Source: Epilithonimonas mollis (GTDB lineage Bacteria; Bacteroidota; Bacteroidia; Flavobacteriales; Weeksellaceae). Taken from it: 64,000 nt of DNA. The notes beneath the pieces were generated by a model. The model did not search any database. It was given only the letters and a program-made list of their open reading frames with translations, and was not told where the DNA came from. The stretch's first letter is position 1. The number at the start of each line of letters is the position of its first letter. Of this stretch, positions 1 through 64,000 are shown in pieces. Made by a program: the position numbers and the translations under genes. Location of the stretch: NCBI RefSeq assembly GCF_900142325.1, contig NZ_FRAM01000003.1:310001-374000 (forward strand), written 5' to 3'.

Positions 1-145
1 GTTTGTAAGTTCCGTGTGGCGCATTCTGATCATCATATCGTACAACATCACCTTCTTTTTTCAAACGGCCTTTGTTCCCGCCAACAGGCACGTCACAAGA
101 AATTACAAGAATAGCAGAAGCTAACAATATCACTGATTTTTTCAT
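1..145 (-). CDS. Truncated N-terminus of a small lipoprotein
   Basis: The reading frame starts at an ATG (143-145) and runs off the left edge of the window, so only about 48 residues are visible. The start is a lipoprotein signal: MKKS, a hydrophobic stretch, then the lipobox LVISC with the lipidated cysteine near residue 18, followed by DVPVGGNKGRLKKEGDVV. The product should be exported and lipid-anchored. The short charged segment after the anchor does not let me name a family; a MORN/YwqK-like protein is possible but unproven. Confidence 0.6.
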   Translation of the reverse strand, partial: MKKSVILLASAILVISCDVPVGGNKGRLKKEGDVVRYDDQNAPHGTYK

Positions 146-251
146 GTATTTAAATTTGATGGGTCAAAAGTAGTAAAATTGAGATTTTCTACAAAATGTT
201 TTTATTAATTATTAATGGGAGTTGGTAATTTGAAAGCTAATCTTCAATTTT

Positions 252-378
252 GCGAAGCGCGCCCCGACTTGAACGGAGCTCTTTTTCTGTCATTGCGAGT
301 GCCAAAATTTCTTTTGATCGCTTCGCGCCATTCGCAATGGCAGAAAAAAGCGGGAGTGGAAGGCGGATAAAGGCGCCC
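252..378 (+). repeat. REP-like intergenic hairpin element, copy 1
   Basis: This palindromic segment lies between two minus-strand genes. The inner arms TTTTTCTGTCATTGCGAGT (282-300) and ATTCGCAATGGCAGAAAAA (330-348) are inverted repeats with two mismatches. GCGAAGCG (252-259) is a perfect complement of CGCTTCGC (319-326), so an alternative fold exists. The borders GCCCCGACTTGAACGG and AGTGGAAGGCGG match the borders of the element at 49275-49350. No open reading frame is visible. The rest of 146-455 holds only AT-rich spacer and the clpP terminator. Confidence 0.7.
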
Positions 379-417
379 AAATTAATGATTTGAGAAAACT
401 GAGAGTTTGAGGGGAAA

Positions 418-448
418 ATAAAAAACCTGACTCGGATGAATCAGGTTT
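418..448 (-). terminator. Rho-independent terminator of clpP
   Basis: On the minus strand the stem AAACCTGA / TCAGGTTT (eight pairs, ten-base loop) is followed by a T-rich run. It lies just past the clpP stop codon. Confidence 0.8.
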
Positions 449-455
449 ATAAATT

Positions 456-1133
456 TTATTTTTTTCTTTCGAGAACTTCGTCTACCATCCCGAATTCTTT
501 GGCTTCGGTTGATGTCATCCAGTAATCTCTGTCAGAGGCTTTTTCTACCCATTCGTACGTCTGTCCGGAATGATTTGAAATGATATCATAAAGCTCTTTT
601 TTCAGCTTCAGCATCTCTCTCAGATTGATTTCCATATCAGAAGCTACACCCTGTGCACCACCGGAAGGCTGGTGGATCATCACTCGAGAGTGTTTCAAAG
701 CAGAACGTTTACCTTTTTCTCCCGCAACCAAAAGTACGGCTCCCATAGAAGCGGCAATCCCTGTACAGATGGTTGCCACATCCGGCTTGATGATCTGCAT
801 GGTATCATAAATCCCTAATCCTGCATAAACGCTTCCTCCTGGAGAATTGATGTAAATCTGGATATCTTTCGCAGAATCTGAACTTTCCAAGAATAATAAT
901 TGTGCTGTAATAATGTTCGCAACCTGGTCATCGATGCCTGTTCCTAAGAAAATGATTCTGTCCATCATCAATCTTGAAAAAACGTCCATCTGTGCAACAT
1001 TCATTCTTCTTTCCTCCATGATGTAAGGTGTAAGATTGGTCGGGTTGAACATACCCATATATTGATCGGTTACCAGACCATTGTTTCCCATATGTTTTAC
1101 TGAGAAATCTCTGAATTCTTTTTTAATGTCCAT
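456..1133 (-). CDS. clpP: ATP-dependent Clp protease proteolytic subunit ClpP
   Basis: ClpP is the serine peptidase that forms the double-ring chamber degrading proteins unfolded by ClpX or ClpA/C ATPases in the cytoplasm. The catalytic triad is visible: Ser129 in GIAASMGA, His154 in SRVMIHQP and Asp203 in SDRDYWM. The family segment INSPGGSVYAG is present. At 225 residues it is slightly longer than E. coli ClpP, with an N-terminal extension usual for Flavobacteriia. The ATG at 1131-1133 follows a good -7 promoter motif, and a terminator follows the stop codon, so it is probably transcribed alone. No clpX lies in the window. Confidence 0.97.
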   Translation of the reverse strand: MDIKKEFRDFSVKHMGNNGLVTDQYMGMFNPTNLTPYIMEERRMNVAQMDVFSRLMMDRIIFLGTGIDDQVANIITAQLLFLESSDSAKDIQIYINSPGGSVYAGLGIYDTMQIIKPDVATICTGIAASMGAVLLVAGEKGKRSALKHSRVMIHQPSGGAQGVASDMEINLREMLKLKKELYDIISNHSGQTYEWVEKASDRDYWMTSTEAKEFGMVDEVLERKK

Positions 1134-1182
1134 ATTAAGATGTGTCTAATTTTCTTTTTTATTTGACTAATATCGTTCCAAA

Positions 1183-1190
1183 CAAATGTA
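1183..1190 (-). promoter_or_regulatory. Putative -7 promoter element of clpP
   Basis: On the minus strand TACATTTG matches the Bacteroidetes -7 consensus TAnnTTTG, about 50 bases before the clpP start. I found no convincing TTG -33 box at the usual spacing. Confidence 0.45.
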
Positions 1191-1260
1191 AGGACATTAT
1201 GGCAGAAAAGGAAAATTATTATTCGAAAAATAGTTAGATGCTAGTTATTTCACTCCATTT

Positions 1261-1830
1261 TTAGTTAAGACTTTGGTATTTGTGAAACTTTGCTCCTGCA
1301 TTTTTTACAGTTTTATACATGTTCCACATCAGTTCTTCCTCTTTGGAGCCTGGGAACTTCTTAGTCCAGTATTCTTTTTCTTCATATACATAATCCATAA
1401 TATTCATCCCATCAATATCATCTGCCAAATCCAATGGATAGTGATAAACCTGGATTGCTCTTCGTAAAAAATCCAAATTACCTGTTGCAACAGCGACTTT
1501 TAACAGAGAAATTTGTTCTTTTCTTGTCCGTAGGGTATTACAGATCATACAACTCATGCATTTGGTAACATATGCATTGATTTTCTTGATGTATAACTCT
1601 TCACTGTCCTTACTATAATCTGCTTTTGCGAGTCTTGCCAATTCTTCTTCATATTCATAAGTATAAGGCGATTCTTCATCTTCTACAGTAGAATTGACTT
1701 CCAACGTCCTGCAGAGTTTAGCATATCCTAAAAGTTTTTTTTCACAGGTATAATCAGGAATTGCATTTTCCTGAGCGTACAGATCACAAAATCCACTTAT
1801 TAAAAACAGTATTGAAATTATTATTCTCAT
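1261..1830 (-). CDS. Secreted protein of unknown function, weak ankyrin-like C-terminus
   Basis: The 189-residue product begins with a signal peptide (MRIIISILFLISGFCDLYAQ), so it should be exported. The middle holds a cysteine cluster, KCMSCMICNT. The C-terminal part (LKVAVATGNLDFLRRAI ... VKNAGAKFHKY) has the spacing of a degenerate ankyrin repeat, and such domains bind proteins; this is inference from pattern only. It is the first of a run of small minus-strand genes for exported proteins, separated by 152 bases from the next one. No catalytic motif was recognised. Confidence 0.65.
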   Translation of the reverse strand: MRIIISILFLISGFCDLYAQENAIPDYTCEKKLLGYAKLCRTLEVNSTVEDEESPYTYEYEEELARLAKADYSKDSEELYIKKINAYVTKCMSCMICNTLRTRKEQISLLKVAVATGNLDFLRRAIQVYHYPLDLADDIDGMNIMDYVYEEKEYWTKKFPGSKEEELMWNMYKTVKNAGAKFHKYQSLN

Positions 1831-1982
1831 TTTTCGATCCCTGATAAATATAATATTAACCTATTGATGTATGACCGGTAAATTTATAATGTTTTCCTCC
1901 TAATCGTTTTATCAGAATATAAAATTCTTTGAGTTTCTTTTCTTTCTAACTTCCAGGGAATGTCATTGGGTAATATTATAAT

Positions 1983-2855
1983 CTATTCCTTATTTGTTCT
2001 CTCCGTCAGTCTACATATAAATCCGCATTCACACTTTTGATTTAAAAACTTCATTGTTTTGAGTACATTATCATGTAATTCCGGATAAGCTTGTTTGACA
2101 CCTACGACAGAGCGATAGCTTTCGGCATAAACCTTATCTTTATCGTGTGAATATTTATGAAATATTTCTTTACGTTCACTTCGAAAACAATTATCGTTGC
2201 CGGCAATTTCATTTGCATCCATATAAATTGTTTCGGTTACCGTTCCTACTTTTTCAGATTCGCCCCAATCAAAACCTGATTCGTAATAGTCACAGACGAA
2301 CACTACTTTGCAACTATTTATCAACTGCACTCGCGGGCTGACGAAGTGTGAGTCCGCAGTGTAAGCATATTTTCTGAATGTTGACTCAAGCCAATTTATA
2401 GCTTCCTTTTCATTCCCTGCTTTCCAACTAAGCGTCTCGTTGTTCTTACAATAGGTGCTTAGCTTATCCATATGCATCAATACCTCATCGAAATAAGCAT
2501 CTTTTATTTGCAAAAGATCCACGAAGTAATGTTCAAGGATACCATTCTTTCTCATTAAAGCTCCGTCTATATCATTATATGTGAACGATTTTCTGTCTTT
2601 TGTACTGCCTACATCTATATCTCGCGTAGCATAGGTAACCACATAATTATTGTTTTTGTTATCATTATAAGCTACTACTATATCACAATCATTTACAGAC
2701 CTAATCTCCAGATCTTTATAAAACTCCGGGTTAAGTTTCAACACATTTGGAAGATTTTCCTTTAGCCATTTGCTGCTTTCTTCTCTGGTTTGGGCAATGC
2801 CATTTTTGGCAAAAAGGACGAGTAGCAGTAACGTCGTTATTTTTAATATTTTCAT
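1983..2855 (-). CDS. Secreted protein of unknown function
   Basis: This 290-residue protein starts with a clear signal peptide (MKILKITTLLLLVLFAKNGIAQ), so it is probably periplasmic or surface exposed. After cleavage come REESSKWLKENLPN and, near residue 155, the similar EKEAINWLESTFRKYAY, which suggests two copies of one small domain. The C-terminus carries a CECGFICR cysteine motif. I do not recognise a family. It sits in the run of unknown exported proteins at 1.2-6.3 kb. Confidence 0.65.
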   Translation of the reverse strand: MKILKITTLLLLVLFAKNGIAQTREESSKWLKENLPNVLKLNPEFYKDLEIRSVNDCDIVVAYNDNKNNNYVVTYATRDIDVGSTKDRKSFTYNDIDGALMRKNGILEHYFVDLLQIKDAYFDEVLMHMDKLSTYCKNNETLSWKAGNEKEAINWLESTFRKYAYTADSHFVSPRVQLINSCKVVFVCDYYESGFDWGESEKVGTVTETIYMDANEIAGNDNCFRSERKEIFHKYSHDKDKVYAESYRSVVGVKQAYPELHDNVLKTMKFLNQKCECGFICRLTERTNKE

Positions 2856-2967
2856 AGTTTGTACAATTTATTTTATGCCTTTGAAAACTTAATTGATCGG
2901 TTATATATAATTTTATAAGTGATTCACATTTTTTAATAAAGCCATCTCTATAAATATCTATTTCCTA

Positions 2968-3420
2968 TTATAAATCTTTGTTTCTTAATTTCTGAATTAC
3001 CTTCAAAAGTGATTCACGATTTTTTGATTCATGATAAAATCTGGGCAATTTTTCCAACAATGTAAAATGCGTTCTGTCTTTATGCTCCCGCAACGTTGCC
3101 GAAATATACTTCTCCAGATATTCCAGATGAGCTATATTATAAGCCCAGAAAACTTCATTTTTGAAAGGTGTTGTCAGCCAAAGTTCTGCATCAAAATAAG
3201 CGTTTGCCGACATTTGCCAATTACCCTTATGCCCAAATACAGAAACCTCCGTTGGCATTTGTTTGTTATAACCACAATTATCACAAAGCAAACGAGCCAG
3301 CTTAACTGTATGATCAACTTTTGCAGAAGCTCTGCTCTCACATCTAGGACAAACAACCAGAACTTCTTTTTGAAATTCTGAAATAGTTTTGTTATCGTCT
3401 TGGAATCGGTTTTGGGACAT
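2968..3420 (-). CDS. Zinc-ribbon protein of unknown function
   Basis: The 150-residue protein has no signal peptide, unlike its neighbours, so it is probably cytoplasmic. Residues 22-51 form a zinc ribbon: VVCPRCESRA, then LLCDNCGYNK, giving two CxxC knuckles. The rest is helical, with FKNEVFWAYNIAHLEYLEKYISA. The gene starts directly after the stop codon of the upstream gene (3421), so it is co-transcribed with secreted proteins. The ribbon could bind nucleic acid or a protein; nothing decides this. Confidence 0.65.
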   Translation of the reverse strand: MSQNRFQDDNKTISEFQKEVLVVCPRCESRASAKVDHTVKLARLLCDNCGYNKQMPTEVSVFGHKGNWQMSANAYFDAELWLTTPFKNEVFWAYNIAHLEYLEKYISATLREHKDRTHFTLLEKLPRFYHESKNRESLLKVIQKLRNKDL

Positions 3421-3843
3421 TTATTGTTGATATTTAGCGGAATTTACCATCCTGGTATGATAATAAATTTTGTTTATCAGAATCGGGATATTTTTGTTCA
3501 AATATAAAATTTCTGTACGATTTTCAGATCTATCTTTCAAATCCGACCTGTATAATACCATAGACTGAAGAATAAAATTAATCGCTGTCCGCAACTCAGT
3601 TTCTTCTTCCCGAATTTTGACAATAGCCCGGATATTTCTGTCAAATATCGTCTTGTATTTTGTTGCTGTACGAATAAGACTATCTAATTTTTCGGTTTTT
3701 TTCTGATTATTAATTTTTGAGTTGACCGTTGTACGAATGTTCTGCAAGTAATCCTTTACCAGAAAAAGACTGTCTATATTTTTGGATGCCTGAGAATACA
3801 AAGGGACAGAAACCAGCAGAAAGATAAAAAACAGATTTTTCAT
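3421..3843 (-). CDS. Small secreted protein of unknown function
   Basis: The product has 140 residues. It begins with a signal peptide (MKNLFFIFLLVSVPLYSQ) and is then mostly charged and helical (KNIDSLFLVKDYLQNIRTTV, RAIVKIREEETELRTAINF), with no cysteines. It abuts the zinc-ribbon gene downstream and overlaps the upstream gene by one base in a TAATG junction, so these genes are translationally coupled. I do not recognise a family. Confidence 0.6.
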   Translation of the reverse strand: MKNLFFIFLLVSVPLYSQASKNIDSLFLVKDYLQNIRTTVNSKINNQKKTEKLDSLIRTATKYKTIFDRNIRAIVKIREEETELRTAINFILQSMVLYRSDLKDRSENRTEILYLNKNIPILINKIYYHTRMVNSAKYQQ

Positions 3844-4352
3844 TATTTGGTAATGAATTGTGCGGTATTCAAATAAAAAGCATCACTCACAATATCATCT
3901 TTTCCATCATTATCCTGATCATGCCTTGACACTACGGAATAAATAACCTGGATGGATGCTTCCTTCCCCAATGCATATTGCGTTACAGGAAAACCATTGC
4001 GATCCCAGTAATTGGTAGCTTTGAATCCTTGTCCATAACGCAATTCAGAAAGTTCCCTATAAAAATCATCGCTGTAGCTATATATTTTGACTTGCATGAT
4101 GCATCTTGTTTGTTCCGTTTCCTTTTCAAAAGTGAGCACGGATACCTCTCTCAAACCACCTTCATTATCGTATGAATTCATGATAAAACGCGAGTAATTC
4201 TCATCAATCTTTTCTTCCTCATATTTGATCTTCTCTAATTTAAAAAAAGAGGCTATATCGTCTTTTTTGCCACCCAGATATTCTTGTGAGAAGGAGTTAG
4301 AAAAATACAAAAAGAAAATAATGAAAAATAATTTGCCGTATTTTTTTTCCAT
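3843..4352 (-). CDS. Secreted protein of unknown function
   Basis: The 169-residue protein has a long signal peptide ending SNSFSQ, then EYLGGKKDDIASFFK, a beta-rich middle, and near the C-terminus an acidic HDQDNDGKDDIVSDAFY stretch whose D-x-D-x-D-G spacing resembles a dockerin or calcium-binding loop. It ends one base inside the next gene. The start of the mature protein (YLGxxxxxI) resembles the start of the product encoded at 5836-6323 (FLGRTYESV), so the two may be distant paralogues; this is inference. Confidence 0.6.
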   Translation of the reverse strand: MEKKYGKLFFIIFFLYFSNSFSQEYLGGKKDDIASFFKLEKIKYEEEKIDENYSRFIMNSYDNEGGLREVSVLTFEKETEQTRCIMQVKIYSYSDDFYRELSELRYGQGFKATNYWDRNGFPVTQYALGKEASIQVIYSVVSRHDQDNDGKDDIVSDAFYLNTAQFITK

Positions 4353-4362
4353 AATATTATTT

Positions 4363-4854
4363 TTAGTCGTACCACTGTAATTTATTAACCTCGAAACCTG
4401 CTTTTTTGAAAGCCTTCACGAGATTATCACCAATATATTCGTTATCCGGAAAACGGATGTGAGTGAAGAACAAGTCATAATCAGAAATGCCGGTTTCCTG
4501 TTTCCCGTTTTTGTAGAGGTAGGTTCTGGTCACTTTTACCTTTCTTCCGATTGGTTCCAAAATGACGTTGATATCTTTGCTGATATATTTTATCTCCTTC
4601 AGAGGAATCTCCTGCTTTTCTATGATAAAACCATCTTCATTAGGATTCTCTCTTTTGATTTCCACACTCAGGATCTTATTTTCATCAATAGAAAAATCTT
4701 TCATCAAAATAATTGTATCACCTTCAAACAAAGGATGTTTGGTCTGCTTCCTGAGTTCAGATTTCAGTTCAGAATTGAGTATTCTGACAATTTCTTTTTC
4801 CTGGGAGAAAGCAAAAACCGATTGCAAAAGAACAAAAAACAGGATAGTTTTCAT
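4363..4854 (-). CDS. Small secreted protein of unknown function
   Basis: The product has 163 residues. A signal peptide (MKTILFFVLLQSVFAFSQ) is followed by a beta-rich, charged domain with EGDTIILMKDFSIDENKI and a C-terminal FPDNEYIGDNLVKAFKKAGF. The gene begins 97 bases after the stop of the upstream gene and is separated from the next gene by only ten bases, so it probably belongs to the same transcript. No known family or catalytic motif was recognised. Confidence 0.6.
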   Translation of the reverse strand: MKTILFFVLLQSVFAFSQEKEIVRILNSELKSELRKQTKHPLFEGDTIILMKDFSIDENKILSVEIKRENPNEDGFIIEKQEIPLKEIKYISKDINVILEPIGRKVKVTRTYLYKNGKQETGISDYDLFFTHIRFPDNEYIGDNLVKAFKKAGFEVNKLQWYD

Positions 4855-4951
4855 ATCATATTCATCAAAGCATTGTCTTGAATCCCAAAAAAGTGTCTAA
4901 TTCCCGTTAAAGTCATTTTCACAATTATCATCTGTTCCAACTTTTTAAGGA

Positions 4952-5815
4952 TTACAGGATTGGTGTTGTTTTCTTTGTTACAGGATTGTATTCTTCTGTA
5001 AATTGATCTTGCCCTTTCTTCTTTAAAAGAAAAATTTTGTCGTCTTCCTTATAACGAATATGTTGTATATCTGGATTATCAAAAACGCAGTTTCCATGAA
5101 TATCAACTAAATCATTCCAGCTATTTTCGACCGACATATTCTGAAATTCTATGATAAAAAATCCTGTTACCTGAAATCCCTTGTTTTCTGAATATCCTTT
5201 GTTATCAGCAAATCCCCCGAAAAATGAAGTGTATTGAAATTTTGATTTTATCTCAAAATTATCTTTCAGAATGATTTCAGTATCGTCTTTAAATTTTGTA
5301 AGAATAATTTTACCTGTATTTTTTATTACAGGAAAGACAATACTCCAATATGACCTTTCTTTTTCTGAACAATACCCGACAATCAATTTCTCTCTCTCTC
5401 CCAGAGTTTTAGCAATATCAATAATTTTTTGGTCATCAGCAGATAACTTAACAACTGTGGTTTTTTCTACTTTAGACTTCGGCGCAACTAAAATTGCTTC
5501 TTCGTTTTTTGCTTTTGAGGGAGTTTTAACAGTTGTATTCTTTTGTGGCACAGCATTTTTTTTCTGATTTGCTAATTCCTCAGCTTTTCTTTTCGCTTCT
5601 TTTTCTTTCTGTTTTTTGTCGCCACAAACTTTGCAGTAGCAATCTACGCAGGAAACTGAATTTTTCGTTTTACTTGTTTCTTTCAGATAAGCATCATGCA
5701 AGATGCAGTTGGGCGCCGACCTAGTGTGGCTTTGCGCCTTGACAGTGACACAAAACATTGAAATGAACAGGATTACAACCAAAAGGAATCTGTTCTTTTT
5801 GACATTATTTTTCAT
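4952..5815 (-). CDS. Secreted Lys/Glu-rich protein of unknown function
   Basis: I place the start at the ATG at 5813-5815, because it gives a normal signal peptide (MKNNVKKNRFLLVVILFISM ... VKAQ); a longer frame would need a TTG start inside the upstream gene. The mature protein begins with a cysteine cluster (SCVDCYCKVCGDKK), then a charged low-complexity linker (about residues 70-125), then a globular beta-rich domain (SYWSIVFPVIKNTGKIIL ... FFGGFADNKGY). The cysteines could form disulfides or bind metal. Family unknown. Confidence 0.6.
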   Translation of the reverse strand: MKNNVKKNRFLLVVILFISMFCVTVKAQSHTRSAPNCILHDAYLKETSKTKNSVSCVDCYCKVCGDKKQKEKEAKRKAEELANQKKNAVPQKNTTVKTPSKAKNEEAILVAPKSKVEKTTVVKLSADDQKIIDIAKTLGEREKLIVGYCSEKERSYWSIVFPVIKNTGKIILTKFKDDTEIILKDNFEIKSKFQYTSFFGGFADNKGYSENKGFQVTGFFIIEFQNMSVENSWNDLVDIHGNCVFDNPDIQHIRYKEDDKIFLLKKKGQDQFTEEYNPVTKKTTPIL

Positions 5816-5835
5816 AATTAATATATTTTTAAAAA

Positions 5836-6323
5836 TCAAAATGTATCTGTATTCAGTCTTGGTTGATCCAGATCAAAACTCAAAAGTATTATTTCATCTC
5901 CCAAATAGAACAAGCTAAGGTAATGATCAGTCCTGAATTTCCCTTTAACCGATTTGTAAAGTGGCTCGTCCAAAGAGGTACGAATTCCCGTATTTTCATA
6001 AGCTCCATTGTCAAAACCTGTCATAAAGCTAGTCCAAAATCGCTTTCCCTGGTAATTTTTGGGATCGTTAACAGTAATGCTTTCACAAATCATTTTATTG
6101 TTTCTTTTAGAAAAATAATAGACCTCATTGGTCTGATCAACATACGCATCATATTGGCTGAATGCTGTAATTGATAATCTTTCATTATCAAATTTTTCTA
6201 TTCTATGCTCTATTTTGTTGGATTCTAATTCTTTCAAAACTGACTCATAAGTTCTTCCTAAAAAGGCTTGCCCATAAATAGTGGTAGAAAAATGAAGTAA
6301 GCGAAAAATAACATAGTTTTCAT
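5836..6323 (-). pseudogene. Secreted unknown protein with a frameshift in its signal peptide
   Basis: An ATG at 6321-6323 opens a signal peptide (MKTMLFFAYFIFLPLFMG) that hits a TAG a few codons later. One frame over, the sequence reads on as QAFLGRTYESVLKELESNKI and stays open to a stop at 5836, but that frame has no ATG before its body. Adding one base in the GGG at 6271-6273 joins both parts into a normal exported protein of about 160 residues ending SFDLDQPRLNTDTF. It is either a real frameshift or a base lost in sequencing. A TTG start for the 133-residue body alone would give a protein without export signal. Family unknown. Confidence 0.65.
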
Positions 6324-6378
6324 AAAATTGTTTTTTGGCTATATTATGATTGATATTTATAAGTTATCTATCAAATCT

Positions 6379-6411
6379 AAAAAAAGCCTGCCGACAAATT
6401 CAAACAGGCTC
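6379..6411 (-). terminator. Rho-independent terminator of the RCC1 gene
   Basis: On the minus strand AGCCTG and CAGGCT form a stem with a 14-base loop, followed directly by a run of seven T. It lies about 30 bases past the stop codon at 6440. Confidence 0.8.
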
Positions 6412-6439
6412 TTATATAAAATTAGTTATTAGTCATTTG

Positions 6440-7831
6440 TCATTGTTTCAAAAATCTGAAAACTTCTTTTCTATCGTTTTCAATTATTTCCATAAGATAT
6501 AAACCGATTGATAGATCTCTGACATCTATAGTTGCGTTTTCCGATCTGTTTTTTATATTTTTTATGACTTTCCCACTGTTATCATATATCAAAAGCTGAG
6601 CATTTTTTGACAATACTCCAGAGATGTTAATAAAATCTTTCGTCGGATTCGGATACAAAACATTTGCTTTATTAGATCCTATTTCAAATGTATTGAGGAC
6701 GGCACAACCAATATTGACAGGGGATTTTATATAATTTGTTACAGTACCGCTACCTACCTGGTTATAATTATTGAATCCCCAACCCATCAGAATCCCCCCC
6801 TGAATTCCGAAAACATGTCTTGTACCTGTAAAAATCGTTTTCCAATTATCTTCAAATCCTACTTTTGTAGGCTTTGTATAGAACCCAAGATTATTACCAT
6901 TACCTTGTTCGGAATAAGTATTGGATCCCCATGACCATCTCGTACCATCACTTTTTATTGCATGGCTACTTGCTGCACCTGCAAAAATATCTTTCCAATC
7001 AGATTCGGAAGAAATTTTTTCTGGCAATACAACATCGGCATAAGTAACAGTATCGTTTCCAACTTCTCCAGAGTAGTTGCTTCCCCAGCCCCATATTGTC
7101 CCATCATTCTTTAGTGCAAGCGTGTGATTGCTCTTTGCAACAATTTTTTTCCAGTCAGATGAAGTTCCGATTTTTGTTGGAATATTTTGATTGATTTTGT
7201 TCCCGATGCCCAATTGTCCATATAAATTGTAACCCCAAGACCATATGGTTCCGTCGGATTTCATTGCTAGCGCATGCTGATAACCAGCAATCACATACAC
7301 CCAATTATTGTCGGAGCCTATCTTTTTCGGGATTAAAGATTCTGTATTGCTACCATTGCCCAATTGTCCCTGAGAGTTATTTCCCCAAGACCACAATGTT
7401 CCGTCATTTTTAATCGCTAACGTAAAATCATAACCCGCCTCTACCAATTTCCAGTCCGTTGATGTTCCAATTTTTACAGGACTGCTTCTAGAAGTCTGAG
7501 TTCCGTCACCCAAAACGCCCTTGTAATTGTCTCCCCAACCCCAAAGTGTACCGTCTGTTTTGATAGCCAAATTAAATAATTCGCCTGAAGTGATTTGAGA
7601 CCAGCTATTGTCATTCCCTATTTTAATTGGCAGAGACTGATTATTGCTCGTACCATCCCCCAACTGATAAGAGTAATTTTGTCCCCAGGCCCACAATGTC
7701 CCGTCAGATTTTATTCCGATGGTGTGAACACCACCACCTTCGATTAATTTGAAGCATTGCGAGTGTACCAATGATCCAGTCATCATGCAACCGAGGTTGA
7801 ATAACGAGATAAAAAATAGTTTTGTTTTCAT
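6440..7831 (-). CDS. Secreted RCC1-repeat beta-propeller protein with T9SS sorting domain
   Basis: The 463-residue protein starts with a signal peptide ending VHSQ and carries about seven RCC1 repeats, recognisable as WAWGQNYSYQLGDGT, WGWGDNYKGVLGDGT, WSWGNNSQGQLGNGS, WSWGYNLYGQLG, WGWGSNYSGEVG, WSWGSNTYSEQGNG and LMGWGFNNYNQVGSG. These should close a seven-bladed propeller, a binding scaffold. The last 75 residues (VLYPNPTKDFINISG ... FRFLKQ) are a type A T9SS C-terminal sorting domain, so it is exported across the outer membrane and probably displayed on the surface. Partner unknown. It is followed by its own terminator. Confidence 0.88.
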   Translation of the reverse strand: MKTKLFFISLFNLGCMMTGSLVHSQCFKLIEGGGVHTIGIKSDGTLWAWGQNYSYQLGDGTSNNQSLPIKIGNDNSWSQITSGELFNLAIKTDGTLWGWGDNYKGVLGDGTQTSRSSPVKIGTSTDWKLVEAGYDFTLAIKNDGTLWSWGNNSQGQLGNGSNTESLIPKKIGSDNNWVYVIAGYQHALAMKSDGTIWSWGYNLYGQLGIGNKINQNIPTKIGTSSDWKKIVAKSNHTLALKNDGTIWGWGSNYSGEVGNDTVTYADVVLPEKISSESDWKDIFAGAASSHAIKSDGTRWSWGSNTYSEQGNGNNLGFYTKPTKVGFEDNWKTIFTGTRHVFGIQGGILMGWGFNNYNQVGSGTVTNYIKSPVNIGCAVLNTFEIGSNKANVLYPNPTKDFINISGVLSKNAQLLIYDNSGKVIKNIKNRSENATIDVRDLSIGLYLMEIIENDRKEVFRFLKQ

Positions 7832-7956
7832 AATTAGTTATTTTATAAAATTATCACCTTCTATCTTTGTCAAAATTATATCGATAAAATATAAAAGAAC
7901 TCACTACAATTAGCGATTTTTTATTATTTTTAAAGCAGCAATAAAATCATTTTATT

Positions 7957-8733
7957 ATGAAATTGATAAAGTTTGATGAAATGAAAAAGACTTGGTTTGA
8001 GATTTCAAAATCAAGTGATGGCAATGTTGACCCTACTTTTGAGTTGGAAGTTCATAAAAAACTTCTGAATATCTTTCAAGTTGGTGATTACTATTATTAT
8101 ATTTTTAACATTCCTAAGCTGGAGATGGAATACATAAGTGACAGTACTGCCGAAATACTTAAATTAAAAGATAAAAACATGTTCTCTGTACAGTATATTT
8201 TCGAGAATATGCATCCCGATGATACGAGAAGCTTTTTGCTAAACGAAAGAAAGGTAACGGAATTTTTCTCAAAACTGACACCGGAAAAAGTTCTGAAATA
8301 CAAAGTGAGTTACGACTACCGAATAAAAAAAGCGGACGGAACCTACATCTGGGTTTTGATGCAGACAACCACATTACAAACTGACGAAAATGGTGCTGTA
8401 ATAAGAGTCATGGGTGTTCAGACAGACATTTCCCATCTTAAAACGAGCAATCAGATTTCCGGGCTTTCCTTCATAGGTCTGGATGGAGAGCCGTCTTATT
8501 ACAATGTAGATGTAGAAGATCCATTTCTACTGCCATCACAGGAACTTTTTACCGGGCGGGAAAAGGAAATTATGAAATTGATTATCGAAGGTTTTACCAC
8601 ACAGGAAATAGCTGTAAAACTTTCTAGATCTGTCCATACCATCAACACACATCGCAAAAATATTTTTCAAAAAACAGAGTCAAAAACTATTGCTGATTTG
8701 GTTGCAAATTGTCTTAAAAATAATTGGATCTGA
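7957..8733 (+). CDS. PAS domain LuxR-type transcriptional regulator
   Basis: The 258-residue protein combines a PAS fold (about residues 45-160, with FENMHPDDTRSF, DYRIKKADGTYIWVLMQTT and VMGVQTDISHLK) and a C-terminal LuxR/GerE helix-turn-helix (about 195-258, with LFTGREKEIMKLIIEGFT and LSRSVHTINTHRKNIF). The PAS domain should sense a ligand or protein and the HTH binds DNA. It lacks a phosphoacceptor receiver domain. The stop codon at 8731-8733 touches the stop codon of convergent dnaG with no gap. It is divergent from the RCC1 gene, a possible but unproven target. Similar PAS-LuxR proteins are common in Chryseobacterium. Confidence 0.88.
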   Translation: MKLIKFDEMKKTWFEISKSSDGNVDPTFELEVHKKLLNIFQVGDYYYYIFNIPKLEMEYISDSTAEILKLKDKNMFSVQYIFENMHPDDTRSFLLNERKVTEFFSKLTPEKVLKYKVSYDYRIKKADGTYIWVLMQTTTLQTDENGAVIRVMGVQTDISHLKTSNQISGLSFIGLDGEPSYYNVDVEDPFLLPSQELFTGREKEIMKLIIEGFTTQEIAVKLSRSVHTINTHRKNIFQKTESKTIADLVANCLKNNWI

Positions 8734-10659
8734 TTATAAAATCCGAAAAAGAGATTCGTCCAATCTGTTCTTGAGTTGGGTGAGAAGGATAATTTTCTGG
8801 TAAATCTCCATTTTTTCTTCTGTCTGATCCAGAGTATTCTTAAGGTCAGTAATCAATTTTACAACATATTCTCTTTTGTGTCTCAGAACAATGTCAGAAA
8901 CCAGTTTCGGAACAACATCCTCTTCTGTGCTGAAATAGATATTATACTTATTCCAGTTGCTGGTCTGGTAATTTTCTATCAATGCATTCGCTAATTTGCC
9001 GGAAACTTCTTCATCCATAAAATCAAAGAAAAAATTGCCTGAGCGCAATTCATTTTTAAGAATTCCTTCTTTAATTTCAGAAATAATTTTTTTGTTGATA
9101 TCCAGTTGGATTTCGCAATCATCTTCATCCAGGTGACTGAGAATCTCTTCGATAACTGTTATTTTGTAATCTTTGCCCTCGGCATCTTTCCTGTCCAGAA
9201 CAAAATCACCATATTTCAGCATCAGATCCACCAGCTTTTCTTCCTGCACCAAAAGCGGATTGACAGAGAAGCCGGTTTCATGGACGATTTCTAATTTAGT
9301 AGTCGCTTTTTTCTCTTCAAATTTCGGTTTTGATTCTTGCTGATGGGCAACATTTGTCTGGATCTGAAGTTCATTGAACAAACTCTGCTCACTCAATCCG
9401 AATTTATTAGAAACTTCTTTCAGATAAACCTCACGCTTCAAAGCATTCTGAACGAACGCAACCGATTTTACAATATCACGAATGGATTCTGCTTTTCTAA
9501 TCGGGTCATTTCCGGCATCTCTGAGTAAAATCTCTGCTTTGAAATCAATAAAATCCTTCGCCTCTTTATCAATGAAATTCTCGACAAATTCCTGCGGATG
9601 TTTTCTCGCAAAAGAATCCGGATCATCACCATCCGGAAAGAGAAGCACACGGATGTTCATCCCTTCGGACAGTAACATATCGATGCTTCGGAAGCTTGCT
9701 TTGATCCCTGCATTATCGCCATCAAAAAGGATTGTTACATTTTCCGTTAATCTTTTGATGAGTTTGATCTGCTCAGTCGTTAAAGAAGTTCCGGAACTCG
9801 CCACAACATTTTCAATCCCCGACTGATGAAGGGAAACCACATCCATATAACCTTCTACCAAAAGGCAGAGATTCTTTCTGGAAATAGCTTGTTTACCTTG
9901 ATTCAGGCCGTAAAGAACATTGGATTTATGATAGATTTCGGTTTCTGGAGAGTTGAGATATTTTGCAGTTTTGACATTATTCTTGAGAATCCTGGCTCCA
10001 AAACCCAAAACCCGGCCCGAGAAACTGTGAATCGGAAATACAACTCTGTCCCGGAATCTGTCAATCCCTGAAGGCGAATTTTCCGGAAAAATAGAAAGAC
10101 CTGATTTTTCTAAAATATCTTTCGAATAAGCCTTTTCTAAAGAAAATTCAGTAAAAGCATTTTTCTTTTCAGGCGAATATCCAAGCTGGAACTTCTTGAT
10201 AATATCATCCCGGAGTTCTCTCTCTTTGAAATAAGAAAGCCCGATCATCTTGCCTTCCTCCGATTCCCAAAGCTGCTCCTGAAAATAATCATTAGCAACC
10301 TCGTGGATCTTGTACAGCAGATCGCGCTCGGTCTGGGTTTGCTTTTCTTCTTCAGAATATTCGCGGACATTTTCTTCCACTTCTATCCCGTACTTCTTCG
10401 CAGCATGGCGAAGTGCTTCAGGATAAGTAAAATTCTCGATTTCCATCAGGAATGAAATAGCAGTCCCGCCTTTCCCCGTAGAGAAATCCTTCCATATCTG
10501 CTTACTTGGAGAAACAACAAAACTCGGCGATTTTTCCTCGTGAAAAGGGCTCAGACCTTTGAAGTTGGAGCCGGCTCTTTTCAGCTGAACATATTCGCCG
10601 ACAATCTCTTCCACACGTATCGTAGAAAATATTTTGTCTATGGTTTCCTTTGTAATCAA
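8734..10659 (-). CDS. dnaG: DNA primase DnaG with a zinc-less N-terminal domain
   Basis: DnaG makes RNA primers at the replication fork. The 641-residue protein has the N-terminal CHC2 fold, the catalytic core with a TOPRIM domain (LLVEGYMDVVSLHQ, then ILFDGDNAGIKASFRS) and a C-terminal helicase-binding region. The zinc ligands are gone: the usual CPFH is SPFH, and the later Cys pair region reads SPSKQIWKDFSTGKGG with no cysteine. The start must be TTG (10657-10659), since an in-frame TGA lies shortly upstream and no ATG is available; MITKETIDKIF fits the usual DnaG N-terminus. Confidence 0.95.
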   Translation of the reverse strand: MITKETIDKIFSTIRVEEIVGEYVQLKRAGSNFKGLSPFHEEKSPSFVVSPSKQIWKDFSTGKGGTAISFLMEIENFTYPEALRHAAKKYGIEVEENVREYSEEEKQTQTERDLLYKIHEVANDYFQEQLWESEEGKMIGLSYFKERELRDDIIKKFQLGYSPEKKNAFTEFSLEKAYSKDILEKSGLSIFPENSPSGIDRFRDRVVFPIHSFSGRVLGFGARILKNNVKTAKYLNSPETEIYHKSNVLYGLNQGKQAISRKNLCLLVEGYMDVVSLHQSGIENVVASSGTSLTTEQIKLIKRLTENVTILFDGDNAGIKASFRSIDMLLSEGMNIRVLLFPDGDDPDSFARKHPQEFVENFIDKEAKDFIDFKAEILLRDAGNDPIRKAESIRDIVKSVAFVQNALKREVYLKEVSNKFGLSEQSLFNELQIQTNVAHQQESKPKFEEKKATTKLEIVHETGFSVNPLLVQEEKLVDLMLKYGDFVLDRKDAEGKDYKITVIEEILSHLDEDDCEIQLDINKKIISEIKEGILKNELRSGNFFFDFMDEEVSGKLANALIENYQTSNWNKYNIYFSTEEDVVPKLVSDIVLRHKREYVVKLITDLKNTLDQTEEKMEIYQKIILLTQLKNRLDESLFRIL

Positions 10660-10756
10660 GCCTGTATAAAATTTTCAAAAAAAATTTAATTTGTAAAGTT
10701 AACACAAGTTGATTAATTATTGTTAAAAACATTTAATAATTGAATTCCCAAAAGCC

Positions 10757-10764
10757 TATTTTTG
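10757..10764 (+). promoter_or_regulatory. Putative -7 promoter element of tsaE
   Basis: TATTTTTG matches the Bacteroidetes -7 consensus TAnnTTTG and ends 14 bases before the tsaE ATG. No TTG at a good distance upstream was found. Confidence 0.4.
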
Positions 10765-10778
10765 CAAAAAAATAAGAG

Positions 10779-11186
10779 ATGCAATTTACAATTCATCAGC
10801 CTGAAGAATGGAAAAATGTTGTGAACCAAATCATTCCAAATCTCCAGCACAATATCCTTCTTCTCCGGGGAAATCTTGGAGCCGGCAAAACCACGTTTTC
10901 CCAATTTTTACTGAAAGAATTGGGAAGTGACGATGAGATATCTTCTCCCACATACTCTATAGTGAATGAATATAATACACCAAAAGGAAAAGTATTTCAT
11001 TTTGACCTTTACCGGCTAAAATCTGTGGACGAAGCTTATGATTTCGGGATCGAAGAATATCTGGACAATGCTTTCCTGTCGATTATCGAATGGCCGGAAA
11101 TCTACAAGGATGAACTGGAAAGCTATGATTTTCATGAAATGACCATCACAAATACAGAATCCGGAAGAGAAATCGAATTTAATTAA
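10779..11186 (+). CDS. tsaE: tRNA threonylcarbamoyladenosine biosynthesis ATPase TsaE
   Basis: TsaE is the small ATPase that works with TsaB and TsaD to transfer the threonylcarbamoyl group to A37 of ANN-decoding tRNAs. The 135-residue length is typical. The Walker A loop GNLGAGKTTF is at residues 31-40, followed by the family signature SPTYSIVNEY and the DLYRLKSVDEAYDFGIEEYL segment with the acidic Walker B region. It is divergent from dnaG and followed closely by ald on the same strand. A Sua5/YrdC-type protein for the preceding step of this pathway is encoded at 46905. Confidence 0.95.
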   Translation: MQFTIHQPEEWKNVVNQIIPNLQHNILLLRGNLGAGKTTFSQFLLKELGSDDEISSPTYSIVNEYNTPKGKVFHFDLYRLKSVDEAYDFGIEEYLDNAFLSIIEWPEIYKDELESYDFHEMTITNTESGREIEFN

Positions 11187-11244
11187 AGCTTTCTCCAAAT
11201 TGTTTTTATCTTTGTCAGATATTTTTGATTAATGTTTTGATTTT

Positions 11245-12441
11245 ATGAGCAGCACATCAACCATATTCACGCCTTTTTCCGAAGAAGAACTTATTCCTAA
11301 AGAAGAGAAGCTGGAAGTTGTAAAAAAAGGAAAAACCTTCAGCATTGGTGTTCCGAAAGAAACCTGCCTGAGCGAAAAAAGAACGTGTCTCATCCCTGAT
11401 GCTGTTCAGATCCTGGTCGATAACGGCCACAAAGTGATTATAGAAAGTGGAGCCGGTGAAGGTTCTCATTTTTCTGACATTCTGTATTCCGAAGCCGGCG
11501 CAGAGATAACAAATGACCCGAAAGTTGCCTTTTCTCAGGATCTGGTTCTGAAAATCAATCCGCCAACGGAAGACGAAATCGAATACCTGAGACCGATGAC
11601 CTATTTGATCTCCGCACTCCAAATCAACCTCAGAGATAAAGATTACTTCATAAAACTTGCGGGAAAAAAGGTCAATGCAATTGCTTTTGAATTTATCCTG
11701 GATGAGTATAAGCAGCTTTCGCTTGTAAGATTGATTGGCGAGATCGCAGGAAGTGTCTCGATTCTCTATGCATCGGAATTACTGGCCATGTCAAACGGAT
11801 TGATGCTTGGCGGGATCACAGGTGTCCGTCCTACGGAAGTTGTGATTTTAGGCGCAGGAATTGTGGGCGAATTTGCAACAAAAGCGGCAATCGGGCTTGG
11901 CGCGAGTGTCAAAGTTTTTGATAATTCGCTTTCAAAACTAAGGAGACTCCATACGCTGGTAGACAGCCGCGTCCCGACATCAATTATCGACCCGAAAGAA
12001 CTTACAAAATCTCTCAGAAGAGCAGACGTCGTTATCGGTGCTTTGCCAAGACTGAATCTCCCTCCAATCGTTACCGAAGATATGGTGATGAAAATGAAAA
12101 AAGGAAGTGTCATCATCGATATAACAATAGACAACGGAAAAGTCATAGAAACATCAGAACTCACATCTACGGAAAAACCGTTTATTATCAAACATGATGT
12201 CATCCATTGCGGACTTCCCAACCTGACTTCAAAAATGCCGAGAACGACTACCAAAGCCATCAGCAACTTTTTCCTGAGCTACCTTTTAGGCTACGACGAA
12301 GAAGGTGGGTTTGAAAACATGCTGGTCCACAAAAGCGAGATCAAACAGTCCCTTTATATGTACAAAGGAAGACACACGAAACTGATGATCTGCAATAAGT
12401 TTGACTTACCTTATCACGACATCAATCTTCTGATTTTTTAA
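11245..12441 (+). CDS. ald: Alanine dehydrogenase
   Basis: Alanine dehydrogenase interconverts L-alanine and pyruvate plus ammonia with NAD. The 398-residue protein has the N-terminal substrate domain (IGVPKETCLSEKRTCLIPDA, Arg and Lys for pyruvate binding), then GGITGVRPTEVVILGAGIVG with the Rossmann glycines, and the C-terminal HCGLPNLTSKMPRTTTKAIS. Compared with classical Ald it has an N-terminal extension of about 30 residues and a C-terminal tail after LLGYDEEGGFENML, a form usual in Flavobacteriia. A TATCTTTG -7 motif lies at 11207-11214. The DUF4258 gene follows after nine bases. Confidence 0.92.
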   Translation: MSSTSTIFTPFSEEELIPKEEKLEVVKKGKTFSIGVPKETCLSEKRTCLIPDAVQILVDNGHKVIIESGAGEGSHFSDILYSEAGAEITNDPKVAFSQDLVLKINPPTEDEIEYLRPMTYLISALQINLRDKDYFIKLAGKKVNAIAFEFILDEYKQLSLVRLIGEIAGSVSILYASELLAMSNGLMLGGITGVRPTEVVILGAGIVGEFATKAAIGLGASVKVFDNSLSKLRRLHTLVDSRVPTSIIDPKELTKSLRRADVVIGALPRLNLPPIVTEDMVMKMKKGSVIIDITIDNGKVIETSELTSTEKPFIIKHDVIHCGLPNLTSKMPRTTTKAISNFFLSYLLGYDEEGGFENMLVHKSEIKQSLYMYKGRHTKLMICNKFDLPYHDINLLIF

Positions 12442-12450
12442 AATCAAATA

Positions 12451-12822
12451 ATGCTCAAAAAACTAAAATTTTACCTGATCGGACTTGTTCCGGGATTACT
12501 GATTGTATTTTTTATCCTGAATCAAAAAGGGACAAGCTGTTCCTATTTTCCAAACGACAGAGTGATTGCAGAAACGCTGACAAAAGATTTTTCTTATTCT
12601 GAAAAATTTAAAAAGGAAATGAAAACCGGACAAATCTCCGAAAAACAGCTGAAAAACAATATTATACCTAACGGGAAAATTGATTTTGACAGGAGCAACG
12701 CCCAAAAACAACCTTGCCCCGAATATATTCTGATCTATCCAAAAAGCAATCCGGATTACGAAATCCATTATTCCAAATGCAAGGAAAAAGCGGAGTTTAT
12801 TAGCTTGAAAAAATTGAAATAA
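12451..12822 (+). CDS. DUF4258-like single-pass membrane protein
   Basis: The 123-residue protein has one N-terminal membrane anchor (FYLIGLVPGLLIVFFILN) and a small extracytoplasmic domain with cysteines in GTSCSYFPNDRV, QPCPEYIL and YSKCKEK. The pattern resembles the DUF4258 family found after alanine dehydrogenase genes in Flavobacteriia; this family call is from memory. It lies nine bases after ald and two bases before the histidine kinase gene, so the four genes 11245-14274 probably form an operon. Function unknown. Confidence 0.75.
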   Translation: MLKKLKFYLIGLVPGLLIVFFILNQKGTSCSYFPNDRVIAETLTKDFSYSEKFKKEMKTGQISEKQLKNNIIPNGKIDFDRSNAQKQPCPEYILIYPKSNPDYEIHYSKCKEKAEFISLKKLK

Positions 12823-12824
12823 TC

Positions 12825-13598
12825 ATGAACGGCAAAAATCTCCTTCTACCCGATTATCTTTTATTTGGTGGGATTTTTGTCATATTTCTGCTGATCGTTT
12901 TAAGCTTTTTTCTTTTCGGAAGATACAGATCGGTTATTACAAAAAACAAGATTCTTGAAGATAATTACAAAACGATTGAAAAGAAACTTGATAACGTGCG
13001 GCTGGAACATATCGAGACCAAACTCAATCAGCATCTTTTCAAAAACATCCTGAACTCGGTTCAGTCGCATGCTTATCAGACGTACATTTCATTAGATAAA
13101 CTGGCTAGTATACTCGATTATATTCTATATGAAAGCAGCAACAGATTCGTAACGCCGAAAGAGGAATTGGATTTCGCACTGAATCTTGTGGAAATCAATA
13201 AAATCAAAATCAATCCGTTATTCGATTTCAGGATTAAAACCAGAATCAATAATCAAGACCCCATCTATCAGGAGAAAGTTTTCGCTCCGTTGATTTCTGT
13301 CGATCTGATCGAAAATGCTTTTAAACATACCGATTTTCTGGCTCAGGATTCCTTTATATCTGTAATGATCACACTGGATAGCGGAAAATTCGAGATGAAA
13401 GTTTCCAATAAAGTTTCAGAGAAAACACCATTACAAAAGGAGCACAGCGGATTCGGAAGCCAGTCGTTTGACCAAAGACTGAAGCTGATTTACAACAGTC
13501 ATTATAAGCTTACAAAGAGTAGCGCGAATGGCAATTTCGTGGCGCATCTAACCATCAATCTTTCAGAATTCTATGATAAAATGCGTTATTCTGGATGA
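12825..13598 (+). CDS. LytS/YesM-like sensor histidine kinase
   Basis: This 257-residue membrane kinase has a single N-terminal transmembrane helix (about 12-32), a short coiled linker, then a His-kinase module with the phosphoacceptor His70 in NQHLFKNILN, the N-box DLIENAFKHTD and the G-box GFGSQSFDQRLKLIY. No extracytoplasmic sensor domain is present, so the input may come through the membrane segment or a partner protein. It overlaps the response regulator gene by 26 bases, which makes the pair certain. The signal is unknown. Confidence 0.92.
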   Translation: MNGKNLLLPDYLLFGGIFVIFLLIVLSFFLFGRYRSVITKNKILEDNYKTIEKKLDNVRLEHIETKLNQHLFKNILNSVQSHAYQTYISLDKLASILDYILYESSNRFVTPKEELDFALNLVEINKIKINPLFDFRIKTRINNQDPIYQEKVFAPLISVDLIENAFKHTDFLAQDSFISVMITLDSGKFEMKVSNKVSEKTPLQKEHSGFGSQSFDQRLKLIYNSHYKLTKSSANGNFVAHLTINLSEFYDKMRYSG

Positions 13599-14274
13599 TG
13601 AATTGCTGGCTATCAGCTATCTGAAACTCCTCTGCGAGCAGATCGAAGGCATAGAAGTGGTGAAAGCCTTTAACAATCCCAAGACTTTTTTACAGGAAGT
13701 TGAAAATACAGATTGTGACGTCTGCATACTTGATATCGAAATGCCCGGAATGAACGGACTTCAGGTAGCAGAATTAATCCCGGGAAAAAAAATAATTTTC
13801 ACAACAGCTTATAAGGAATATGCAGCGGAAGCCTTCGACCTGGATGTCGTAGACTATGTCCGGAAGCCTATCCGGAAGGAGCGTTTGGCCCAGGCTTTTG
13901 ATAAAATCAGGAATATAATTCCGGAGAAAAAAGATTTTATAGAATGGCATACGAATCTTGGCAAAACCATCATCTTTACAAGTCAGATCATTTACATAAA
14001 AGCTTCTGGTATAGACAGCAGAGACAAGGAAGCAATGCTGGATGACAACACCAGAATTATTCTGAAAAACCTCAGTTTCAAACAATTACTGGACATGCTT
14101 CCTGAAAAAAACTTTGCTCAGATCAATAAAAAAGAAATGATAAATATTCAGCATGTTAAAGTCTTTTCTTCAGCTGAGATTATTATGGATCTTGCATCAT
14201 CTGAAGGCAATCCTGTAAAACTGTTTGTCAGCGACGTTTTCAGAGTGCATATTTCCGAGAGACTGACCAGATAA
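13573..14274 (+). CDS. LytTR-family response regulator
   Basis: The 233-residue regulator has a receiver domain (residues 1-125) with the acidic pair Asp8-Asp9, phosphoacceptor Asp54 in CILDIEMPG, Thr in IFTTAY and Lys in VRKPI. The C-terminal part (about 135-233, with IIYIKASGIDSRDKEAML and FAQINKKEMINIQHVKVF) fits a LytTR DNA-binding domain. It is encoded overlapping its kinase. Possible targets are the upstream ald-DUF4258 genes or the antiporter 107 bases downstream; neither is shown by the sequence. Confidence 0.92.
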   Translation: MIKCVILDDELLAISYLKLLCEQIEGIEVVKAFNNPKTFLQEVENTDCDVCILDIEMPGMNGLQVAELIPGKKIIFTTAYKEYAAEAFDLDVVDYVRKPIRKERLAQAFDKIRNIIPEKKDFIEWHTNLGKTIIFTSQIIYIKASGIDSRDKEAMLDDNTRIILKNLSFKQLLDMLPEKNFAQINKKEMINIQHVKVFSSAEIIMDLASSEGNPVKLFVSDVFRVHISERLTR

Positions 14275-14381
14275 TTTCAGTACAAAATTCGGTCATTTCA
14301 TTACATTTATCAATTCAGGATACATTTTGTAACCAAAAAACTTCCCACATTTACATTCTGAAATCAATAAAATATAAATTG

Positions 14382-16661
14382 ATGACTATGAAAAAGTACA
14401 GGAATATTATCTTTTATGTACTCACCATCGCCTTTTTCTCCTGCTTAATGTATTGGTTTTTCATCGAAGGAAAAACGTTGGAAACCGGCGAAAAAATCAT
14501 GCCCGGCAAAGCTGAAGATGCCACAATGTGGGACACCTTCTCAGCATCGTTCCTGGAAAATCTCCATCATCCCCTGGCGCTTCTTTTAGCTCAGGTTGTT
14601 ACAATAATCCTTGTGGCCAAACTGTTTGGCTGGATCTGCGTCAAGCTAAAACAACCGTCCGTCATTGGTGAAATGATCGCCGGTATCGTTCTCGGTCCAT
14701 CACTTGTAGGATTATATTTTCCGGAGTTTTCCGCCTTTATGTTTCCTAAAGAATCACTTCCGAACCTCCAGTTCCTGAGTCAGATCGGACTGATTCTTTT
14801 TATGTACATCGTCGGGATGGAGCTGGATCTTAGCGTTCTCAGAAAAAAAGCGCACGATGCTGTGGTGATCAGCCATGCCAGTATCATTTTTCCATTTGCC
14901 CTGGGCGTCGGACTTTCTTACTTCATTTATAAGGAGTTTGCACCGGACGGCATCCAGTTCAGTTCCTTTGCTTTGTTCATCGCCATTGCGATGAGCATTA
15001 CCGCTTTTCCTGTTCTGGCGAGGATCGTTCAGGAACGGAATCTTCATAAGACCAAAATCGGGACTATCGTGATCACCTGTGCAGCCGCGGATGACATCAC
15101 AGCATGGTGCATCCTTGCAGCCGTGATTGCTGTTGTAAAAGCAGGATCGTTTTCGGGTTCGATATTCGTTATCCTGATGGCGATCGTGTATGTTTTCCTG
15201 ATGATAAAACTGGTGAAACCCTTCCTGACACGCATCGCCGAGTCCCAGAAAGGAAAGGGCTTTATCAACAAAGCCCTGGTGGCAGTTTTCTTTTTAATAT
15301 TGATTATTTCGTCCTATTTAACAGAAGTTATAGGGATTCATGCACTTTTCGGCGCATTCATGGCTGGTGCGATAATGCCTGAAAATATAAAGTTCAGAAA
15401 CCTTTTTATTGAGAAGGTGGAAGATATTGCATTGGTTCTGCTGCTTCCTTTATTCTTTGTCTTCACAGGGCTGAGGACGCAAATCGGATTGCTGAATGAT
15501 CCTTATCTCTGGAAAATCGGTGGGCTAATAATCCTGACAGCAGTTATCGGAAAATTTGTCGGGAGTGCCTTGACAGCAAGGTTTCTGAAACTGAGCTGGA
15601 AGGACAGCCTCACCATCGGTGCACTGATGAATACGAGAGGTCTGACGGAGCTTATCGTCCTGAATATTGGCTATGACCTGGGCGTTCTCGGTCCCGAATT
15701 ATTTGCGATGCTGGTGATAATGGCTTTGTTCACAACCTTTATGACGGGGCCTTGTCTCGATATGATCAATTACTTCTTCCGAGGCAAAAAATCAAGCTTG
15801 GAGGAAGAAGAAAATGATGAGAAATACAAGGTTCTCCTGTCCTTCGAAACGCCAGAATCCGGAAGTACATTACTGAAGCTGGCAGACAATTTTACTAATA
15901 AGATGAACGGAAACAAAAGTGTAACAGCAATGAACATTGCACCTGTGGATGAGCTGCACACTTTTGATATAGAAGATTACGAAAAAGAACTGTTTGAAGC
16001 CGTGATCGACACGTCCCGGGAACTGAAGCTGGAAGTCACCACCCTCTTCAAAGCCTCTACCGATATAGAAAATGATCTCATAAGCATCACCAACAAAGGC
16101 AACTATGACCTGCTGCTGATTATGCTTGGAAAATCGATCTATGAAGGGACTTTGCTCGGTAAACTGCTTGGCTTCACTACCAAGATCATCAATCCGGAAA
16201 AGCTGCTGAATACCGTAAAGGGCAAATCCTATATCTTCAACACCTCCCCTTTCGATGATTTTACCTTAAGCATCCTGGACAGAACCAAAACACCTGTCGG
16301 TATCATGATGGATAAAAACTTCGAAAGTGCCGACAGGATCTTCATCCCTATTTTTGACCTGAACGACTTTTACCTGGTTGAATATGCCAAACGGCTGATC
16401 AATAACCACGATTCCCAGGTCATCATCCTGGATGCAGCCGGACAGATCCGGAAAAACACAGAAATCCGCGAACTGATAAGAAACATAGAACATATCGCCC
16501 CGAATCACATCACGCTCTATAATGAAAGAACCATTGAAAAAGACTTCCTTCTATCCCAGGATCTTATGTTGATCAGCAGCAAAAGCTGGAAAAACCTGAT
16601 TGACACCAAAAGCCTGTGGTTATCGGATATTCCATCGACTTTAATTGTCTCTAATCCGTAG
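14382..16661 (+). CDS. CPA2-family cation:proton antiporter
   Basis: The protein of about 759 residues is a KefB/NapA-like monovalent cation:proton antiporter of the inner membrane. An extra N-terminal helix (residues 5-25) precedes the twelve-helix exchanger, recognisable by KQPSVIGEMIAGIVLGPS, IGLILFMYIVGMELDL, AMSITAFPVLARI, the ion-binding CAAADDITAW and GALMNTRGLTELIVLN. A cytoplasmic C-terminal domain of about 280 residues has two USP-like halves. An ATG at 14382 is preferred over the in-frame TTG before it; the ATG at 14388 is also possible. It probably serves pH or Na/K homeostasis. Confidence 0.92.
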   Translation: MTMKKYRNIIFYVLTIAFFSCLMYWFFIEGKTLETGEKIMPGKAEDATMWDTFSASFLENLHHPLALLLAQVVTIILVAKLFGWICVKLKQPSVIGEMIAGIVLGPSLVGLYFPEFSAFMFPKESLPNLQFLSQIGLILFMYIVGMELDLSVLRKKAHDAVVISHASIIFPFALGVGLSYFIYKEFAPDGIQFSSFALFIAIAMSITAFPVLARIVQERNLHKTKIGTIVITCAAADDITAWCILAAVIAVVKAGSFSGSIFVILMAIVYVFLMIKLVKPFLTRIAESQKGKGFINKALVAVFFLILIISSYLTEVIGIHALFGAFMAGAIMPENIKFRNLFIEKVEDIALVLLLPLFFVFTGLRTQIGLLNDPYLWKIGGLIILTAVIGKFVGSALTARFLKLSWKDSLTIGALMNTRGLTELIVLNIGYDLGVLGPELFAMLVIMALFTTFMTGPCLDMINYFFRGKKSSLEEEENDEKYKVLLSFETPESGSTLLKLADNFTNKMNGNKSVTAMNIAPVDELHTFDIEDYEKELFEAVIDTSRELKLEVTTLFKASTDIENDLISITNKGNYDLLLIMLGKSIYEGTLLGKLLGFTTKIINPEKLLNTVKGKSYIFNTSPFDDFTLSILDRTKTPVGIMMDKNFESADRIFIPIFDLNDFYLVEYAKRLINNHDSQVIILDAAGQIRKNTEIRELIRNIEHIAPNHITLYNERTIEKDFLLSQDLMLISSKSWKNLIDTKSLWLSDIPSTLIVSNP

Positions 16662-16771
16662 GTATAAAAGATATACGGACAGGACATTTTTCAAATAATG
16701 AATATTGAGCAGAAAATATCCTTATTTCTAAAACATAAAAACCAATATGACAGAATTAAAAAAATAATTTC

Positions 16772-16779
16772 TATCTTCG
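16772..16779 (+). promoter_or_regulatory. Putative -7 promoter element of the tyrA leader transcript
   Basis: TATCTTCG differs in one base from the Bacteroidetes -7 consensus TAnnTTTG. It ends four bases before the GTG of the leader peptide, so the transcript may start at or next to that codon. No clear -33 TTG is visible. Confidence 0.4.
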
Positions 16780-16783
16780 TCTG

Positions 16784-16840
16784 GTGAAAACAATAAACAG
16801 AACATATTATTACGCAATTCAGACCCTGAAACAGGATTAG
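16784..16840 (+). CDS. Tyrosine-rich leader peptide of tyrA (TyrA attenuator)
   Basis: A GTG opens an 18-codon frame reading VKTINRTYYYAIQTLKQD and ends at TAG (16838-16840). Three adjacent Tyr codons (TAT TAT TAC, 16805-16813) sit in its middle. The gene downstream is prephenate dehydrogenase, the committed step to tyrosine, and a rho-independent terminator lies between them. This is the arrangement of a classical attenuation leader: ribosomes stall at the Tyr codons when charged tRNA-Tyr is scarce. The frame has no ATG; upstream it is closed by a TAA at 16757. Confidence 0.75.
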   Translation: MKTINRTYYYAIQTLKQD

Positions 16841-16890
16841 GATTCGTATATATCAATATAAAACCTCGTCCTGATGACGGGGTTTTCTGT
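16824..16890 (+). promoter_or_regulatory. Transcription attenuator of tyrA: antiterminator and terminator
   Basis: Terminator: AACCTCGTC (16862-16870) pairs with GACGGGGTT (16876-16884), with one T-G wobble and loop CTGAT, followed by TTTCTGTTTT. Antiterminator: CAGGATTAGG (16832-16841) pairs with CCTCGTCCTG (16864-16873) as five plus three pairs around a 2x2 internal loop, consuming the left arm of the terminator. A small CCTG/CAGG hairpin (16825-16834) overlaps it. A ribosome at the leader stop codon covers 16832-16841 and leaves the terminator free; one stalled at the Tyr codons exposes this arm, allowing readthrough. Confidence 0.72.
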
Positions 16891-16917
16891 TTTAAAATTT
16901 AAATAAAATTATTATAA

Positions 16918-17763
16918 ATGAAGATAGGCATTATAGGAACCGGGCTGATTGGGGGTTCCATCGCACTGAAGCTAAAAGAAAAAAACACTGCAACGCACAT
17001 TGTCGGAATCGACCAAAATGATGACAATCTGAATAAAGCACTTAAGCTCAAGATCATTGATGAAAAAGCTGATTTCGAAACCGGAATCAGAAGCTCTGAG
17101 CTTCTTATCATCGCCATTCCCGTAGATGCTGCGAAGAAGATCTTACCTCAGATCCTGGATCTGATTAATGGAAACCAGACCGTGATGGACGTCGGCTCTA
17201 CCAAATCGGGCATTGTTGAAGCCATCCGGAATCACCCGAACAGAAAACGCTTTGTCGCCTTCCACCCTATGTGGGGAACGGAAAACTCCGGCCCGGAAGC
17301 GGCAACCAGGGACAGTTTCACGGGAAAAGCGGGTGTCATCTGTAATCAGCAGGAGTCTGACAAAGACGCTCTGGAAAAGGTAGAAAAGGTCATTGAAAAT
17401 CTGGAGATGCATCCCATCTATATGGATGCAGATGCGCACGATGTTCACACGGCTTATATCTCACATATCTCGCATATTACATCTTATGCTCTGGCCAATA
17501 CAGTCCTGGAAAAAGAACGGGAAGAGGAAACGATCTTTCAGCTGGCAAGTTCCGGTTTCTCCAGCACGGTCCGTCTGGCAAAATCCCATCCGGAAATGTG
17601 GGTTCCTATTTTCCGCCAGAACAAAGAAAATGTTCTGGATGTTCTGAATGAGCATATCTCGCAACTCAGAAAATTCAAATCGGCACTGGAAAAAGAAAAT
17701 TTTGATTACCTGGAAGAACTGATCGTCAATGCCAATAAGATCAGAGGAATTCTTGATAAGTAA
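16918..17763 (+). CDS. tyrA: Prephenate dehydrogenase
   Basis: TyrA oxidatively decarboxylates prephenate to 4-hydroxyphenylpyruvate, the precursor of tyrosine. The 281-residue protein has the NAD-binding GIIGTGLIGGSIAL at its N-terminus, VMDVGSTKSGI, the substrate site FHPMWGTENSGP (His116) and the helical dimer domain with SHISHITSYALA. It has neither a chorismate mutase nor an ACT domain, so feedback regulation must come from elsewhere; the attenuator directly upstream fits that. It is transcribed alone and faces purE. Confidence 0.94.
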   Translation: MKIGIIGTGLIGGSIALKLKEKNTATHIVGIDQNDDNLNKALKLKIIDEKADFETGIRSSELLIIAIPVDAAKKILPQILDLINGNQTVMDVGSTKSGIVEAIRNHPNRKRFVAFHPMWGTENSGPEAATRDSFTGKAGVICNQQESDKDALEKVEKVIENLEMHPIYMDADAHDVHTAYISHISHITSYALANTVLEKEREEETIFQLASSGFSSTVRLAKSHPEMWVPIFRQNKENVLDVLNEHISQLRKFKSALEKENFDYLEELIVNANKIRGILDK

Positions 17764-17783
17764 TTATCCATGAATTATCACTA

Positions 17784-17803
17784 TCAGACATACGACAGTC
17801 TGA
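17784..17803. other. Small hairpin between tyrA and purE
   Basis: TCAGAC (17784-17789) and GTCTGA (17798-17803) form a six-pair stem in the gap between the convergent genes tyrA and purE. There is no strong T run on either side, so it may be a weak bidirectional terminator or a processing end. Confidence 0.35.
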
Positions 17804-17822
17804 CGCCTACCGGACGGACAAT

Positions 17823-18326
17823 CTATTTATCAAACTGATTGGGATGCATTTTTTTGATATCATCGACGGTTCCCAGGACTTTATCCTTCAGTGAGTTCTG
17901 GTAAAGTTCCAGTTTCTGAGACACACCGGAATCGGAACATCCGATGATTTTGGCTGCAAGGATGCCGGCATTGGCAGCGCCATTCAGCGCAACGGTCGCA
18001 ACAGGAATCCCGGAAGGCATCTGCAGAATCGACAAAACAGAGTCCCAACCATCGATGGAATTGCTGGACAGGATCGGTACACCAATCACAGGCAACGTGG
18101 TACAGCTGGCGACCATGCCCGGAAGATGCGCTGCTCCGCCAGCTCCTGCTATAATGACTTTCAGATCTCTTTCTTTTGCTGTCTTGGCATAATCAAACAT
18201 ACGTTCCGGTGTTCTGTGTGCAGAAACAACCGTCAATTCATAAGGAATTCCCAGAGATTTGAGAAAATCAGCCGCTTGTTGCATTATTGGCAAATCGCTT
18301 TGACTGCCCATTATTATTCCTACCAT
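17823..18326 (-). CDS. purE: N5-carboxyaminoimidazole ribonucleotide mutase PurE
   Basis: PurE converts N5-CAIR, the product of PurK, to CAIR in purine synthesis. The 167-residue length is usual. The phosphate and substrate loop GIIMGSQSDLP, the catalytic SAHRTPERM and the GAGGAAHLPGMVAS and LSSNSIDGWDSVLSILQMP segments are all present. It is on the same strand as purK, 1.7 kb downstream of it, with two opposite-strand genes in between. Confidence 0.97.
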   Translation of the reverse strand: MVGIIMGSQSDLPIMQQAADFLKSLGIPYELTVVSAHRTPERMFDYAKTAKERDLKVIIAGAGGAAHLPGMVASCTTLPVIGVPILSSNSIDGWDSVLSILQMPSGIPVATVALNGAANAGILAAKIIGCSDSGVSQKLELYQNSLKDKVLGTVDDIKKMHPNQFDK

Positions 18327-18510
18327 TTTAATTGGATTTTAGATTTCAGATTTAGATTTTTACTTCTAAAATTAAAGCCAGATTATACAGATCGGACAGC
18401 CAACTGCCAATCTTTTTCAGTTTCATTTTTCAGTTTCAAAGATAAAAATTTATGCGCAGAATCGGACTTTTTGGAATACCTTTGGCTGTAATTTTTTCAA
18501 TAAATAAGCT

Positions 18511-19416
18511 TTGAGTTCAAAAACAATAATTGCCATCTGCATCGTTGCCATAGTCTGGGGAACAACATTTCTTGGCATCAAGATCGGCGTAGAGACCGTT
18601 CCGCCCTGGTTTGTCGCAGGCTTCCGCCAGCTTCTGGCTTCGTTAGTTCTGCTTCCTATCCTGCTCTATTCCAATAATCTGAAGTGGATCGGATGGAAAA
18701 ATTTGAGAATTCAGATCACACTTTCCACTTTGATGCTGATCGGTGCAAACGGGCTGACCACGGTTGCTGAAGAAAACCTCACCAGCAGCCTCACGTCGCT
18801 GATCAGTGCGCTGTCACCGGTTTTCATCTTCATTGCAAGTATGGCAATCGGGATGGAAAAATTCACCTATCGCACCCTGGGTGGTCTGCTGATGGGTTTT
18901 TTCGGTGTGATTTTTATTTTCTGGGATGGTATCGATGACCTTATGAATCCGGACTACAGGCTGGGATTATTGATTCTGATTATTGCCTTGATGAGTTGGG
19001 GACTGGGAACGATCTATACGAAAAAGCTGCAGGTAGAAAACCATAACCTTTTTCTGAATCTCTTTTACCAGTTTGCATTTGCCGGGATCATTCAGCTGAT
19101 CTTTGCTTTTTCTTTTTCGGATGCTATTGATGTTTCCACCTGGTCTGTCAAAAGTATCTCGGCCATCGTTTACCTGGCTGTTTTCGGTTCTGTGCTGGCG
19201 TTCTTCTCATATCATTATCTTTTGAAAACATTACTTCCTACACAGGTTTCGATTCTTTCTTATGTGAATACAATTATCAGTATTTTCCTCAGCTGGCTGA
19301 TCCTGGGAGAAACGATTTCGACAAAATTCATCATTGCTACAGCCTGCATCATCAGCGGGGTTTTTATCATCAATTATAAACCCGGGATGCTGAAAAGGAG
19401 ATTCAGAAGAAAATAA
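18511..19416 (+). CDS. EamA-family (DMT superfamily) transporter
   Basis: This 301-residue inner-membrane protein has ten predicted helices formed by two EamA repeats: IVAIVWGTTFLGIKIGVE in the first half and IIALMSWGLGTIYTKKLQ in the second, each with its conserved W-G motif. Such proteins export amino acids or other metabolites; the substrate cannot be told. The start is TTG at 18511, because an in-frame TAA lies six bases upstream and no ATG comes early enough to keep helix one. Confidence 0.9.
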   Translation: MSSKTIIAICIVAIVWGTTFLGIKIGVETVPPWFVAGFRQLLASLVLLPILLYSNNLKWIGWKNLRIQITLSTLMLIGANGLTTVAEENLTSSLTSLISALSPVFIFIASMAIGMEKFTYRTLGGLLMGFFGVIFIFWDGIDDLMNPDYRLGLLILIIALMSWGLGTIYTKKLQVENHNLFLNLFYQFAFAGIIQLIFAFSFSDAIDVSTWSVKSISAIVYLAVFGSVLAFFSYHYLLKTLLPTQVSILSYVNTIISIFLSWLILGETISTKFIIATACIISGVFIINYKPGMLKRRFRRK

Positions 19417-19498
19417 TTTATTTATCATAATTATGGCAATCAAATTGATAAGTAGATATTGTGAAAATCAATCACACTTATAAATTAAATATTTTACT

Positions 19499-19999
19499 AT
19501 GAAAAAAATTCTTATTACAGCTTCCGCAGCTGCATTACTATTCACAGCATCCTGTAAGAAGCAGGAGAAAACAGTAGTTACTGACGATAACAAAGATACT
19601 CTCGCAGTAGTGACTACAGAAACTTCCACCTTATCGGAAACCGATGCCAAAACTGCAGTAGACAAAGCGCAGGCCGACCTGGACGCTGCTATCAAAAAAG
19701 GTGATAAAGAAGCAGAGGCCGCTGCCAGAAAAGCATTAGCAGATGCTAATATGGCTTGGGATAATGCAAAATCGGCTATGGGAAATGCTGCCCAGGATGT
19801 GAAAGAAGGTGTCGACAATGCTGTTGACAAAACTAAAGTCGCTGCAGAAAATGCCAAGCAGGACATGAAAGATGCTGCAAAAGATACAAAAGAAGCCATC
19901 AACAAAACGACTGAAGACGCGAAAACGGCTACAAAAAAAGCAGCCGGAGATGCAAAAGATGCTTATAACAATGCTTTGGAAAAAGCCAAAGCAAAATAA
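19499..19999 (+). CDS. Ala/Lys-rich coiled-coil lipoprotein
   Basis: The 166-residue protein has a lipoprotein signal (lipobox LFTASC, Cys19), an acidic linker, then from about residue 45 a continuous amphipathic helix made of degenerate 11-residue repeats such as NAVDKTKVAAE, NAKQDMKDAAK and DTKEAINKTTE. The pattern resembles LEA-like or apolipoprotein-like helices and Lpp-like anchors. It may bind the envelope or protect it under stress; this is inference. It is transcribed alone and ends with a terminator shared with purK. Confidence 0.8.
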   Translation: MKKILITASAAALLFTASCKKQEKTVVTDDNKDTLAVVTTETSTLSETDAKTAVDKAQADLDAAIKKGDKEAEAAARKALADANMAWDNAKSAMGNAAQDVKEGVDNAVDKTKVAAENAKQDMKDAAKDTKEAINKTTEDAKTATKKAAGDAKDAYNNALEKAKAK

Positions 20000-20012
20000 A
20001 CTTACTAACGCA

Positions 20013-20041
20013 AAACGGCCAGTATTTCTGACCGTTTTTTT
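20013..20041 (+). terminator. Rho-independent terminator after the Ala/Lys-rich lipoprotein
   Basis: AAACGG and CCGTTT form a stem extended by inner pairs, followed by a run of seven T. It lies 13 bases after the lipoprotein stop and touches the purK stop on the other strand, so it may serve both genes. Confidence 0.75.
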
Positions 20042-21149
20042 ATGCTATAACCCTTACTAAAGATTTGATGTGGATCAGTTTTTTCATGAGTTCTTCTCTC
20101 GAATCTGCCATAACATTGATGTGTCCCATTTTCCGTCCGGGTTTGGTTTCGGTTTTTCCATAAAGGTGGACATAGGTTTTTGGCAGTTTCAGAACATCTT
20201 TCAACCCTTCATACTTCACTTTTCCCGAGTAGCTTTCTTCACCAACAAGATTCAGCATGCCTGAAAATCCGAAATTATCAGTATCGGCCAAAGGCAGATT
20301 CTTTACCACCCTGTAAAACTGTTCAAACTGTGAATTGGCATTGCCTTCCTGTGACTGATGGCCGGAGTTATGAAGTCGCGGTGCCGTTTCATTCACCCAT
20401 ACTTTTCCGTTTTTATCAAGGAACAATTCGATAGCGAAAAGTCCGGGAGAATCTGCACTTCTGATAAATTGACTGGCTATAAGATCAATCTGATCCTGAG
20501 TTTCAGAAGAGATATCAGCCGGACAGATATTAAAATCGAGAAGATTCAGCTTTGGGTCGGCCACCATTTCTGTTACCGGAAACGCTTTGGTTTCTCCATT
20601 TTCGTTCCTGGCAACAATAACTGATAATTCTTTATCAATATCAACAAGATTTTCCAGAACCGATTCCTGAGTCCAGAGGTTTCTCCAGTCCTGAGTTGTC
20701 CGGATCAATTGTACGCCTTTCCCATCGTAGCCGCCAGTATTGAGCTTTTGAACAAAGGGTAGCTGGATTTTGATCTCTTCTTCGCTTCCGTCCATAATTT
20801 CAAATTCCGGAGAAGGAATCCCGTTTTCTTCGTAGAATTGTTTCTGAAGAATCTTCTGCTGGATTGTTTTGATGATTTTAGAATTCGGGACTACTTTTAT
20901 GCCTTGATGTTCCAGCTCTTCCAATGCATCTGCATTCACATGTTCAATCTCAATCGTTACCACATCTTTATCTCTTCCAAATTCCAGAACGGTATCATAA
21001 TCATTAAAATCCCCTCTTGTGAAATGAGAAATATGGGCGCAGGAACATTCCGGATTCGGATCCAGCACATAGAATTCGTCGTCATATTTCAGTGCTTCCT
21101 GAATGAACATCCTTCCGAGTTGTCCTCCTCCTAAAATTCCGATTTTCAT
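20040..21149 (-). CDS. purK: N5-carboxyaminoimidazole ribonucleotide synthase PurK
   Basis: PurK is the ATP-grasp ligase that carboxylates AIR to N5-CAIR, which PurE then rearranges. The 369-residue protein has GILGGGQLGRMFIQEA, VVTIEIEHVNADAL, the ATP-grasp FVQKLNTGGYDGKGVQLIR, and the catalytic ELFLDKNGKVWVNETAPRLHNSGH. The downstream gene is convergent and the NTF2-like gene lies 28 bases upstream on the same strand. Confidence 0.97.
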   Translation of the reverse strand: MKIGILGGGQLGRMFIQEALKYDDEFYVLDPNPECSCAHISHFTRGDFNDYDTVLEFGRDKDVVTIEIEHVNADALEELEHQGIKVVPNSKIIKTIQQKILQKQFYEENGIPSPEFEIMDGSEEEIKIQLPFVQKLNTGGYDGKGVQLIRTTQDWRNLWTQESVLENLVDIDKELSVIVARNENGETKAFPVTEMVADPKLNLLDFNICPADISSETQDQIDLIASQFIRSADSPGLFAIELFLDKNGKVWVNETAPRLHNSGHQSQEGNANSQFEQFYRVVKNLPLADTDNFGFSGMLNLVGEESYSGKVKYEGLKDVLKLPKTYVHLYGKTETKPGRKMGHINVMADSREELMKKLIHIKSLVRVIA

Positions 21150-21177
21150 TTTTTACTTTCTTTTATTTTTAGATTTA

Positions 21178-21618
21178 TTACTTTTTACAATTATCTTTCC
21201 TTCTTGTATCGATGATGTACTGGATTTTCCACGCATCATTCGATTTTACCAATTGGAAGGAATTGACGCCACAATGCGAGAACTGACCTTTATAATAAAA
21301 TTCATACGGCGTCCAGACAGAAGCAAGATTGCCATCAATCAGGATATTCGAAAAACTGATTCTTTCTTCCATACTTTGTTTATCAGCTTTGGAAATACTG
21401 ACCGCAAAATCATTGATGCTTTCATTTTTGACTTCTCCATTTTTAGTGATAGTCTGCAAAACGGCATTTTTAGAAAACGATTGTTTTATAAGGAGCGAAT
21501 CAGAATTTCTCATTCCAATAAACAACTGATTGACTGTCAGTTTAACCAATTGTTCTTCAGTCTTCTGAGCGAACAGAAGTGAAGAAATAAGAATCAGAAT
21601 TAAAGATGTAATTTTCAT
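21178..21618 (-). CDS. Secreted NTF2-like protein
   Basis: The 146-residue protein has a signal peptide (MKITSLILILISSLLFAQ) and a domain that fits the NTF2/SnoaL-like cone fold (DUF4440 type): an N-terminal helix VNQLFIGMRNSDSLLIKQSF, then strands including LASVWTPYEFYYKGQFSHCG and a last strand WKIQYIIDTRR. Such folds bind small hydrophobic ligands or act as enzymes, but no catalytic residues can be assigned. It is two bases from the DUF1543 gene upstream and probably co-transcribed with it and purK. Confidence 0.8.
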   Translation of the reverse strand: MKITSLILILISSLLFAQKTEEQLVKLTVNQLFIGMRNSDSLLIKQSFSKNAVLQTITKNGEVKNESINDFAVSISKADKQSMEERISFSNILIDGNLASVWTPYEFYYKGQFSHCGVNSFQLVKSNDAWKIQYIIDTRRKDNCKK

Positions 21619-21620
21619 TA

Positions 21621-22157
21621 TTATTTGATTTTGAGATAACCTATTTTCAATACATTTTCCTGATTTTCGGAATCTGATTTTTCAAGGATGATTGAATATT
21701 GATTTTTGGTATTTTCTGACAACAGATCATTGACATTATAAATATCATCAATATCGACACCGTGCTTGTCGTCAATATGACTCGCAGCATTGGCAAAACC
21801 CATTGTTTTATAAAAAGTAGTCTGCTTCGCTTTTTTGATGACATCGCTTAGAGATTGCCCGACTAAAAGATGCTGTTCATGAAACTCTTCAAAATATCCA
21901 GGTTTGTAACCGCCAAGATTGACGAAAAACAGTTTATCATTACTTACAACAGAACTTCTTTCCATAATTTTCACTTCAAAACCATCTGCAAATCTAACTT
22001 CGTGATAGCAATCGATATGGATTTTTTCATCTTTCCAAAAAGCTTTCATTTGTGGGATCAGACTTTCAAGATCTTCTGCAATTCCGAAGAAAACATCGTG
22101 CTGTTCGATGTTTCTGTGTTTTGGTGTAGCGCCTAAAATGACGTAGAATAATTTCAT
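21621..22157 (-). CDS. DUF1543-family protein
   Basis: I place the start at the ATG at 22155-22157, giving MKLFYVILGATPKHRNIEQH, rather than at an upstream GTG. The product has 178 residues. The N-terminal half (LGGYKPGYFEEFHEQHLLVG, VKIMERSSVV) and the later DDKHGVDIDDIYNVND agree with the DUF1543 family, a cytoplasmic protein of unknown function. There is no signal peptide or membrane helix. Confidence 0.8.
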   Translation of the reverse strand: MKLFYVILGATPKHRNIEQHDVFFGIAEDLESLIPQMKAFWKDEKIHIDCYHEVRFADGFEVKIMERSSVVSNDKLFFVNLGGYKPGYFEEFHEQHLLVGQSLSDVIKKAKQTTFYKTMGFANAASHIDDKHGVDIDDIYNVNDLLSENTKNQYSIILEKSDSENQENVLKIGYLKIK

Positions 22158-22212
22158 TCTAAGAAAACGTTTCACAAAAATAGTTAATTAATCCAGCTTT
22201 TTAAACATAAAA

Positions 22213-22243
22213 TTGGCTATAAAACACAATAATTTTATATTTG
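22213..22243 (+). promoter_or_regulatory. Promoter of the TauE/DUF1634 operon
   Basis: TTG (22213-22215), a 20-base spacer and TATATTTG (22236-22243) match the Bacteroidetes primary sigma consensus exactly. The ATG of the next gene lies only four bases after the -7 box, so transcription should start at or next to the ATG and the mRNA would be leaderless. Confidence 0.75.
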
Positions 22244-22247
22244 CGAT

Positions 22248-23078
22248 ATGTCTGAAATCATAATTCTATTTATTGGAGCTATAGCTGCCGGATTGATGGG
22301 TTCTCTCACAGGCTTGGGTGGCGGTGTCATCATTATCCCCCTTCTTACACTTGGTTTTGGCGTGCCGATGCATTATGCGATTGGTGCATCGCTGGTTTCC
22401 GTCATCGGAACATCTTCAGGCGCAGCTGTTGCCTTTGTCAAAGAAGGCTTCACCAATATGCGGATCGGGATGTTTCTGGAAATTGCAACCACAATGGGTG
22501 CAGTTGTTGGTGCTTTGGTTTCGGGGTTTCTGAATCCGAATACCATCGGGATTATTTTCGCAAGTATCCTGATCCTTACAGTGTTGCTGAATCTGAGAGG
22601 AAAACCCGATCATCAGGAAGAATTAATAAAAGGCAGCCTGGAACACAAACTTAAACTCTACGGCACTTTTCCGGACAAAGACGGCATCAAAAGTTATGCG
22701 GCAAGAAACAGCATTCCCGGATTTTTCATGATGGTATTTGCAGGTGCAATGTCTGGTCTTTTAGGGATCGGATCCGGTGCTCTGAAGGTTCTCGCCATGG
22801 ACAACATGATGAAACTGCCTTTCAAGGTTTCTACAACAACAAGTAACTTCATGATCGGGGTAACAGCCGTTGCAGGCGCATTGATCTATTTCCAGAGAGG
22901 TCAAATTATTCCTGTCATCGCAGCACCAGTTCTTATTGGCGTTGTCGTAGGAAGTTTTATTGGCTCGAAAACGTTGATGGTGTCCAAGACAAAAAAGCTG
23001 AAGGTATTTTTCGCCATTGTGATTACCCTGCTTTCGATTTATATGATGTATAACGGTGTTGCCAAAAATTTCCATTAA
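22248..23078 (+). CDS. TauE/SafE (DUF81) family sulfite/organic anion exporter
   Basis: The 276-residue inner-membrane protein has two repeats of the TauE/SafE permease, marked by GLMGSLTGLGGGVIIIPLLT and AMSGLLGIGSGALKVLAMD. Members export sulfite, sulfoacetate or other organic anions. Its stop overlaps the start of the DUF1634 gene by one base (TAATG), a pairing that is common for this subfamily. The promoter ends four bases before the ATG. Confidence 0.9.
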   Translation: MSEIIILFIGAIAAGLMGSLTGLGGGVIIIPLLTLGFGVPMHYAIGASLVSVIGTSSGAAVAFVKEGFTNMRIGMFLEIATTMGAVVGALVSGFLNPNTIGIIFASILILTVLLNLRGKPDHQEELIKGSLEHKLKLYGTFPDKDGIKSYAARNSIPGFFMMVFAGAMSGLLGIGSGALKVLAMDNMMKLPFKVSTTTSNFMIGVTAVAGALIYFQRGQIIPVIAAPVLIGVVVGSFIGSKTLMVSKTKKLKVFFAIVITLLSIYMMYNGVAKNFH

Positions 23079-23464
23079 TGAGAACAAAACAATTTACAGA
23101 TGTCGACCTCAACCGTTCTGTGGGAAATTTGCTGAGATTAGGCGTTATTCTCTCTGTCATCACATCTTTGATCGGATTTATAAAACTTTTTACGGAAGGA
23201 TTCAGAATGCCAAAAAAATACAACCTTCTGGAGATGGGAGATTCTTCGGAAAAAGTATGGGGTAGCTTCTGGGATTCTCTTGGTAAAGGAGAAGGTATGG
23301 CGATTATTCAATTGGGTATTTTGCTTTTGATCTTTACACCACTGGTTAGAATTATTTTCGCACTCATTGGTTATCTGAAAGAAAAAGATTACACCTACGT
23401 TATTATTTCTATGATCGTTCTGACGATTATGATTGTGAGTTTCCTGACTGGTTATGCACATTGA
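23078..23464 (+). CDS. DUF1634 membrane protein
   Basis: The 128-residue protein has three membrane helices (LLRLGVILSVITSLIGFI, IIQLGILLLIFTPLVRIIF, VIISMIVLTIMIVSFLTG) and the acidic GKGEGMAII segment that mark DUF1634. It is translationally coupled to the TauE/SafE gene and is probably its partner subunit; the function is unknown. It ends nine bases before the convergent VOC gene. Confidence 0.88.
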   Translation: MRTKQFTDVDLNRSVGNLLRLGVILSVITSLIGFIKLFTEGFRMPKKYNLLEMGDSSEKVWGSFWDSLGKGEGMAIIQLGILLLIFTPLVRIIFALIGYLKEKDYTYVIISMIVLTIMIVSFLTGYAH

Positions 23465-23472
23465 TGATCCAT

Positions 23473-23850
23473 CTAATTTTCATAAAACTCCAATGGCAAA
23501 TCATCTGGATCTGAGGTAAAAAAGAATTTTTTGTCCGTGAATTCATCGATTCTGATTTCTTCGCAACTTAAGCCTTTTTGGATTAATTCCTTTCTTTTTT
23601 TCTCGACATTATCCACAGAAAAAGCCAAATGGCGAAGTCCGCAACTTTCCGGCCTTGACGAACGTTTTGGAGGATCCGGAAACGAAAATAATTCGATGAC
23701 GTAATGATCTCCGATCGCTAAATCCAGTTTGTAAGATTGCCTCTCTTCACGATAAACTTCACGAATAATGTTGAGCCCTAAGACTTCTGTATAGAATTTT
23801 TTGGAAACTTCGTAATTAGAACAAATGATAGCGATGTGATGGATTTGCAT
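23473..23850 (-). CDS. VOC-family protein, YaeR/GloA2-like
   Basis: The start is placed at the ATG at 23848-23850 (MQIHHIAIICSNYEVS), since the longer frame needs a TTG inside the upstream gene. The 125-residue protein has the glyoxalase I-like fold: metal ligands His3-His4 region, Glu in VIELFSFP, His in CGLRHLAFSV and the last Glu in DDLPLEFYE. It resembles E. coli YaeR, a putative lyase or dioxygenase of unknown substrate. Confidence 0.87.
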   Translation of the reverse strand: MQIHHIAIICSNYEVSKKFYTEVLGLNIIREVYREERQSYKLDLAIGDHYVIELFSFPDPPKRSSRPESCGLRHLAFSVDNVEKKRKELIQKGLSCEEIRIDEFTDKKFFFTSDPDDLPLEFYEN

Positions 23851-23855
23851 TGGAA

Positions 23856-24785
23856 TCAAAATTTAAATTCTTCTTTTATGGCTTCTTTATAAAACCTTTT
23901 CAATTTTCTTTGAACAGAACCTTGAGATAAATTTTTGTCCGTTGTCAAATATCTTAAGTGAATTTCTGCTGAAACTTCTTTTTTAGGATTTGTGACATCG
24001 AACATCCAAAAACGAACATTTTTCACTTTTTCATCTCCAAATTGCAGAGAGTCTATAATATAATTATCACTTGAAGCAACCGTTTTAAAAATCTCCTGTT
24101 TCAATGAGTCCTGATTAATTTTATATATTTCAGTTTCAGATTTAAGATTCTTTTCAATCATTTTTCCGTTTAAAAGCTGATAATAATGTTCATTAATGAT
24201 ATAGGCTGTATCTTTGTGAACTGAGATATTTCTTTTACTGAATTCTGAAATTACCTCGTCTTTATTCTTCCCTTCAACCAAAAAAACAAAATTACTACTA
24301 AACGAAATATTTCCACGATTTGGATTATAATGGTAATATCTTGGTGGCGAAGTTGACATCAGAATAAGCAGACACGGAATTAAAATAAATACAGGTGAGG
24401 TTTTTCTGATTTCAAATTTTAATAATTGTTCTTGATTTTTAATGAAATAATATGGAACAACTAGAAAGATCATCACAAACAAATCCGTATAATCAACAGC
24501 TCGATGAATAGAAATCGGCGAAACTGAATTATAAATTTCAATCAATTTTCCGGAATAGGAAGATTTCCATAAAATGAAAAATAAGGCTGTGAAATAAACA
24601 GAATTCTGCTGAAGTTTTGGGACGAGAAAAGTCAATAAAAAAGGAAGTAAAATAATTCCCGCAATATCAGAAAGTTTTCCTGTAAACCAATTGTGAAATT
24701 GTAATTTCAAAAAATGGTCATTCAGAAAAAGAATAATTAGGCATAAAATAAAAATGATGTTACATAGCAGAAATTTATTCCTCAT
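23856..24785 (-). CDS. Membrane protein of unknown function
   Basis: The first 150 residues of this 309-residue protein hold about four membrane helices, with NWFTGKLSDIAGIILLPFLL between helices one and two. The second half is a soluble domain (NISFSSNFVFLVEGKNKDEV ... RFYKEAIKEEF) that should lie outside the membrane. I do not recognise a named family. It has its own ATG and no close neighbour on the same strand upstream within 30 bases. Confidence 0.65.
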   Translation of the reverse strand: MRNKFLLCNIIFILCLIILFLNDHFLKLQFHNWFTGKLSDIAGIILLPFLLTFLVPKLQQNSVYFTALFFILWKSSYSGKLIEIYNSVSPISIHRAVDYTDLFVMIFLVVPYYFIKNQEQLLKFEIRKTSPVFILIPCLLILMSTSPPRYYHYNPNRGNISFSSNFVFLVEGKNKDEVISEFSKRNISVHKDTAYIINEHYYQLLNGKMIEKNLKSETEIYKINQDSLKQEIFKTVASSDNYIIDSLQFGDEKVKNVRFWMFDVTNPKKEVSAEIHLRYLTTDKNLSQGSVQRKLKRFYKEAIKEEFKF

Positions 24786-24818
24786 TCTTTTTAATTTAAA
24801 AACGACTGAAAAAATATT

Positions 24819-25685
24819 TTATTTTGATTCCTGTCTCAATTTTTCAAAATAATCATCTTCCAATTCCTTCAGATATTTGAAATAATTTTCTTTGTCCATA
24901 AACAATTTCGGACTGTAAGCGTCTCCCGGTTTACGTTTCTCATGCAAATCGAATTGGCTGGCGTGTGAAGCGACCCAAACATCAAAATCCAGTTTTTTCA
25001 TCGCATCGAAAGTAAATGCATAATCTTTTTGCATATCGGGGTAAGCATGAACATCAGAAAATTTGTGATCGATGATAATGGACGGCATATTGGCAATCAA
25101 TACTTTGTAAGTCCTGTCTTTGTCCTTGGTTTCGAAGAGGAAACTGCAAGAACCTTTCGTATGTCCGGGATGATGAAGCAAAGTCAAAGTTGTATTTCCT
25201 AACTTGATTTTGTCATTATTTTTCAAAAGAAAATCAGGCGTAAGCGGTTTAAACGTCACACCATATTTTCCTAATTCGTAGTCAGATTTTCCTCCGGATT
25301 TTATTTCTGCCAGCTCTTCCTGATCAACATAAAGTTTTGCACCGGTTTCTTTTTTGATGTCTGCCATTGCGCCCATATGATCAAAATGAGCCTGAGTCAA
25401 AGTGAGGATTTTGATGTCTTTAAATTTGAAACCTAATTTCTCAATATTAGCTTTGATTTGCGGATAAGAATCTGCTAATCCTGTATTGATAAGGATGCTT
25501 CCTTTATTCGTAACAACAAGATAAGATGCCAGGTCATTAGTTCCGACATAGTACAGATTACCGACAATCCTGAAAGGTTCATAAGACTGCGACCAGTTTT
25601 CAGGGTTATTTTTTGGCTCTGTTACTGTTTGTCCATTTCCGAAAAACGAAATGACTATGAGAAATAGAAATGTAATTTTTTTCAT
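24819..25685 (-). CDS. Subclass B3 metallo-beta-lactamase, Gln116 type
   Basis: The ATG at 25683-25685 gives a normal signal peptide (MKKITFLFLIVISFFGNGQ); the longer frame adds an unlikely 21-residue prefix. The 288-residue periplasmic enzyme hydrolyses beta-lactams, including carbapenems in related proteins. Zinc ligands: TQAHFDHMG (Gln in place of His116, then His118, Asp120, His121), HHPGHTKGS (His196) and ASHASQF (His263). The His116-to-Gln change is the hallmark of the GOB-like B3-Q group known from Elizabethkingia. It is probably an intrinsic resistance gene; no mobile element is near. Confidence 0.9.
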   Translation of the reverse strand: MKKITFLFLIVISFFGNGQTVTEPKNNPENWSQSYEPFRIVGNLYYVGTNDLASYLVVTNKGSILINTGLADSYPQIKANIEKLGFKFKDIKILTLTQAHFDHMGAMADIKKETGAKLYVDQEELAEIKSGGKSDYELGKYGVTFKPLTPDFLLKNNDKIKLGNTTLTLLHHPGHTKGSCSFLFETKDKDRTYKVLIANMPSIIIDHKFSDVHAYPDMQKDYAFTFDAMKKLDFDVWVASHASQFDLHEKRKPGDAYSPKLFMDKENYFKYLKELEDDYFEKLRQESK

Positions 25686-25810
25686 AATGTATGATGTGTA
25701 GGAAGAATGATAATTTAGTTTACTCAAATGAATCGCTAATACAAACATAATAGATTAATAAATATCTTGAAAATCATATCGGATTTATTTGATTAAAATA
25801 TAAGACTTAC

Positions 25811-25845
25811 TAAAAAAAATACCCTCCAGAAATATTCCGGAGGGC
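25811..25845 (-). terminator. Rho-independent terminator of the M36 metallopeptidase gene
   Basis: On the minus strand GCCCTCCGGAATATTTCTGG AGGG forms a long stem (CCCTCC/GGAGGG plus inner pairs) followed by a run of T. It lies about 25 bases after the stop codon. Confidence 0.85.
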
Positions 25846-25869
25846 AAATTTTAAATTATCAGATAAATA

Positions 25870-28467
25870 TTATTTATTAATAATCAATTTTGAACTATAG
25901 TTTAGCCCAATTCCTGAAGCTTTTACAACGTATACACCATTCGCAAGCTTTTGAGTATTGACAGCTTCTTTTGAAGAAGGATCAATCTGTTGCTGAGAAA
26001 CTAATTTTCCAGATGCGTCATAAATCTCTACATTAACTTTCCCCAGAATGGTATTTTTGAAATTAAGGAAAACTTCATTTTTGGCAGGGTTAGGATAGAT
26101 GCTGAATCCTTTTACGGATGTCACTTCATTAGTTGCCAAAGCACACTCTGCAGGAACAGTGAAATCTTCTACCTGATCATTGATATTTGTTTTAGAGCCG
26201 GCATTTGCGTTCACACCCACACCTCTCTTAGCAAAGACATTCCAGATTGTACATTTATTAGAACCGCCTGTCGACGCCTGATCAGCAGCAATGATAGCAT
26301 CTCTTCCCATGATGAAAGTCGGGTAACAGCCTTGCAGTTTAAGCCCATCAACAACAGCCTGGAAAACCCTGGCCGAGCCGGAGTTAGGGTCTGCGGTAAT
26401 ATCATTATTGAAACCATATTTTTCAACATATTTCCAATGGAGATCCCAAAGAATAGTCGCCCAGACAAACCCGATCGAGTGAACATCCGGAACAAGAGCT
26501 CCGTTGGCATTGGTGTATTCCATACCATTGGTATCTCCATAAGTAAATCCGTTGATCGCAGGATCCGGAGAATATTTTGCGGGACGGATGCCAACACCTG
26601 TTGTTGGTTCACCCGATGCAAAAGTTCCGATGCCTCTCGGAACAGAAGCATTGTCTGTGGATTTCATGGTTAACATCAATGCCAGAAAATCTGACCATCC
26701 TTCACCCATTTGTTCTTTATCTGCGCTAGAGCTAAGACAGCTTACAGATGTTCCTGTAAGTCTTGTGGATAATCCGTGCCCATACTCGTGGCTGATGATT
26801 CCATTATCCAGACTGCCGTCTTTTACAGGAATGCTCAGCGTGACATTAACATTCTGACTGCCGTTGATCAAGTTAGTGATAGCTTCTCCCCTGGACTGTG
26901 GAAGAAAAACAGAAGGAATATTGATTGGTGTAGTTCCGTCTCCGGACATATTGCTGATTGCTTCTCCAGGATTGGTTTCTGCATTTGGAGAGTTATAGAT
27001 AATGCCTGCAATAGCACCTGCATCTTCCAGATTTTTTACTTTTACAATGAAGTTACAGTTTCCTCTTTGTGCAATTCCAATTTTACCTGTCAGAGAACCT
27101 GTCGGAAGTGCAGTACACGCATCCAAAATCGGAGAAATTGCTACATCTCCAGTGACAGACTTTTTCCATAAAGGCGGTCCGAAATATCCTAAACCAACTG
27201 AAGGAATTGAAGTTCCTGCAAGACCGGACGGAGCGTTATATGAAAAATAAGGCTGCGCTCCCAACCAGATGTACATCTGCATCCTTGGTCTTGTACCATC
27301 GGAAGGCGTAGAAAAATTGGCATTGTTATAATAATTCAATGATAGATCAGCTACCCCTGCTCCATCTCTTGCCTCAGCCAAAACATAATCGTTCTGTCCG
27401 CCACCTTTTCCAAAATTATAAGCCTGGAAATTTTTAGAAGTTTCGGTGAAGCCGAATTTATAAAGAACATCATGAACCCTGTTATTCACATAAAACAAAT
27501 TGGTGATAGAAGCATCTTTATAGCTGTCCAGACCATTTGCAGTATTCAGCGGGAAATCAAATATGTGAGAGTTGCCTCCATCAGCAGATAAACCTATTGC
27601 GTTGGTACTGTTCTCATCGGTATAAGCGTATACGTTGTTTCCTCTGGTGATGTTATACTCTGTAGCATTGTCATTTTGCCAGCCCAGCGAAGATGCACTA
27701 AGATCCCATGGATTGGTAACAATGCTTCTATTGCCAAAAGTTGGTGCTTCTATAGGAAATGGATAAACATTGTAAGATGCATTATTGACCAGAAATGGTG
27801 TAGTTGGCGCTCCAATTGTTTTGTCAGGAATATTTGCGGAATTATGATTGTGTTCATGTGTTCTTCCGAAAGTTCCGTCTGCAAAGTTGCATGAAAGCGT
27901 CAGGTTATCTTTGCTATAAATTGTTCCCGTTTTTGCATCTGCAATGATGTGCCACAGATTGCTGGACTTCTGCTCATAGAACTCCATTTCATAGGAAAGC
28001 ACAAGTTCCGATCCATTATCATAATACACAAGAGCAGGTTCCTTTATTTCGCCTTTTGTCAAAGATTGTTTATAAGACTGTGCATCTGAAAGTTTAAGAT
28101 TTTCAACAACTTTGATAAAAATTTTTGATGCGTCCTGAGCTTGGGAAGTTCCGGATAATTTTGCCGTTCTGGAGCTGAAATCACCAGTGAAGTTAAGGAC
28201 ATTATTATCTCTTATTAAAAGTGTGGATGAGTTTCCGAATACCGGAATCCCATTATAGGTCTGTTGTATTTTCACCACTGTAGCCTTCAGAGATTCCGAA
28301 GGATCTTCTGATGAGATAATAAAGTCTGTGTTAGCAGCATTTTTTCCAATAGCCAGATTCGATCTCAGATAATTTTCGACAACATTTTTGTGTTGTTGTG
28401 CAAAAACAGAATTGACAGTGAGCAAGGAAAAAACAGCAACAAGAATTGGTAGTTTTCTGTTCTTCAT
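25870..28467 (-). CDS. Secreted M36 (fungalysin-type) metallopeptidase with T9SS sorting domain
   Basis: The 865-residue exoprotease has a signal peptide, an N-terminal FTP/PepSY-like propeptide (about 25-180), the M36 catalytic domain with HEYGH at residues 560-564 (zinc ligands and catalytic Glu) and the third-ligand region EQMGEGWSDFLAL, an inserted PA domain (about 440-540, with ALPTGSLTGKIGIAQRGNCN), and a T9SS type A C-terminal sorting domain (GFSIYPNPAKNEVFLNF ... KLIINK). It should be exported by the T9SS and digest extracellular proteins. It has its own terminator. Confidence 0.93.
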   Translation of the reverse strand: MKNRKLPILVAVFSLLTVNSVFAQQHKNVVENYLRSNLAIGKNAANTDFIISSEDPSESLKATVVKIQQTYNGIPVFGNSSTLLIRDNNVLNFTGDFSSRTAKLSGTSQAQDASKIFIKVVENLKLSDAQSYKQSLTKGEIKEPALVYYDNGSELVLSYEMEFYEQKSSNLWHIIADAKTGTIYSKDNLTLSCNFADGTFGRTHEHNHNSANIPDKTIGAPTTPFLVNNASYNVYPFPIEAPTFGNRSIVTNPWDLSASSLGWQNDNATEYNITRGNNVYAYTDENSTNAIGLSADGGNSHIFDFPLNTANGLDSYKDASITNLFYVNNRVHDVLYKFGFTETSKNFQAYNFGKGGGQNDYVLAEARDGAGVADLSLNYYNNANFSTPSDGTRPRMQMYIWLGAQPYFSYNAPSGLAGTSIPSVGLGYFGPPLWKKSVTGDVAISPILDACTALPTGSLTGKIGIAQRGNCNFIVKVKNLEDAGAIAGIIYNSPNAETNPGEAISNMSGDGTTPINIPSVFLPQSRGEAITNLINGSQNVNVTLSIPVKDGSLDNGIISHEYGHGLSTRLTGTSVSCLSSSADKEQMGEGWSDFLALMLTMKSTDNASVPRGIGTFASGEPTTGVGIRPAKYSPDPAINGFTYGDTNGMEYTNANGALVPDVHSIGFVWATILWDLHWKYVEKYGFNNDITADPNSGSARVFQAVVDGLKLQGCYPTFIMGRDAIIAADQASTGGSNKCTIWNVFAKRGVGVNANAGSKTNINDQVEDFTVPAECALATNEVTSVKGFSIYPNPAKNEVFLNFKNTILGKVNVEIYDASGKLVSQQQIDPSSKEAVNTQKLANGVYVVKASGIGLNYSSKLIINK

Positions 28468-28533
28468 AAATAATTAATTTAGATTTAAAAATTTTCACTA
28501 AATTATTAAAAATAAAATAAATGCACACCAGCA

Positions 28534-28567
28534 ATAAAAAAACATCTCAAATATTTGAGATGTTTTC
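28534..28567 (-). terminator. Rho-independent terminator of the T9SS cargo gene
   Basis: AACATCTCAAATATTTGAGATGTT is a perfect palindrome, followed on the minus strand by a run of seven T. It stops transcription between the gene at 28594 and the M36 gene. Confidence 0.85.
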
Positions 28568-28593
28568 ATTATCATACAAGCAAAAAGCAACTA

Positions 28594-29352
28594 TTACTGT
28601 TTTTTTACAATTTTAGTAGTTTCGGTTTTGCCATCCTTATAATTTATAGTGATTAGATAGATACCTGCTTTCAGATCATTAAGTTTCAATTCTTTGGAAA
28701 CATTACTGGTAGTTTTAATCATTCTTCCTGATAGGTCTGTAATCAAAACATTATTTACATTTTCCGGATTATTTAAGAATACCATATTCATAAAAGGATT
28801 AGGATAAACACTATTACTTTTCTTATCCATGTCGGAAACTGCCAAAACATTACTCTGAGACATCACGATATCATCAATAATAACATTATAGTCTCCACTA
28901 ATATAATTACCTTCTATTCTGAACCTAAAATCAGAAGTAGGTATAAATCCTTGTGGAAAAGATGTAGCCCAAGTGTTACAAGACAGGGTGGAATTAAGGT
29001 TAATAGTATCATAAAGGACAAAATTATTACCTCCATCGACAGAGTAATAGATTTTAAGATTTCCATTCACAGTATTCTGGCCGTAGACATAGACTTTATA
29101 TTTGAAAGAAACATCAAGTTTCCCACCGTTTGATGCTGTGGTGACATAAGAAATTGTACCCGTAGTGCCGCCGGACCAGAAATTTCTGGTTGCACCATAA
29201 GAGCCTGTGCAAGGAGAAACCACGCTACTCCTGTAAAAAGATGTATAAGAAAACCCTGCATAAGAAGATGTTTCGAAACCCTGATTGACATTAATCTGAG
29301 CAGACAGATACAGTCCCATAATCATGGCAAAAAGAGATAAAGCTTTTTTCAT
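28594..29352 (-). CDS. Secreted T9SS cargo protein of unknown function
   Basis: The ATG at 29350-29352 gives a proper signal peptide (MKKALSLFAMIMGLYLSAQ); a longer frame is open but unlikely. The 252-residue protein has a beta-sandwich region (NFWSGGTTGTISYVTTA, LKIYYSVDGGNNFVLYDTIN, YNVIIDDIVMSQ) like choice-of-anchor or MAM-like domains that bind sugars or proteins. The C-terminus (SVYPNPFMNMVFLNN ... TETTKIVKKQ) is a T9SS type A sorting domain, so it should be displayed on the surface. Confidence 0.83.
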   Translation of the reverse strand: MKKALSLFAMIMGLYLSAQINVNQGFETSSYAGFSYTSFYRSSVVSPCTGSYGATRNFWSGGTTGTISYVTTASNGGKLDVSFKYKVYVYGQNTVNGNLKIYYSVDGGNNFVLYDTINLNSTLSCNTWATSFPQGFIPTSDFRFRIEGNYISGDYNVIIDDIVMSQSNVLAVSDMDKKSNSVYPNPFMNMVFLNNPENVNNVLITDLSGRMIKTTSNVSKELKLNDLKAGIYLITINYKDGKTETTKIVKKQ

Positions 29353-29383
29353 ATTGTCAATTTTATAAGTTATTAGGTTTAAA

Positions 29384-29410
29384 AAAGCCACCTCAATAAA
29401 AAGGTGGCTA
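29384..29410 (-). terminator. Rho-independent terminator of rpsA
   Basis: AGCCACCT and AGGTGGCT form an eight-pair stem; on the minus strand a run of six T follows. It lies 23 bases past the rpsA stop. Confidence 0.88.
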
Positions 29411-29432
29411 GATATATGAAATGAAACTGGGA

Positions 29433-31229
29433 TTATTTACCGCCTTCCATTTTCTTTTTAAGTTCTGCTAATGCATCGATATCTCCAAGAGTAGATCTTT
29501 CTTCGTTGTTGGAAGAAGAAGCTACGTTTCCTGATCTGTTAGAATTATCTCTTACATTCTTTTTCTCCTCATCTCTGAAGATACCTGTATGAGATACTAC
29601 TACTCTTTTGAATTCTTTGTTGAACTCGATAACTTTGAACTCAGCAGTTTCTCCTTTCTTGATTTTGGATCCATCTTCTTTCTCCAATAATCTTGATGGG
29701 CAGAATGCTTCAACCTCAGCATCTTCGAACTGTACAGAAGCCCCTTTATCGTGAACTTCTACTGCGGTTCCTGTATGTACAGTTCCTTCAGCATATTTAG
29801 TTTCGAATTTATCCCAAGGATTCTCTGTCAATTGTTTGTGACCCAAAGACAATCTTCTTGCCTGAGTATCCAGTTCAAGAACTACAACATCCAGTTTATC
29901 ACCAACGTTGCAGAATTCTGATGGATGCTTGATTTTCTTAGTCCAGGAAAGATCTGAGATGTAGATCAAACCGTCGATACCTTCTTCTAATTCTACGAAA
30001 ACACCGAAGTTTGTAAAGTTTCTTACAGTTCCAACGTGTTGAGAACCTACAGGATACTTAGCTTCGATATTTTCCCAAGGATCTTTGTTCAATTGCTTGA
30101 TACCCAAAGAGATTTTCCTGTCTTCTCTATCAAGAGTAAGAACTTCTGCTTCTACTTCATCACCAACTTTTACAAAATCTCCGGCACTTCTCAAGTGAGT
30201 AGACCAAGACATTTCAGAAACGTGGATTAATCCTTCTACACCTGGAGCGATCTCTACGAAAGCACCATAGTCAGCAAGAACTACTACTTTTCCTTTTACT
30301 TTATCTCCAACTTTTAAGTCAGCAGAAAGCGCATCCCAAGGGTGAGCTTCCAATTGCTTCATACCCAACTGGATTCTTGTTTTCTCATCATCAAAGTCAA
30401 GGATAACCACTTTCACAGTCTGTCCGTCTTCAAGGATTTCAGATGGATGGTTTACTCTAGACCAAGAAAGATCTGTAATGTGGATCAATCCGTCAACACC
30501 TCCAAGATCTACGAATACACCGTAAGAAGTAATGTTCTTAACAGTACCTTCAAGAACCTGACCTTTTTCAAGCTGTGCGATGATTTCTTTTTTCTGACCT
30601 TCGATATCTGCTTCGATCAATGCTTTGTGAGATACCACTACGTTTTTGAACTCAGGGTTGATTTTCACAACTTTGAACTCCATAGTCTTACCTACGAACT
30701 GATCGTAATCTTTAATTGGCTTAACGTCAATCTGAGAACCTGGTAAGAATGCTTCGATGCCGTGTACGTCTACGATCATACCACCTTTAGTTCTTGATTT
30801 CACAAAACCGTTTACGATTTCTCCTGTTTCGTGTAGCTCATTTACTCTATCCCAAGCTTTAAGCGTTCTTGCTTTTTTGTGAGATAACTGTAACTGACCT
30901 GTTTTGTCTTCTCTTCTGTCTACCATTACTTCAACTTCATCACCTACTTTCAGGCCTTGGTTGTAACGGAATTCGTTAAGAGAAATAACACCTTCTGATT
31001 TGAAGTTGATATCTACGATTGCTTCTTTGTCAGTTAATCTAACAACTTTACCAGTGATAACATCGTTATCCGTAAGGTCGTTCAAAGAACCATTATAGAT
31101 CTCTTCCAATTCTTTCTTCTCGCTTCTGTCTTCTGCATTAAGTCCTGATTCGAAAGATTCCCAATCAAATTGTTCTGGTGCTACGTTTTGGTTCAAAAGA
31201 ACCTCTGCTGAATTTGTCTCTTTTGACAT
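29433..31229 (-). CDS. rpsA: 30S ribosomal protein S1
   Basis: S1 helps the 30S subunit bind mRNA. The 598-residue protein holds six S1 (OB-fold) domains, visible by the cores EAIVDINFKSEGVISLNEF, GGMIVDVHGIEAFLPGSQ, GVFVDLGGVDGLIHITDLSW, GAFVEIAPGVEGLIHVSEMSW-like, GVFVELEEGIDGLIYISDLS and GASVQFEDAEVEAFCPS. The three central domains are the most canonical. It is preceded by a promoter at 31353-31383 that leaves an unusually long untranslated leader of about 115 bases, and is followed by a terminator. Confidence 0.97.
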   Translation of the reverse strand: MSKETNSAEVLLNQNVAPEQFDWESFESGLNAEDRSEKKELEEIYNGSLNDLTDNDVITGKVVRLTDKEAIVDINFKSEGVISLNEFRYNQGLKVGDEVEVMVDRREDKTGQLQLSHKKARTLKAWDRVNELHETGEIVNGFVKSRTKGGMIVDVHGIEAFLPGSQIDVKPIKDYDQFVGKTMEFKVVKINPEFKNVVVSHKALIEADIEGQKKEIIAQLEKGQVLEGTVKNITSYGVFVDLGGVDGLIHITDLSWSRVNHPSEILEDGQTVKVVILDFDDEKTRIQLGMKQLEAHPWDALSADLKVGDKVKGKVVVLADYGAFVEIAPGVEGLIHVSEMSWSTHLRSAGDFVKVGDEVEAEVLTLDREDRKISLGIKQLNKDPWENIEAKYPVGSQHVGTVRNFTNFGVFVELEEGIDGLIYISDLSWTKKIKHPSEFCNVGDKLDVVVLELDTQARRLSLGHKQLTENPWDKFETKYAEGTVHTGTAVEVHDKGASVQFEDAEVEAFCPSRLLEKEDGSKIKKGETAEFKVIEFNKEFKRVVVSHTGIFRDEEKKNVRDNSNRSGNVASSSNNEERSTLGDIDALAELKKKMEGGK

Positions 31230-31352
31230 TTTCTAATAAAATTTGTATTCCTAATTTATTCAGACTTTGGCTTTGCTGTGACTCCTGAAAAATATGGAAG
31301 ATGTTAATTGTTAATGTTTTACTCCGCCTAAAGTACGTTCACAAAAGTGGTG

Positions 31353-31383
31353 CAAAAATAGGCATATTATTTGAAATGGACAA
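31353..31383 (-). promoter_or_regulatory. Promoter of rpsA
   Basis: On the minus strand TTG (31381-31383), a 20-base spacer and TATTTTTG (31353-31360) match the Bacteroidetes consensus. The predicted start near 31347 gives a leader of about 115 bases before the rpsA ATG. Confidence 0.7.
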
Positions 31384-31488
31384 CAAATTCAATTTAAATA
31401 TAACACACTGAAAATCAAACCAGAACAATACAATACTTAGGAGCTGTTGGACTTTGTTGAACAATTCCTTTATTCAATTTTAATCAGA

Positions 31489-31569
31489 AGCTGTTCCTGC
31501 TTCCCCTATTACTCCTCGCGTCAAAGCTTTTCTTTCGCTTGCTGTAGGATAACCGTTTCTATCGGCGCT
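31489..31569 (-). repeat. REP-like intergenic hairpin element, copy 3 (degenerate, inverted)
   Basis: Read on the minus strand the segment begins AGCGCCGATAGAAACGG, then ATCCT, and ends AATAGGGGAAGCAGGAACAGCT-like, matching the borders AGCCCCGATGGGAGCGG and AGTGGACAGCGGG of the copy at 49275. The middle is unrelated to the other copies. It lies between the divergent promoters of rpsA and the helicase gene. Apart from it and these promoters, the 407-base gap 31230-31636 holds nothing I can name. Confidence 0.55.
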
Positions 31570-31604
31570 ATTGATAATGCAGTAATCAAAGCTAATCTAA
31601 GAAC

Positions 31605-31632
31605 TTGAACGAGCCAAAAATAATTACCTTTG
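31605..31632 (+). promoter_or_regulatory. Promoter of the DEAD-box helicase gene
   Basis: TTG (31605-31607), a 17-base spacer and TACCTTTG (31625-31632) fit the Bacteroidetes consensus. The ATG follows four bases later, which suggests a leaderless or nearly leaderless mRNA. Confidence 0.6.
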
Positions 31633-31636
31633 CAGA

Positions 31637-32944
31637 ATGGAATTACAACCAATCTTCGAAAAACTGCATATTCAGGACATGAATCAGATGCAGAAATCCA
31701 CATACAATGCTTCTGAAAACGAAACCGACATCGTTCTTCTTTCGCCAACAGGTTCCGGAAAAACTTTGGCATTCTTATTTCCCGTTCTCAGAAATTTAAA
31801 ACCGGATGTGAAAGGCATTCAGGCTTTGATTCTTGTTCCGGCGAGAGAACTGGCTTTGCAAATCGAGCAGGTTTTCAAATCGATGGGAACAGATCTCAAA
31901 GTTTCTGTAGCTTATGGCGGACACGATAAAAAGATAGAAATCAATAACCTAATCGAGGCGCCAGCAGTTTTAATTGGGACGCCGGGAAGAATTGCCTATC
32001 ATCTTAAAAATGAAAATTTCAATCCGGAAACCATTAAGACTTTGGTTTTGGATGAGTTTGACAAAGCCCTGGAATTAGGCTTCCAAGAAGATATGGAATA
32101 TATCATCGGTTCGCTTAATAAACTTTCGCAACGTATTTTGACTTCTGCAACTGTGATGGACAATATTCCGAAGTTTGTAGAACTCAGCAACGAAAAGAAA
32201 ATCAATTTCCTCAAAGAAAACGAGTCAAAACCGAATATTCAGCTGAAAAAAGTGATGACAACACCAGAGGAAAAACTAAACACACTTTTTCAACTCATCT
32301 GTAAAATCGGGAATAAAAGAACCTTGATTTTCTGTAATCACAGAGATGCAGTGGACAGAATTTCTGAATTATTAAGAGAAAAAGGAATCCAGCGGGAAAC
32401 TTTCCACGGCGGAATGGAACAGGACGAGAGGGAACGTGCACTTCTGAAATTCAGAAACGATTCTGCCAGAATTTTGATTACGACAGATCTGGCTTCGCGA
32501 GGTTTGGATATTCCTGAGGTTGAATCGATTGTACATTATCAATTACCGCCGAAAGAAGACGCTTTTATTCACAGAAATGGCCGAACAGCTAGAATGAATG
32601 CGAAAGGTTTTGGCTATCTGATAATGACCGAAGACGAAAATTTTCCTTTCATCAAAAGCAATATACCGGAAGAAAATGTTTCTGAAAGTAATCGAGTTCC
32701 GGAAAGAACACCTAATCAGACAATCTATATCAGTGCAGGAAAAAAAGACAAAGTCAACAAGGTTGATATTGTTGGCTATCTGATTAAAAAAGGTGGCCTT
32801 GGGAAAGAAGACATTGGTTTAATCGAAGTAAAAGACACGACTTCTTACGTTGCTGTCAACCGAAAAAAAACCATAGAATTGCTCAAACAATTGACCAACG
32901 AAAAGCTGAAAGGTAAAAAGGTAAAAATAGAAATCGCTTATTAA
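31637..32944 (+). CDS. DEAD-box RNA helicase, DbpA-like
   Basis: The 435-residue helicase has the Q motif region MNQMQKSTYNA, Walker A SPTGSGKT, VPARELALQ, GTPGRI, motif II DEFD instead of DEAD, TSAT, then the second RecA domain with TLIFCNHRDAV, TTDLASRGLDIPE and HRNGRTAR. The last 75 residues (TIYISAGKKDKVNKVDIVGY ... KVKIEIAY) fit the DbpA RNA-binding domain, which targets 23S rRNA hairpin 92, so a role in 50S subunit assembly is likely. The DEFD variant is unusual. Its promoter leaves almost no leader. Confidence 0.9.
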   Translation: MELQPIFEKLHIQDMNQMQKSTYNASENETDIVLLSPTGSGKTLAFLFPVLRNLKPDVKGIQALILVPARELALQIEQVFKSMGTDLKVSVAYGGHDKKIEINNLIEAPAVLIGTPGRIAYHLKNENFNPETIKTLVLDEFDKALELGFQEDMEYIIGSLNKLSQRILTSATVMDNIPKFVELSNEKKINFLKENESKPNIQLKKVMTTPEEKLNTLFQLICKIGNKRTLIFCNHRDAVDRISELLREKGIQRETFHGGMEQDERERALLKFRNDSARILITTDLASRGLDIPEVESIVHYQLPPKEDAFIHRNGRTARMNAKGFGYLIMTEDENFPFIKSNIPEENVSESNRVPERTPNQTIYISAGKKDKVNKVDIVGYLIKKGGLGKEDIGLIEVKDTTSYVAVNRKKTIELLKQLTNEKLKGKKVKIEIAY

Positions 32945-32981
32945 ATCGAGTTGATAGTTGATGGTTGTCTGTTGATGGAAT

Positions 32982-33872
32982 TTATTCGATTCCAGAAACA
33001 TTCATTTTTAAAGTATAGACAGAATGCGACGCTGTTATAAATAAAGTTGATTTATTTTCCCCACCGAAAGTCACGTTGGAAGTCCAGTCTTCATCAACCG
33101 GAATATTGGTTAGTTTTTCACCTTTACTGTTGAAAATCGTCACTCCTTTTCCTGTGAGGTAGAGATTTCCCTGCTTGTCCAGAGTCATTCCGTCCGAACC
33201 CATTTCGCAGAATAATTTCTTTTCTGATAATTTTCCTTCGCCCAAAATGTTGTAAACATAAGTTTTTCCTGCATCGATATCGGAAACATAAAGCTTTTTG
33301 AGTTTTTCGGAACCGATAATTCCGTTTGGCTGAACAAAAGTTTCAAGCTTCGTAATTTTGCCATTCTGATTTCTATAATAGAGATTTTTATCTTTGATTT
33401 CTTCTTTGAAATATTTCCAGTAATCCCTTTTGTAAAGCGGGTCTGTGAAGTACATTCCGCCAGATTTATCAATCCAAATGTCATTAGGACCATTCAATCT
33501 TTTACCTTCGAAACCTCTCGACAAAACTTCTATCTTTTTATCTTTTGAGATTTTCCAGATTTCGCCATTGTCATCAGAGCAGGTAATCAGATTATCATTT
33601 TTATCGAAATAAGTGCCGTTGGCTCTTCCTGTTTTGTCAAGAAACAATTCGACTTTATCAGTTTTCCAGTTCCAGAAATAGATTTTATCATTCGGCTGGT
33701 CTGTGAAATAGACATTCCCTTCCTTGTCAGAAGCAGGACCTTCCGTAAATGTGAACTGATCCGAGATCAATTTTGGCTTACCGATAAATAATTCATTATG
33801 CTTACTCTGAACATTACAATTAATCAGGAACAGCAGTAATCCTGTTATCCAAAAACTCAAATACTTTTTCAT
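32982..33872 (-). CDS. SMP-30/gluconolactonase-family lipoprotein
   Basis: The 296-residue protein has a lipoprotein signal (lipobox LFLINC, Cys19) and a six-bladed beta-propeller of the SMP-30/gluconolactonase family. Metal ligands are visible: Glu in FTEGPASDKEGN, Asn in LNGPNDIWID, and Asp in EMGSDGMTLDKQGN. It should hydrolyse a sugar lactone or similar ester in the periplasm, substrate unknown. It is convergent with the helicase gene. Confidence 0.9.
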   Translation of the reverse strand: MKKYLSFWITGLLLFLINCNVQSKHNELFIGKPKLISDQFTFTEGPASDKEGNVYFTDQPNDKIYFWNWKTDKVELFLDKTGRANGTYFDKNDNLITCSDDNGEIWKISKDKKIEVLSRGFEGKRLNGPNDIWIDKSGGMYFTDPLYKRDYWKYFKEEIKDKNLYYRNQNGKITKLETFVQPNGIIGSEKLKKLYVSDIDAGKTYVYNILGEGKLSEKKLFCEMGSDGMTLDKQGNLYLTGKGVTIFNSKGEKLTNIPVDEDWTSNVTFGGENKSTLFITASHSVYTLKMNVSGIE

Positions 33873-33902
33873 TCTTCAAATTATAAAGTTGCAAGGTACA
33901 AT

Positions 33903-33934
33903 TTGTAAAAAAGAATTAAAAATAATTATCTTTG
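33903..33934 (+). promoter_or_regulatory. Promoter of the MerR-type regulator gene
   Basis: TTG (33903-33905), 21 bases, and TATCTTTG (33927-33934) match the Bacteroidetes consensus. The ATG lies at 33953. Confidence 0.55.
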
Positions 33935-33952
33935 GAAATTCGATTTTAATCA

Positions 33953-34285
33953 ATGAAACTTAATCTTCCGGACAAGCTCTATTACTCTATCGGCGAAGTT
34001 GCCAAGGCTTTTGATGTGAATACGTCTCTCATCCGTTACTGGGAGCAGGAATTCCCCATTATCAAACCCAAAAAAAACAAGAAAGGGAATCGGTACTTTA
34101 CGCCGGAAGACATTAAAAATCTAAAGATAATTTATCATCTGGTAAAGGAAAAAGGTTATACGCTGGACGGCGCAAGGGTCGCATTGACCACCAATTCCAA
34201 AATATCAGAAACGATCACCCTTATCGATCGGCTGGAGTTTGTGAAAGCCGAGCTCATCAAATTAAAAAATTCATTAAACGACTAA
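33953..34285 (+). CDS. MerR-family transcriptional regulator
   Basis: The 110-residue protein has the MerR winged-helix DNA-binding domain (YYSIGEVAKAFDVNTSLIRY, WEQEF, then NRYFTPEDIKNLKIIYHLV) followed by a short dimerisation helix. There is no effector domain and no cysteine, so it is not a metal sensor of the classical kind. Regulators of this short type are found in most Bacteroidetes. The terminator stem overlaps the stop codon. Confidence 0.9.
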   Translation: MKLNLPDKLYYSIGEVAKAFDVNTSLIRYWEQEFPIIKPKKNKKGNRYFTPEDIKNLKIIYHLVKEKGYTLDGARVALTTNSKISETITLIDRLEFVKAELIKLKNSLND

Positions 34286-34317
34286 TTCAGTCGTTTATTT
34301 TTTTATTTTTTTTCGAA
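34276..34317 (+). terminator. Rho-independent terminator of the MerR gene
   Basis: AAACGACT (34276-34283) and AGTCGTTT (34289-34296) form a perfect eight-pair stem with a five-base loop, followed by a long T-rich run. The left arm contains the last codons of the gene. Confidence 0.88.
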
Positions 34318-34357
34318 AGTAATTCGTTTTATTTTTTAATTTTACTAAAAACACAAC

Positions 34358-35698
34358 ATGAAACCTAAATTAGCTTTCCAGATCCGGAAAAGGCAATTTT
34401 ACAGCCTGGCCATTTTCGGGATTCTCATTATCGCCTTACAATTGTCTTTTTCATTTTATAAGAGCAGACAAAAGCCACAAATTCCTGATATTCAATTTAT
34501 TTCAAAATCCGACAAACCTCTTATCCTGACTGATTTCGATCCGAATGACCTGGACGAAAGCCAATGGAAGAATCTTGGTTTCACAGAAAAGCAAATTAAA
34601 ACGATTCTCAAATACAAGGAAATAGTTGGTGGAAATTTTAAATCCAAAGCACAGTTCAAAAAGTGCTATGCCGTTTCTCCGGAAAAATACAAGTCATTGG
34701 AAAAATATATTTTGCTTCCGGAAAACAATTCAGATTTTAAAAATAATCACTTTAATTATAAACCTTACGAAAAGAAAAAGCTCAATATCAAAGGGAAATT
34801 TAACCCGGATTTGTATACTCAAAAAGATTGGGAAAATTTGGGATTTTCTGAGAAACAAGCTGGTGCGATCCTGAAATATAAAAATTATCTCGGCGGAAGT
34901 TTCATCAGCAAAGAAAAGCTGAAAGAATGCTTTATGATTAATGATGAACAGTTTTTGCAGATGTCGCCTTATATTATTTTACCAGAAAAAACACCGGAAA
35001 ATCTGGCAGGCAAATCCGAGAAGAAGAGAGAAAAAGAAGCTGTGAAGATCAGTCATTATTTTGACCCCAATGAGTTGAATCAACAACAATGGCAGGATTT
35101 GGGATTTTCGGAAAAACAAGCTATTTCGATTTTGAAATATCGGGACAAAATACTCCGAGGCTCTTTCAAATCTTTGGAAGATATTCAAAAATGCTATATG
35201 ATTTCTCCGGAAAAATTTGAGGAAATGAAACCCTGGATCAAGCTCTCAGTTTCTGACCAGCTCAAACAAACCGAAGAAAAAATCACAGTCGCAGAAAAAA
35301 CTGATTTTTCAAAAATTAATCTGAATCAGATCACCTTCAGACAATTACAGGAATTTGGATTTTCTGAAAAAGATTCAGCCGGAATTTTAGCTTTCAGAAA
35401 GAAACTCGGTGGTTTCATCAATAAAAATCAACTGCTCGAAACTTATGAAGTCGACAGAGCGCTTGCTGAGAAGTTAATTTACGCTGCAAAACTCGACAAT
35501 TCTAATGTCGCCAAATACACGCTTGCCAACGCGCCTGAAGACTGGCTGAAAACCCACCCTTATTTCCGATACTCTGCAGACCGGATCATTTTTTATCGCA
35601 TCTCAAATCCTGATAACAAAAAGATTCTCAAATTCTTAAAACTTAAACCGGAGTATGAAGAAAAAATGAAGCTTTACATTATTAATGACAAAAACTAA
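34358..35698 (+). CDS. Membrane-anchored helix-hairpin-helix repeat protein
   Basis: The 446-residue protein has one N-terminal membrane helix ([18 protein letters not shown]) and then four helix-hairpin-helix cassettes of about 80-100 residues, three near-identical in pattern ([60 protein letters not shown], each followed by ILKYKxxxGGxFxS) and a fourth with [20 protein letters not shown]. The fold is that of ComEA, so it may bind DNA outside the cytoplasm, possibly for uptake; this is inference. It overlaps rluF by four bases. Confidence 0.85.
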
Positions 35699-36417
35699 TC
35701 GAATGTCTTGCTGGAATCGGAAAGAAGGCCACTCAGCTGCGACATTTCCTCAGCAGACAGATCCCGCCATTTCCCGACAGGCAAATCGAGTTTGACGTTC
35801 ATAATCCTGATGCGCTTTAATTTCTTCACTTCATAACCAAGATGTTCGCACATTCTTCGGATCTGGCGGTTGAGACCTTGTGTCAGTACAATCCGGAAAT
35901 TCATGGTGTCGATTTTCTCCACTTCACATTTTTTGGTAACCGTATCCAATATAGGGACACCATTTCTCATTTTCTCCAAAAATTTTTCGGTGATCGGTTT
36001 ATCTACACGAACCAGATATTCTTTCTCGTGATTATTTCTGGCTCTTAATATTTTATTGACAATATCGCCGTCTGAAGTCAGCAGAATAAGGCCTTCGCTT
36101 GGTTTATCAAGCCTCCCAATAGGGAAAATACGCTTCGGATGGCTAATGTAATCTATGATATTATTTTTCTCGCGTTTTGTGTCCGTTGTGCACACAATCC
36201 CGACAGGTTTGTTAAAAGCGATATAGACAAATTCTTCCTCCGTTTTTTTAATTGACTTCCCGTTTACAAGGATTTCATCTTCGTCAGAAACCTTGGTTCC
36301 CAATTCCGGAATTTTTCCGTTGATGGTGATACTTCCCTCCTCCAGAAGTTTATCAGCAGCTCTTCTGGAACAATATCCGATTTCCGAAAGGTATTTGTTT
36401 ATTCTTATTTTTTCCAA
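35695..36417 (-). CDS. rluF: RluF/RsuA-type rRNA pseudouridine synthase
   Basis: The 240-residue enzyme has an N-terminal S4 RNA-binding domain ([20 protein letters not shown]) and the RsuA/RluB/E/F catalytic domain with the aspartate in [19 protein letters not shown] and the C-terminal [20 protein letters not shown]. It should isomerise a uridine in 23S rRNA; RluF (position 2604) is the best guess from the sequence but RluB or RluE cannot be excluded. It is 11 bases downstream of truB. Confidence 0.9.
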
Positions 36418-36428
36418 TTTTACTAATA

Positions 36429-37130
36429 TTAATTTTCTGCAAAACTAAATTCATTTTGCAGATATTCAGCTTTTGCATGAGCGATAGAATAATCTCCTAT
36501 TTTTGTCCTTCTAAGTTGTGTCAGATAAGCCCCTACTTCCAGTTGCTGTCCAATATCGTGCGCCAGGCTTCTGATATAAGTTCCTTTGCTGCACCCGACT
36601 GTAAAGGAAACGAAAGGCAGCCTAATTACAATATCTTTAATGTAATGAATGGTGGTCTTTCTGGACTTCATCTCTATTTCTTTTCCTTTTCTTGCCAGAT
36701 CATAAGCCCGGTTTCCGTCGATTTTGATAGCAGAAAAAACAGGCGGCTTCTGATCAATTTCCCCAATGAATTTTTCTAAAACCTGATGAATGTGATCTTC
36801 TGAAATGTGAGAATAGTCGGCTTTTAAAATTTCAGGTTTTTCAGTATCGTAGGATTCAGTCTGGACACCAATTTTAATTTCTGTCCAATATTCTTTTGGC
36901 GCATCCTGAATCTCTGGAATCTTCTTTGTGAATTTTCCTGTACAGACTATGAGTAACCCAGTTGCTCTAGGGTCCAAAGTTCCAGCGTGGCCGATTTTGA
37001 ATTTTTTCGGAAGTTCTTTAAATTCTCTTTTAAGCTTATACTTTAGCTTATTGACCGCCTGAAAACTGGTCCAATCCAAAGGTTTGTCCAAGAGAAATAT
37101 GTGTCCGGATTGTAATTCTTCTGCTGTCAT
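36429..37130 (-). CDS. truB: tRNA pseudouridine(55) synthase TruB
   Basis: TruB makes pseudouridine 55 in the T loop of tRNAs. The 233-residue protein has the catalytic aspartate in [21 protein letters not shown], the [20 protein letters not shown] box, and the RNA-binding [15 protein letters not shown]. It lacks a C-terminal PUA domain, normal for Bacteroidetes. The gene overlaps the upstream lipoprotein gene in an ATGA junction. Confidence 0.96.
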
Positions 37131-37642
37131 TTTTGGTTTCCTATTTCAATAAAACTGGCATATTCTTTTACCGAATTATCTTTTTTAAGTTTTTCTTTCT
37201 TAGTAGTTTTATAATTACATTCCTGATTTACTGTTTCTGGAATTATAAAACATTTCTTGCCATCTTGAATATAATATATTTTTTCAAAAGGATAAATGGA
37301 GATACTATTATTAGGATCAATTACAGTTAATAATCTAGGATCTAATGTAAAATTATAATTAAGATTAGATTTGAAATCATACTTCTTTTCAGAAAATTTA
37401 TTTGCTTGTAAATAGCACCTTATTGAATCAATTTCGAATTCATTGATATTACTTGATGCTTTAAAATTATAGAGATTTCTTTTTTCAATTACTTTTTTGA
37501 AGTTTTCTGTATATTTTTCATTCTTTAACTCAACATAAACTTTAATTGGGTTATCGCTATTATTTTGTATAAACAATGTGTAAAGTGGCGAACAAGAAGT
37601 CAAAAATAATAAGCAAAATATAATTAAAAGGTTTTTTTTCAT
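37127..37642 (-). CDS. Lipoprotein of unknown function between uppP and truB
   Basis: The ATG at 37640-37642 gives a lipoprotein signal (MKKNLLIIFCLLFLTSC, Cys17); an upstream in-frame extension would run through uppP. The 171-residue protein is beta-rich (PIKVYVELKNEKYTENF, INEFEIDSIRCYLQ) and has four cysteines. It overlaps uppP by one base (TAATG) and truB by four, so it is translationally coupled to both. Its AT content looks higher than that of its neighbours, and I do not recognise it; it may be an insertion into a conserved gene order. Confidence 0.7.
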   Translation of the reverse strand: MKKNLLIIFCLLFLTSCSPLYTLFIQNNSDNPIKVYVELKNEKYTENFKKVIEKRNLYNFKASSNINEFEIDSIRCYLQANKFSEKKYDFKSNLNYNFTLDPRLLTVIDPNNSISIYPFEKIYYIQDGKKCFIIPETVNQECNYKTTKKEKLKKDNSVKEYASFIEIGNQK

Positions 37643-38460
37643 TACTTGAAGAAATAAAAATAAATCAAAAGCGCAACCCCAACAAAAATACGATACCAAC
37701 CCCAAGGTCTGAAACCGTATTTATTTAATAATGCTATAAAGGATTTAATAGCAATCCAAGCAACTACAAAAGCAACAATATTTCCAATAAGAAAAACCAG
37801 AATATGCTCATTAGAAGCCATTATCATTTCATATCCTTTTTGTGGATTCGGGGTTTCTTTCCCCCATGTTTTTACAAAAACAGAATAAACAGTAACCGCA
37901 AGCATTGTTGGAACTGCCAGAAAAAACGAAAACTCGGCGGCTGCTTTTCTGGACAGGCCTTGCGTCATCCCACCAATGATGGAAGCAGCACTTCTGCTTG
38001 TTCCTGGCATCATTGCAAGACATTGCCAGAAACCTATTGTCACCGCTTTTTTGATCGTAATCTCTTTCTCGTCATGTATAACCGGATTTTTGAACCAACT
38101 GTCCGCAAATAACAAAACAACGCCTCCCAAAACCAAAACAGTAGAAATCGCTATCTGATTGCCCAAGACGGATTCAATCAGGTCATCCAGAAAAAACCCC
38201 AGGATCAATGCCGGAATTACAGCGAAAGCTAACTTATAATAAAATTTGAGATTACTGAAGTCAAAGAACTTTTTCCAATAGGCTACAACAACGGAAAGAA
38301 TCGCCCCAAACTGGATGGAAACCTGAAACATTTTAAGAAATTCGGTCTCTTCCATGCCCATAAGACTTGCGGCAAAACCCATGTGTGCGGTGGACGATAT
38401 TGGCAGATATTCCGTCAGTCCTTCGATGATAGCAATTATTATAGCTTTGATCAAATCCAT
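37642..38460 (-). CDS. uppP: Undecaprenyl-diphosphatase UppP (BacA)
   Basis: UppP dephosphorylates undecaprenyl diphosphate to recycle the lipid carrier of peptidoglycan and O-antigen synthesis; its overexpression gives bacitracin resistance. The 272-residue membrane protein has both active-site repeats: GLTEYLPISSTAHM and MPGTSRSAASIIGGMTQGLS. A terminator-like hairpin with eight T lies only 18 bases upstream of its ATG. It is coupled to the downstream lipoprotein gene. Confidence 0.95.
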   Translation of the reverse strand: MDLIKAIIIAIIEGLTEYLPISSTAHMGFAASLMGMEETEFLKMFQVSIQFGAILSVVVAYWKKFFDFSNLKFYYKLAFAVIPALILGFFLDDLIESVLGNQIAISTVLVLGGVVLLFADSWFKNPVIHDEKEITIKKAVTIGFWQCLAMMPGTSRSAASIIGGMTQGLSRKAAAEFSFFLAVPTMLAVTVYSVFVKTWGKETPNPQKGYEMIMASNEHILVFLIGNIVAFVVAWIAIKSFIALLNKYGFRPWGWYRIFVGVALLIYFYFFK

Positions 38461-38477
38461 AATCTTCCTTATTTATT

Positions 38478-38517
38478 TAAAAAAAACTTTGTCAAAGTTC
38501 GTAACTCTGACAAAGCT
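38478..38517 (-). terminator. Terminator directly before uppP
   Basis: On the minus strand CTTTGTCA ... TTGACAAAG form an eight-pair stem with a loop of about 13 bases, followed by eight T. The T run ends 18 bases before the uppP ATG, leaving space for a ribosome binding site (AGGAAG) but hardly for a separate promoter. It ends the ftsX-DUF3098 transcript or acts as an attenuator of uppP. Confidence 0.7.
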
Positions 38518-38540
38518 TATATTTTGAAATTTTAAATTAA

Positions 38541-38843
38541 TTATTTGTTTCTCTTCAATATCGCAACAACCTGAACTACAAATCCCGCTATTACAAGAAA
38601 TGGCGCTATTCTGATTCTTCTGAAAGAAAAGATATCCTCATTCCAGTAATTGGGATCAAATTTACCTTCGGGAGTTGTATTTGCATCTGCACCCATCATC
38701 AGTATAAACCCTAATAAAATAAGCCCCAAACCGACAAGCATCAATCTGATGTTGCTGCTGCCAAAATAGAAGGTTTTTTTCTCAACATTTTCGGCTGTCC
38801 CTATCTGATCTGCGGAATATTTATTTTTTATTTTTTTAGCCAT
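38541..38843 (-). CDS. DUF3098 membrane protein
   Basis: The 100-residue protein has two membrane helices (LMLVGLGLILLGFILMMG and APFLVIAGFVVQVVAILK) joined by a conserved polar loop, GKFDPNYWNEDIFSFRRIRI, the DUF3098 signature. It starts two bases after ftsX stops; the family nearly always lies next to ftsX in Bacteroidetes, so a role with FtsX in envelope or division processes is plausible but unproven. Confidence 0.9.
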   Translation of the reverse strand: MAKKIKNKYSADQIGTAENVEKKTFYFGSSNIRLMLVGLGLILLGFILMMGADANTTPEGKFDPNYWNEDIFSFRRIRIAPFLVIAGFVVQVVAILKRNK

Positions 38844-38845
38844 CG

Positions 38846-39745
38846 TTATGAATAATAAAGATCATCTACGTTACTTCGTAAGAATCTCCAGGTTGCAAAG
38901 ATAGTACTTGCGATCGTTATAAAAACACCAACAAACAAAATTATCACCAACAATAAGACATATTGATTTGTGTCCTGCACAAATGGCGTCCCGATCTCGC
39001 TTGTAAAGTAATACCAGATTCCGCCCAAAGCTACGATCCCTATAAAAGCGCCAATCAGTCCTAGAATCAAAGCTTCCTTGATGAACGGCATCAGAATGAA
39101 TCTTCTTTTGGCACCAACCAACTGCATTGTTTTGATAATGAATCGCTTGGAAAAAATCTTCAGCCTGATGGAATTGTTGATGAGAACAATCGCTACAATC
39201 AGGAATAAAACCGAGAATGCAAAAATCCAGGTCAGTATCCGGTTCAGATTATTATAAACATCGATGGTGAGCTGGTTATCATTCACCACATCATTGACAC
39301 CATCAATAGCTTTCAGCTGCTTGACTACACCATCAATTTTAGCAGGATCCACAAACTCCGGTTTCAGCGTCACTTCTACAGATGCCGGGAAAATATCTTC
39401 TTCAAAAAGCGCATCGGAATCGATTCCTAATTGCTTTTTTGCGAGAACAGAAGCTTCCTGTTTAGAAATATATTTAGCTTGTTTAACATAATTCTGTTGT
39501 TTTATTTTTGTGAAAGTCTCTTCCTGGAACTTCAGCGTTTTTGCAGAATCTCTGGGATCCAGATACTGATCAAAATAAACTTCTACTACCAGCTGCTCCT
39601 TGATATAGTCAGAATACTTCTGAGCGTTGATCAATATCAACCCGAATAATCCTACAAGGAACAAAACCAGCGAAATACTGATAACTACAGTGATGTTACT
39701 GGATCTCAATCTGCTTTTATTAAAGTCGTCAACGGTCTTTGGCAT
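38846..39745 (-). CDS. ftsX: Cell division permease FtsX
   Basis: FtsX with the ATPase FtsE activates peptidoglycan hydrolases at the division septum. The 299-residue protein has four membrane helices: one before the extracytoplasmic domain (SISLVLFLVGLFGLILIN), the domain itself (residues about 45-170, with EVYFDQYLDPRDSAK), and three after it, around the permease motif NNSIRLKIFSKRFIIKTMQLVGA. The ATG at 39743-39745 is chosen over an in-frame TTG one codon before. No ftsE is in the window. Confidence 0.93.
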   Translation of the reverse strand: MPKTVDDFNKSRLRSSNITVVISISLVLFLVGLFGLILINAQKYSDYIKEQLVVEVYFDQYLDPRDSAKTLKFQEETFTKIKQQNYVKQAKYISKQEASVLAKKQLGIDSDALFEEDIFPASVEVTLKPEFVDPAKIDGVVKQLKAIDGVNDVVNDNQLTIDVYNNLNRILTWIFAFSVLFLIVAIVLINNSIRLKIFSKRFIIKTMQLVGAKRRFILMPFIKEALILGLIGAFIGIVALGGIWYYFTSEIGTPFVQDTNQYVLLLVIILFVGVFITIASTIFATWRFLRSNVDDLYYS

Positions 39746-39896
39746 CAAAAAAATTTTTGCTAAAATAGAGATTTTCGTTCAAAAAGCCTTGTTTATCATT
39801 GTTAATAAAATCATAAAAACATTTAAAATAAAGCTATGAACAATTTTTAAAATCGGCATTTTTCTTGTTAAGGGTACACTATCAAATCAAGAAAAT

Positions 39897-40883
39897 ATGA
39901 AACTCCTGAGACAGTCTTCCGGTAAGAATTTTTTCTATACAACAACCAATAAAGAGAAAATAAAAGATAAAGAAAAAATAGAATATGTTAAATCACTGGT
40001 CATTCCTCCCGCCTGGACAGATGTAGAAATCACGACCAATAAACGTTCAAAAATCCTGGCGGTCGGAAGAGACCAGAAAGGGAGGAAACAATACATCTAC
40101 AACCCAAAATTCCGTGCAAAAAAAGATGCAGACAAATTTGACAGAATTCTTCATTTTGCGGAAAATCTGGAACATATGAGACGTGTTACAGGACAGCATC
40201 TACGTAAGAAAAAAATGTCCCGTGAAAAAGTAATGGCAGCAATGGTAAGATTGCTGGACTCGGCATATTTCCGGCCTGGAAGTCCCAAATATACACAGCA
40301 AAACAAAAGCTATGGTCTTACAACAATCCGCAAGAAACACCTAACCATTGATGGTGATGAAATGATTTTTTCTTATAAAGGCAAATCAGGAAAATTTCAG
40401 GAAAAGCATGTTGTGAACTCCAAACTATCAAAAGTGATTTCCGAACTGGAAGAATTGCCAGGCTACAGGCTTTTTAAATACTATAGTGAGACCGGAGAGC
40501 TGATAACTGTGGAAAGCCAGGATCTGAATCATTATATCAAAGAAATAATGGGCGAAGAGTTTTCGGCTAAAGACTTCCGAACCTGGGCCGGAACCATGAT
40601 CGCCGCCGGCATCCTGGATGAACTGGGAATCTGTGAAGCGCAACAGCAGAAAGAACTTAAAAAACGCATCCGCAATGCAATTGTGGCTGTGTCGGAAAAA
40701 TTAGGAAATACGCCTTCTGTCGCAAGAGATTCTTATATAGACCCGAGAATTTTTGAACATTACAAAAACGGACAAACCATCCATTATTTTCAGAAAGAAA
40801 TCAAGAGACTTCTGAAAAAGAACGAAAATCTGTCGGAAACGGAAGTCGGCGTTTTGTATATGCTGAAATCAAAATTAAAATAA
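39897..40883 (+). CDS. DNA topoisomerase IB (poxvirus-like)
   Basis: This 328-residue enzyme nicks and reseals one DNA strand to relax supercoils in both directions. It has the N-terminal clamp (VIPPAWTDVEITTNKRSKIL) and the catalytic domain with the conserved Arg and Lys in YGLTTIRKKHL, the second Arg in DFRTWAGTMIA, and the nucleophile Tyr280 in DSYIDPRIF. Bacterial TopIB is a patchily distributed accessory topoisomerase, so it may have been gained by transfer, though its codon use looks like that of its neighbours. Confidence 0.93.
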   Translation: MKLLRQSSGKNFFYTTTNKEKIKDKEKIEYVKSLVIPPAWTDVEITTNKRSKILAVGRDQKGRKQYIYNPKFRAKKDADKFDRILHFAENLEHMRRVTGQHLRKKKMSREKVMAAMVRLLDSAYFRPGSPKYTQQNKSYGLTTIRKKHLTIDGDEMIFSYKGKSGKFQEKHVVNSKLSKVISELEELPGYRLFKYYSETGELITVESQDLNHYIKEIMGEEFSAKDFRTWAGTMIAAGILDELGICEAQQQKELKKRIRNAIVAVSEKLGNTPSVARDSYIDPRIFEHYKNGQTIHYFQKEIKRLLKKNENLSETEVGVLYMLKSKLK

Positions 40884-40894
40884 AGCTTTACTTC

Positions 40895-42385
40895 TCAGCT
40901 TACCAGGTATTTGAAAACCTCGCCGATCTCATGTATCAGATCGGTTGGCAACATCGCTTCTTTGGAAAATTTTTCAGCGGCAAAATCACCTGCTTTTCCA
41001 TGCAGCCAAACGGCGAAGATACAGGCATTTTCAATGTCATATTTTTGGGAAATGAGAGAAGTCAGAATCCCGGTCAGGGCATCGCCACTTCCGCCTTTTG
41101 CCATTCCGGAATTGCCTGTAATATTATAAAAAACTTTTTGATCCGGTGTGATAACTGCAGTATGATGATCTTTAAGAACGATGAAAATATCAAGTTCTCT
41201 CGCTTTGGTTTTTGCCAGTTCTATTCTTTCAAATGAATCATTTGTTTTTCCAAACAACCGCTCGAATTCCAGAGGATGCGGTGTAATTACAGAATTTTTC
41301 GGAATAAGATCAAGCCAATTTTTTTGTGCTAAAATGTTGAGCGCATCAGCATCCAAAACAACTGGCTCGTCATAATATTTTAAAAAACCAAATAAAGCAT
41401 TTTGTGTTTTTTTATCTTTACCAAGACCTGGCCCGATGCCATAGACAGCCTTTTCCTGAATTTCGATTCGCTCAACATACTTATCCCCACAACCGATGAA
41501 CATCGCTTCCGGAATCTGACTCTGGATAATCTGACAGCCACAATCCGGTGCCATTGTAAAAGTAAGCCCACTGCCGGTTCTTAGTGCTGATAATGCTGTC
41601 ATCAGAACAGCACCGATCTTACCATAACTCCCGCCAACCAAAATGCTTTTGCCAAAAGTCCCTTTGTGGCTGAAATCTTCTCTTGGCCGGTAGTTATTCT
41701 TTATCAGATCTTCGTCAATAACGAAATAATCGGTTTCTGCATTTTCAATAAATTCCTTATCCAGATCAATATCCAAAACTGTGATTTTACCGCAAAACTT
41801 CCCTGTTTCGGGATGGAAAAAACTTCGTTTGTAGAGTTGGAACGTCAATGTAAAATCTGCCTTGATAACTACTGAATCGCCATCCGGTAGTTTATCAGCA
41901 TACAAACCGCTCGGAATATCGACTGAAACTTTAACAACTTTGATAGAATTCAATTTTTCTACAACCGTTTTATTTTTCCCGGAGAGTTTCCTGTTCAGGC
42001 CATACCCGAAAAGCGCATCAATAATGACGGTTTTTTCTCTATTTATATTTAGGAAATCATTAAAATCATGAATACCAATTCCACCAATTTGCTTTATTTT
42101 TCTGAAATTAATTTCTGCATCATTGGAGAAATTCAGATTTTCCTGATCAATGTAAACTTCTACATCAAATCCTTTCTCATAGAGCATTCTCGCTATTGCA
42201 AATCCATCTCCGCCATTATTCCCGGTTCCACAAAATATCAGAAATTTATCCGTTACATTAAAATGTTCTTCAATCCACCTCCCACAACATCCGGACGCTT
42301 TTTCCATCAGATTAATTGAAGAAATCCCCTGTTCAATCGTGGTGATATCGCAGGATTTTATCTGTGATGCGGTTAGAATCTTCAT
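40895..42385 (-). CDS. nnrD: Bifunctional NAD(P)HX epimerase/dehydratase
   Basis: The 496-residue enzyme repairs hydrated NAD(P)H. The N-terminal half is the epimerase (NnrE, YjeF_N), with FCGTGNNGGDGFAIARML and VKVSVDIPSGLYAD. The C-terminal half is the ADP-dependent dehydratase (NnrD, ribokinase-like) with KSILVGGSYGKIGAVLMTALS, LDADALNILAQ, TPHPLEFERLFG and the catalytic NSGMAKGGSGDALTG. Both activities are needed to recover NAD(P)HX epimers. It is convergent with topoisomerase IB and divergent from mscL. Confidence 0.95.
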   Translation of the reverse strand: MKILTASQIKSCDITTIEQGISSINLMEKASGCCGRWIEEHFNVTDKFLIFCGTGNNGGDGFAIARMLYEKGFDVEVYIDQENLNFSNDAEINFRKIKQIGGIGIHDFNDFLNINREKTVIIDALFGYGLNRKLSGKNKTVVEKLNSIKVVKVSVDIPSGLYADKLPDGDSVVIKADFTLTFQLYKRSFFHPETGKFCGKITVLDIDLDKEFIENAETDYFVIDEDLIKNNYRPREDFSHKGTFGKSILVGGSYGKIGAVLMTALSALRTGSGLTFTMAPDCGCQIIQSQIPEAMFIGCGDKYVERIEIQEKAVYGIGPGLGKDKKTQNALFGFLKYYDEPVVLDADALNILAQKNWLDLIPKNSVITPHPLEFERLFGKTNDSFERIELAKTKARELDIFIVLKDHHTAVITPDQKVFYNITGNSGMAKGGSGDALTGILTSLISQKYDIENACIFAVWLHGKAGDFAAEKFSKEAMLPTDLIHEIGEVFKYLVS

Positions 42386-42471
42386 TTTTACAATTATTAT
42401 TTCAAATCAAATTTAATAATAAAAACTTTTATGAAAAATGAAATAATAAAAGGTTTTAAATAAAAAAATTC

Positions 42472-42479
42472 TATTTTTG
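42472..42479 (+). promoter_or_regulatory. Putative -7 promoter element of mscL
   Basis: TATTTTTG matches TAnnTTTG, 24 bases before the mscL ATG. No good -33 TTG was found at the expected distance. Confidence 0.4.
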
Positions 42480-42503
42480 TTATATAACTAAAAAAATACA
42501 ACT

Positions 42504-42893
42504 ATGGGATTTTTCAAAGAATTTAAAGATTTTGCTGTTAAAGGAAATGTGATTGATCTGGCAGTGGGTGTTATCATCGGTGGCGCATTTGGGAAAATTG
42601 TTACTTCTATGGTAGAAGACATTATCACTCCGGCAATCCTGAATCCGGCTCTTAAAGCCATCAATGCAGAAGATCTTTCACAACTCGTGGTTCCGGGAAC
42701 TGCTATAAAATATGGAAACTTTCTTTCTGCTGCTATTTCGTTTACAGTGATTGCCTTCGCTTTGTTCCTGATGATCAAAGGGATAAACAGACTCAAGAAA
42801 GAAGAACCAAAAGCAGAAGCCGCTCCAGCGGGACCAACTCAGGAAGAACTCCTGATCCAGATCCGAGATCTTTTAAAAGAGAAAAAGTCTTAA
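42504..42893 (+). CDS. mscL: Large-conductance mechanosensitive channel MscL
   Basis: MscL opens under membrane tension to release solutes on osmotic downshock. The 129-residue length is usual. Its N-terminus FFKEFKDFAVKGNVIDLAVG, the pore helix GVIIGGAFGKIVTSMVEDII, the loop with KYGNFLSAAISFTVIAFALF, and the C-terminal helical bundle EELLIQIRDLLKEKK are all present. It is a single gene with its own terminator. Confidence 0.96.
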   Translation: MGFFKEFKDFAVKGNVIDLAVGVIIGGAFGKIVTSMVEDIITPAILNPALKAINAEDLSQLVVPGTAIKYGNFLSAAISFTVIAFALFLMIKGINRLKKEEPKAEAAPAGPTQEELLIQIRDLLKEKKS

Positions 42894-42904
42894 TGATAAA
42901 ATCA

Positions 42905-42934
42905 AATCGCCACTTTTCAGTGGCGATTTTTTAT
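42905..42934 (+). terminator. Rho-independent terminator of mscL
   Basis: AATCGCCACT and AGTGGCGATT form a ten-pair stem with a short TTTC loop, followed by TTTT. It lies 11 bases after the mscL stop. Confidence 0.88.
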
Positions 42935-42942
42935 TTCAACAG

Positions 42943-43131
42943 TCATTTCGAAACGTATTCACTATAATATTTAGAACCTTTTTTACCGACGTCCAAAACC
43001 ATTAATTCGGATTTTATGGTTTCAATATCCGTAGAATCCGTCTGGAAGTATAATCATAATAATCCCTTTGATCCTGCGAAAAGACAAAAAAACGAGATCA
43101 AAAGGAGACTCAGTAAAAATACCTGTTTCAT
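42943..43131 (-). pseudogene. Decayed GLPGLI-family paralogue
   Basis: An ATG at 43129-43131 opens a signal peptide (MKQVFLLSLLLISFFCLFA). Reading then has to change frame near 43078 to QDQRDYYDYTS and again near 43045 to QTDSTDIETIKSELMVLDVG, KKGSKYYSEYVSK and a TGA at 42943. Joined, this matches the start of the intact GLPGLI protein encoded just upstream (signal peptide, YEYRF, DSTNLEDVKTEMMFLD, SQGSKYYS). Two frameshifts plus loss of the rest of the gene, including the GLPGLI motif, make it a pseudogene of a tandem duplicate. Confidence 0.8.
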
Positions 43132-43145
43132 CGTGATTTTAGTTT

Positions 43146-43982
43146 TTATTTCAAAATATTCAACTCTATTCCGTTATTATTTTTCCTGATCTGGTTCTTC
43201 AGACGCTCTTCCTGTTCCTTTGCAAATTTAGCTGAGTCACCGTCTTTTCCTGTCATGATGATTGTTGCACCGCCCATTTGCATTTGCCTGATACCTTTAG
43301 TCGGATCTCTTTCATATTCTGTCATCACCTTTTGAAATTGTTTCGTACTGACAGCAATTTCCTTAGCTTCAAAAACATTGATATCAAGTTCCGAACTGAT
43401 AGTTCTGACACCTCGCAGTTCCATCTTGTGAGAACCGGTTTTATCTTCGATTTTTACGATCAGACCAGGCAAACCGTGAAATTTATACGGACCGTCCTGA
43501 ATCGGAATTTCTGTTGAAAACCAAGCCGTCCAGTGCCTTCCTGCAAAATCGGCTTCTGCTTTCTGAGCATTCCATGATCCTATTTTTTCTTTTTCCGATG
43601 ATATTTTCCAGTTGATCTTCCGGTCATCCGAAATATTATAAGCATCCATAGAAAGCTTCCTGTGAAGATTGATCTTATAATCAGGATAAGTTTTGGTGAC
43701 AGAATACCGAACATCACCTTTTCTCATATCAGATTTTACATTGATGGAACCTGTTGCTTTCAACTGCTGTTCCAGGTCAGCTTTCATCAGGGAATCTGAA
43801 TTGAAAACCGTGTAGCTGTAATATTTTGAGCCTTGGCTATTGGTATCCAGAAACATCATTTCAGTTTTAACATCTTCTAAATTAGTTGAATCTGGGATGA
43901 ATCTGTATTCATAAATAAATCTCTTGTTCTGACCGAACATCAAAACATTGAAAAGAACAAAAACTATAGTTATATATCTCAT
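43146..43982 (-). CDS. GLPGLI family secreted protein
   Basis: The ATG at 43980-43982 gives a standard signal peptide (MRYITIVFVLFNVLMFGQ); a longer frame runs into the M56 gene. The 278-residue protein carries the family signature YKFHGLPGLIVKIEDKTG near residue 190 and is otherwise beta-rich. The family is of unknown function, exported, and specific to Bacteroidetes, often beside M56 peptidases or TonB-dependent receptors. It follows the BlaI-M56 pair on the same strand and is probably co-transcribed with it. Confidence 0.88.
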   Translation of the reverse strand: MRYITIVFVLFNVLMFGQNKRFIYEYRFIPDSTNLEDVKTEMMFLDTNSQGSKYYSYTVFNSDSLMKADLEQQLKATGSINVKSDMRKGDVRYSVTKTYPDYKINLHRKLSMDAYNISDDRKINWKISSEKEKIGSWNAQKAEADFAGRHWTAWFSTEIPIQDGPYKFHGLPGLIVKIEDKTGSHKMELRGVRTISSELDINVFEAKEIAVSTKQFQKVMTEYERDPTKGIRQMQMGGATIIMTGKDGDSAKFAKEQEERLKNQIRKNNNGIELNILK

Positions 43983-44034
43983 AATTATAAAATAAAAGCC
44001 GGCGAACCGGCTAAGTGTAATGAAAATAAAATAT

Positions 44035-46191
44035 TTATTTGGTGATAATTTCAATTTTGCCTGTTCCGTTTGTTTTGAAAACGTTTACTGAGGCAATACT
44101 GTTTGGATTTATTTTTTCGTAATCTGATGCCTTGGACAATTTTCCATTGATGTAATAAACCAAATCTTTATTGGTCACAGAGACGTCAGAAATTTTAATT
44201 TTATCAGCCTTTATAGATTTCAGTCTCGGAATATTAGAATAGCTAATAGCCTCATCCAAAACTACCACTTTCGGTTCGATACCCTTCGGATTAAAACTAA
44301 TTTTAAATGAAGCATTTTCGCGCATTTCTTTATTCAACTGCTGTTGTTTATCCTGAAGCTTTTTCTGCTGCTCCTGTAATTCTTTTTGCTTTTCCTTCAG
44401 CTCTTTTCTTTTTTTCTCAAGCTTTCTTAATTCTTTAGGTGTCAATTTTGCTTTTGCACTGTTGTAGAACATATCATCTGAAAAACTGTAATTAAAGCTT
44501 TTTGTAACGTCCTTGAAATCAGGAAAATCAGCAGCATCAAAACCATAAATAACAGTACCGTCCGTGAAGGCATCTTTTCCATAATGATCCTTGATCATCT
44601 TTTGAAAATCTGCCTCAGAATAGATTTTTGAAAAATCCTCCTTAGAAAATTTCTGAGCCATTTCGATGTGCATTTTGAATTCAGGAGAATTGATTTTCAT
44701 GAGCGCATCCTGCGCATTTTTCTGAGCATCCTGAATTTTTTTCTGGAATTCCGGAGAATTAATTTTGATCTGCATTTTCTCAGCCTGTTCCTCTGCATTT
44801 TTCAGATTTTTCTGAAATTTCGGAGAAGCGATCATTCGTTCAGCAATTTTTGCCTTTTTCTCAGCATTTGCAATTCTTTTCTTGAATTCTGTCGAATTAA
44901 CCATTGCTTCAGCATCTTTGGCACTTTTTTCCGCATCAGCAATTCTTTTTTTGAATTCCTGCGAATCGTACATTTTACTGATCGCTTCCGAATGTTCCTG
45001 CAGAGCTTTCAGATTATTCCTGTAGTTATCAGAGCTCACGATTCCGTCCATCTGAGAAGCTAATTGTTCCATCTCTCTCTCCACCGCTTCATACTCCGGC
45101 GATTCTTCTTTTTTAGCCTTTTTCAGAGCAGACAGTTCTTTGTTTTTTTCTGACATTTTTTTACTGATTGCAGACATCTTCAGATGATCCTCCTGCAAAG
45201 CCTGAGAATACAATTTTGTTTGTCTCTGGTGGTCAGCTGCAAGGCTGTCAAATGCTGCCTGTTTTGGCTGGAGCGTATCTGTTTTCAGTTCCTGAACAGC
45301 GATTTCTATTGCTTTATTCGTCTCTTTGATTTCCTTATTTTTAGCATTCACCATATAAGCGAACACCATAAAAAATAAAATCGGTAGCGCAAAAAGTTTG
45401 CGTGCATAGCTGTACTTGGTCTTGTTTTTTGTGATCATTGTTAATCTTTTTTTGAGGTTAGATGATAAAAAAGGACTGGTAACAGGCAATACCGAACCCG
45501 AGAAATGACTCTCCAGAAGCATCTGCGCAAATGCTTTTGTGTCCGATTTTTTCACTGCTTTCTTGTCCGCCAAGTATTCGTGAATAAGATTGATTTCTTT
45601 GTTGATAAAATAAAAGACAGGATTGAACCAGAACACAGATTTCGAAATCTGCATCAGGAGTTTGTCCCAGCTGTGTTTTTGTTCTATATGAACCATTTCG
45701 TGCTTCAGAATCTGCTGTCCGACGGGCGAATTGATCTCTATCGATTTTTTCCAGAACAGGTTTCTAAAGAATGAGAACGGTGCATTATTAAGGTTCGTCT
45801 GATAAAATCTGATTCCTTCGATAGTTTCATTCGGGAACTGTTTTTTTATCGAGTTGATTTTTAAAATTCCGATGATCAATTTTATTAAAAGAGCGACTGA
45901 AACCACTCCAATAATTGTATAAAAAACCGAATAAATAGTGACATCATGGCTTGTTGTTTGAGGTTGATTTTGATTTAATTTACTGAGAAGGAGGTACACA
46001 TTCCTATTGGTTTCTATTGTAAAATAAGAAATTTTTACCGATGGCAGAACAAGACTTATTACTACTGAAAGCAAAAGGTAAAACCGGTTATAATGATGGA
46101 ACGTTTTATCTTTAAGAAATAAAAGATAATAAGCAAACATCACTGCAGAGCAGATCATCATCTTGCTGAGATAAAGTAAAGCTGATTCCAT
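44035..46191 (-). CDS. BlaR1-like M56 membrane metallopeptidase sensor
   Basis: The 718-residue protein senses an envelope signal and is expected to cleave or inactivate the paired BlaI repressor. It has three N-terminal membrane helices, the zinc motif HEMVH (164-168) with INLIHEYLADKKAVKK supplying the third ligand, a fourth helix (RKLFALPILFFMVFAYMV), and a long extracytoplasmic region. That region has six 23-residue coiled-coil repeats (408-540), a Lys/Gln/Glu-rich helix (600-640) and a C-terminal domain resembling a TonB receptor plug (LVYYINGKLSKASDYEKINP). It lacks the penicillin-binding domain of true BlaR1. The gene overlaps blaI by one base. Confidence 0.9.
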   Translation of the reverse strand: MESALLYLSKMMICSAVMFAYYLLFLKDKTFHHYNRFYLLLSVVISLVLPSVKISYFTIETNRNVYLLLSKLNQNQPQTTSHDVTIYSVFYTIIGVVSVALLIKLIIGILKINSIKKQFPNETIEGIRFYQTNLNNAPFSFFRNLFWKKSIEINSPVGQQILKHEMVHIEQKHSWDKLLMQISKSVFWFNPVFYFINKEINLIHEYLADKKAVKKSDTKAFAQMLLESHFSGSVLPVTSPFLSSNLKKRLTMITKNKTKYSYARKLFALPILFFMVFAYMVNAKNKEIKETNKAIEIAVQELKTDTLQPKQAAFDSLAADHQRQTKLYSQALQEDHLKMSAISKKMSEKNKELSALKKAKKEESPEYEAVEREMEQLASQMDGIVSSDNYRNNLKALQEHSEAISKMYDSQEFKKRIADAEKSAKDAEAMVNSTEFKKRIANAEKKAKIAERMIASPKFQKNLKNAEEQAEKMQIKINSPEFQKKIQDAQKNAQDALMKINSPEFKMHIEMAQKFSKEDFSKIYSEADFQKMIKDHYGKDAFTDGTVIYGFDAADFPDFKDVTKSFNYSFSDDMFYNSAKAKLTPKELRKLEKKRKELKEKQKELQEQQKKLQDKQQQLNKEMRENASFKISFNPKGIEPKVVVLDEAISYSNIPRLKSIKADKIKISDVSVTNKDLVYYINGKLSKASDYEKINPNSIASVNVFKTNGTGKIEIITK
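44572..44970 (-). repeat. Six 69-base coding repeats inside the M56 gene
   Basis: Residues 408-540 of the M56 protein are built of units spaced 23 residues apart, anchored on SQEFKKRI, STEFKKRI, SPKFQKNL, SPEFQKKI, SPEFKMHI and EADFQKMI, each followed by an alanine-rich helix with AEK or AQK. The DNA copies are diverged, so the array is old rather than a recent slippage product. The units should form a long extracytoplasmic coiled coil. Confidence 0.85.
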
Positions 46192-46550
46192 TATTCCTTA
46201 TTTTTAAGTTCATTTAAAAGAAGTTCCAGATCTTTCACGCTGATTTCATTTTCCTCTACCAAAAATGAAACTGCATTGGTATAGGAACCTTCGAAGTAGT
46301 TTTTAACCAGGCTTCTGATAGATTTTCCGCTGTAATTTTCTTTACTGATAAGTGGAAAATACTCATGTTGTCTTCCGAAAGTCTTGTGGCTGACAAAGCC
46401 TTTTTCCATCAGTATTTTAAGAATCGTAGAAATTGTATTGGTATGCGGTTTCGGCTCAGGGAACAATTCCAGTATATCTTTCAAGAATCCTTTCTCTATC
46501 TGCCAAAGGTATTGCATCACCTGTTCTTCTGCCTTCGTTAACTTATTCAT
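46191..46550 (-). CDS. BlaI/MecI/CopY-family transcriptional repressor
   Basis: The 119-residue protein has the BlaI winged helix (LTKAEEQVMQYLWQIEKGFL, HTNTISTILKILMEKGFVSHKTFGR) and a C-terminal dimerisation helix pair. It should bind its own promoter as a dimer and be inactivated when the co-encoded M56 sensor acts. The promoter at 46602-46631 contains a palindrome fitting this role. The stop overlaps the M56 start (TAATG). Confidence 0.92.
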   Translation of the reverse strand: MNKLTKAEEQVMQYLWQIEKGFLKDILELFPEPKPHTNTISTILKILMEKGFVSHKTFGRQHEYFPLISKENYSGKSIRSLVKNYFEGSYTNAVSFLVEENEISVKDLELLLNELKNKE

Positions 46551-46583
46551 TTTCTTTTACTTTAAAACAATCAATCTTATATC

Positions 46584-46631
46584 ACTAAAAACTTAGTAAT
46601 ACAAATGTAGGATTAATTTTTATTCATACAA
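46584..46631 (-). promoter_or_regulatory. Promoter and likely operator of the BlaI-M56 operon
   Basis: On the minus strand TTG (46629-46631), a 19-base spacer and TACATTTG (46602-46609) are a perfect Bacteroidetes promoter. The -7 box lies in TACAAATGTA (46600-46609), which resembles the TACA-TGTA core of BlaI/MecI operators. Just downstream ACTAA-AAAC-TTAGT (46584-46597) is a second dyad. Repressor binding at either would block transcription, so autoregulation is likely. Confidence 0.65.
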
Positions 46632-46731
46632 CTATTTTCTTAGTTAAAAGAAGTTAAAAATTTTAAATCATTGATTTTCAAAGCAAAAACTTCGCATTAA
46701 GAGCTATTTTTAAAAATAATTAAGATAATAC

Positions 46732-46761
46732 TTGACTTGTAAATAAATTGCCGTATATTTG
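46732..46761 (+). promoter_or_regulatory. Promoter of the initiator tRNA gene
   Basis: TTG (46732-46734), 19 bases, and TATATTTG (46754-46761) match the Bacteroidetes consensus exactly. The tRNA begins 12 bases later. Confidence 0.75.
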
Positions 46762-46772
46762 CAGAACAATAT

Positions 46773-46845
<73 letters not shown>

Positions 46846-46851
46846 CTAATT

Positions 46852-46881
46852 AAGAGAATCAAAATTTGATTCTCTTTTTTT
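46852..46881 (+). terminator. Rho-independent terminator of tRNA-fMet
   Basis: AAGAGAATCAA and TTGATTCTCTT form a long stem with a short loop, followed by a run of T. It overlaps the region upstream of the Sua5-type gene. Confidence 0.88.
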
Positions 46882-46904
46882 ATTTTTAATTCTTACCTTT
46901 GATT

Positions 46905-47516
46905 ATGGCAAAAATCTTAAAAATATATCAGCAGAATCCGCAAGAGAATTTAATAGACGAAGCCGTAAAAGTTCTTCAAAACGGTGGTGTCATCATCTAT
47001 CCTTCGGATACGATCTACACGATTGGCTGTGACATCTATAATTACAAAGCGATGGAAAGACTCGCTCAGATAAAAGGAATCAAAATGGATAAACAAAAAT
47101 TCTCCATTATCTGTAATGATCTGAGTCATCTTTCAGAATTCACAAAGCCGATAGAAACCTCTACTTTTCGGTTCCTGAAAACACATTTGCCTGGCGCATT
47201 CACCTTTATTCTGGAAGCGAACAGGAATCTTCCGACCGCTTATAAAGGCCACAAAACCGTTGGCATACGGGTTCCTGATCACATTGTTCCACAAATGATC
47301 GTCGAAAAATTGGGACATCCAATCGTTTCCACTTCCATCCACGATGATGATGAAATCCTGGAGTATTCTACCGATCCCGAATTGATCGCTGAAAAATATG
47401 ATAAACTTGTGGACATCGTGATCGATTCGGGTTATGGTGACAATACAGCTTCCACCATTGTGGATCTGACTTCAGGCGAACCTGAAGTTATACGTCAGGG
47501 AAAAGGTATTTTGTAA
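46905..47516 (+). CDS. Sua5/YciO/YrdC-family threonylcarbamoyl-AMP synthase
   Basis: The protein of 203 residues has the YrdC fold: GGVIIYPSDTIYTIGCDIYN, KQKFSIICNDLSHLSEF, PGAFTFILEAN, VGIRVPDH and ASTIVDLTSG. TsaC/Sua5 makes threonylcarbamoyl-AMP for the t6A37 tRNA modification, the step before TsaE acts; a YciO-like role cannot be excluded because the family has several branches. The ATG at 46905 is preferred to a TTG two codons before, which is part of the -7 box TACCTTTG (46894-46901), so the mRNA is probably leaderless. Confidence 0.88.
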   Translation: MAKILKIYQQNPQENLIDEAVKVLQNGGVIIYPSDTIYTIGCDIYNYKAMERLAQIKGIKMDKQKFSIICNDLSHLSEFTKPIETSTFRFLKTHLPGAFTFILEANRNLPTAYKGHKTVGIRVPDHIVPQMIVEKLGHPIVSTSIHDDDEILEYSTDPELIAEKYDKLVDIVIDSGYGDNTASTIVDLTSGEPEVIRQGKGIL

Positions 47517-47568
47517 AATCAAATAAACATCTGACCTTACAGAACCAATACTAAGCAAAAACTAAAAT

Positions 47569-48330
47569 ATGAAATTCATAACATCACCAGCCAAACTGAT
47601 GAATGTAGAAAACGCTACTGAATTCCTGAAAAGCACAACGCCAAAATTTATTAAGGATTCAGAGTTCATTCATTCATTTTTGAAGGAAAAATCACCCAAA
47701 TTTTTATCCGAATTAATGGAGATTTCATCAAAACTGGCAGACGAAAACTGGGAACGCAATCAAAAATGGACTTCCAGGCCGACGGCTAAAAACTCTGCGC
47801 CGGCAATGTTTGCTTTCACTGGAGAAGTTTATCGTGGTCTGGATGCTAAAACACTGGATGAAAAAGCTGTAAAATATCTTGAAAAGAATTACAGAATCCT
47901 TTCCGGGCTGTACGGACTTTTGAAACCTTCTGACAAAGTGATGTTGTATCGTCTGGAAATGGGAAGACCGTTCCAATTCAATTCTTATAAAAATCTTTAT
48001 GAATTCTGGACTCATAAATTGACAGATTATTTAAATTCTGAAACAAAAAAAGGAGAATACATCATCAACCTGGCAAGTAATGAATATGTAAAAGTTCTCA
48101 ACCGTAAAAAACTAAAAGGCCAGGTTATTGATTTTGATTTTAAACAAATCCAGCCGGACGGAAAACTGAAAACAATCGTCGTTTACACCAAACATGCAAG
48201 AGGACTGATGCTTCGTTTCTGCGCAGAAAACAATGTGCAGACTCTGGATGAGCTGAAGGCTTTCAACTATGAAAATTATCTTTTGGATGAGAAATTATCT
48301 TCCGAGACTAATTTGGTTTTCACAAGATGA
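47569..48330 (+). CDS. yaaA: YaaA-family peroxide stress protein
   Basis: The 253-residue protein matches YaaA (DUF328): MKFITSPAKLM at the start, AMFAFTGEVYRGLDAKTL, ILSGLYGLLKPSDKVMLYRL, NLASNEYVKVL and FKQIQPDGKLKTIVVYTKHARG. In E. coli YaaA is induced by OxyR, lowers free iron and protects DNA from peroxide; a DNA-binding role is reported for the fold. It overlaps prmC by four bases (ATGA). Confidence 0.93.
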   Translation: MKFITSPAKLMNVENATEFLKSTTPKFIKDSEFIHSFLKEKSPKFLSELMEISSKLADENWERNQKWTSRPTAKNSAPAMFAFTGEVYRGLDAKTLDEKAVKYLEKNYRILSGLYGLLKPSDKVMLYRLEMGRPFQFNSYKNLYEFWTHKLTDYLNSETKKGEYIINLASNEYVKVLNRKKLKGQVIDFDFKQIQPDGKLKTIVVYTKHARGLMLRFCAENNVQTLDELKAFNYENYLLDEKLSSETNLVFTR

Positions 48331-49181
48331 TGAAGACAATTTCCGATATCAAAACAGCATTTCAAAATGAACTGTCTGAAGTCTACACAAAATCTGAAAC
48401 TGAAGAACTGTTTTCAATTTTCTGCATTCATTTCCTTGGTCTTAATAAAATCGAATCTCGATATAATATTAATAAAGTCTTATCCGACACTGATTCTAAA
48501 AAATTTATAGAAGCAATTTCTGAATTGAAAACAGGCAAACCTTTCCAGCAAATCGTCGGCGAAACAGACTTCTACGGAATAAAATTCTTTATGAATGAAC
48601 ATGTCCTGATACCCAGACCGGAGACCGAAGAACTGTTGGAATTAGCCATCGGAAAGATTCAGGAAAAAACCAACAAGGGTCAGCATCTGAAAATTCTTGA
48701 TATCGGAACCGGAAGCGGAATTATACCTATTGTCCTGAAAAAGTATTTTCCAGAAGCGGAAGTATCCGCCATTGATATTTCTGAAAACGCTTTAGCAATA
48801 GCCAGGCGAAATGCAGATTTTCACAAAGCAGAAATCAACTTCATTCAAAAAGATTATCTGGATGAAAATCCGGATGAGGTTTATGATATCATTATAAGCA
48901 ATCCGCCATATATTGGAATTGAAGAAAATATTGAAATTGAAGACTCGGTAAAAGGATTCGAGCCGAATATTGCACTTTTCTCTCCTACTTCTGATGCTTT
49001 GATTTTTTACAGGAAAATCGCCGATGATTCTCTCCATTATCTTTCAGAAAAAGGAATGGTATTTTTAGAAATCAATCAGAAATTGGGAAAAGAAACCCTA
49101 GAATTGTTCCATGATTTTTCTGAAGCAGCATTATTGAAGGATATCTCAGGAAATGACCGTATGATCTTTGTGAGAAAATAA
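48327..49181 (+). CDS. prmC: Release factor glutamine methyltransferase PrmC
   Basis: PrmC methylates the glutamine of the GGQ motif in release factors RF1 and RF2. The 284-residue enzyme has the N-terminal helical domain with TGKPFQQIVGETDFYGIKF, the SAM-binding LKILDIGTGSGIIPIVL, and the catalytic motif NPPYI. Translation may start at the ATG at 48327 or at the next one at 48330; both overlap the end of yaaA, so the two are coupled. Confidence 0.95.
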   Translation: MMKTISDIKTAFQNELSEVYTKSETEELFSIFCIHFLGLNKIESRYNINKVLSDTDSKKFIEAISELKTGKPFQQIVGETDFYGIKFFMNEHVLIPRPETEELLELAIGKIQEKTNKGQHLKILDIGTGSGIIPIVLKKYFPEAEVSAIDISENALAIARRNADFHKAEINFIQKDYLDENPDEVYDIIISNPPYIGIEENIEIEDSVKGFEPNIALFSPTSDALIFYRKIADDSLHYLSEKGMVFLEINQKLGKETLELFHDFSEAALLKDISGNDRMIFVRK

Positions 49182-49274
49182 TTTGAAATCCAATTCAGAT
49201 TGTACGGTATTGCCTTAATCTGGTATTGTTCTCCCAACTCAAACCCGGTGAAAAGAGAGACAAATCTTCAACAT

Positions 49275-49350
49275 AGCCCCGATGGGAGCGGCATCCTTTT
49301 TTGCGTTGGACAAGCCTGGGGAAAAAAGATATAGTGGACAGCGGGTTAGA
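49275..49350 (+). repeat. REP-like intergenic hairpin element, copy 2
   Basis: The element reads AGCCCCGATGGGAGCGGCAT, then CCTTTTTT, a short loop, AAAAAAGAT and AGTGGACAGCGGGTTAG. Its T-rich and A-rich arms (about 49294-49302 and 49322-49330) pair as a stem. It lies between convergent prmC and the rhomboid gene, so it may also end transcripts. Border blocks match those at 252-378 and, inverted, at 31489-31569. Confidence 0.65.
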
Positions 49351-49386
49351 AAAGTGAAAGAAACTGAAAGCTTAACGCTCCTGAAC

Positions 49387-50028
49387 CTATCCTATTTTTT
49401 TATTGATAAAAACCTGATATGCCAGATAGATCAGCGGCAAGGACATGATCCCGATGTAGAGGGCGTTTTGCATAGCAAACTCCGGAAATATCGCCACGCC
49501 ATAAACCAAGCCGAAGAATGCTCCGCCGAGATGTGCAGCATGTCCGATATTGTCATTCATCCGCGGGTTAAGCATCATATAAACGGAATAAGCAAAATAA
49601 ACTGTTCCGAAAACAAAGCCGGGCATAAACCAAATTTCTATCTGTAGCGGCGCAATTGCAACTGCTGCAAAAATAAGTCCCGAAACACCTCCGCTCGCGC
49701 CTATTGCTGAGTAAAACGGAACATTTCTGTAAACATACAGACAGAACAGGTTACCCAGAATAATAGATCCGAGATAAATAATAAGAAACCCAACAAGACC
49801 GAAAACCTGCAAAATAACAGGGCTGAAAGCGTATAAAACGTACATATTCAGGATGAGATGCAGCCAATCTGCATGCAGAAAACCTGCGGAAATCAGCCTG
49901 ATGTATTCTTTCCTTCTCTGGATGGATCCAACTTCGAATTTATATTTCTGAAATACTTCCGGATTCTGGAATCCGATGTAACTGATAACGCTGGTAATAA
50001 CGATTATGATTAATAAAACAATGTTCAT
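49387..50028 (-). CDS. Rhomboid-family intramembrane serine protease
   Basis: The 213-residue protein has six membrane helices, the catalytic serine in SAIGASGGVSGLIF and the catalytic histidine in NIGHAAHLGGAFFGL; the loop SAGFLHADWLHLILNMYVLY is also typical. It cleaves membrane proteins; its substrate is unknown. It lies 20 bases downstream of parC on the same strand, so it may be part of the parE-parC transcript. Confidence 0.93.
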   Translation of the reverse strand: MNIVLLIIIVITSVISYIGFQNPEVFQKYKFEVGSIQRRKEYIRLISAGFLHADWLHLILNMYVLYAFSPVILQVFGLVGFLIIYLGSIILGNLFCLYVYRNVPFYSAIGASGGVSGLIFAAVAIAPLQIEIWFMPGFVFGTVYFAYSVYMMLNPRMNDNIGHAAHLGGAFFGLVYGVAIFPEFAMQNALYIGIMSLPLIYLAYQVFINKKIG

Positions 50029-50048
50029 TTTTTCTAAATTAATTAATT

Positions 50049-52625
50049 CTAATTTTCCTCTTCATCAAAAAGACTGCCGATTGTACCGCCGTCATCTTCC
50101 GGATCCGGATTGGGGCTTTCTTCGATTTCCGGTTCCTCTTCTATGACTTCCTCTGGTTCCGGGATAGTGATATTGATTGATTTCACTTTATCTTTTGTCA
50201 ACTGGTTTCCAATAGCCTTGATCCCTTTTACAACTATAAATGCATCCAGATCGACCGTTTCCGGGTCTTTTTGCTTGTCTTTGATCTTCGGAAAAACAAT
50301 TTCGGCAATAGCTCCAGATTCTGTTGTTACAAATTCTATAAATGATTTTGGATTTTCGTTTCCGAAGAATGACTGGATGTTGGTTGTTGCTTCCAAAAGA
50401 AAACGTTTAACAAAATATTTGTCTTTTTCGCCATCAAAATAGATGCAGGTAATTGGCTGCTCCGGTTTCCATTTTTCCAGAATCAGATAATCATCATCGA
50501 AACGGTTCATCAAATCGAAAGAGACTAATTTGGCTTCCCCCTGAGAACTGATTGTCAATATTTTATCATCACCTTTGAAGCTCCCGAGTAGAGTTCCGCG
50601 TCCATCAGCATTGAGACGTCTTACAGAATCATCGAACCATATTTTTCTCGGAGCCAGGGTTGAGACGCCTTCTTCTTTCATATCCACTTTTTTCACGGCA
50701 TATTTGGTAACGAGATTACCTTTGGAATCACGTCCCTTGATTGCCAGCTCAGAAAATCCGATATCGATTTTATTCTTTCTGACTCTTGCATTGGGTTTCA
50801 GAATCACAGAAACGACTTCCGCTTCACCATTCGGGTTCGCAGAGAAATAAAGCATTTCTGATCCTTTTTTGTCAGAAGCCAGTTTATAATCCGTATTTCT
50901 CGTGACGCCGGTTACAGAGAAACGCTTCATGTAATAAGGACCTTCACGTCCCTCGCGGTAAATCATATTATAAACGGTGCGTTTGTCATTCTTTTTCCAA
51001 ACTGCAACATGCTCAATATTCTTGCCGATGAAAGTTTTTGCTTCCACTTTTACAACCTTCATGGTTCCATCTTTTTGGAACGTAATGATATCGTCGATGT
51101 CCGAGCAGTCAAACAGATATTCGTCTTTTTTGAGAGAAGTCCCGATAAAGCCTTCTTCTCTGTTGACATAGAATTTTTCATTGGCAACAGCAACTTTGGT
51201 TGCATCAATGGTATCAAAAATCCTCAGTTCGGTTTTTCTTTCTTTCCCTTTTCCGTATTTTTTCTGAATATTGGTATAATAATCTATAGCATAAGTAATC
51301 AGATTTTCCAGATGATATTTAACCTGTTCGATCTTCCCTTCCAATGCGAGGATATTTTCTTTGAACTTATCCAGATCGAAACGGGAAATCCTTTTGATAC
51401 GGATCTCCGTCAACCTTACAATATCTTCCTCCGTAACAGCTCTCAACAGATGTTTTATATGCGGTTTCAGGCCTTCGTCAATCGTTTTGATGACCTCATC
51501 CCACGACTTTACTTCTTCGATATCGTGATAGATTCTGTTCTCTATAAAAATCCTTTCAAGGGAAGAAAAATGCCAGCTTTCCTGCAACTCATGAAGTTCG
51601 ATTTCCAGTTCTTTTTTCAGAAGAGAAACCGTATGATCCGTGTTATGTTTCAGGATATCAGAAACGGATAAAAACATTGGTTTGTCACCAACAATCACAC
51701 AGGCGTTGGGCGAAATCGGAACTTCACAATCTGTGAAAGCATAAAGTGCGTCGATGGTTTTATCCGGAGAAACATCGGGGTGAAGATGGATATTGATTTC
51801 AACAGCATCCGATGTGTTGTCCTCGATTTTTTTTATTTTAATCTTGCCTCTTTCATTGGCTTTCAGAATACTGTCGATCAAATCGCTGGTATTCTTCGAA
51901 AAAGGAAGTTCAGTAATTGTTAGTGTATGCTTGTCTTTTTGGGAAATCCTTGCTCTTGCACGGATTTTTCCGCCTCTTTTTCCATCATTATATGCAGAGA
52001 CATCCAACATCCCGGCAGTCAGAAAATCAGGAAATATTTCGAATTTTTTTCCTTTGAGATGAAGAATAGATGCGGTAATCAGCTCATTGAAATTATGAGG
52101 CATAATCTTGGTAGAGAGTCCAACCCCGATTCCTTCGACACCTTGGGCGAGCAACAATGGAAATTTAACCGGAAGATCAACCGGTTCATTGTTCCGTCCA
52201 TCATAGGACTTGGTCCAGTGAGTAGTTTTCGGATTGAAAACCACATCCAGAGCAAACGGTGTAAGCCTGGCTTCAATATATCTTGCTGCTGCTGCGGAAT
52301 CGCCGGTATAGATATTCCCCCAGTTTCCCTGGGTATCAATCAGTAATTCTTTTTGCCCGATCTGAACCATCGCATCTGTAATGGAAGCATCACCATGCGG
52401 ATGGTATTTCATCGTATTTCCAACGATATTCGCAACTTTGTTATAGCGACCGTCTTCCAGCTCACGCATAGAATGCATAATCCTGCGCTGAACCGGCTTG
52501 AATCCGTCAAAAATAGACGGAATTGCTCTATCTAAAATAACATAAGATGCATAATCCAGAAACCAGTCCTTGTATAATCCGGAAACCTTTTTCAGGCTTT
52601 CTTCGTGATGTGTGCTTTCTTCCAT
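50049..52625 (-). CDS. parC: DNA topoisomerase IV subunit A
   Basis: ParC is the DNA cleavage subunit of topoisomerase IV, which unlinks daughter chromosomes. The 858-residue protein has the winged helix with FDGFKPVQRRIMHSM, YHPHGDASITDAMV, and the nucleophile Tyr116 in AAAARYIEARL, then the tower, coiled coil and a C-terminal beta-propeller. An acidic tail (EEVIEEEPEIEESPNPDPED) ends the protein. The ATG overlaps the stop codon of the upstream 166-residue gene. Pairing with parE at 53148 supports ParC rather than GyrA. Confidence 0.94.
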   Translation of the reverse strand: MEESTHHEESLKKVSGLYKDWFLDYASYVILDRAIPSIFDGFKPVQRRIMHSMRELEDGRYNKVANIVGNTMKYHPHGDASITDAMVQIGQKELLIDTQGNWGNIYTGDSAAAARYIEARLTPFALDVVFNPKTTHWTKSYDGRNNEPVDLPVKFPLLLAQGVEGIGVGLSTKIMPHNFNELITASILHLKGKKFEIFPDFLTAGMLDVSAYNDGKRGGKIRARARISQKDKHTLTITELPFSKNTSDLIDSILKANERGKIKIKKIEDNTSDAVEINIHLHPDVSPDKTIDALYAFTDCEVPISPNACVIVGDKPMFLSVSDILKHNTDHTVSLLKKELEIELHELQESWHFSSLERIFIENRIYHDIEEVKSWDEVIKTIDEGLKPHIKHLLRAVTEEDIVRLTEIRIKRISRFDLDKFKENILALEGKIEQVKYHLENLITYAIDYYTNIQKKYGKGKERKTELRIFDTIDATKVAVANEKFYVNREEGFIGTSLKKDEYLFDCSDIDDIITFQKDGTMKVVKVEAKTFIGKNIEHVAVWKKNDKRTVYNMIYREGREGPYYMKRFSVTGVTRNTDYKLASDKKGSEMLYFSANPNGEAEVVSVILKPNARVRKNKIDIGFSELAIKGRDSKGNLVTKYAVKKVDMKEEGVSTLAPRKIWFDDSVRRLNADGRGTLLGSFKGDDKILTISSQGEAKLVSFDLMNRFDDDYLILEKWKPEQPITCIYFDGEKDKYFVKRFLLEATTNIQSFFGNENPKSFIEFVTTESGAIAEIVFPKIKDKQKDPETVDLDAFIVVKGIKAIGNQLTKDKVKSINITIPEPEEVIEEEPEIEESPNPDPEDDGGTIGSLFDEEEN

Positions 52626-53125
52626 TAATCTGACGCTGTATTATCGTTGTGCCCAATTTCCAAATTGGCTTTTACCACTTTATTCAATGAAAATTTCAAA
52701 TCTTTTATTTGTTTTCTGGTGAGATAGGTAATATCATATTTTAAAATAATCACGCGGTTTTTTTTGCTGGTTATATAAATGTATAATCTCTTGAAAATAA
52801 AGCCATTTATGATATTAAACTTTACCAGTTTATATTTTGGAAATTCATCTTTTGCATTTTTTTTTGAGAATATATACAAAATATGGCTATTCCTGAAATT
52901 GAGTGCTTCTCCGTCACTATCATATTCAAAAAGAGGTTTACCCATGACATAAAGAGGGATAAGAAGCAATACCGGAATCAGGAGTAAAATCCAGGCTTTG
53001 TTTCCCAGAACATCAAACTTACTGATCTCCATGAGGTAACCAATTACACCCAGGATAAAAATAATTCCTACTATCGTGTAAACAAAAGTAATAACCGGAG
53101 TGTTATTTTTATTACTTAATCTCAT
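52625..53125 (-). CDS. Membrane protein between parE and parC
   Basis: The 166-residue protein has two membrane helices near its N-terminus (VITFVYTIVGIIFILGVIGY and ILLLIPVLLLIPLYVMG) and a soluble C-terminal domain of about 100 residues (FEYDSDGEALNFRNSHILYI ... KFSLNKVVKANLEIG) with the strand pattern of a PH-like (bPH) domain; this is inference. It is coupled to parC by TAATG. I do not recognise a named family. Why it sits between the topoisomerase subunits is unclear. Confidence 0.7.
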   Translation of the reverse strand: MRLSNKNNTPVITFVYTIVGIIFILGVIGYLMEISKFDVLGNKAWILLLIPVLLLIPLYVMGKPLFEYDSDGEALNFRNSHILYIFSKKNAKDEFPKYKLVKFNIINGFIFKRLYIYITSKKNRVIILKYDITYLTRKQIKDLKFSLNKVVKANLEIGHNDNTASD

Positions 53126-53147
53126 TTTATGTTTTTACTTTGGGAAA

Positions 53148-55031
53148 TTAAACATCAACTTCCCGGATCGCCTCTTTTTTATCTATGTCGGTATCTTCTA
53201 CCACCAGATTGTCCAATATGAACAATTGTCTGTCCGGTGTATTTTTCCCCATATAAAATTCCAGAAGTTGTTCTATCGTCTGGTCTTTCCCGACTACAAC
53301 AGGTTCTAATCTGATATCCTTTCCAATAAAATGTTTGAACTCGTCCGGGGAAATCTCTCCTAATCCTTTGAATCGCGTAATTTCCGGATTTTTCCCCAAT
53401 TCATTTAGTGCTTTCAACCGTTCAGCATCTGAGTAACAATATCTTGTTTCTTTCTTGTTTCTGACACGGAAAAGTGGTGTTTGAAGGATATACAAATGTC
53501 CGTTTTTTATAAGATCAGGAAAAAACTGAAGGAAAAAAGTAATCATCAATAACCTTATATGCATCCCGTCCACATCCGCATCTGTAGCGATCACGACATG
53601 ATTGTAACGCAGATCCTCCAGACTCTCTTCGATGTTGAGTGCAGCCTGCAAAAGATTGAATTCTTCATTTTCATAAACCACTTTCTTCGTGAGCCCATAA
53701 CAGTTCAGAGGTTTTCCTTTCAAAGAAAAAACAGCTTGTGTTTCCACATCTCTGGACTTTGTAATGGAACCGGAAGCAGAATCACCTTCCGTAATAAAGA
53801 TCATTGTTTCTGATTTTCTTGCAGCTTTCTGATCATTGTAATGATGCCTGCAGTCCCTCAGTTTTTTATTATGCAACGATACTTTTTTAGCACGTTCTCG
53901 AGCCAGTTTCTGGATTCCGGAAAGCTCTTTTCTCTCTCTTTCCGAGATCATGATCTTCCTCAGGATTGCTTCTGCAACCTCCGGGTTTTTGTGAAGAAAA
54001 TTATCCAGTTTGTTTTTCAGAAAATCGATAATGAAAGTTCTGACAGTAACGCCGCCAGGTTCGATCTCATTCGATCCTAATTTTGTCTTGGTCTGAGATT
54101 CAAAAACAGGTTCAATAACTTTCACGGAAACGGCAGCGATAATTGATTTTCGTATATCAGCCGCTTCAAAATTTTTATTATAGAATTCTCTTATCGTCTT
54201 CACAAAAGCTTCACGAAAAGCATTCAGGTGTGTTCCGCCCTGTGTTGTGTTCTGCCCGTTAACAAAAGAAAAATAAGTTTCTGTCTGGGATTTGTCAGAA
54301 TGGGTTATGGCAACCTCAATGTCTTCATCCTTCAGATGAATGATGGGATAAAGAATGTCACTTTCCAGCTCTTCTTCCAAAAGATCTCTCAATCCGTTCT
54401 CAGAATAGAATTTTTCACCATTGAAAACGATGGTCAGTCCAGGATTGAGATAAGCATAATTCCGCAGCATCCTTTCCACATATTCTTTCCGGAATTTGAA
54501 ATTCAGGAAAATGTCTTCATCGGGAACAAAGCTGATTTCCGTGCCGTTTCTGTCAGAAGAATCGGCTTCCGGATAATCCGTTTTGATGACGCCCCTGGAG
54601 AATTCTGCCATTTTCACTCGGCCTTCCCGTACAGATTTTACACGGAAAAACCCGGATAAGGCATTGACTGCTTTGGTACCGACACCATTCAGACCAACCG
54701 ATTTTTTAAAAGCTTTGCTGTCGTATTTCCCTCCGGTATTCATTTTGGAAACTGCATCAACCACTTTCCCCAACGGAATTCCACGTCCAAAATCACGGAT
54801 CGTAACTTTTCCTTCATCCATTTTGATCTCGATGCGTTTTCCGGCTTTCATCACGAATTCATCAATCGAGTTGTCGATGATCTCTTTGAGGAGAATATAT
54901 ATCCCGTCATCCGCAGAAGAACCGTCGCCCAGTTTCCCGATGTACATCCCGGGACGAAGCCTGATATGCTCCTGCCAGTCGAGTGTACGGATATTGTCTT
55001 CGGAATAATTTACAGGATTAATTTCGCTCAT
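53148..55031 (-). CDS. parE: DNA topoisomerase IV subunit B
   Basis: ParE is the ATPase subunit of topoisomerase IV. The 627-residue protein has the GHKL ATPase with [32 protein letters not shown] (N box), [13 protein letters not shown] and [14 protein letters not shown], then the transducer, and the TOPRIM domain with [29 protein letters not shown] and [15 protein letters not shown]. It starts the transcript parE, the 166-residue membrane protein, parC and possibly the rhomboid gene. Confidence 0.95.
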
Positions 55032-55155
55032 ATATTTTGAATTTCTAAAAACGTTGAAACCGCTAAGAATCGATAACTCACAAATTTAACGAAATGAAAT
55101 TTAATTTGAAAGTTTTGAGAATTTATTTTAACCGATATTGCTAAATATTTATTAA

Positions 55156-55186
55156 CAAAAAAAGCCAGACGACTGTCCGGCTTCAT
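55156..55186 (-). terminator. Rho-independent terminator of the choice-of-anchor protein gene
   Basis: On the minus strand AAGCCGGACAGTCGTCTGGCTT folds into a stem of about nine pairs with one mismatch, followed by seven T. It lies 40 bases past the stop. Confidence 0.85.
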
Positions 55187-55226
55187 TTTTAATTTTGAAT
55201 AAACTTAAAACATAAAGTCGAAAAGC

Positions 55227-56024
55227 TTATTTTTTAATAATTTTCTTAGATAGAATCTGTGAAGTGGTATGAATATTCAGAATATACTGACCGGAAGGGA
55301 GTTTTCTTACATCAGCTTCAGGCGTCTGATTTTCCAAAACCATTTTTCCATTCATATCATACAGTCTGATTTTTTTGAAATCTTCTACTCCTTTTACCCG
55401 GATCATATCTGAAGCAGGATTTGGATAAACATGGATTTCGGATGCATTAAAATCCGAAACAGCCAAGTTCATATCCTCCAAAACCTGAATATTATCGATG
55501 ATCAGAACCAAAAGATCCGTACAGTTATAATGTCTGAAGACAACCTGAACATCCTGACCCGCAAAATCAGAAATATCCACAGTCACATGTTTGGCTTCAT
55601 CCATATATCCCGCATCCAGTGTCTCTTCAAAAACCGGCGTTTCCGTTCCTGTAAAAGTAGAATTTGCCGGGATTACATAAACCGCATAATGCTCCTGAAA
55701 AACGACATCATCAAAAGCACCGACATCAAACTTCAGACTTAACTTTTTTTCTGAGTTGTCTGGTAAGGAGATTACCGGACTTGTCAAAGTATTATCCGGA
55801 GTGAACGCTTCCAAAAACCAGGACCATGATGTAGCATAATATCCCGTGAAAGCATCAATAGAACTGTCATCAAACTCCCATTTCTCACCGTCGCCGTCTC
55901 TATCTGTATTGGTCCACGAGTTCCGTCCAGTTTCTGTTTCAAAATCTTCTTTGAAAACAACAATCTGAGCTGATACGGACAAGCCCGTTAATAATAAAGA
56001 TGCAAATAGTAATTTTTTAAGCAT
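55227..56024 (-). CDS. Secreted T9SS cargo with choice-of-anchor J domain
   Basis: The 265-residue protein has a signal peptide (MLKKLLFASLLLTGLSVSAQ) and a jelly-roll domain of the choice-of-anchor J / MAM type: VFKEDFETETGRNSWTNTDR, KWEFDDSSIDAFTGYYATSW, DNTLTSPVISLPDNSEKKL and VVFRHYNCTDLLVLIIDNIQ. The end (IHVYPNPASDMIRVKGVEDF ... SKKIIKK) is a T9SS type A sorting domain. It should be secreted and attached to the surface; its ligand is unknown. Confidence 0.9.
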   Translation of the reverse strand: MLKKLLFASLLLTGLSVSAQIVVFKEDFETETGRNSWTNTDRDGDGEKWEFDDSSIDAFTGYYATSWSWFLEAFTPDNTLTSPVISLPDNSEKKLSLKFDVGAFDDVVFQEHYAVYVIPANSTFTGTETPVFEETLDAGYMDEAKHVTVDISDFAGQDVQVVFRHYNCTDLLVLIIDNIQVLEDMNLAVSDFNASEIHVYPNPASDMIRVKGVEDFKKIRLYDMNGKMVLENQTPEADVRKLPSGQYILNIHTTSQILSKKIIKK

Positions 56025-56059
56025 ATAATTTTATATTTAAATTTCCGGCTAAAATAAAT

Positions 56060-56090
56060 AAAAAAACGCCTTCATCTCTGAAAGCGTTTC
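56060..56090 (-). terminator. Rho-independent terminator of ychF
   Basis: On the minus strand AAACGCTTTCAGAGATGAAG GCGTTT forms a stem of about nine pairs with one bulge, followed by seven T. It lies 22 bases past the ychF stop. Confidence 0.85.
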
Positions 56091-56111
56091 TGAATATTTT
56101 TTAAATGTTAC

Positions 56112-57203
56112 TTAAACATTGAATCTGAAATGCATGATATCACCATCCTGAACGACATACTCCTTCCCTTCAACAGAAAGTTTCCCGGCTTCTTTTACTT
56201 TAGCTTCGGAGCCATAAGTCATATAATCATTATATTTAATAACTTCTGCACGGATAAATCCTTTCTCAAAATCTGTGTGAATAACTCCAGCTGCCTGTGG
56301 CGCAGTCCAACCCTGCCCAATGGTCCAGGCTCTGACTTCCTTGACACCAGCTGTGAAATAGGTCTGTAATTTCAGAAGATCATACGCTTTTCTGATCAGT
56401 CGGTTTACACCCGGCTCTTCCAGCCCAAGCTCTTCCAGGAACATCTGTCTTTCTTCGAAAGTTTCCAGCTCATTGATGTCAGCTTCGATCTGAGCGGCTA
56501 AAACAACAACTTCAGCATTTTCGGATTTTGCCATTTCTTCGATTTTCCCAATCCAGGCATTTCCGTTTTTAATAGAATTTTCATCAACATTACAAACATA
56601 AAGCACAGGCTTGTTGGTCAATAACTGAACTTCTCCGATAATCGACTTTGTAAAATCATCTGTCGGAAACTCTCTGGCATTTTTCCCGTCTTCTACAAAT
56701 TTCTGTAAGTTTTGTAAAGTTTCGTAAGTTAAGATATCTTCCTTTTTCCCGGATTTGATGAATTTTTTAGCTTTATCAACCGCTTTTCCTATTGTTTCCA
56801 AATCTTTCAGCTGCAACTCAATATCGATAATTTCTTTGTCTCTCATCGGGTCAACAGAGCCTTCTACATGAATAATGTTCCCATTATCAAAACATCTCAA
56901 AACATGGATGATCGCTTCACATTCGCGGATATTTGCCAAAAACTGATTCCCAAGACCTTCTCCTTTACTTGCGCCTTTTACCAAACCGGCGATATCTACA
57001 ATCTCTACGACTGCAGGCAATACACGTTCAGGATTTACGATTTTTTCTAATTCGAAAAGTCGCGGATCCGGAACAGAAACCGTTCCCAGATTGGGCTCGA
57101 TTGTACAAAACGGATAGTTTGCAGACTGTGCCTTTGCATTGCTAAGACAATTAAAAAGAGTTGACTTTCCTACATTCGGAAGACCTACGATGCCACATTT
57201 CAT
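56112..57203 (-). CDS. ychF: Redox-responsive ATPase YchF (Obg-like)
   Basis: YchF is a ribosome-associated P-loop ATPase of the Obg family that affects translation initiation and the oxidative stress response. The 363-residue protein has Walker A GLPNVGKSTLFNCLS, DIAGLVKGASKGEGLGNQFL, the altered NKxD element NVDE in LYVCNVDENS (ATP instead of GTP specificity), a coiled-coil hairpin and the C-terminal TGS domain (FTAGVKEVRAWTIGQGWTAP). It is transcribed alone, divergent from the DciA-like gene. Confidence 0.96.
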   Translation of the reverse strand: MKCGIVGLPNVGKSTLFNCLSNAKAQSANYPFCTIEPNLGTVSVPDPRLFELEKIVNPERVLPAVVEIVDIAGLVKGASKGEGLGNQFLANIRECEAIIHVLRCFDNGNIIHVEGSVDPMRDKEIIDIELQLKDLETIGKAVDKAKKFIKSGKKEDILTYETLQNLQKFVEDGKNAREFPTDDFTKSIIGEVQLLTNKPVLYVCNVDENSIKNGNAWIGKIEEMAKSENAEVVVLAAQIEADINELETFEERQMFLEELGLEEPGVNRLIRKAYDLLKLQTYFTAGVKEVRAWTIGQGWTAPQAAGVIHTDFEKGFIRAEVIKYNDYMTYGSEAKVKEAGKLSVEGKEYVVQDGDIMHFRFNV

Positions 57204-57326
57204 ATATATCGGGTTTAAGGTTTTTTTAGTTTAAGATTAAAAAAATATTGAATTTTAAATATTAAACTTTTAGCGTGCAAAGATACTGATTTTGTATTTG
57301 AATTCTCTACTTTTACAACCTTAATT

Positions 57327-57623
57327 ATGAGCAGAAAAAAACGCGAATATCTTTCTTCCGAACTGATGAATTCTTTTGCAAAGATCTATGGTTTTGAAGA
57401 CAAGCTGAAAGCTTTTGAGATCAGAGATTTTCTTGAGGATTATCTTTCAGATGATCTTTTTTCGGAGATTGACACCATCAATCTCAAGGAAAGGGTTTTG
57501 GTTTTACGGATAAAATCACCGCTTCTGAAAAATGATTTCCGGATGAGAAAAACATTTTTCCTGAAAAAATTCCGGGAAGTACTGAAAGATGAATCGCTGA
57601 TTAATGACCTTCTGATTTTGTAG
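57327..57623 (+). CDS. DUF721 / DciA-like protein
   Basis: The 98-residue protein fits the DUF721 family, whose best-known member DciA helps load the replicative helicase DnaB in bacteria that lack DnaC or DnaI. Visible features are the N-terminal helix SSELMNSFAKIYGFEDKLKA, the KH-like fold with LKERVLVLRIKSPLLKNDFR and the following helix. A Bacteroidetes DciA of about 100 residues is usual. Its 3' end overlaps the convergent gcr gene by 23 bases. Confidence 0.82.
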   Translation: MSRKKREYLSSELMNSFAKIYGFEDKLKAFEIRDFLEDYLSDDLFSEIDTINLKERVLVLRIKSPLLKNDFRMRKTFFLKKFREVLKDESLINDLLIL

Positions 57624-59628
57624 AAATATCCTGGATCATTTTTTTACTTTTCTCATCCAGCATTGATCTCAACGGAAAGAAAAAACGGAATGGATTTTTA
57701 ACAAAATACCTGAAAATTTCTCTGAAAATCTCCTTCGCCTCATTCAGCTCCACTTTTCTGGAACGGAATGCCAATAGCATTGACAGGCCGAAACTGACGA
57801 TGAAATTAAAAAAGCCAATGATAAAAACCGTGGTGAAGGAAATCCAAAACGTGTAAGAAGTGACCACAAAATCTTTACCATAAAGTCCCAGAGCAAAATT
57901 ACCTGCTGCAAAAGTGATATGACGGATGTCCAGATCCAGACCCAGGAATAATCCAATCGGTGCGGTTGCTCCCAGAAAGACCCCAAACCAAAAATTGGAA
58001 ACTATGCCAGCCCAGTTTTTGGAATAGTAAAGAGAAAGCTGCATTGCAATTCTCTGTCCGAAGAAATAATTGATAAAAGGATTTTTAGCAATTCTTTTCG
58101 GAATCTGATAAAAAACCGAATTATTCCCGATATTTCCTGAAATGACACCAGAAATAAACAGAAAAACACCTGCAATAGATGCATGCAAAATAGCTTTGGA
58201 CTGAAACGGATCCAGATCATACAACAGCTTGCCGGATTTTTCGAAAGCGAAATTCTGTTTAAAAAGAATTTCCAATCCGTAGATGATGGCCAGTGAAACA
58301 GGAAATGACAGCAAAACATTTCCTACAAATGCGATGAACTGGGAACGGAATAATTGTGAAACCACATGTGCAAATTCCCTGTATATACTTCTGTTATTAC
58401 CTTCTGACAATACCTTTGCCATTGTTGCTGCGGTCATTGCCGGCTGTTTTGTCGCCAGCGTGAACCGCATCAGATAAATCATCACAAATCCCATTGCGTA
58501 GTTGAAGGAAAACAGCATTGCGTGTGCAAAATCACTTGCGGGAATATAGCTGTAAAGCATTTTCAGTACACAAAGCGCTCCCACAATCACTCCTCCTCCG
58601 GACGCTTTCCAAAACATCGTCATATAGGATTTGAATGTCGAAGTGATATAGTGTGTCCCGACTTCTGCCGTGTGATTGGTAATAAGATGCGACATCAGCC
58701 TGGTACTGTCTGCGACCAGATCACGCAGGTTATTTTTATGAGATTTGTATTTCAGAATATTGAAAAACAATTGTTTGGAATTGATGAGGTAATCCGCCTC
58801 TTCATCGATCACAAATAGTTTAATAATATCAGACATCCTGTTAAGCTGCTGACGGATCTTGAGCAGCGACTGGTTGGTTTTGCTGGAAATCCCGTATTTT
58901 GAAGAATTTTTGAATGCAATATTTACAAAATCAAGACATTGTTCCAGATAGACTTTTGTCTGTTTATATATTTCGTCCGAGGAAGAAAGTTTAAAGTCTT
59001 TGTCATTTTTGAAGTTGGCATTCAGTATATCCAGTTCATTTTGCAACGCCAGAAAGGGATTGTCAAAATTTTTATATTCAGGCGCCATTTTCATAACTTC
59101 CACATCCAGCGCATTACCTATGACACGCCAGGCCAGGATATTGAGCGAAAAAAGCAGTTCTTTTTTGACCTGGATTTTATCAATAAATCTGTCAATCCTC
59201 AACAGCCGAAACAGTTCATCAACTTTATCTTCCGGTGAATTCTGAAAAAATTCCAGGTCTTTTTTGGGCGTAACAAGAACGTTATCTACAAGATACCAGA
59301 CAGTTTTTTCATTTTCTATCGGTGGGAGCACTTTATTCAGCAATCTCTTTTTGAATTCCGGGAAGAAAGCGTTTTCAGAAAGAATATCAGCCTCGGTCAA
59401 AGAAAGATTGAATGAGCGGTCTTCAAAAACATTCCTGATATAGACCATCAGATTTTCCCTGATATGGGAGTTATCTTTGAGATAAGCCGTGAAAACACCG
59501 AGATCTTCTCTTTTCAGGCTCATGATAATTTCGGACAATGGCTCGAGAGACAAGGTTTCATTCTCCTCGCTGAAGTATTTTTTCAGAACAATGCTAAAAC
59601 TGTCTTTTCTGAGTAACCTAATCGCCAT
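57601..59628 (-). CDS. Gcr-family membrane protein ('site-specific recombinase')
   Basis: The 675-residue protein belongs to the family named after the Neisseria Gcr 'site-specific recombinase'. The first 320 residues are soluble and helical, the rest has about seven membrane helices with AMGFVMIYLMRFTLATKQPA, GNVLLSFPVSLAIIYGLE, FISGVISGNIGNNSVFY and GLFLGLDLDIRHITFAAGNF. No serine or tyrosine recombinase motif is visible, so the recombinase name is doubtful. The 3' end overlaps the DciA-like gene in opposite orientation. Confidence 0.85.
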   Translation of the reverse strand: MAIRLLRKDSFSIVLKKYFSEENETLSLEPLSEIIMSLKREDLGVFTAYLKDNSHIRENLMVYIRNVFEDRSFNLSLTEADILSENAFFPEFKKRLLNKVLPPIENEKTVWYLVDNVLVTPKKDLEFFQNSPEDKVDELFRLLRIDRFIDKIQVKKELLFSLNILAWRVIGNALDVEVMKMAPEYKNFDNPFLALQNELDILNANFKNDKDFKLSSSDEIYKQTKVYLEQCLDFVNIAFKNSSKYGISSKTNQSLLKIRQQLNRMSDIIKLFVIDEEADYLINSKQLFFNILKYKSHKNNLRDLVADSTRLMSHLITNHTAEVGTHYITSTFKSYMTMFWKASGGGVIVGALCVLKMLYSYIPASDFAHAMLFSFNYAMGFVMIYLMRFTLATKQPAMTAATMAKVLSEGNNRSIYREFAHVVSQLFRSQFIAFVGNVLLSFPVSLAIIYGLEILFKQNFAFEKSGKLLYDLDPFQSKAILHASIAGVFLFISGVISGNIGNNSVFYQIPKRIAKNPFINYFFGQRIAMQLSLYYSKNWAGIVSNFWFGVFLGATAPIGLFLGLDLDIRHITFAAGNFALGLYGKDFVVTSYTFWISFTTVFIIGFFNFIVSFGLSMLLAFRSRKVELNEAKEIFREIFRYFVKNPFRFFFPLRSMLDEKSKKMIQDISTKSEGH

Positions 59629-59644
59629 ATTACTACAAAAGTAA

Positions 59645-60292
59645 TTATTTCAGAACAATATTGTTCATCTGTCTCATAATCCAGTTGTGTTTTTTTCTTA
59701 GATAAGGGCTTGGATTTTTGGGATCATATTTTTTCGGGTTTGGCAAAACGGCAGCAATCCATGCCGCTTCACTTTTGGTCATATCTTTTGCCGGCTTATT
59801 AAAATAATAATTTGAAGCTGCTTCTACACCAAAAACGCCCTGTCCCATCTCGATAGAATTCAGGTATCTTTCGAGGATAATATCCTTTCCCCAGATTTTT
59901 TCTATAATGAAGGTATAAATCGCTTCCAGTCCTTTTCTGATCCAGCTTCTCCCCTGCCAAAGAAAGATATTTTTTGCCGTCTGCTGAGAGATTGTACTTC
60001 CCCCTCTTACAACTTTGCCCTTTTTATCATTTTTTTTCATGGCTTTTTCGATCTGTTTATAATCGAAGCCATTATGAGAATAGAACAACTGGTCTTCTGA
60101 TGCAATAACCGCTTTTTTAACATTATTCCCCATCTCATCATACGGGATATAATCCCGCTGTAGCTTGCCATATTTTATCAGACCGCCCAATTGTGTAAAA
60201 GTAATAGGCGGATTAAAGAATATCCCGAAAATAATAAAAAGTATGTTTGCTAAAACAAGAATCAGAAATAGCTTCTTAATAAACTTCCACAT
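59645..60292 (-). CDS. mtgA: Monofunctional peptidoglycan glycosyltransferase MtgA
   Basis: MtgA polymerises lipid II into glycan strands. The 215-residue protein has one N-terminal membrane anchor and a GT51 domain with the catalytic glutamate in VIASEDQLFYSHNGFD, then GGSTISQQTAKNIFLW, ILERYLNSIEMGQGVFGVEA and EAAWIAAVLPNPKKYDP. It lacks a transpeptidase domain. It lies 16 bases upstream of the Gcr-family gene on the same strand, so both are probably co-transcribed. Confidence 0.95.
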   Translation of the reverse strand: MWKFIKKLFLILVLANILFIIFGIFFNPPITFTQLGGLIKYGKLQRDYIPYDEMGNNVKKAVIASEDQLFYSHNGFDYKQIEKAMKKNDKKGKVVRGGSTISQQTAKNIFLWQGRSWIRKGLEAIYTFIIEKIWGKDIILERYLNSIEMGQGVFGVEAASNYYFNKPAKDMTKSEAAWIAAVLPNPKKYDPKNPSPYLRKKHNWIMRQMNNIVLK

Positions 60293-60383
60293 TGCAACAA
60301 TTTTCAGCGAAAATAAAACAAAAAATTCATCTTACCGATTTATCAGCTATAGAAATATCATAATCAGAATAAAAATTTTTGCA

Positions 60384-60416
60384 TAAAAAAACTCACAACC
60401 AAAATGATTGTGAGTT
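60384..60416 (-). terminator. Rho-independent terminator of the tRNA cluster
   Basis: AACTCACAA (60390-60398) and TTGTGAGTT (60408-60416) form a nine-pair stem; on the minus strand seven T follow. It ends four bases past the tRNA-Arg gene. Confidence 0.9.
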
Positions 60417-60419
60417 AAG

Positions 60420-60493
60420 TGAGCGCGAAAGGATTCGAACCTTTGACCGTCTGCTTAGAAGGCAGATGCTCTATCCAGCTGAGCTACGCACCC
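60420..60493 (-). tRNA. tRNA-Arg (UCU)
   Basis: On the minus strand the cloverleaf starts GGGTGCGTAGCTCAGCTGGA, has the anticodon TCT in CTGCCTTCTAAGCAGA and the T loop GGTTCGAATCC, and ends CGCGCTC plus discriminator A. It reads AGA codons. CCA is not encoded. It is the last of three tRNA genes in one transcript. Confidence 0.95.
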
Positions 60494-60538
60494 TAAAGGC
60501 TTTTAAAAGAAAAATTCCCGAAGGAATTTTGAATAATG

Positions 60539-60613
60539 TCGGGGCGGCAGGATTCGAACCTGCGACCTCCTGGTCCCAAACCAGGCGCGATGACCGGACT
60601 ACGCTACGCCCCG
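60539..60613 (-). tRNA. tRNA-Pro (UGG)
   Basis: On the minus strand it starts CGGGGCGTAGCGTAG, has anticodon TGG in CTGGTTTGGGACCAG, T loop GGTTCGAATCC and ends CGCCCCG plus A. The first pair C1-G72 is typical of tRNA-Pro. CCA is not encoded. Confidence 0.95.
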
Positions 60614-60627
60614 AAGATTTTCTAATG

Positions 60628-60712
60628 CGGAGGGTAAGGGATTCGAACCCTTGCGACCCTTTCGGGTCGACAGTTTAGCAAACTGCTCCATTAACCACTC
60701 TGGCAACCCTCC
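60628..60712 (-). tRNA. tRNA-Ser (GCU)
   Basis: On the minus strand it starts GGAGGGTTGCCAGAGTGG, has anticodon GCT in CAGTTTGCTAAACTG, a long variable arm (GACCCGAAAGGGTC) typical of class II tRNAs, and ends ACCCTCC plus discriminator G. It is first in the cluster, directly after the promoter. Confidence 0.95.
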
Positions 60713-60757
60713 TTTTTAGAAATATTTTTATGATCGTTATCTGCTCAATTGCGAGTG

Positions 60758-60788
60758 CAAATATAGAACAGTTTTCCTTATCTACCAA
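60758..60788 (-). promoter_or_regulatory. Promoter of the Ser-Pro-Arg tRNA cluster
   Basis: On the minus strand TTG (60786-60788), 20 bases, and TATATTTG (60758-60765) match the Bacteroidetes consensus; the tRNA-Ser gene begins 45 bases downstream. Confidence 0.75.
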
Positions 60789-60849
60789 AAAAAATTATTG
60801 ATTTTTTTTCATATTTTTGAATCAAAATAAACTGCAAACACTGACTACT

Positions 60850-61857
60850 ATGCGTAATTCATTATATCTCACAGCCTTAGGAATCTTAATCATTTCCTGT
60901 GGTTCACAGCAAAAAACTGTAAAAAATAAAACATCCGCAATTCCGAATCCGCCAAAACCTGTCGTCACTATTAAAAAACCCCAGATAAAAGAGGATGAAG
61001 GCGAATATTACAAAGTCAACATTGCAGATATCGCCAAGAATGATAACACGATTAGCTTTGGCTCCATTGTCAGTGCAGATCCTGCTGGATATAAAATTAC
61101 TAAAAATTATTTTCCGGCAATAGGACAGAATTTCCGACAACGATATGTGATCCTTCATTATACTGTTCTGAACGATGAAAAATCCATTTCGACGCTAACG
61201 CAGCAATCAGTCAGTGCACATTATCTTGTAAGTACGCTTCCGGATAAGGAAATCTATCAGATCGTTGATGAAAATAAAAGGGCATACCATGCTGGTGTCA
61301 GTTTCTGGAGAAAAGATCAGCAGCTGAATGATACATCTATCGGAATAGAAATCGTAAATATGGGTTACACGACAGATTCTTTGAACAACCGTGTTTTTTA
61401 TCCTTATCCCGAAGAGCAATTCAAGAAAGTGGCGGCTTTGGTAAAAGATATCGTGATGCGGTATAATATTCCTCCAACAAACATTCTGGCCCATTCTGAC
61501 ATTGCACCGACGAGAAAACAGGATCCTGGTCCTCTTTTCCCGTGGAAAAGGCTTTATGATGAGTATCAGATCGGGATGTGGTATGATGGAGCTACCAAGC
61601 AGAGTTTTCTGGACCAAATACTTACAGGCAATGAAATCACTTTGCAATACAACAATCCTGAATTTGTATCAAAAATCCAGCAGCAATTGGTTCAGTTTGG
61701 CTATGCCTTAACAGTAAATGGGGTTTGGGACAAGACGACAAAACAGACCTTGGAAGCATTCCAGTTTCACTTCAGACCAACGAATTACAGTGGAATTCTG
61801 GATGCGGAAACTTGGGCTATTTTACAGGCTCTTATCCAGAAATACCCGCAGAAATAA
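60850..61857 (+). CDS. N-acetylmuramoyl-L-alanine amidase lipoprotein (AmiD-like)
   Basis: The ATG at 60850 gives a lipoprotein signal (MRNSLYLTALGILIISC, Cys17); the longer frame needs a TTG start inside a -7-like box. The 335-residue protein has an Amidase_2 (PGRP-like) domain with the zinc His in RYVILHYTVL, TSIGIEIVNMGY and ILAHSDIAPTRKQDPGPLFP, and a C-terminal peptidoglycan-binding domain (VQFGYALTVNGVWDKTTKQT). It should cleave the amide bond between muramic acid and the stem peptide, anchored in the outer membrane, and serve murein recycling. Confidence 0.93.
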   Translation: MRNSLYLTALGILIISCGSQQKTVKNKTSAIPNPPKPVVTIKKPQIKEDEGEYYKVNIADIAKNDNTISFGSIVSADPAGYKITKNYFPAIGQNFRQRYVILHYTVLNDEKSISTLTQQSVSAHYLVSTLPDKEIYQIVDENKRAYHAGVSFWRKDQQLNDTSIGIEIVNMGYTTDSLNNRVFYPYPEEQFKKVAALVKDIVMRYNIPPTNILAHSDIAPTRKQDPGPLFPWKRLYDEYQIGMWYDGATKQSFLDQILTGNEITLQYNNPEFVSKIQQQLVQFGYALTVNGVWDKTTKQTLEAFQFHFRPTNYSGILDAETWAILQALIQKYPQK

Positions 61858-61942
61858 AACTTCAGGATATGAAGTTAAATTAGTAGTTCAATTGTCACTT
61901 AGGTTTGGATAATCTCCATATATTTGAGGGTCTGATACAAGA

Positions 61943-62557
61943 ATGATGAAAGAAATCATTGATTATATACAAACAATTGAACATGGGTTTAAGCACATTA
62001 TTGAAGCCGGTGACACAATTTTAAAAGATCATACACAAAATCATTTTGAACTTGCTGTCGGTTTTCTGGATGATGAAAGTTATCAGGTTAGAATGCTTTC
62101 CACTTACATGTTGGGACAGCTTTCTATAAAGGATCTACGCGCTATGAAAGTTCTCGAAACCCGTATTCCGGAAGATCCGAACTGGCGGGTGCAGGAAATG
62201 CTTGCCAAGGCTTTTGATCATTACTGCAATGTTTTGGGCTATGAAAACAGTCTTCCAAAAATACAAAACTGGCTCTCCAGTCCTAATCCTAATATCAAAA
62301 GAGCAGTTATCGAAGGATTACGTATCTGGACATCAAGACCTTATTTTAAAGAACATCCTAAAGCAGCCATTGACCTCATCAGCAACTACAGATCTGATGA
62401 CAGTGAATATCTGAGAAAATCCGTTGGAAATGCCCTGCATGATATCGGCAAAAAATATCCAGACAAAATATCCGAAGAACTTTCAACCTGGGATCTTGAA
62501 AATAAAAAAACCTTATTTACTTATAAACTCGCAAAAAGTAAAGAATCCAAACAATAA
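61943..62557 (+). CDS. HEAT-like (DNA alkylation repair family) protein
   Basis: The 204-residue all-helical protein has HEAT-like repeats: FELAVGFLDDESYQVRMLST, PNWRVQEMLAKAFDHY, SPNPNIKRAVIEGLRIWTSR and SEYLRKSVGNALHDIGKKYP. This layout agrees with the AlkC/AlkD-like DNA alkylation repair family (PF08713), but the catalytic residues of AlkD cannot be identified by eye, so enzyme activity is uncertain. It is a single plus-strand gene 85 bases after the amidase gene. Confidence 0.75.
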   Translation: MMKEIIDYIQTIEHGFKHIIEAGDTILKDHTQNHFELAVGFLDDESYQVRMLSTYMLGQLSIKDLRAMKVLETRIPEDPNWRVQEMLAKAFDHYCNVLGYENSLPKIQNWLSSPNPNIKRAVIEGLRIWTSRPYFKEHPKAAIDLISNYRSDDSEYLRKSVGNALHDIGKKYPDKISEELSTWDLENKKTLFTYKLAKSKESKQ

Positions 62558-62644
62558 TTATAGTTTTTAATTAAATGCAAAAAAAGAGAAAATTAATTCA
62601 TATCTCCAAATCTCGTTATACTTTTCTCGGCGAGAACAAAACAA

Positions 62645-62956
62645 TCAATCAGCCCTGCTTTTTCCATCGAATTTTAAATTTCTTCCCTCTGTTTTAACTT
62701 TTCTATTCCCAAAAATATAACTCAGCAAAAACGTCAAAATAGTTATTGAAAAAATGGGTGAAATTCTGATAATCCATAAAGAACTGATTGTTTTATCTTT
62801 CCTTAATGCGACAATATTCTGAATATCAAAGCTGGAGATGTTTCCCTTTATCGAAGCCACATCCCCTATGATGCTATAGAATTTGAACAATTAAAAATCA
62901 GCTGGTTTGATTTCCTTTCAAAATTTTTTTTTACATCTTATAAAGTCAGATGGCAT
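62645..62956 (-). pseudogene. Decayed membrane-protein remnant
   Basis: An 81-codon frame (62645-62890) with one membrane helix (IFSITILTFLLSYIFG) has only a TTG start. In the same frame upstream an ATG at 62954-62956 is followed by MPSDFIRCKKKF, a TGA, KEIKPADF, a TAA and then the open part LFKFYSIIGDVASIKG. Two in-frame stops in about 22 codons suggest a gene in decay. The family is not recognised. The remainder of the 424-base gap 62558-62981 shows nothing I can name. Confidence 0.4.
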
Positions 62957-62981
62957 CCCCGCAATGCAAGGAAATGAAATT

Positions 62982-63356
62982 CTAATTCCCAATGATAAAC
63001 TCACCCTTCTCGCGGACGACTTGATTCCCCCATTTGGTTATTGATTCTAAAATCGGGACAAAACTACTGCCTAAATCGGTCAAACTGTAAATGACCTTGA
63101 TTGGTGGTTTTTTACCATAGACCTTTCTTGACACCAAGCCGTCTCTCTCCAATTGTTTCAACTGCAGACTCAGGGTCATTTCAGTAACTGACGGTATTTC
63201 TTTACGGAGTTCATTGTATCTTTTCGGCTCATCTTTCAGATGATAAAGAATAACCGCTTTCCATTTTCCGCCAACAAGATCCATCGTAAGACTGACTGTA
63301 CAGGGATAAGTTTTTCTATTTAGCCTTACAGCGTCGCCAATGCATTCGTATTTCAT
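62982..63356 (-). CDS. HxlR-family transcriptional regulator
   Basis: The 124-residue winged-helix protein has the HxlR core: PCTVSLTMDLVGGKWKAVIL, RYNELRKEIPSVTEMTLSLQ, LKQLERDGLVSRKVYGKKPP and KVIYSLTDLGSSFVPIL. Cys5 and Cys19 near the N-terminus could sense quinones or oxidants as in YodB/HypR; this is inference. It is divergent from a quinone oxidoreductase gene, its likely target. Confidence 0.93.
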   Translation of the reverse strand: MKYECIGDAVRLNRKTYPCTVSLTMDLVGGKWKAVILYHLKDEPKRYNELRKEIPSVTEMTLSLQLKQLERDGLVSRKVYGKKPPIKVIYSLTDLGSSFVPILESITKWGNQVVREKGEFIIGN

Positions 63357-63371
63357 TTTATACTTTTTAAC

Positions 63372-63421
63372 CTATCTGTTTGGATAGTTATTGTCTATGC
63401 AATTTACTAAAAATACTTTTG
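63372..63421 (+). promoter_or_regulatory. Promoter and likely HxlR operator of the oxidoreductase gene
   Basis: TTG (63391-63393), 20 bases, and TACTTTTG (63414-63421) form a Bacteroidetes promoter for the plus-strand gene. Immediately upstream lies the dyad CTATC-TGTTTG-GATAG (63372-63387), a plausible site for the divergent HxlR regulator. Confidence 0.6.
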
Positions 63422-63440
63422 CAACTAAAATAATTATAGT

Positions 63441-64000
63441 ATGGCATTGATCATTTTAGCACATCCCGCTTATGAAACGTCTGTTGCAAACAAAACAGTC
63501 ATTGAAGAATTGCTGAAAAGTAATTTAGACCTTGAGATCAGAAACATCCACGAAATGTACCCAGATTACAAAATTGATGTAAAAGCAGAACAGGAAACAC
63601 TTTTAAGACATCAGACCATCATTTTTCAATATCCATTTTACTGGTATAACATGCCGGCAATTCTGAAACATTGGTTTGATTTGGTATTCGAATATCAATT
63701 TGCATACGGTTCCGACGGTGACAAACTGAAAGGTAAAAATTTTGTTCCAAGCTTTACGGTAGGCTCATCGGAAAGCAGTTATAATGTTCTGGGGTTTCAG
63801 CATTTCCGGATTTATGAGTTTTGTAAAAACCTTGAGCAGACAGCTTTATTTTCTCAGATGAATTACATTGATCCCATTTATTTCCATGGAACCTCTTTGG
63901 CGGCTGGCTATTCAGCAGAAGAAATCAGAAAGTATGCAAAAAGGCACGCTGAAAAGCTGCTATACCGATTGTTGGAATTAGAGAACAGGAATAAAAATCC
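63441..64000 (+). CDS. NAD(P)H-dependent quinone oxidoreductase, flavodoxin-like (cut by window end)
   Basis: The frame starts at ATG 63441 and is still open at the end of the window, giving at least 186 residues. It reads MALIILAHPAYETSVANK, then IRNIHEMYPDYKIDVKAEQE, the conserved IIFQYPFYWYNMPAILKHWF, and FTVGSSESSYN. This is the KefF/MdaB/NQO1 type of FMN- or FAD-dependent NAD(P)H oxidoreductase, which reduces quinones by two electrons. The divergent HxlR gene suggests induction by quinones or similar electrophiles. Confidence 0.92.
   Translation, partial: MALIILAHPAYETSVANKTVIEELLKSNLDLEIRNIHEMYPDYKIDVKAEQETLLRHQTIIFQYPFYWYNMPAILKHWFDLVFEYQFAYGSDGDKLKGKNFVPSFTVGSSESSYNVLGFQHFRIYEFCKNLEQTALFSQMNYIDPIYFHGTSLAAGYSAEEIRKYAKRHAEKLLYRLLELENRNKN

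Follow-up and report, generated by a model that had tools for sequence, protein, structure and literature searches.

A probable tyrosine-responsive attenuator with a predicted leaderless leader peptide upstream of tyrA in Epilithonimonas and Chryseobacterium

Introduction

What controls tyrA, the gene for prephenate/arogenate dehydrogenase, in Epilithonimonas, and how would a ribosome enter a regulatory leader in Bacteroidota, which lack Shine-Dalgarno initiation? An original prediction, made from a 64-kb stretch of Epilithonimonas DNA (the whole stretch analyzed here, referred to as the window), placed a complete tyrosine attenuator in front of this gene. Epilithonimonas is close to Chryseobacterium, and the nearest relatives are named species of both genera. 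The prediction also held that classical Tyr attenuators are rare and that examples from Bacteroidetes are little described. This is partly right: attenuators upstream of tyrA operons, including one in Bacteroides thetaiotaomicron, were already listed as predictions in 2005 (PMC1173090), and leader-peptide attenuation has been reported in Flavobacterium psychrophilum, with structured pheA and hisG leaders (PMC9723704). A Tyr-tRNA attenuator had earlier been proposed for aroF (as cited in PMC2659441). No account of the tyrA attenuator described below was found in Rfam or in the open-access literature searched.

Results

A leader peptide and competing helices lie upstream of tyrA

In the window, tyrA is monocistronic and is followed by a purE-like gene on the minus strand. 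It is the sole PF02153 gene of the genome, which agrees with the predicted identity of the gene next to the leader (Table 1). Translation of the upstream sequence yielded the leader ORF as predicted, with three adjacent Tyr codons. Among 1121 short ORFs (8-30 aa, both strands of the 64-kb window), no other encodes YYY, and a -7-box-like octamer occupies exactly -12 to -5 in just 10, this ORF included. The folding energy of the leader was 3.4 standard deviations below that of dinucleotide shuffles, and none of 200 shuffles was equally stable.

Table 1. Features of the tyrA leader region, in window positions.
Feature	Position	Strand	Evidence
-7 promoter box TATCTTCG	16772-16779	+	5/6 match to consensus TAnnTTTG
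Predicted transcription start, first base (G) of GTG, leaderless	16784	+	Inferred from box at -12 to -5
Leader peptide ORF VKTINRTYYYAIQTLKQD	16784-16840	+	GTG start, TAG stop, 18 codons
Putative stall site, three tandem Tyr codons (TAT TAT TAC), codons 8-10	16805-16813	+	Conserved YYY
Protector hairpin 1:2, sequesters antiterminator arm	16811-16848 (arms 16811-16828, 16832-16848)	+	Folding, compensatory changes
Antiterminator 5' arm (segment 2), overlaps leader stop codon	16832-16841	+	Folding, covariation
Antiterminator 3' arm (segment 3), first seven bases also in terminator	16864-16873	+	Near-invariant CCTCGTCC
Intrinsic terminator hairpin 3:4	16860-16886 (16860-16870 with 16876-16886)	+	Folding, terminator scan; T-rich tail to 16893
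tyrA, prephenate/arogenate dehydrogenase, regulated gene	16918-17763	+	Pfam PF02153, E 7e-33

Both the antiterminator and the terminator were found where they had been predicted. In the antiterminator, 9 of 10 positions are paired, the exception being a U.C mismatch (16838/16867). The terminator scan, which returned 2 terminator-like sites against 0.2 expected, lengthened the predicted stem (16862-16870 with 16876-16884) to 11 pairs, followed by CTGTTTT; the T tract is interrupted (TTTTCTGTTTT), which counts against the attenuator. As had been proposed, the two helices share bases (16864-16870) and are mutually exclusive. Missing from the prediction was hairpin 1:2, which begins at the third Tyr codon. 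Since this hairpin sequesters the antiterminator arm, the locus holds a full three-hairpin attenuator.

The leader is conserved across genera

Eighty-one of 86 distinct tyrA upstream regions from Epilithonimonas and Chryseobacterium carry the leader (automatic counting gave 82, one of them a false positive from Cloacibacterium). At each of these 81 loci, tyrA is preceded by the same succession of box, start, Tyr codons, stop, antiterminator, and terminator, and the comparison across the two genera found the Tyr codons and both predicted helices conserved, with compensatory changes. A covariance model matched 23/23 Epilithonimonas, about 169/173 Chryseobacterium, 5/6 members of genus g10, and 2/2 of genus g32, and every strong match that was followed up sits before tyrA. 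Weak matches (below about 43 bits), in the window's own genome and in other genera, were rejected; those inspected lack a Tyr leader and are ordinary terminators.

These ordinary terminators could suggest that the hairpin upstream of tyrA, which lies about 200 nt past the stop codon of an upstream antiporter gene, is likewise just the terminator of that gene, with a short ORF beside it by chance. We regard this reading as having practically no probability: all parts are conserved and covary across about 200 genomes, the antiporter gene and the leader have a promoter box between them, no other short ORF in the 64 kb has YYY, and the conservation of the leader across genera refutes it.

In genus g10, the shared arm reads CCCTGTCC, and its partners are altered to fit (AGGACA in the antiterminator, GACAGGG in the terminator). 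In genus g32, the arm is that of the window, and a position mismatched in all 78 other leaders can, on a reading of the sequence, pair G-C. In each of the two genera the attenuator is a modified version, the shared arm or its partners having changed in concert. No attenuator was found at tyrA in four Chryseobacterium, in the tested Kaistella and Cloacibacterium, or in several other genera of the family. In Chryseobacterium echinoideorum (L051/L144), the attenuator is missing, and tyrA is preceded by an unrelated insert together with a terminator-like remnant that has degenerated. Among 24 genomes from other families of Bacteroidia (a sample rather than a census, with some loci unparsable), no tandem-Tyr leader precedes tyrA in the readable loci; at most of the other-family loci, the end of another coding gene apparently lies just before tyrA.

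The Tyr codons are kept and the competing helices covary

The leaders of the 81 loci have an [AG]TG start, 16-19 codons, tandem Tyr codons, and a TAG or TAA stop. YYY is retained at every locus with a leader except one in Epilithonimonas (L024, YYD), and the Tyr codons differ among relatives by synonymous third-position swaps (TAT/TAC). Alignment gaps inside the ORF come in multiples of three, whereas the residues flanking YYY, the start codon (GTG or ATG), and the stop codon vary. Because gaps keep the frame and YYY is kept while its flanks and the start and stop codons change, the leader is, judged by these patterns of sequence change, a translated frame selected for its Tyr codons. In one Chryseobacterium clade (L054, L063, L067, and L068), hairpin 1:2 is rebuilt from other sequence (GCACAAAA with UUUUGUGC) and YYY is kept; in one clade YYY has moved by one codon and is still present.

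Hairpin 1:2 folds in the window and in 78 leaders, with a mean energy of -10.8 kcal/mol. Its compensatory changes comprise C-G/U-A at alignment pair 44:51 and A-U/G-C/U-A at 45:50, as well as U-A/A-U/G-U; MAFFT shifts this hairpin by one column between genera, and the counts were taken after one gap had been moved into the loop. The segment 3 arm is nearly invariant while its partners vary, as a single strand with two partners explains. The antiterminator 5' arm, GGAU[U/A][A/G]GG, pairs with CCUCGUCC and occurs among relatives as GGAUUAGG, GGAUAAGG, GGAUAGGG, GGAUAGAG, and GGCUAGGA. The pair flanking the antiterminator (51:98) is G-U in 43 leaders, A-U in 22, C-G in 4, and G-C in 4; because column 98 sits in the terminator loop, this covariation supports the antiterminator alone. 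The terminator is conserved in 78 leaders; within it, one pair varies among U-G, U-A, and C-G, and another between U-A and U-G.

A structured leader with competing hairpins would also fit riboswitch-like control, that is, a terminator switch coupled to translation or worked by a protein (an RNA-binding regulator, a tyrosine riboswitch), with the Tyr codons present only by coincidence. The synonymous changes of the Tyr codons, the gaps in threes, and a stop codon that in every species falls within the antiterminator arm make this very improbable, as does the Chryseobacterium clade that moved its hairpin arms yet kept YYY. The comparable leaders that Epilithonimonas carries ahead of trpE (Trp) and hisG (His) also speak against it, and so does the Rfam 15 search: at gathering and at permissive thresholds it gave chance matches only, with no family, T-box, or riboswitch that fits the leader. 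Elsewhere in the window, positions 49271-49352 hold a Flavo-1 RNA motif (RF01705).

In folding models, the position of the ribosome decides which helix forms

To model the ribosome, its footprint, approximated in the standard way as 15 nt counted from the first base in the P site, was masked, and the remainder was folded. When the third Tyr codon occupied the A site, 82/82 leaders formed the antiterminator; when the ribosome stood at the leader stop codon, 0/82 did so, and 82/82 formed the terminator. The folding thus supports the original proposal that a ribosome at the stop codon lets the terminator form while one stalled at Tyr frees the antiterminator arm. When the sequence from the stalled ribosome to the shared arm was shuffled, the arm was paired in this way in 90 of 780 trials, compared to 75 of the 78 real leaders. 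The full-length minimum energy still prefers the terminator in 54/82 stalled leaders, so antitermination in these must be kinetic, with the antiterminator forming first. In the stalled full-length fold of the window's own leader there is no terminator. Without a ribosome and cut before arm 4, the same leader slightly prefers the antiterminator, and in this model basal termination through hairpin 1:2 alone may be leaky.

The locus thus combines tandem codons for the end product, a terminator between the leader ORF and the gene, an exclusive antiterminator, a protector hairpin, and the ribosome geometry of an attenuator. We consider it highly probable (roughly 0.9) that a ribosome-mediated, tyrosine-responsive transcription attenuator controls tyrA; this conclusion is carried by the observed anatomy, conservation, compensatory change, and folding effects of ribosome position, from which we infer stalling, termination, and the tyrosine response. 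RNA polymerase would initiate at the G of the leader GTG, and a ribosome would load on the RNA 5' end and translate the 18-codon leader. Should charged Tyr-tRNA run short, the ribosome would stall on the Tyr codons and break hairpin 1:2; segment 2, once freed, would pair with segment 3 and block the terminator, and tyrA would be transcribed. When Tyr-tRNA is plentiful, the ribosome would reach the stop codon inside segment 2 and cover this segment, so that terminator 3:4 would form. If the leader is not translated at all, hairpin 1:2 would hold segment 2, and termination would again be expected.

The leader mRNA is predicted to start at the start codon

The box TATCTTCG, which the original prediction lacked, is the sole such box within 16600-16917, and no alternative promoter was seen in the window downstream of the terminator. 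Mapped start sites of F. psychrophilum have the TAnnTTTG box at -12 to -5 (PMC9723704); applying this spacing to TATCTTCG places the predicted +1 at 16784, and the mRNA of the leader peptide is accordingly predicted to be leaderless. Between the end of the box and the start codon are 4 nt in 81/81 loci, though those four bases differ, and the spacing stays fixed while the spacer sequence, the peptide length, and the 3' spacing vary. Genus g10 has TAnnTTAG, 4 nt, and GTG; genus g32 has TAnnTTTG, 5 nt, and ATG.

The same attenuator could instead start several bases upstream, with the leader peptide translated from a short conventional 5' UTR. Flavobacterial mRNAs mostly carry a 5' leader: leaderless mRNAs make up 5.5% in F. 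psychrophilum and are few in F. johnsoniae, where 87% of mRNAs have a 5' leader of >10 nt. GTG is not known to be a favored leaderless start in E. coli, and the His leaders of Epilithonimonas begin 10-20 nt after their box. Despite these points, we consider a conventional 5' UTR unlikely, given that there is no second box in 16600-16917, that the 4-nt spacing is invariant in 81/81 loci, that g10 and g32 keep 4 and 5 nt, and that in most species the Trp leader of Epilithonimonas starts 5 nt downstream of the box.

It is somewhat more likely than not that a lineage of Bacteroidota evolved a tyrosine-specific attenuator with an obligatorily leaderless leader, usually with GUG at +1, in which loading of 70S ribosomes on the nascent 5' end replaces recognition of a ribosome site and sets the timing between ribosome and polymerase; the device is apparently tied to tyrA having turned into a stand-alone gene. 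The locus provides a clean and conserved case of tyrosine-dedicated attenuation by the ribosome, from a phylum whose attenuators have been little studied, and its leader is a candidate addition to Rfam. If the leaderless start is true, the leader would also be a natural reporter through which to follow how Bacteroidota initiate on leaderless mRNAs, often at GUG, and bacteria of the Chryseobacterium group would gain from it a tyrosine-responsive control element ready for use.

Comparison with known attenuators

The trp, his, and pheA leaders of E. coli likewise have tandem codons for the pathway product, 1:2, 2:3, and 3:4 hairpins, and a stop codon over segment 2. The tyrA leader differs from them in its Tyr codons, its monocistronic gene, its Bacteroidota promoter with a predicted start at +1, and the absence of a Shine-Dalgarno site. 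The mechanism would be classical, and the distinctive feature of the tyrA attenuator is its predicted leaderless start. Leaderless attenuators are known from Sinorhizobium meliloti trpL (PMC7298713) and Corynebacterium glutamicum ilvBNC (PMC11857589), in which the leader mRNA starts at the start codon, as is predicted for the tyrA leader; these belong to other phyla, concern other amino acids, and have other sequences, whereas the tyrA leader usually starts with GTG. For the tyrosine branch, attenuation was likewise proposed in the 2005 list (PMC1173090), including the B. thetaiotaomicron pheA operon, and for aroF; in the accessible parts of these sources the predictions concern multi-gene operons, and no leaderless Tyr-triplet leader before a stand-alone tyrA was found there. 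The pheA and hisG 5' elements of F. psychrophilum, a member of the same bacterial order for which leader-peptide attenuation was inferred, precede other genes, and the main text of PMC9723704 mentions no tyrA element.

Action in trans has been proposed for Sinorhizobium rnTrpL/peTrpL, a leaderless small transcript of the same design (PMC7298713). That the roughly 100-nt terminated leader RNA of tyrA, or its peptide, also acts in trans beyond attenuation seems to us very improbable; outside YYY the peptide sequence is free to differ from one genus to the next, and this speaks against a conserved activity of the peptide.

Other leaders and inserts

In nearly all Epilithonimonas, trpE is preceded by a Trp leader peptide (L236-L258, MKLMNNKNWWWLSNSLSGL...; in the window's genome, L242, MKLMNNKNWWWLSNSLSGLKRLSVF), which usually starts 5 nt after a TAAATTTG box and has a T-tailed hairpin downstream. 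It is probably a trp attenuator and nearly leaderless. Other Epilithonimonas (L217-L235) have His leaders before hisG, in which His codons stand four or five in a row (M(H)5..., MHHHHH); their start codon is well downstream of the box, giving a longer 5' UTR. HisG (PF01634) is present in 19 of the 23 genomes of the genus and was not found in that of the window, so histidine synthesis has likely been lost in this strain. No convincing leader was found before pheA in Epilithonimonas.

An insert of roughly 50 bp starting ATGAAACG lies between the terminator and tyrA in L006, L008, L011, and L013, and the same insert is found in L236 between the trp promoter and the trp leader. It contains a small inverted repeat and TTCCATCTG[AT]C, and ends just before an ATG start codon. 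It resembles a small repeated element placed directly upstream of start codons. Further inserts, also starting ATGAAAT, are present in L064, L051, and L151.
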